Below, in pieces: positions 1-19,441 of a stretch of 19,441 bases of DNA (position 1 is the first letter of the stretch; each line of letters starts with the position of its first letter). Where the stretch lies: assembly GCA_001799195.1 (NCBI GenBank), contig MGSU01000028.1, positions 1 to 19,441 on the forward strand, written 5' to 3'. Both the position numbers and the translations under genes were made by a program. The DNA comes from Deltaproteobacteria bacterium RIFOXYA12_FULL_61_11. Its GTDB lineage: Bacteria; Bdellovibrionota_F; JAHFAK01; YA12-FULL-61-11. The notes under the pieces were generated by a model. It saw only the letters and a list, made by a program, of their open reading frames with translations. It made no database searches and had not been told where the DNA came from.

Positions 1-2709
1 TACAGCCTGGAGATCCAACCCGAACGCACCCAGCTCAGCACCACCCCGGGCGATACGATCGCGATCAAAGTCATTGTCCGCGAGCTTCGCGATCAGGCGA
101 ACGACCGAGTCACCGAGGACAGTCAGATCCAGGTCAGCTTCGCCCTGACCACGAGTTCGACCTCCTCGGCCGAGCTGACCGTGGCCAACCCCTATGTCGA
201 CGATCTCGGCGAGGTCCAGGCCATGCTGCGCAGCACCGACGCCTCGGTGGTCGGCGAGCTGACCTTGCGCATTGCGGTGGAGAAGGACGGCGACCTGCTC
301 CCCGGAATAGAGGAAGACGCGTTCCAGAAGATCAAGGTGACCAACCAGATCATCGGCCAGGGCGAGATCCCGGCCAAGATCGTGCTCACCACGGCGCAGA
401 ACAAGATCTCGATCTTTGACGGCGAGAGCGTTGACCTGACCGCCCAGGTCCTCGACAAGAACGATTTGCCGGTGAAGAGCATCACCGTGACCCTCGAGCT
501 CACCGAAGGCACCCTGGAGCAGGGGGAACTCTACCTCAACGCCGATCAGCACGGCCAGACCGTGGAGGGCAAGACCGATCGGCTCGGCAACTTCACCGCG
601 AAGCTGCGCTCCAACCGCAGCAAAGAAACCGTCTTCACCGTCACGGGCAGCTTCATCTACAACCTTATCCCCTACCGCGCCACCATCAAGATTTACGTCG
701 AGAAGCGCCCCTTCGGCGGCATCGAGTTCATGAAGGCCGAGCCGGTGGTCATTGGCACCCAGGGCTCAGGCAACCCGGTCTCCTCGACCGTCTCCTTCCG
801 AGTCTTCGACCCCGAGAACCAACCCCTCGCCGGGTACAATGTCTCCTTCAGGATCATCAAACCGGACCTCGATGCCAGCCTCAACACCCACATCACCACC
901 ACCAACGAAGCCGGCGAAGCTTACGCCCACCTCACCAGTGGGCACATGCCCGGCCCGGTGCTGATCGAGGCCACCGCGACCTTCGAGGTGTCCGAGGCCG
1001 ACGGTTCGAAATCGGCGCGGTATGCCCAGGCAGCGACCACGCGCATCGTCATCGCCTCGAACCTACCCAGCAACAACCGCTTCTACATGGCGTCGGACCG
1101 GCACAACGTCCCGTCCCTGGAGGTCATCGGCGAAACGGCAGTGGTCTCGGTCCTCCTCGGCGACCGCAACGGCAATCCGGTCCCCGAGGGCACGGCCGTC
1201 GCCTTCTTCGTCGAGAACGGAGTCATCGAGAGTCCCGGGGTCACGGATAAGGCGAGCGCGGCCGCCGGGACCTGGCACTCGGGTGGTGAGCCGCGCAATG
1301 TGTTGCCCGGGAACGGGAATCCGGTAGATGGCTTCCTTACCGTGTTGGCCGTGACCGTAGGTAATGAATTCTTCTTCGATTACAATGCCAACGGAGTTTA
1401 CGATCCGGGCATCGACACCTTCGACACCAAGAACGTGGACCAGGAGACCTATTTTGACCTCGTTTCCCGTCCCGACGATTTCCGCCAGGCAGCCAAGAGC
1501 GACGACGATCCGACCAAATCCCGCTTCTACAAATGCTCGAGCGACGCGATCACTCCGGCCACCATCAACCCCACGGGCCAAGACAATCCTGCCGACAACC
1601 TCAAGGGGATCCCTGACGGCGATTATGACCCACCGATCTGTTACAAAGAAGCCAGCCTGGGCGATTTCCACTTCCACGACCAGGGCGAACCCTTCCTCGA
1701 CGAGGACAGCGATCTGACCTACTATCGCATCTTCGGCGATGTCATCTCCAACGGCGACTTCTACATCACCGACGATTTCTACGAGGAGGAGGCCTTTTCG
1801 CCCCACGGCCTTGGCCTGGACGGTCGGCCGGCGGTGCTCTATGACGAGAACGACAATCTCAAGACCGGTTTCCTCTCGTACCTAAACAGCAGACGCATCT
1901 ATGTCCCATCGGTGCCGTTCATCGATTACGGCGAATGGTTCATCGACGAGAGTCTGGACAACAACCTGCTCGATCCCAAGCTCTTCCCGCCCGAGTTCGA
2001 CTTCATCAACTTCCTCAACTACCGGCTCGAAGAGTTCAATCCGCCCGACGGCGTGCCCACCCAACTCAAGATGATCTGGAAATCGATCGAACTCGTCCAG
2101 TCGGGGCTTCCCATCGTCGCCTACATCAATCCGATCCCGAACACCGTGGATTGTAACGGCACCATGCTCGATCCCTCGTACTGTCGCACGAACCCCCAGG
2201 TTCGAGGCAATCCCTTTTCCGGCACGATTGGCCGGCCTCCGTTCGAAGAGTCCTTCCAGTACTTCTTCACGTCCGAGTACCTGCGCATCCCGGACGGAGA
2301 CACAAGGCGCTTCCGGGTCTACATCGGGGATGTCAACGGCAACCCGCTCAGCGAGGGTTCGACCTACCGGGCCTTCGTCGATACCGATCCTCCACCCGCG
2401 GTCAGGATCACCACGGCCGATGGACAGGGGGGGACGAGAGAAGACGTGATCAACTTCGCCGCCGCAGACATGTACACCCTCAGTCCGTCCTCCGAAGAGA
2501 TCTCCATACTCGACTGGCATCCCGAAGGAGTGCTCTCCCATGCCGAGAACGGTGCGGTCATCTTCGATTTCTACCTGACCAACACGACCCAGTCCGTGCC
2601 GATACCTTCCTTGCCGTTCACCCTGGAGATCGAGGTCCACTCGACCCATCCGTACGCGGCGGACAAGATCAGCCTGGCCGTGACCGGCACCTTCCTCGGG
2701 ACGCAATGA
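1..2709 (+). CDS. Large exported Ig-like (Big_1/invasin-type) repeat protein, 5' end outside window
   Basis: The frame is open from the first base to TGA at 2707-2709, giving 902 visible residues with no start or signal peptide in view, so this is the C-terminal part of a larger protein. At least three beta-sandwich repeats of bacterial Ig-like (Big_1) character are recognisable at about 370-700, 720-1040 and 1070-1370, with the family pattern of a 'D(K/R)NGNPV' turn, a 'F.V..G...' strand and a 'T...G' loop. A fourth such segment lies near 2310-2430 (GDVNGNPLSEGS). Between them, 1370-2290 is a loop-rich stretch full of Asp and Gly, including DYNANGVYDPG (from about 1378) and GEPFLDEDSD (near 1684), which look like calcium-binding loops. 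The likely role is a surface-exposed or secreted adhesin or structural protein; ligand unknown. An in-frame GTG at 181 is internal and not a credible start, because the Ig-like coding pattern continues upstream of it. Confidence 0.8.
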   Translation, partial: YSLEIQPERTQLSTTPGDTIAIKVIVRELRDQANDRVTEDSQIQVSFALTTSSTSSAELTVANPYVDDLGEVQAMLRSTDASVVGELTLRIAVEKDGDLLPGIEEDAFQKIKVTNQIIGQGEIPAKIVLTTAQNKISIFDGESVDLTAQVLDKNDLPVKSITVTLELTEGTLEQGELYLNADQHGQTVEGKTDRLGNFTAKLRSNRSKETVFTVTGSFIYNLIPYRATIKIYVEKRPFGGIEFMKAEPVVIGTQGSGNPVSSTVSFRVFDPENQPLAGYNVSFRIIKPDLDASLNTHITTTNEAGEAYAHLTSGHMPGPVLIEATATFEVSEADGSKSARYAQAATTRIVIASNLPSNNRFYMASDRHNVPSLEVIGETAVVSVLLGDRNGNPVPEGTAVAFFVENGVIESPGVTDKASAAAGTWHSGGEPRNVLPGNGNPVDGFLTVLAVTVGNEFFFDYNANGVYDPGIDTFDTKNVDQETYFDLVSRPDDFRQAAKSDDDPTKSRFYKCSSDAITPATINPTGQDNPADNLKGIPDGDYDPPICYKEASLGDFHFHDQGEPFLDEDSDLTYYRIFGDVISNGDFYITDDFYEEEAFSPHGLGLDGRPAVLYDENDNLKTGFLSYLNSRRIYVPSVPFIDYGEWFIDESLDNNLLDPKLFPPEFDFINFLNYRLEEFNPPDGVPTQLKMIWKSIELVQSGLPIVAYINPIPNTVDCNGTMLDPSYCRTNPQVRGNPFSGTIGRPPFEESFQYFFTSEYLRIPDGDTRRFRVYIGDVNGNPLSEGSTYRAFVDTDPPPAVRITTADGQGGTREDVINFAAADMYTLSPSSEEISILDWHPEGVLSHAENGAVIFDFYLTNTTQSVPIPSLPFTLEIEVHSTHPYAADKISLAVTGTFLGTQ

Positions 2710-2770
2710 GCACGGCCGGAGCCTACCCCACGAGCATCGCACGAAGATCCGACCTCGACCGAGGAGCGCG

Positions 2771-3871
2771 ATGATCGCTCTCGGGCTCTATGTCCTGGTC
2801 ACTTTGTCGGTATCCTTCCTCTGTTCCCTGCTCGAGGCCGGCCTGCTCTCCCTGCCCAGGCCCCACCTCGAGTTGATGGTCTCCCGTGGCTCCAAGGCCG
2901 GTGCACTGTTGCGGGCGATGAAACAGGACATCGAGCGCCCGTTGGCCGCGATCCTCACGCTGAACACCGTGGCCAACACCATCGGGGCTGCCGTGGTTGG
3001 AGCCAAAACCCATGAACTGTTCGGCAATCACTGGGTCGCCCTGGCCTCGGCCGGGCTGACCCTCTGCATCCTCGTCGTCTCGGAGATCATCCCCAAGACC
3101 CTGGGAGCGGCCCATTGCAAGAAGCTGGCGCCCTTCACCGCTTACACCGTACGCGCTCTGGTGGTGGTGACCAACCCCCTGGTTTCGACGGTGGTGGCCC
3201 TTGCCCGCAGGCTCAGCAAGCGTTCCCATACCGACCTCACCTTCTCCCGCGAAGAGGTTGCCGCCGTGGCCGAAGCCGGAGCCAGTGAAGGCACTCTGGC
3301 CAAGGGTGAGAGCAAGATTATCAAAAATCTCCTTGTGTTGGATTCCATTCAGGCCCGCGAGGTCTTGACCCCGCGCTCGGTCTTGCAATACTTCCAGAAG
3401 GACGAGACCGTCGCCGACCTCTTGCAGAAGCACCGATCGGTGCGGTTTTCGCGCATCCCCGTAATCGGGAAAGATCTTGACGACGTCCAGGGTCTGGTTC
3501 ACTGGCACCAGGTCTTCGAAGCGTACTCCTCAGGCCAGGGTGACTTGAAGGTAGGAGATCTGGCCCATCCCATCCACGTGGTCCCGGATTCCCTCTCCGT
3601 GCGACGCATCCTCGACGAGTTTCTGCGGCGGAGGGAACACCTCTTTCTGGTGGTCGATGAGTACGGCGGGACCGCGGGTATCGTCACCTTCGAAGATGCC
3701 ATCGAGACCTTGCTCGGCGTGGAGATCATCGACGAGTTCGATCCGGTCGAGGACATGCGCAAGTACGCAGTCGAGGAAGGCCGACGCAAGCGCCGAAGAC
3801 GTGAAGCGGATTCGCCCACGGGCTCTTCCGAAGGCGAAGGGTTCGATGGCTACCAATATATCGAGGACTGA
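2771..3871 (+). CDS. CNNM/CorC (HlyC-like, UPF0053) membrane protein with DUF21 and CBS pair, lacking the C-terminal CorC domain
   Basis: A 366-residue inner-membrane protein. Residues 1-150 form the DUF21/CNNM transmembrane domain with helices near 4-28, 57-80, 88-106 and 125-145, and the family signature SEIIPKTLG at 104-112. A CBS pair follows at about 197-325, ending in VDEYGGTAGIVTFEDAIE (295-312), a hallmark of CorC/HlyC proteins. Relatives are implicated in Mg2+/Co2+ handling. Most bacterial members continue into a CorC_HlyC domain and run to about 420-450 residues; here that domain is missing and the protein ends in a basic stretch (GRRKRRRR, 337-344) and an acidic tail. The ATG is preceded by GAGGAG at 2761-2766. 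The start lies 61 bases after the Ig-like gene and the stop lies 20 bases before the next gene, so it may be cotranscribed with both. Ion transport is inferred from family membership only. Confidence 0.88.
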   Translation: MIALGLYVLVTLSVSFLCSLLEAGLLSLPRPHLELMVSRGSKAGALLRAMKQDIERPLAAILTLNTVANTIGAAVVGAKTHELFGNHWVALASAGLTLCILVVSEIIPKTLGAAHCKKLAPFTAYTVRALVVVTNPLVSTVVALARRLSKRSHTDLTFSREEVAAVAEAGASEGTLAKGESKIIKNLLVLDSIQAREVLTPRSVLQYFQKDETVADLLQKHRSVRFSRIPVIGKDLDDVQGLVHWHQVFEAYSSGQGDLKVGDLAHPIHVVPDSLSVRRILDEFLRRREHLFLVVDEYGGTAGIVTFEDAIETLLGVEIIDEFDPVEDMRKYAVEEGRRKRRRREADSPTGSSEGEGFDGYQYIED

Positions 3872-3891
3872 AAAGGACTCGGAGGCCGGTC

Positions 3892-4737
3892 ATGGAGGAA
3901 CTCTACACCTACACCAACTACCGCAACTACCTGAGGGACTTCTACTACGAACGCAAGAAGACGCTCGAGGGGTACTCCTTCGCCCAGTTCTCCACCGAAG
4001 CCGGGATAGGGTCCCCGAACTACCTCAAGTTGGTGATGGACGGAAAGCGTAACCTCTCGCAGAAGTCCATCGGCAACTTCGCACGTGGCCTCGGACTGAC
4101 CCCGGGCAAGGCCAGGTATTTTGAGTACCTGGTCCTCTTCAACCAGGCGGCCGACGAAGACGAGAGGACTACCTATTTCCGCAAGATGCGGATGGTGAAG
4201 CTGAAGAACCGGCGAGAACGTAATCTCACCGATTACGAGTACGAGTTCCTCTCCAAGCTGCACTACAATGCGGTGTACGAGCTGGTCCTGCTCACCGACT
4301 TCCGGCCCGATCCGGCGTGGATCACGCAGCGCCTCGGCGGTCTGCTCTCGGAAGACGAGGCCAAGCGCACCCTGGACAACCTCCAGCGCCTGGGCTTCCT
4401 GCGCGAGAAGAACGAGCGGCTGGTCCAGTCCTTCCGAAAACTCCAGACCCCGGACGAAGAGATCAATCTTGCTCTGCGCTCCTTCCACAAGAAGGTCATG
4501 GAGCTCGGCATGGCGGCCTTGAACCAACCCCTCGACGAGCGGGAGTTCAGGGGGTTGACCATCGCGGTGAACCGCGACCGGTTGCCCCAGATCAAGGAAC
4601 GGCTCAAGCGTTTCGTCAAGGAACTCAACGACGAACTGTCCCAGGAGCGCGCGCCGGACAGCGTCTATCAGCTCGGTTTGCAGTTCATACCCCTGACGAG
4701 GTCTCTCCCTCCGCCGGTGCTGCCCAAGAAGAGTTGA
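3892..4737 (+). CDS. TIGR02147 family protein (probable DNA-binding regulator)
   Basis: A 281-residue soluble protein. The N-terminal 95 residues carry the TIGR02147 signature: a YRNYLRDFYYERK opening (10-22), a helix-turn-helix-like segment around SPNYLKLVMDGKRNLS (41-56) and RYFEYLVLFNQA (75-86). The C-terminal part is helical and acidic/basic, resembling the DUF4423 region of this family. The family is prominent in Fibrobacter, Bdellovibrio and deltaproteobacteria, often in many copies per genome, and its biochemical role is not established; DNA binding is inferred from the N-terminal HTH-like pattern. A GGAGG at 3881-3885 sits six bases before the ATG. The gene follows the CNNM-type gene by 20 bases and precedes the sdh promoter by about 20 bases, so it could regulate either neighbour, but nothing in the sequence proves that. 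Confidence 0.85.
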   Translation: MEELYTYTNYRNYLRDFYYERKKTLEGYSFAQFSTEAGIGSPNYLKLVMDGKRNLSQKSIGNFARGLGLTPGKARYFEYLVLFNQAADEDERTTYFRKMRMVKLKNRRERNLTDYEYEFLSKLHYNAVYELVLLTDFRPDPAWITQRLGGLLSEDEAKRTLDNLQRLGFLREKNERLVQSFRKLQTPDEEINLALRSFHKKVMELGMAALNQPLDEREFRGLTIAVNRDRLPQIKERLKRFVKELNDELSQERAPDSVYQLGLQFIPLTRSLPPPVLPKKS

Positions 4738-4756
4738 AGCCCTCCCTTGAAGCGTC

Positions 4757-4785
4757 TTGCACCCTCGGTCCGCGTGTGCTAGGTG
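4757..4785 (+). promoter_or_regulatory. Candidate sigma70-type promoter of sdhCAB
   Basis: TTGCAC (4757-4762), a 17-base spacer and TAGGTG (4780-4785), with TG one base before the -10 (extended -10). It lies in the 98-base gap before sdhC and would give a leader of roughly 45 bases. The same arrangement, with a TAG-beginning -10, recurs upstream of four other genes in the window. Confidence 0.45.
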
Positions 4786-4835
4786 GAGAGCCTTACGACC
4801 TTCTCCCCACACCTTGTCCCAGAGGTGGTCAGCCT

Positions 4836-5504
4836 ATGTGGTTCCTCCAATTCTTCTCGTCCTCGATCGGCAAGAAGTTCGTCATGGCCCTCACCGGGGT
4901 GATGATGCTCTCGTTCCTCGCCGTGCACCTCGGGGGCAATCTGTTGCTCTTCGCGGGCGCCGAGGCCTATAATTCTTATTCCCACACCCTGCTCGGCCTG
5001 CCGTTCATCGTCCCCGTGGAAGTGCTCTTCCTGGCTGTCTTTCTCCTGCACCTGGGTCTTGCGCTGACCCTCACCCAAGAGAACCGTCGCGCCCGACCGG
5101 TGCCCTACCAGGTACGACAGAACCAGGGGAAACCCAGCCGACGAACCCTCGCCTCCCAGAGCATGATCTACAGCGGTGCCCTGATCTTCTCTTTTGTTGC
5201 CCTACACGTCGCCACCATGAAATACGGCCCCGAGCGTCCCTTCGGGACTACCGCAATGCGCGATGTGCACGGCTTGGTCCACGAGACCTTCTCCAATCCG
5301 CTCTTTGCCGGGGCCTATATCGTAGCCATGTTGGTGCTCGGGGTACACCTCAGCCACGCCTTCGAGAGCGCCCTGCAGACCTTGGGTCTCGAACACCCTC
5401 GGTACAACGGTATCCTCCAGGCGCTGACCAAGGGCTTCACCGTGATCGTGACCATCGGGTTCTCCCTGTTGCCGGTGTGGTCTTTCGTCCTCGGAGGGAG
5501 GTGA
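4836..5504 (+). CDS. sdhC: Succinate dehydrogenase cytochrome b558 subunit SdhC
   Basis: A 222-residue di-heme membrane anchor of the single-subunit b558 type (type B succinate:quinone oxidoreductases such as Bacillus SdhC and Wolinella FrdC). It carries electrons between SdhB and the membrane quinone pool, typically menaquinone. Five hydrophobic helices are visible. One histidine lies in each of four helices, H31, H72, H124 and H171, spaced much as the axial ligands of Bacillus SdhC (28, 70, 113, 155), so two b hemes are expected. The ATG at 4836 was chosen because it follows AGAGGTGG (4821-4828) and begins the conserved N-terminus; the same frame stays open upstream through the TIGR02147 gene, but that translation is antisense-like junk. 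The stop overlaps the ribosome-binding site of sdhA, which starts three bases later. Confidence 0.93.
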   Translation: MWFLQFFSSSIGKKFVMALTGVMMLSFLAVHLGGNLLLFAGAEAYNSYSHTLLGLPFIVPVEVLFLAVFLLHLGLALTLTQENRRARPVPYQVRQNQGKPSRRTLASQSMIYSGALIFSFVALHVATMKYGPERPFGTTAMRDVHGLVHETFSNPLFAGAYIVAMLVLGVHLSHAFESALQTLGLEHPRYNGILQALTKGFTVIVTIGFSLLPVWSFVLGGR

Positions 5505-5507
5505 GCG

Positions 5508-7418
5508 ATGCTCGACGCCAGAATACCCGCGGGGCCTCTCGAGGCGAAATGGGACAAGCGCATCCTCGAGGGAAAACTGGTCAACCCGGCCAACCGTAGA
5601 CGGTATCATGTCCTCGTGATCGGCACCGGCCTCGCAGGGGCCTCGGCCGCCGCTACTTTATCCGAACTCGGTTACAAGGTCACGGCCTTCTGCCTCCAGG
5701 ACAGCCCCCGACGCGCCCACAGCATCGCGGCGCAGGGCGGGATCAACGCGGCCAAGAACTATCCCAATGACGGCGACAGCATCCGCCGGCTGTTCCACGA
5801 TACCATCAAGGGCGGGGACTTCCGGGCCCGTGAGGCCAACGTCTATCGCTTGGCCCAAGTCAGCAACCACATTATCGACCACTGTGTCGCCCAGGGGGTT
5901 CCCTTCGCCCGGGACTATGCCGGCCTGCTCGACAACCGATCCTTCGGCGGAGCCCAGGTGTCCCGGACCTTCTATGCCCGGGGTCAGACTGGCCAGCAAC
6001 TCCTGCTCGGCGCGTATGCGGCGTTGATGAAGGAACGGGCCGTCGGCAACGTGACCGTCTTGCCGCGGCGCGAGATGCTCGACTTGGTCGTGGTCGAGGG
6101 CCGGGCTCGCGGTGTGGTGATTCGCAACCTGCTGGACGGGAAGCTGGAACGGTATGCAGGCGATGCTGTGCTCTTGGCCACCGGGGGGTATGGCAACACC
6201 TTCTTCCTCTCTACGAACGCTTGGAGTTGCAACGTCACCGCGGCGTATCGTTGTTATCGCCGCGGAGCCTGGTTCGCCAATCCCTGCTTCACTCAGATCC
6301 ATCCGACCTGCATCCCGGTCAGCGGAGAACACCAGTCCAAGCTGACTCTGATGAGCGAGAGCCTGCGCAACGACGCCCGGGTCTGGGTACCCAAACGCAA
6401 GGGCGACAAACGGCCACCTTCCGCTGTCCCCGAGGACGAGCGCGACTATTTCCTCGAGCGCCGCTACCCGAGCTTCGGCAACCTCGTCCCGCGCGACGTG
6501 GCCTCCCGCGCGGCCAAGGAGGTCTGTGACCAGGGTCTGGGGGTCGGAACCTCCGGCCTGGCCGTATACCTGGACTTCTCCGAGGCCATCCACCGGTTGG
6601 GCGAGGAGGCGGTAAGAGCCCGGTACGGCAACCTCTTCCACATGTACCACAAGATCACCGACGAAGATCCCTACCATACGCCCATGCGCATCTTCCCAGC
6701 CATCCACTACACCATGGGTGGGTTGTGGGTGGATTATGACCTGATGACCACGATACCCGGGTTGTTCGCCCTGGGGGAATGCAATTTCTCGGACCACGGG
6801 GCCAATCGCCTCGGTGCCAGTGCGCTGATGCAAGGCTTGGCCGACGGCTATTTCATTCTTCCTGCGACCTTGCCCTCCTATCTCGCCGGTTTGACCCCGG
6901 CGGCCGTCTCGACCGACCACCCGGCCTTCGCCGAAGCCGAGGTCGAGGTCAACCGCCGGCTCACCCGGCTCCTGTCCCTCAACGGTACTCGGGGCCCTCG
7001 CTCCTTCCACCGAGAACTCGGGCTCCTGTTGTGGGACAAAGTAGGTATGGCCCGCGAGCGTGGCGGTCTGGAAAAGGCCCTGCAGAGGCTTCCCGAGTTG
7101 CGTGCTCGGTTCTGGGAGGACCTACGGCTTGCCGGAGATTTGCACCAGCTCAACCAAAGTCTGGAATACGCCGGTCGCGTCGCCGACTACCTCGAATTCG
7201 CCGAGCTGATCACCCGTGACGCCCTGACCCGCGAGGAATCCTGCGGTTGTCACCTGCGGCTGGAGCACCAGACCGAGGAACACGAGGCCAGGCGCGACGA
7301 CGCCCACTTCAGCCATGTCGCCGTCTGGGAACACCGAGGACAGGAGGAGCCTCCCTTGCGGCACGAAGAATCCCTGGTCTTCGAGCACGTCACCCTCAGT
7401 CAGCGGAGTTACAAGTGA
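5508..7418 (+). CDS. sdhA: Succinate dehydrogenase flavoprotein subunit SdhA
   Basis: A 636-residue catalytic subunit that oxidises succinate to fumarate (or the reverse) on covalently bound FAD at the cytoplasmic membrane face. Visible landmarks: the FAD dinucleotide-binding motif [10 protein letters not shown] (39-48); H71 in [10 protein letters not shown], the histidine that binds FAD covalently; H265 in IHPTCIP and R434 in GANRLGAS, both in the substrate region; and the [11 protein letters not shown] segment just before R434. The N-terminus ([14 protein letters not shown]) and overall length fit the TIGR01811-type SdhA of Bacteroidetes, deltaproteobacteria and relatives rather than the E. 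coli type. The ATG follows GGAGGGAGG (5493-5501), which lies inside the end of sdhC, and the stop overlaps the sdhB start, so the three genes are translated as one coupled unit. Confidence 0.96.
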
Positions 7419-8167
7419 AGGACAACCTCATCCTCAATCTCAAGATCTGGCGGCAGAAGGATCGCGCTACTCCCGGGAGCTTCGTGACCTATACGGTCGA
7501 GAATGTGTCGCCCGACAGCTCCTTCCTCGAGATGCTCGATCTGCTCAACGAGAATCTGCTCACCCGCGGCGAGAATCCGGTGGCCTTCGACCACGACTGC
7601 CGCGAGGGGATCTGCGGGATGTGTAGCTTGGTCATCAACGGAATTCCGCACGGGTATGAGACCGGCACCACGACCTGTCAGCTCCACATGCGCAAGTTCC
7701 AGAGCGGCGACACCATCGTCATCGAACCCTGGCGGGCCAAGGCCTTCCCGGTCTTGAAAGACCTGATCGTCGACCGTTCCGCCCTCGACCGGATCATCCA
7801 GAGCGGCGGTTTCATCTCGGTCAAAACCGGTTCGGCCCCGGAGGCCAATTCCCAGCCCCTTCCCAAGGAACTCGCCGACCAAGCCTTTGCCGCGGCAGCC
7901 TGTATAGGATGCGGGGCGTGTGTCGCGGCCTGCACGAACGCGAGCGCCATGCTCTTCGTGGCCGCGAAACTCGGACACCTCTCGCGCTTGCCCCAGGGAA
8001 GGGCCGAACGCCACAAGCGCGTCCTCTCCATGATCAAGGCCATGGACGCCGAGGGTTTCGGCAACTGCACGAACGAGGGGGAGTGCGAAGCGGTCTGTCC
8101 CAAGGAGATCAATCTCGCCGAGATCGCCAGGTTGAACCGCGCCTTTCTGCTCGCTAACTTGGCGTGA
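7415..8167 (+). CDS. sdhB: Succinate dehydrogenase iron-sulfur subunit SdhB
   Basis: A 250-residue electron-transfer subunit. It has all ligands for three clusters: [2Fe-2S] C62, C67, C70 and C88 (CREGICGMC); [4Fe-4S] C163, C166, C169 and C228; and [3Fe-4S] C173, C218 and C224. I place the start at GTG 7415, which overlaps the sdhA stop (GTGA) and follows AGCGGAG at 7402-7408. This gives an N-terminus [13 protein letters not shown] typical of the family. The frame is open further upstream to an ATG at 7247, but those residues overlap the conserved SdhA C-terminus and do not look like SdhB. The enzyme should link the TCA cycle to the quinone pool together with SdhC and SdhA. Confidence 0.95.
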
Positions 8168-8347
8168 CCATCGTCGGCGTGCTTCACCGACCCGAATCGC
8201 TTTGGCGAATCCCGGGTTTCACCTGCAAGAATAACAATACGTAACGGCGGGAACAGAACCTGCTCGGAGCAGAGCCGCACCAGTTCCCGCGCTCTCGAGG
8301 CGCAGGAGGGTGTAGCCAATGCAACCCCTCTACCAAGGAGGTAGCCG
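8168..8347 (+). other. Intergenic leader between sdhB and the lamin-tail lipoprotein gene
   Basis: A 180-base non-coding gap. It has no convincing intrinsic terminator (no hairpin followed by a T run) and no clear -35/-10 pair. It does contain a nested hairpin (8247-8290) and a near-duplicate of the start region of the next gene (8312-8323 and 8341-8352), listed separately. A long structured mRNA leader is possible. Confidence 0.5.
8247..8290 (+). promoter_or_regulatory. Nested hairpin in the leader of the lamin-tail lipoprotein gene
   Basis: GCGGGAAC (8247-8254) pairs perfectly with GTTCCCGC (8283-8290). Inside the loop, CTGCT (8260-8264) pairs with AGCAG (8268-8272) around a CGG loop. No T run follows, so this is not a standard terminator. 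It could be a leader structure or a regulator-binding site; I could not match it to a known riboswitch family. Confidence 0.4.
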
Positions 8348-9523
8348 ATGCATCGCATCCTGTTGTTCCTTCCCTTCCTCTGCTGTTGTTCTCCCGAACT
8401 CGAACCCGGGGCCTACGGCAAGCTCGAACTCAAGTTGTTGGGCAGTGCGGCCGAGGTCCATCACCTCGAGGTGAGCCTCCAGGGCCCCGGAATCACCGAT
8501 CCCATGACCGCACAGATGAGTCTCTCGCAACGCCAGGCCAGTCTCTACTTCCACGGCGTGCCGGCCGGGATCGACCGGGTGATCGAGGTGACGTGCCGCG
8601 ACGCGACGGGGCAAGCAATCTGTACCCTGAGGCGCGAAGGGGTGACCATCGAAGCAGGACAGACGACCGAGCTTGCCATGGTCCTTGCCCTCGATAGCGG
8701 GAGCGCCGAGCTCGGCGCCTTCGACGCGACCCTCGTCTTCAACCATCCTCCGAGCATCAGTCGGGTCACCGTGACTCCCTCGTCCCCTGATCCCGGCCAG
8801 GAGATACTGTGCGAGATTGTGGCTACGGACGAGGACGGGGATGCGCTCGAGTACCAATGGAGCGCCACGGCGGGGACCTTCACCCAGCCCGGGGAGTCCA
8901 CGACCGGTCTGACCGTGACCGAGCCCGGCGAAGTAACCCTCACGGTCCTGGTCAGCGACGGACTCACCCCGGTCTCCATGACCTTGGTCGTCGAGGTTGG
9001 CGGCACGGCCGGAAGTGCAAGTGGAGCAGGGACCTACCAGGTAGTTCTAAACGAACTCTTGGCCGACCCGCCGGACGATATCCTTGGGGATGCCAATGCC
9101 GATGGTGTGCGGGACCTCAACGCGGATGAGTTCGTGGAACTGGTCAACGCCGGGACCTCGGAGGTCGATCTCTCGGGATGGACCCTGGCGGACAGTACTG
9201 ATCCCCGGCATGTCTTTCCGCAAGGGACTATGCTCGCGCCGAGCGCCGTGTTGGTCGTCTTCGGCGGAGGTGCGCCGACCCTGCCGATCGCCTGGCAGGT
9301 TGCTTCCAGTGGGGGGCTCGGCCTGAACAACAGCGGGGATACCCTCACCCTCTGCGATCAGAGCGGCACTCCGGTGACGAGCGTGACCTATGGAGGCGAG
9401 GGTGGTTACAATCAGTCCTTATCCCGCTCGCCGGACCTGAGCGGGGAGTTCGTCAAGCACAGCACGGTGTCGGCGTCGCTCTTCTCCCCGGGTTATCGGC
9501 TCGACGGGAGTCCCTTCAACTGA
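8348..9523 (+). CDS. Outer-surface lipoprotein with Ig/PKD-like and lamin-tail (LTD) domains
   Basis: A 391-residue exported protein. The short hydrophobic N-terminus (residues 3-11) runs into three cysteines, C12-C14, so a lipoprotein signal is likely although the lipobox is not classic. Residues 20-130 form an unassigned beta-rich region, 135-217 an Ig/PKD-like sandwich (DEDGDALEYQWSATAG) and 231-360 a lamin-tail domain (VVLNELLAD, then EFVELVN, then LSGWTLADS). A dockerin-like acidic loop, DANADGVRDLNADE (248-261), precedes the LTD core and probably binds calcium. Bacterial LTD proteins are usually secreted or surface-bound and often accompany nucleases or adhesins; no enzyme domain is visible here. 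The start follows AAGGAGG at 8335-8341. The 3' end overlaps the convergent coaE by 31 bases. Confidence 0.85.
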   Translation: MHRILLFLPFLCCCSPELEPGAYGKLELKLLGSAAEVHHLEVSLQGPGITDPMTAQMSLSQRQASLYFHGVPAGIDRVIEVTCRDATGQAICTLRREGVTIEAGQTTELAMVLALDSGSAELGAFDATLVFNHPPSISRVTVTPSSPDPGQEILCEIVATDEDGDALEYQWSATAGTFTQPGESTTGLTVTEPGEVTLTVLVSDGLTPVSMTLVVEVGGTAGSASGAGTYQVVLNELLADPPDDILGDANADGVRDLNADEFVELVNAGTSEVDLSGWTLADSTDPRHVFPQGTMLAPSAVLVVFGGGAPTLPIAWQVASSGGLGLNNSGDTLTLCDQSGTPVTSVTYGGEGGYNQSLSRSPDLSGEFVKHSTVSASLFSPGYRLDGSPFN

Positions 9524-10107
9524 GCGATAAGTCTCTCGACCTGAACCGCGGTCTCCTCCGGAGAACCTCCATTGTCCACTCTCAGATCGGCCAGGGCTGC
9601 CTTGGCCGACACGTCCATCTGTGCCGCGATCCGCAGACGCGCCTGTTCAGGGTCCAAGCCGTCGCGCAGGCACAGCCGTTCGAGCTGGACGTCTGCCGGC
9701 ACCGTCACCACGATCAGCAGGTCACGTTGCGGCAGGAGGTCGTTCTCGAGGAGCAGGGCCCCCTCGGCAATGACCACCCCGGGTGGTGCAGCTCCGAGTT
9801 CGTGGGTGATGCGATCGCGCAAGGCCGGCACGAGCAAGGAGTCGAGAGTCCTCCTGGCCTGAGGTGAAGCGAAGACGATGCGTCCGAGCGCGCTGCGGTC
9901 GATCGTGCCGTCCGGGGCGACGATGCGCTCTCCGAAGGCCTCTCTCAGGAGACGATGAGGTTCACTCTCCGGCACATAGAGGCTATGTGCAAGACGATCG
10001 AGCTCGAGCACGGTGAAACCAGCAGCGCGGAGTTGCGAGGCGACGCTGCTCTTGCCGCAGGCGATCCCCCCGGTCAATCCGACGCGGAAGTGCCGGTCGG
10101 TGGCCAT
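9493..10107 (-). CDS. coaE: Dephospho-CoA kinase CoaE
   Basis: A 204-residue enzyme for the last step of coenzyme A synthesis: ATP-dependent phosphorylation of the 3'-hydroxyl of dephospho-CoA. It has the P-loop GGIACGKS (13-20), the ELDRLAH segment that follows (dephospho-CoA side), IAEGALLLEN in the middle, and the family C-terminal pattern RLRIAAQ followed by ADLRVDNGGS. I chose the ATG at 10107 because the P-loop then lies at the usual distance from the start; an upstream in-frame ATG at 10167 would add 20 residues that overlap speD. The ATG lies five bases after the speD stop, without a strong ribosome-binding site, so translation is probably coupled to speD. In many proteobacteria coaE instead sits near pilD or zapD. 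Confidence 0.93.
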   Translation of the reverse strand: MATDRHFRVGLTGGIACGKSSVASQLRAAGFTVLELDRLAHSLYVPESEPHRLLREAFGERIVAPDGTIDRSALGRIVFASPQARRTLDSLLVPALRDRITHELGAAPPGVVIAEGALLLENDLLPQRDLLIVVTVPADVQLERLCLRDGLDPEQARLRIAAQMDVSAKAALADLRVDNGGSPEETAVQVERLIAQLKGLPSSR

Positions 10108-10111
10108 GGAT

Positions 10112-10582
10112 TCAGCAGCAGGCGGCCTGATGGAGGAAGCCGTCGGGGTGGAGGATGTGGCTGGCACAGTCGTCGTTCAGGTGACAGTTCCGCACTGCCT
10201 CGGGCTCGCTGGTTTCAAGTTCATTATTGAATTCGTTGAAGATCCCGCGTTTGATTTTGTAAATAAAGGACTTGGTCGGTTTGAAGGCGTTCGCCACGAA
10301 TTCCATGGCGATTTCGGCGAGCTCGAAGTGCCCACAGGTAAAGATGTCCACGGCCGCGTAGTTGCGTTCGGGCCAGGTATGGATGGAGAGGTGGGATTCG
10401 GCTATCACCAGGAAACCGCTGATGCCGTGGGGATTGAAGAGATTGAATTTCTCGCTGACGATATGGGCCTGGGCTTGTCTTGCCGCTTCCAGCAGCGTGG
10501 TGCGCACGAAATCGACGTCATCGAGGAGTTCGGCAGGACAACCGGCCAGCTCCAACAGGTAGTGGACCCCGAGCGTTTTCAT
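10112..10582 (-). CDS. speD: S-adenosylmethionine decarboxylase proenzyme, class 1B (SpeD/SpeH)
   Basis: A 156-residue proenzyme that self-cleaves to form a pyruvoyl cofactor and decarboxylates AdoMet, supplying aminopropyl groups for spermidine. The ESHLSIHTWPE segment places the cleavage at E62-S63; H68 and C83 (FTCG) are the other catalytic residues. S63, H68 and C83 have the same numbering as in the Thermotoga maritima enzyme, which strongly supports the ATG at 10582. In-frame upstream starts (10594, 10669) would break that match. GGGGGTT lies just before the ATG. Unusual is a C-terminal extension of about 25 residues with C133, H134, C139, H142, H145, H151, C155 and C156, absent from the roughly 130-residue thermophile enzyme. 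No spermidine synthase gene is nearby. The gene leads coaE, four bases downstream. Confidence 0.93.
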   Translation of the reverse strand: MKTLGVHYLLELAGCPAELLDDVDFVRTTLLEAARQAQAHIVSEKFNLFNPHGISGFLVIAESHLSIHTWPERNYAAVDIFTCGHFELAEIAMEFVANAFKPTKSFIYKIKRGIFNEFNNELETSEPEAVRNCHLNDDCASHILHPDGFLHQAACC

Positions 10583-10682
10583 GACAACCCCCATACGAAA
10601 GAAGTTGCATCGCAGGGCACCTCCTCGCGGCCGGCCAGGGCAGCTAGGAGTATCGTCGCGCAAACCCAATATGACGTAAACT

Positions 10683-10713
10683 GCCGTCTTCCATAACCCT
10701 TGCGCCGTCTTCC
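10683..10713 (-). repeat. Direct repeat in the speD leader, 21-base period
   Basis: GGAAGACGGC read on the minus strand occurs twice, at 10704-10713 and 10683-10692, exactly 21 bases (two helical turns) apart. The copies lie just downstream of the candidate speD -10, in the expected transcribed leader. This could be a tandem operator or an RNA element; no protein is known from the sequence. Confidence 0.5.
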
Positions 10714-10730
10714 GGCTCTGCGAGGACGCC

Positions 10731-10759
10731 TATCTAGCAGCCGCAGGATCTGAAATCAA
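10731..10759 (-). promoter_or_regulatory. Candidate promoter of speD-coaE
   Basis: On the minus strand TTGATT (10759-10754), a 17-base spacer and TAGATA (10736-10731), with TGC just before the -10. The optimal spacing and extended -10 make this the best minus-strand promoter in the gap. Confidence 0.45.
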
Positions 10760-10865
10760 GAAATTTCCTCCGATGACCTGGGAAAAAATGCCACAGTTGT
10801 TCTGTCTCGGCGGAAGGACGATATAACAAGTTGTAGTTATTGACGATGGCTGTGTCGTTTCGCCA

Positions 10866-10896
10866 TTGACAAGCGGGCGCCCATCGGAGATAGATG
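10866..10896 (+). promoter_or_regulatory. Candidate promoter of mdh
   Basis: A perfect TTGACA at 10866-10871 and TAGATG at 10891-10896. The spacer is 19 bases, longer than ideal, so the -10 assignment is uncertain. The palindrome at 10909-10926 would fall at or just after the transcription start. Confidence 0.35.
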
Positions 10897-10908
10897 AACC
10901 CAACACTT

Positions 10909-10926
10909 CGTTCCTCGCGAGGAACG
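10909..10926. promoter_or_regulatory. 18-bp perfect palindrome upstream of mdh
   Basis: CGTTCCTCGCGAGGAACG is its own reverse complement over all 18 bases. It lies 30 bases before the mdh ATG and about 12 bases after the candidate -10, a typical operator position for a dimeric repressor. As RNA it could form a hairpin only with a strained loop, so a DNA-binding site is the simpler reading. Confidence 0.5.
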
Positions 10927-10956
10927 GCGATCGTCACAATCCTGAGGAGGGATCAC

Positions 10957-11931
10957 ATGAACAAGAAAATTCGGGTCGGGGTCACCGGTGCTGCCGGACA
11001 AATTTGCTATTCCCTGCTGTTCCGCGTCGCTTCGGGCGAAGTCTTCGGTAAGGACACCGCGGTCGATCTCGTGCTCAAGGAGATAACTCCAGCCCTGCCG
11101 GCCACCGAGGGTGTGGCCATGGAACTCAGCGACTGCGCCTTCCCCACCCTCAATAGCTTGACCATCACCGACCAGGATGACGTCCTCTGCAATGGCAGCA
11201 ACTGGGTCCTACTCGTCGGCGCTGCCCCGCGCAAGGCTGGTATGGAACGCAGCGATCTGATCCGGACCAACGGTCCAATCTTCAAGGCCGTCGGAAAGGC
11301 CCTGAACAAAGCTGCCACGGGCGTGCAGGTCGTGGTCGTGGGGAACCCGGCCAACACCAACGCGATGATCGCGGCCAAGAACAGCGACGTTCCCAAGAAC
11401 GCTTTCTACGCTTTGATGCGCTTGGATGAGAACCGCATGAAGAGTCAGCTCGCGGCCAAGGCCGGTGTGCCGGTGTCTGCCGTCACCAACACCGTGGTAT
11501 GGGGTAACCACAGCACTACTCAGTACCCCGACTTCCACAACGCCAAGATCAACGGCAAGCCGGTCACCAGCGTGATCACCGACCAGGCTTGGCTCGAGGG
11601 TGCCTTCCTCAAGACGGTCCAGGATCGCGGCGCCGCGATCATCAAGGCCCGGGGCTCGAGTTCTGCCGCCAGCGCGGCCAACGCAGTGGTCGACCACGTC
11701 CACAGCCTGCTCACCCCCACCGGTGCCGAGGGTTGGTTCTCGGCGGGCGTGGTCAGCAATGGTCAATACGGAGTCCCCGAAGGACTCGTCTTCGGGTATC
11801 CCGTGACCTCCAACGGCAAGACCTGGAAGGTGGTCGAGAACGTCCCGATGAATGCATACGCCAAGGAGAAATTGGGCAAGACCATCGCCGAACTCGAACA
11901 AGAGCGCACCACGGTCAAAGACCTTCTCTGA
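10957..11931 (+). CDS. mdh: Malate dehydrogenase, type 2
   Basis: A 324-residue NAD(P)-dependent enzyme that interconverts malate and oxaloacetate in the cytoplasm, completing the TCA cycle with the nearby succinate dehydrogenase. It has the nucleotide-binding loop GAAGQI (11-16), substrate arginines R92 and R98 in [10 protein letters not shown]160 in RLDENR, and the catalytic pair D157/H185 ([12 protein letters not shown]). GNPANTN at 129-135 marks the type 2 (cytosolic-like) MDH subgroup rather than the lactate-dehydrogenase-like type. The ATG at 10957 follows GAGGAGG (10944-10950) with a six-base spacer and starts the conserved fold directly; an in-frame ATG at 10894 would add 21 residues that cover the palindrome and are not part of the family. 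It is monocistronic by position. Confidence 0.95.
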
Positions 11932-12115
11932 GCATTATTGCAACGCAGCGCATTACCTACGATCGCCCCATCGCAACTGTTACCCGCTGATATTCTGATG
12001 GAAAGTTACATTGCTATTGTCTACTGCTGAGCAATTGCACTTTTTCTTTGACATGCTGCGTAATTCATGATAGAGGTGAACAAGCTGGAAGGTCACCCCA
12101 TTTCGAGGAGGATAT
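11932..12115 (+). other. Gap between mdh and the hendecad-repeat gene
   Basis: 184 bases, more A+T-rich than the genes. A weak candidate terminator for mdh is ATTGCT (12010-12015) pairing with AGCAAT (12030-12035), followed by TTTTTCTTT at 12041-12049; the stem is only six A+T-leaning base pairs with a 14-base loop. The promoter candidate at 12048-12076 lies immediately after. Confidence 0.35.
12048..12076 (+). promoter_or_regulatory. Candidate promoter of the hendecad-repeat gene
   Basis: A perfect TTGACA (12048-12053), a 17-base spacer and TAGAGG (12071-12076). The -10 is weak by the E. coli consensus but begins with TAG like the other candidates here. The leader would be about 30 bases. 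Confidence 0.4.
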
Positions 12116-13093
12116 ATGGTTCGGCTACTCGGCATCGGCATTCTCGGCTTGTTGCTTGCCCTACCGTGTGCGGCTACCTATGAAGATGCCGGCAAACTCC
12201 TCGCCATGACCGGCGTCGGTCCGACCGGCGAGGAGGCCAATCCCATGGGCTCCATCACCATCACCAACAGTGCTGATCTTGCCAAGAAGATCCTCCAACC
12301 GGTCAATGGTTCCGAGGACGACGAGATCATCAAGACCAGCGAAGTCATCATCATGGGGACGGGGAAGGCCGCAGAAGGACTCCTGACCATGCTCAAGGAG
12401 ATCGGGGTCAGCGCGGTCCGCACCATTGGTGGGGTCGTCCTCATCGTCGGTGAGAGCGCAATCGCCATCCTCGAGGAACTCTACAAGACCGGTTTAGTCG
12501 CCATGAACCTGATCACCGATACGGTCAAGAACATGGTCATCCTGGGCAAGAACGCCATTGTCCACACCCTCAAGGTCGTGGGCAACCTGTTGATCACCGG
12601 CGCCATCTATGCCGCGGACATCCTGGTCAAAGCGGCCGAGGGTGTATTATGGTTGCTCAAGGGACTCTACAAGGCCGCCGGGTATGTCCTGACCGCCGCT
12701 GCCTCGGGTGCCATCCTGTTGGTGCACTATGCAGCCAAGGGGATCGTTAAGTTGGTCCAGTTCATCGAGAAGGCCGTGATGTTCGTGGTCAAGTTCACCG
12801 CCGACATGGTCGTCGGTGTGATCAAGATCGTGCTCGATGGGGTCCGGTACATGTTGGACAAGACGCGCGAAGCGATCAATGCCGTGTTCCAAAAGGTCAT
12901 CGAAAAGGAAAAAGAATTGGGAGACAAGGCGGTCGAATCGACGAAACAGACCCGTAACCGCGCCTGGGACAAACTCAAGGACGACCTCAAGAACTTCGGC
13001 AAGCCCAAGTCGCAAGAACGCAGGAACTCTCCCGAGCCGACCCCCCAACCGGATGGTGACGGTTCCATGACCATCGCCTTCGGTCAGGCCTGA
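12116..13093 (+). CDS. Exported protein of 11-residue (hendecad) amphipathic helical repeats, unrecognised
   Basis: A 325-residue protein I do not recognise. A signal peptide is clear (residues 1-20, hydrophobic core 4-16, likely cut after CAA or CAAT). Residues 21-75 are a variable polar region. From residue 85 to 271 the chain can be written as 17 consecutive 11-residue units without any insertion: AAEGLLTMLKE (85-95) and AAEGVLWLLKG (173-183) are close copies eight units apart, and AAKGIVKLVQF (206-216) is another. The pattern is sharpest from about 162 to 271: two positions per unit are polar or charged, the rest hydrophobic or small. This is the rhythm of membrane-surface helices such as synucleins, perilipins, apolipoproteins and LEA proteins, though more hydrophobic. 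The C-terminus (272-325) is basic, then Pro-rich. GAGGAGG (12105-12111) precedes the ATG. A lipid- or membrane-associated role in the periplasm or outer membrane is inference only. Confidence 0.82.
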   Translation: MVRLLGIGILGLLLALPCAATYEDAGKLLAMTGVGPTGEEANPMGSITITNSADLAKKILQPVNGSEDDEIIKTSEVIIMGTGKAAEGLLTMLKEIGVSAVRTIGGVVLIVGESAIAILEELYKTGLVAMNLITDTVKNMVILGKNAIVHTLKVVGNLLITGAIYAADILVKAAEGVLWLLKGLYKAAGYVLTAAASGAILLVHYAAKGIVKLVQFIEKAVMFVVKFTADMVVGVIKIVLDGVRYMLDKTREAINAVFQKVIEKEKELGDKAVESTKQTRNRAWDKLKDDLKNFGKPKSQERRNSPEPTPQPDGDGSMTIAFGQA

Positions 13094-13130
13094 ACCCTCG
13101 CACTGTCTTCGTTTCGCCTCTCGAGCAGCA

Positions 13131-14468
13131 TCAGAATAAGAAATACATGGTCGCCAAGAAATTGTAATAACGATCCTGTATCACCGCGTTGACGATCTCC
13201 TTGCGGAAGCCTCCGCGTACCCCCCGATTATCCACAATACCTGTGGTGCTCTGCGCTTTGTCGAAGAACACATCGAGGGTGTAGAGCCCGAAGAGGAAAT
13301 CTAAGCCCCAGGATCGATCGAAGCGCATGGTCGCCCCTGCGGTGATGAAGTGATTGAGCATGTTGGTTTTTACGGCGGTCGGGTTACCGGTGATGTAGCT
13401 GCGTTGGTTCGTCGCCTGATACAGTTGTTTGCTCTCCTCGTAGGTTGGCTGGAAGAGGATTTCCCAGCCCGCTTTGATGCCGAGATCGAAGTTGTCGTCG
13501 CCGGCGGGTAGGTACCAAATGAGGTTCACGGGTGCTAGGTTGGCCCCCATGTAGACCGCATCGAGGAAGAAGAACAGCGGGGCTCCGGGCATGGATTCGA
13601 TGTCGTTGCCATCGAACATGAACATTCGAAAACCAGCTTTTGGCATGAGACACAAGGACTTGAGATCACGAAAGGGATAGACTCGGTACACCAGGTTGGC
13701 AGAGGTGTTGTGGGTCATGGCCGTGGTCGGGATGATCTTTTCCTTCTTCAGGGTGATGGTGAGGCGATAGAAGGAGTAGAGGTACGACAGTTCCAGCCCC
13801 AGGGCATGAACGCCCCCTTGGAGGGGATATACTTCTGCGCCGAGACCGGCAGTCACCGACGGCCAGGCCTGGTACTGCACTCCGGCGTCCCCGGCATAGG
13901 GACTTTGGATGGCCTGGTTCAAGGGTGGGGTGTTTTGTTGTTTGACCTGCCGGTTCGTGTTCGAAGCGAGGCCAAAGAAGGTAGGCAGGAAACCGAGGAA
14001 GCGCGAGCGCGCGGAGTATATATTGTACTGAGTGCCGAGGGTCAGAGCGAACCGCCCGTTATCGTTCTTGAACGGTCGCACTGCCGTGATGTCAATTTCG
14101 GATTCGTAGACCTTGCGCCGTTTACCGCCCTTCTTGCTCGCCTTATTCCTGGATTCGCGATCCTCCTGCCAATCGTCGTAATCTCCCTCTTCCTCTTCCT
14201 CGTCTTCCTCTTCTTCTTCCTCGAAATCCTCTCCCTCTTCCTCTTCCTCTTCCTCTTCGTATTCTTCTTCGTCTTCTTCCCCGGGCTCTTCCTCCCAATC
14301 GCCGTCGTCTTCCTCTTCTTCCTCGTCGTCCCATTCCGAGGCACGATTGGCCAAGAGCCCTGCGTCGGTCGTAGGGGTGAGCGACGAGTCCGCTGCGACG
14401 GGACTCGTCGTGGCGAGGAACAGGAGGGCGATCATGACGCCGAGGAAGATCACTGTCGCTCGAACCAT
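13131..14468 (-). CDS. Predicted outer-membrane beta-barrel protein with poly-acidic N-terminal segment
   Basis: A 445-residue exported protein. Residues 1-26 are a signal peptide (core 5-19, likely cut after VAA). Residues 45-105 are almost entirely Glu and Asp, then a basic patch (107-119, NKASKKGGKRRK) leads into a beta-rich region (about 120-445) with alternating hydrophobic strands. It ends in YFLF, the terminal-Phe pattern recognised by the BAM assembly machinery. I chose the ATG at 14468 because the signal peptide starts there, with GTGGAG about nine bases upstream; upstream in-frame ATGs at 14498 and 14633 lack a site and the latter overlaps the next gene. The acidic segment would lie in the periplasm or outside and could bind cations. 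It follows the FlgT-like gene by 52 bases, probably in one transcript with infA. Family not recognised. Confidence 0.78.
   Translation of the reverse strand: MVRATVIFLGVMIALLFLATTSPVAADSSLTPTTDAGLLANRASEWDDEEEEEDDGDWEEEPGEEDEEEYEEEEEEEEGEDFEEEEEEDEEEEEGDYDDWQEDRESRNKASKKGGKRRKVYESEIDITAVRPFKNDNGRFALTLGTQYNIYSARSRFLGFLPTFFGLASNTNRQVKQQNTPPLNQAIQSPYAGDAGVQYQAWPSVTAGLGAEVYPLQGGVHALGLELSYLYSFYRLTITLKKEKIIPTTAMTHNTSANLVYRVYPFRDLKSLCLMPKAGFRMFMFDGNDIESMPGAPLFFFLDAVYMGANLAPVNLIWYLPAGDDNFDLGIKAGWEILFQPTYEESKQLYQATNQRSYITGNPTAVKTNMLNHFITAGATMRFDRSWGLDFLFGLYTLDVFFDKAQSTTGIVDNRGVRGGFRKEIVNAVIQDRYYNFLATMYFLF
14154..14336 (-). repeat. Low-complexity Glu/Asp-coding tract with 12-residue aromatic period
   Basis: Encodes residues 45-105 of the barrel protein. 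GAG/GAA codons alternate, giving a CTC/TTC-rich plus strand that resembles a microsatellite. Single aromatic residues interrupt the acid run at W46, W58, Y70 and F82, exactly 12 apart. Confidence 0.8.
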
Positions 14469-14520
14469 GGGCAATAACTCCACGCTCTCATCGATCATGG
14501 TACAGCGCGAGGAGGTTTTT

Positions 14521-15618
14521 TCAACTACCCCCGCTCTTCCGAGGGGGTATAACGAGGCGAAACCTTCCTTCTCCAGAGACTTGCAGGAGAAGAGGTTGCT
14601 GTTCGTACTGGAGGGTGCGGAAAAAATCGACAAACTCGACCACGCTGTCGCGAAGTACGATGTCGGCCTGCAACAACCCGGGCTGTGCGCCGACGAGTGA
14701 GAAATCGAATTTCTTGATCCCTTCGAAGGCCTTGAAGAGATAGTCGACGACCAGGAAGTCCCGGGGTTGTTCGAGCTCGAAATGCAGCACGTAGCCCTCG
14801 GTCATGAGTGTATTCCAAGCGCTCCCGAGGTTCGCGATGGTTTCGGCGCAGAAGGCGGTAAAGGCTTGGCCTTTCGAGGATGCGGCGTTGTCGAGCTTGC
14901 GTTCTTCAGTCAGGACGAGGCGGCCGTCGAGCCCGCGATAGGCAGATAGGCTGAGGTGGAGCAGGGGGGTTCGGGATGCGATCAGTGCTGTCACCCTACC
15001 GAAGATCACCAGGTCCGCTGGGTAGGTCAGGCGTAGCGGAGCGTAGTCCGGATAGGTCTGGGGCGCGCTAGCTCCCAGACTCAGGGTTCGTTCGGCGGGA
15101 AGGACTAGAAACCCTCCTCCCTCCGCAGCGGTGATGAACTGTTGTTGTGCAGGAGATGGCCGTTTTCGTTCCAGCCACCACGAGAGGGAAACCCCTGTAG
15201 AAAGATCCTTTTCTTGGATGAGGAACAGGAGCCGAGGGCGTGGGAGGTCTCGAATAGCACCGTGCTCGAGGAGCCGAGAGCGTACCTGGTCGAGGTCGAG
15301 GGAGACCAGGACCTCGAGTTCCAGGATGCTGCCCTTGCGGCGTTCGTTGAGGACCGTGTATTTGCGGACGAAGGTTCCTGCTGCGGCTTCGACGTGTTTG
15401 TGGAACAGGAGGTCGAAATCCTTATTGCCCGATACCGGACGGAACCCTTCTTGGACCTGACGGATCGCTTGTTCGAAAGCAGCTTCTATCAGACGCTGCC
15501 TGAGCCTCGAGATGTTCGATCCCTGCACATCACCGTTGAGGATCACAGTACGCTCGACCGTTTGCGCGTGATTCTGGCACACTAGCACGAGCGAGAGGAG
15601 GACGAGGAGCCTCACCAT
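14521..15618 (-). CDS. Exported protein resembling FlgT/LPP20-type periplasmic proteins
   Basis: A 365-residue protein with a signal peptide (1-18, cut near NHA/QT). Residues 20-125 have the pattern of FlgT N-terminal or LPP20-like domains: a helix with repeated Ala/Arg (RQRLIEAAFEQAIRQV), a G.FV..Y.VL strand and a final strand LEVLVSLDLDQVRSRLL. Residues 128-275 look like a TolB/LpoB-like alpha-beta domain (YPADLVIFGRVTALI), and 280-365 like a small alpha-beta C-terminal domain. FlgT supports flagellar H-ring assembly, but no flagellar gene is present here, and related folds occur in other envelope proteins, so function is open. The ATG at 15618 lies 12 bases after the infA stop with no strong ribosome-binding site, which suggests coupling to infA. 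The assignment rests on pattern resemblance and is tentative. Confidence 0.7.
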   Translation of the reverse strand: MVRLLVLLSLVLVCQNHAQTVERTVILNGDVQGSNISRLRQRLIEAAFEQAIRQVQEGFRPVSGNKDFDLLFHKHVEAAAGTFVRKYTVLNERRKGSILELEVLVSLDLDQVRSRLLEHGAIRDLPRPRLLFLIQEKDLSTGVSLSWWLERKRPSPAQQQFITAAEGGGFLVLPAERTLSLGASAPQTYPDYAPLRLTYPADLVIFGRVTALIASRTPLLHLSLSAYRGLDGRLVLTEERKLDNAASSKGQAFTAFCAETIANLGSAWNTLMTEGYVLHFELEQPRDFLVVDYLFKAFEGIKKFDFSLVGAQPGLLQADIVLRDSVVEFVDFFRTLQYEQQPLLLQVSGEGRFRLVIPPRKSGGS

Positions 15619-15630
15619 GACAGAGGAAGA

Positions 15631-15846
15631 TCAACCGCGGTAAATGATGCGGCCTCGGGTGAGGTCGTATGGGGAGAGTTCGAGTTTGACGGCATCCCCA
15701 GGGAGGATCTTGATATAGTGCATGCGCATTTTGCCGCTGATGTGGGCCAGAACCGTATGCCCATTCTCCAACTCGACCCGGAACATCGTGTTCGGAAGGG
15801 CTTCCAACACTTTGCCCTGTACTTCGATCATGTCCTTCTTGCTCAT
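15631..15846 (-). CDS. infA: Translation initiation factor IF-1
   Basis: A 71-residue OB-fold protein that binds the ribosomal A site during initiation. Near-complete match to the family: [20 protein letters not shown], then [17 protein letters not shown], then [10 protein letters not shown] close to the C-terminus. The ATG at 15846 gives the standard length and follows AAGGTG; an in-frame ATG at 15870 would add MEDAQGAD without a ribosome-binding site. In many bacteria infA sits in ribosomal protein operons or alone; here it heads an apparent unit with two exported proteins, with only 12 bases before the next gene. Confidence 0.95.
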
Positions 15847-15915
15847 GTCCGCACCTTGTGCGTCCTCCATCGGTGATGGGTCAAGGGGGTACGCGGCACA
15901 CGCTGCGCCGCTCCT

Positions 15916-15943
15916 GTTTAACCGCGAGCCCGTGCCGAGTCAA
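15916..15943 (-). promoter_or_regulatory. Candidate promoter of the infA unit
   Basis: On the minus strand TTGACT (15943-15938), a 16-base spacer and TTAAAC (15921-15916). The -35 is good, the -10 moderate. It would give a leader of about 60 bases before infA. Confidence 0.35.
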
Positions 15944-15981
15944 CACCTTTCTCCCGAGGCGTTGGGTCGATAGTGACATGC

Positions 15982-16010
15982 TTGCAATCCCCCCATCGAC
16001 TTGTTAGGGT
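15982..16010 (+). promoter_or_regulatory. Candidate promoter of the MinD/PilZ-like gene
   Basis: TTGCAA (15982-15987), a 17-base spacer and TAGGGT (16005-16010). It lies in the 214-base gap between the divergent infA and ATPase genes and is about 50 bases before the ATG. Confidence 0.4.
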
Positions 16011-16060
16011 AACAACCTCAGGTTCCTCAAGGTTAGACGACGGAGCGGCCGAGAACGGGC

Positions 16061-17407
16061 ATGGCCTCGACGATCAATAAAATCATCATCGGCGTGGGCG
16101 GCGGCAAGGGCGGCACGGGCAAGTCCATTGTTGCCAGCAACCTAGCCATCTCCCTGGCCATGGCGAACAAGAAGGTGATCATCGTCGACGCTGACCTTGG
16201 CGCCTCGAATCTCCACTCCCTCTTCGGCCTCGTCACCCCGCCGAAAACGCTCGATGACTTCGTCAACCGGAACGTCGAGGACCTCAACTCGGTCCTCATC
16301 GACACGGCCGTGCCGAACCTCAAGCTCATCTGCGGCGGAGTCGCCATGGTCGGGTTGGCCGACCCGACTTTCGAGCAGAAAGCCAGGCTCATCAACGGAA
16401 TCAACACGCTGGACACCGATTACCTGGTGGTGGACATCGGTGCCGGCTCCTCTCTAACGTCCGTGGACTTCTACAACAACGCCCACATCAAGATCCTGGT
16501 CTTCTCGGCCCAGCTCACCTCGTTGCAGAACGGATACGGTTTCCTCAAGACTGCGGTCTACCAGCGCATCACCCGGGCCCTGCGCCGCAAGTACGGCACC
16601 CAGGACAAACGCCTCGACAGCCTCGACGTGCTCGTCCGCAACGCCGACCAAGTCAAGAACATCCTCCAGGTCCTCGAGAAGCTCAACCCCGAGTACCGCG
16701 CCACGGTCGAACAAGAACTGAAGCATTACAACACGTTCATCATCGGCAATATGTTCCGCGAGGAGAACAGCCGCGACACCTTGCTCTCGATGCAGACGAT
16801 CATCCGGGACTACCTCAACCTGCAGGCCGATATCCTCGGCGTGCTCAGCCATCGCCAGACCATCCACGATTCGATCAACCGCATGAAACCCTTCATGCTC
16901 ACCGTCAAGAACAAGAGCGACGTCGACTACATCACCTTCCTCAACGTCGCCAAGAAAGTGCTCCATCTCAAGATCGACCTCGCTCTCTCAGGCCAGGACA
17001 ACTTCTTCCAGGCGGGGAAATACGACGAGCAGTACAAAGCGGATGCGGCCCCCGGCGCCAAACCCCCGACCGATGGCCACCTGTTACCGGACGAGTTGAT
17101 CAAGAGCATGCTCGAGGACAGCCAACGAAAGAGCACCGGTCTCGCCGCTCAACTCTTCACCGATACCCAGGTCGTGGACGTGGTCATCAAGCAGATCTCG
17201 ATGAAGGGCGTCCTGGTGCTTACGCCAAAGGGCTGGACCTACGATAAAGCCTTCGAACGCATCCGCATCTTCATCGACGGCGACGGACTCACCTTTCTGG
17301 CCAAGGCCGTGGTCGTGGACGCGAACAAGTCCTTGGTGGGCTTTCGTTTCCGCGATATCACCAGGCTCAAGACGATCGTACTCTACGAGCTCATCTCGCA
17401 ACTCTGA
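16061..17407 (+). CDS. MinD/FleN-like ParA-family ATPase with C-terminal PilZ-like domain
   Basis: A 448-residue protein. Residues 1-270 form a ParA/MinD-type P-loop ATPase: deviant Walker A KGGTGKS (16-22, signature K16 and K21), DADLGASNLHSLFG (43-56) and Walker B VVDIGAG (123-129). The NLHSLFG segment and the DIGAG motif resemble FleN/YlxH-type proteins that set polar flagellum number or position. A linker of about 60 residues (310-360) follows. The last 80 residues resemble PilZ: VVIKQISMKGVLVL (374-387), a long strand RIRIFIDGDG (400-409) and VGFRFRDI (426-433). The c-di-GMP-binding motif is degenerate (QISMKG instead of D/NxSxxG) and no RxxxR is evident, so nucleotide binding is doubtful. 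The Shine-Dalgarno is weak (GAGAA, 16051-16055). It converges on the LbH gene, 19 bases away. A polarity or envelope positioning role is inferred. Confidence 0.82.
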   Translation: MASTINKIIIGVGGGKGGTGKSIVASNLAISLAMANKKVIIVDADLGASNLHSLFGLVTPPKTLDDFVNRNVEDLNSVLIDTAVPNLKLICGGVAMVGLADPTFEQKARLINGINTLDTDYLVVDIGAGSSLTSVDFYNNAHIKILVFSAQLTSLQNGYGFLKTAVYQRITRALRRKYGTQDKRLDSLDVLVRNADQVKNILQVLEKLNPEYRATVEQELKHYNTFIIGNMFREENSRDTLLSMQTIIRDYLNLQADILGVLSHRQTIHDSINRMKPFMLTVKNKSDVDYITFLNVAKKVLHLKIDLALSGQDNFFQAGKYDEQYKADAAPGAKPPTDGHLLPDELIKSMLEDSQRKSTGLAAQLFTDTQVVDVVIKQISMKGVLVLTPKGWTYDKAFERIRIFIDGDGLTFLAKAVVVDANKSLVGFRFRDITRLKTIVLYELISQL

Positions 17408-17426
17408 GCTACTGACAACGCTGTTC

Positions 17427-18080
17427 TCAGGCTTTGATGACCGTACCGTGGGGATGGAACCCCCGCACGTTGACGCACGGGTAGACCATGGCCCTGCGCC
17501 CGAGCATGGTCCCGGGTGAGGTCACGCTGTTGCAGCCGGTCTCGACCCCGTCGCCGAGTATTGCCCCGAACTTCCGGAGACCGCTGTCGAAACGCTGTCC
17601 GGCCAGGACGACCGAGACGGTGCCGCGCACGATCTTGAGGTTGGCCAGCTTGGTTCCGGCTCCCAGATTGACGTTGCTCCCGAGCACGCTGTCGCCGATG
17701 TAGGCGAAGTGCCCGGCTTTGGCTCCGCTGAGGAAGATCGAATTCTTGACTTCGGTGGCATGCCCGACCACGCAATGGTCGCCGATCCAGACCCCCCCGC
17801 GGATGTAAGCCCCGTGGCGGATCTCGCAATCGCGGCCGATGATCGTGGGACCTTTGATGTAGGCCCCGGGTTCCACCACCGTACCCGCGCCGAGGTAGAC
17901 GTCTTCGTCGACGAAGGCTCCGGCCATGACCCTGCCCTCTCGCCCCGGGACGAGCCGGATTTTCACGAACTCCACCAATGGGGCACCGAGGAGGTCCCAG
18001 ACGTGGTCACAGGCCGTCAACAAAGAGGCCAGGCCGGGATCGGGTTGCTCGAAATAATAATCGACACCGAGTTCTTCCAT
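17427..18080 (-). CDS. Stand-alone left-handed beta-helix acetyltransferase (GlmU C-terminal type)
   Basis: A 217-residue hexapeptide-repeat protein. Residues 1-45 are a short helical cap; about 50-200 form a left-handed beta-helix with repeated [IV]G.....-type turns (VYLGAG, TIIGRD, VWIGDH, SVLGSN). KAGHFAYIGD (121-130) followed by NVNLGAGT matches the GlmU acetyltransferase segment KAGHLTYLGD, so H124 corresponds to its catalytic histidine. The uridylyltransferase half of GlmU is absent. It probably acetylates an amino-sugar phosphate or similar sugar, or partners a separate nucleotidyltransferase; the substrate is not shown. GGAGAG lies before the ATG at 18080, 14 bases after the hflC stop, so it is probably cotranscribed with hflKC, an uncommon pairing. 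Confidence 0.85.
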   Translation of the reverse strand: MEELGVDYYFEQPDPGLASLLTACDHVWDLLGAPLVEFVKIRLVPGREGRVMAGAFVDEDVYLGAGTVVEPGAYIKGPTIIGRDCEIRHGAYIRGGVWIGDHCVVGHATEVKNSIFLSGAKAGHFAYIGDSVLGSNVNLGAGTKLANLKIVRGTVSVVLAGQRFDSGLRKFGAILGDGVETGCNSVTSPGTMLGRRAMVYPCVNVRGFHPHGTVIKA

Positions 18081-18094
18081 GGGCCTCTCCGGGA

Positions 18095-19042
18095 TCAGCG
18101 AGACGATTTGTCCAGGTAGCGGAACAGCTCGTTGTTTGAGGACATCAACAATTTGATTTGATGGGGTTGCATGCTGCGATAGGCCTGCAACGTGCGATAG
18201 AAAGCATAGAACTCCGGGTCGCGGTTGAAGGCCTCGGCATAGATCTTCGTGGACTCGGCATCTGCGGTGCCCTCGATCTCCTTGGCCTTGCGGTAGGCTT
18301 CGGAATCGATGCGCTTCAGCTCTTTCTCCATGGCGCCGAGGATCTTGGCCTTCTCTCCCTGTCCTTCACTGCGGTATTTCTCGGCGATCCGGTTGCGTTC
18401 GGAGATCATGCGTTCGTAGACCTTCTTGCGCACCTCCTCGATATAATTGACCTGTTTGATCTTGACGTCGAGCACCTCGATGCCGAAGACCTTGAGGGTC
18501 TCGTCGTGGATCTCCTTGTGGACCTGGGCCATGATTTCGTCCCGGCCATAGGTCATGGCGACTTCTTCTTCCTTGACGGCTTCGAAGTCGGCAGCCTCGT
18601 CGTCAACGGTGCTGAGGGGCTGCTTGTTGGTCCTCACCAATTCGAGCAGGAGGTGCTCGGTGATGTTGTTCCGGACCACGCTGTCGATGATACCGTCAAG
18701 GCGGGCGTAGGCGCCGGTCTCGTTACGCACCGAGACGAAGAACTTGAGCGGATCGACGATGCGCCAGCGCGCCGTAGTGTCGACGAAGATGTATTTCTTG
18801 TCCTTGGTCACTATCTCTCGCGGATTGCCGTCCCAGCGCAAGATGCGGTTCGGCAGGAAGTGGGCGGTCCGCCAGGGCAGTTTGAAATGGAGGCCTGCCT
18901 TGGTGATGGCTGTGCCGAGCGGTTGACCGAACTCGGTGATGATGGCCTGTTCCATCTCGCTGACGGTGAAGAAGACGAAGCGGCCGCCCAGGAATAGGGC
19001 AAGGCCAATGATGGCTATCAAAATCGCGAGGTTGCGTTTCAT
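18095..19042 (-). CDS. hflC: HflC, SPFH-family regulator of FtsH protease
   Basis: A 315-residue inner-membrane protein with one N-terminal transmembrane helix (about 6-27) and a periplasmic SPFH/band-7 domain, then a long helix. With HflK it forms a large cage around FtsH and modulates degradation of membrane proteins. Diagnostic segments are the early SEMEQAIITEFGQP, GIEVLDVKIKQVNY, and the tail KEIEGTADAESTKIYAEAF followed by DPEFYAFYRTLQAY. An acidic insert around 145-165 (VDDEAADFEAVKEEE) is longer than in E. coli HflC. The start ATGA overlaps the hflK stop by four bases, so the two are translationally coupled. Confidence 0.95.
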   Translation of the reverse strand: MKRNLAILIAIIGLALFLGGRFVFFTVSEMEQAIITEFGQPLGTAITKAGLHFKLPWRTAHFLPNRILRWDGNPREIVTKDKKYIFVDTTARWRIVDPLKFFVSVRNETGAYARLDGIIDSVVRNNITEHLLLELVRTNKQPLSTVDDEAADFEAVKEEEVAMTYGRDEIMAQVHKEIHDETLKVFGIEVLDVKIKQVNYIEEVRKKVYERMISERNRIAEKYRSEGQGEKAKILGAMEKELKRIDSEAYRKAKEIEGTADAESTKIYAEAFNRDPEFYAFYRTLQAYRSMQPHQIKLLMSSNNELFRYLDKSSR

Positions 19043-19441
19043 CGGGCACCTCCGGGTTGCGCAGATCGACCCTTGCCGGTGAGATCCAGGAGGGGCAAGA
19101 GCTGCCGCTGGCCCTCGTCGATGACATAGAGTTCGTCCACCTTGGGCAGGAATTCGAGCATGGCCTCGAGGTAGAGGCGTTTCCTCGTCACCTCCTTGGC
19201 CTTGCGGTATTCCTCCCAGATCGAGGAGAACTGGGAGGCATCGCCCATGGAGCGGTTGACCCGGTCGAGGGCATACCCGTGCGCTTTTTCGATCATCTGC
19301 TCAGCTTCTCCCCGGGCCTTGGGGATGTTCTTGTTGTACTCCTGGTTGGCCTCGTTGATCATCTTCTCTTTGTCTTGCTTAGCCTTGTTGACGTCATTGA
19401 AGGAGGCTTTGACCTCCTCGGGGGGGTTGACATTCTGGAGC
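19039..19441 (-). CDS. hflK: HflK, C-terminal part (5' end outside window)
   Basis: 134 residues are visible, open to the window edge. They begin with LQNVNPPEEVKASFNDVNKA, the conserved HflK segment after the SPFH domain, then a long charged helix (KQDKEKMINEANQEY, ARGEAEQMIEKAHGYA) and the EYRKAKEVTRKRLYLEAML motif. The C-terminus is VIDEGQRQLLPLLDL plus a short tail. The gene is upstream of and overlaps hflC, the usual order. The N-terminal transmembrane helix and SPFH domain lie beyond the right edge. Confidence 0.95.
   Translation of the reverse strand, partial: LQNVNPPEEVKASFNDVNKAKQDKEKMINEANQEYNKNIPKARGEAEQMIEKAHGYALDRVNRSMGDASQFSSIWEEYRKAKEVTRKRLYLEAMLEFLPKVDELYVIDEGQRQLLPLLDLTGKGRSAQPGGAR

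Follow-up and report, generated by a model that had tools for sequence, protein, structure and literature searches.

An apparently exported protein with a long, strongly hydrophobic 11/3 helix and three paralogues: a putative envelope family of one bacterial genome

Introduction

The most familiar long α-helices of 11/3 rhythm occur in eukaryotic lipid-coating proteins and in coiled coils of the cytoplasm. Perilipins, synucleins and exchangeable apolipoproteins (PMC5889406) are distinguished by a long gap-free 11/3 period and one continuous hydrophobic face of a helix that forms on lipid; natural 11-mer-repeat helices are 32-47% hydrophobic, and the hydrophobic and charged fractions listed are 0.47 and 0.24 for α-synuclein, 0.37 and 0.23 for Plin3, 0.35 and 0.15 for Plin4, and 0.40 and 0.35 for apoA-I (PMC5889406 Table 1). 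Hendecad coiled coils combine uninterrupted hendecads, hydrophobic residues at core positions and small residues, the latter being needed in hendecad dimers; FilP and Scy belong to this type (PMC9858780), and its families were surveyed by Martinez-Goikoetxea and Lupas (2023, J Struct Biol 215:108007, as cited in PMC11676326). Here, we describe a protein named W, encoded in a window of 19,441 nucleotides (the whole stretch of DNA that was analysed), which follows the rhythm of these systems and departs from both in its chemistry, and we compare it with three paralogues found in the same genome.

Results

The open reading frame of W agrees in position with the preliminary description of this DNA and represents a complete gene, preceded at a distance of 185 bp by the malate dehydrogenase gene and otherwise standing alone (Table 1). 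The signal peptide assigned earlier was borne out by inspection, paralogues having their own; from it we infer that W is exported by Sec and cut by signal peptidase I, the function of W being likewise a matter of deduction. In low-confidence models, the probable cap consists of strands ~47-50, 76-82 and 101-111 and helices ~53-60 and 84-96, and strand-like segments are discernible in the same order in the paralogues, as judged by eye and from alignments. Proline is absent from residues 63-296 (234 residues), and only 15% of residues 113-236 are charged. The peak of conservation at 181-211 coincides with the hydrophobic core of the helix, while after the signal peptide no segment of W passes as transmembrane (approximate insertion energy at least 4.3, and at least 4.5 at the conserved block).

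Table 1. Features of the W gene and its product (positions in the window; residues are those of W)
Feature	Position	Strand	Basis
Shine-Dalgarno-like AGGAGG, directly 5' of ATG	12106..12111	+	sequence
W, complete gene, exported long-helix protein, 325 aa	12116..13093	+	ORF; upstream AGGAGG; three paralogues
Signal peptide, residues 1-20, MVRLLGIGILGLLLALPCAA	12116..12175	+	inspection; paralogues also start with signal peptides
Probable signal peptidase I site CAA/TY (cleavage at the slash); no lipobox	end of W signal peptide	+	inspection
Probable N-terminal α/β cap, residues ~45-112	12248..12451	+	low-confidence models
17 in-register 11-residue units, residues 85-271	12368..12928	+	periodicity analysis
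Long helix, residues ~113-292 (180 residues, ~27 nm if straight)	12452..12991	+	models, both low-confidence; proline absence
Best-conserved block, residues 181-211, with G198 and V203; invariant K212 follows	12656..12748	+	alignment of paralogues
Highly charged continuation of long helix, residues 237-292, 45% charged	12824..12991	+	composition, rhythm
Linker, residues 293-315, basic, then proline-rich (P297, P306, P308, P310, P312)	12992..13060	+	coil in both models
Strand-like C-terminus GSMTIAFGQA, residues 316-325	13061..13090	+	inspection

The Kyte-Doolittle power of W at 11/3 (3.667 residues) reaches 279 against ~10 expected in random order; none of 2000 shuffles matched it, so the 11-residue periodicity held against shuffled sequences, and the maximum of the whole spectrum exceeded that of all 1000 shuffles out of 1000. 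The hydrophobic period amounts to 3.65-3.67 residues, the best segment being 30-296 with normalised power 36 and peak at 3.66. The rhythm is unusually steady: local phase stays within ~±32 degrees from residue 61 to ~290, and a free phase jump permitted at any position gains only 7%, i.e. the phase runs without a break. In a scan covering 2.14 Mb of the 4.64 Mb genome (~46%), W took the first rank by coherence among 1,660 non-overlapping ORFs (33.2, with 19.9 for the runner-up and 17.9 for the 99.9th percentile). Since an undistorted α-helix has 3.63 residues per turn (PMC9858780), the value of 3.65-3.66 implies a helix that is almost straight and bears a straight stripe; in its plain meaning the rhythm thus describes such a helix with a hydrophobic side and no special fold.

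Seventeen gap-free units of 11 residues do fit residues 85-271 in register, as was proposed, and within them columns a, e, h and i are strongly hydrophobic (mean KD 2.2-3.4) and almost uncharged, column b being intermediate. The word "repeats" applies to them in part: what is repeated is the hydrophobic pattern, whereas sequence copies are barely above chance. The near-copies AAEGLLTMLKE and AAEGVLWLLKG at residues 85 and 173, singled out in the preliminary description, are real (BLOSUM62 score 31), but shuffles keeping the 11-residue columns match this score 4% of the time (P=0.04). With columns kept, clear extra similarity between units was detected at lag 11 only (P=0.005), and no tandem repeat is seen in DNA of the gene.

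The same regularity permits a rather different interpretation, a periplasmic or surface hendecad coiled-coil rod, where the a/d/e/h/i stripes of several W copies would be the contact surface of a straight bundle, and caps together with strand-like C-termini would join rods either lengthwise or laterally; we regard it as possible, if somewhat doubtful. It agrees with the spacing 0, 3, 4, 7, 8 of 11, equal to that of a hendecad core (a, d, e, h, i) if the strongest columns set the phase, with hydrophobic residues at a, d, (e) and h in a helix predicted by low-confidence models, with the long proline-free stretch, and with the abundance of small residues required by hendecad dimers (PMC9858780); residues 244-293 also give a weak match, far below cut-off, to the model of F0F1 subunit B'. 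The outer face, however, is low in charge for a soluble rod (the 15% in 113-236), and two paralogues are transmembrane-like at the conserved block and have much weaker 11/3 coherence. Besides, W is far more hydrophobic outside the core than hendecad coiled coils and, unlike them, is exported; the N-terminal DivIVA domain, a feature of DivIVA, FilP and Scy, gave no Pfam match in W.

Chemical comparison with lipid-coating proteins leads to a similarly mixed outcome. Residues 85-271 have a hydrophobic fraction of 0.59 (A, I, L, M, V, F, W, Y), 20% of charged residues and mean μH of 0.31, close to 0.30 in α-synuclein; the hydrophobic fraction lies above every natural amphipathic helix in Table 1 of PMC5889406. 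The expectation that the 11/3 amphipathic helix would exceed synuclein in hydrophobicity (0.59 vs 0.47) is therefore confirmed, and for this very reason the proposed likeness to synucleins, perilipins and apolipoproteins is weakened rather than supported: beyond the rhythm, composition differs and no sequence similarity to these families was found in Pfam. W is also set apart from them by bacterial export and the probable α/β cap. The analogy with synuclein and perilipin suits the rhythm of W, not its chemistry.

Searching the own genome with W revealed L002 (contig C231, E 8.7e-7) and L003 (contig C36, E 0.009), and L002 taken as a query led to L007 (contig C133, E 2e-16). Because periodic composition can mimic similarity, homology was judged over shuffles in which no residue leaves its 11-residue column: z was ~10, ~6 and ~5 for W against L002, L003 and L007, respectively, and ~23 for the pair L002-L007, while direct comparison of L003 with L002 or L007 was not significant, so that L003 is joined only through W. 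Judged in this way, W and its three distant paralogues are a family whose similarity exceeds the common 11-residue pattern. By inspection, a signal peptide opens each of the four sequences, and a short, hydrophobic, strand-like run lies at most a few residues before each C-terminus. The plan in common is signal peptide, probable small α/β cap, long helix and strand-like C-terminus. Normalised 11/3 power is strong in W (36) and L003 (18) and weak in L002 (8) and L007 (7), the core of the latter two being more transmembrane-like and probably proline-kinked (approximate insertion energy at the conserved block 1.2 and -0.4, respectively; 2.1 for residues 161-179 of L003). L003 also gives a weak tape-measure match (E 0.67).

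The four-member profile found nothing further at E <0.2 in the own genome, which is 87% complete, so that members may be missed, and gave 0 matches in 385 other genomes; no family member came from the one other genome of the phylum searched, and homologues outside the own genome were absent from GTDB contigs, viral contigs, 59 relatives and the phylum. Nor was a credible match to the W family obtained in Pfam, NCBIfam, PHROGs, PADLOC or PDB sequences, in line with the preliminary description, which did not recognise the family. In Pfam, W hits FAM25 only (E 0.13, below cut-off), and no confident match to an ordinary multi-pass transmembrane family occurred. The best PHROGs match, thymidylate kinase (E 0.0012), covers the charged tail only and was taken as compositional. 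W and its paralogues make up a small new family, so far found in their own genome only; it is an orphan, though in kind close to the hendecad and 11-mer helices already known.

Two models of W are available, both of low confidence (pLDDT 38 and 60; pTM 0.19 and 0.25). Each places strand-helix-strand-helix-strand before residue 112 and helix from there to 292, and neither makes residues 316-325 a strand. Since strands at ~101-111 occur in both, the uninterrupted helix more likely begins at ~113-127. The single long helix that the preliminary description proposed to look for is present in the first model (113-292), whereas the second, single-sequence model divides it into 127-195 and 199-292 with a break at ~196-198. 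Foldseek retrieved no PDB or BFVD match at E <0.001. With VIA-align, the second model was paired with long extended myosin helices (Z up to 7.6; below 5 for the cap), values within the stated background of the tool, for which reason fold assignment on this ground was dropped.

The break in the second model (pTM 0.25) is the starting point for a helical hairpin with a hydrophobic tip near G198 in the membrane and arms ~127-196 and 199-292 returning the C-terminal strand to the cap, an arrangement that might serve for tethering, permeabilisation or pore formation. The break falls inside the best-conserved, glycine-containing hydrophobic block, and a hairpin would explain the strand-like segments at both ends of W and why L003 has cysteines in its two end segments (C28; C292 and C298). 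We nevertheless find this improbable: the 11/3 phase hardly shifts across the proposed turn, the other model is one continuous helix, and VIA-align pairs even the broken model with extended helices. As to pore formation, mentioned already in the preliminary description, the evidence speaks neither for nor against it.

Discussion

The best reading, to which we give even odds, is that of W as an exported envelope protein at the periplasmic face of a membrane, its helix resting on that membrane or partly sinking into it. The argument for membrane work is that conservation falls on the hydrophobic core, which in two of the paralogues is the most hydrophobic stretch of the helix and has transmembrane-like character; the conservation peak coincides with the low-insertion-energy segments of L007 and L002. 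After Sec export and processing by signal peptidase I, residues ~45-112 would form the small α/β cap, perhaps completed by the strand-like C-terminus; the helix of ~180 residues would lie along the membrane leaflet by its hydrophobic face of five positions in eleven, the conserved core would partly enter the leaflet, and the charged last third (237-292) would stay outside. The job of such a protein may be structural, that is, coating, stiffening or tethering of membrane, with paralogues specialised by site, the helix being long and straight in W and L003 and having a proline-kinked, more transmembrane-like core in L002 and L007. Against membrane location one may argue that a hendecad coiled coil needs the same pattern, so that self-assembly could bury the stripe, and that no segment of W passes as transmembrane, its models are of low confidence and no lipid-related gene lies nearby.

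Transmembrane-like segments of L007 and L002, along with basic residues following the core in paralogues, might also point to an ordinary inner-membrane protein, which would cross the membrane once or twice within 181-235 and have an extended amphipathic linker whose rhythm is incidental. We consider this very improbable: W is devoid of a clear transmembrane segment and of the favourable insertion segments typical of multi-pass proteins (the family is mixed in this respect, L007 having one), its extreme coherence is unique among the 1,660 ORFs, and no known family is matched.

Compared with the preliminary description, the three paralogues, the probable N-terminal α/β cap, the strand-like C-terminus and the conserved hydrophobic core block are new, and together they turn the interpretation away from a lipid-coating repeat standing by itself and towards an envelope protein with a cap. 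A broader proposal, that a lineage-restricted exported family covers or shapes the envelope membrane from the periplasmic side by long, strongly hydrophobic, α/β-capped 11/3 helices, we rate as unlikely; to our knowledge, there is no bacterial example of such a function performed by capped exported helices of this kind. The interest of W lies in being an exported long 11/3 helix from a poorly sampled phylum, with a hydrophobicity exceeding that of the natural amphipathic helices compared. Its paralogues grade from straight amphipathic (W, L003) to transmembrane-like (L002, L007), and may be considered as a small natural series for helices lying on, entering and spanning the membrane.

Of the homologues and neighbours whose analysis was suggested earlier, the former were found as paralogues, while the latter do not decide between functional readings. 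No gene pointing to lipids was noticed around W among neighbours read by ORFs and Pfam. Convergent to W on its 3' side, a gene at 13131-14633 (-) encodes a probable outer-membrane protein with no credible Pfam match, in which an acidic run of ~70 residues (mostly E and D) precedes a barrel-like region. Among paralogues, L007 alone has an obvious partner gene: on contig C133 (locus L038), three exported-looking genes occupy 4217-8056, 8071-9336 and 9364-10242 (+), the last being L007, which, close behind the other two, may be their operon partner. The first encodes a 1,279-aa protein with an HEFQH (HExxH metalloprotease-like) motif, the second a 421-aa protein without Pfam match, a 41% paralogue of which is located on contig C262, with no family member adjoining it within the 4.2 kb read. 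Elsewhere in the window, there are a MinD/ParA-type ATPase with a fused C-terminal PilZ-like domain (16061-17407, +; E 2e-4, just under the Pfam cut-off), an 842-aa protein with bacterial Ig-like (Big_1/invasin D3) domains starting near the contig start (181-2709, +), and a probable lipoprotein with PKD and lamin-tail domains (8348-9523, +).
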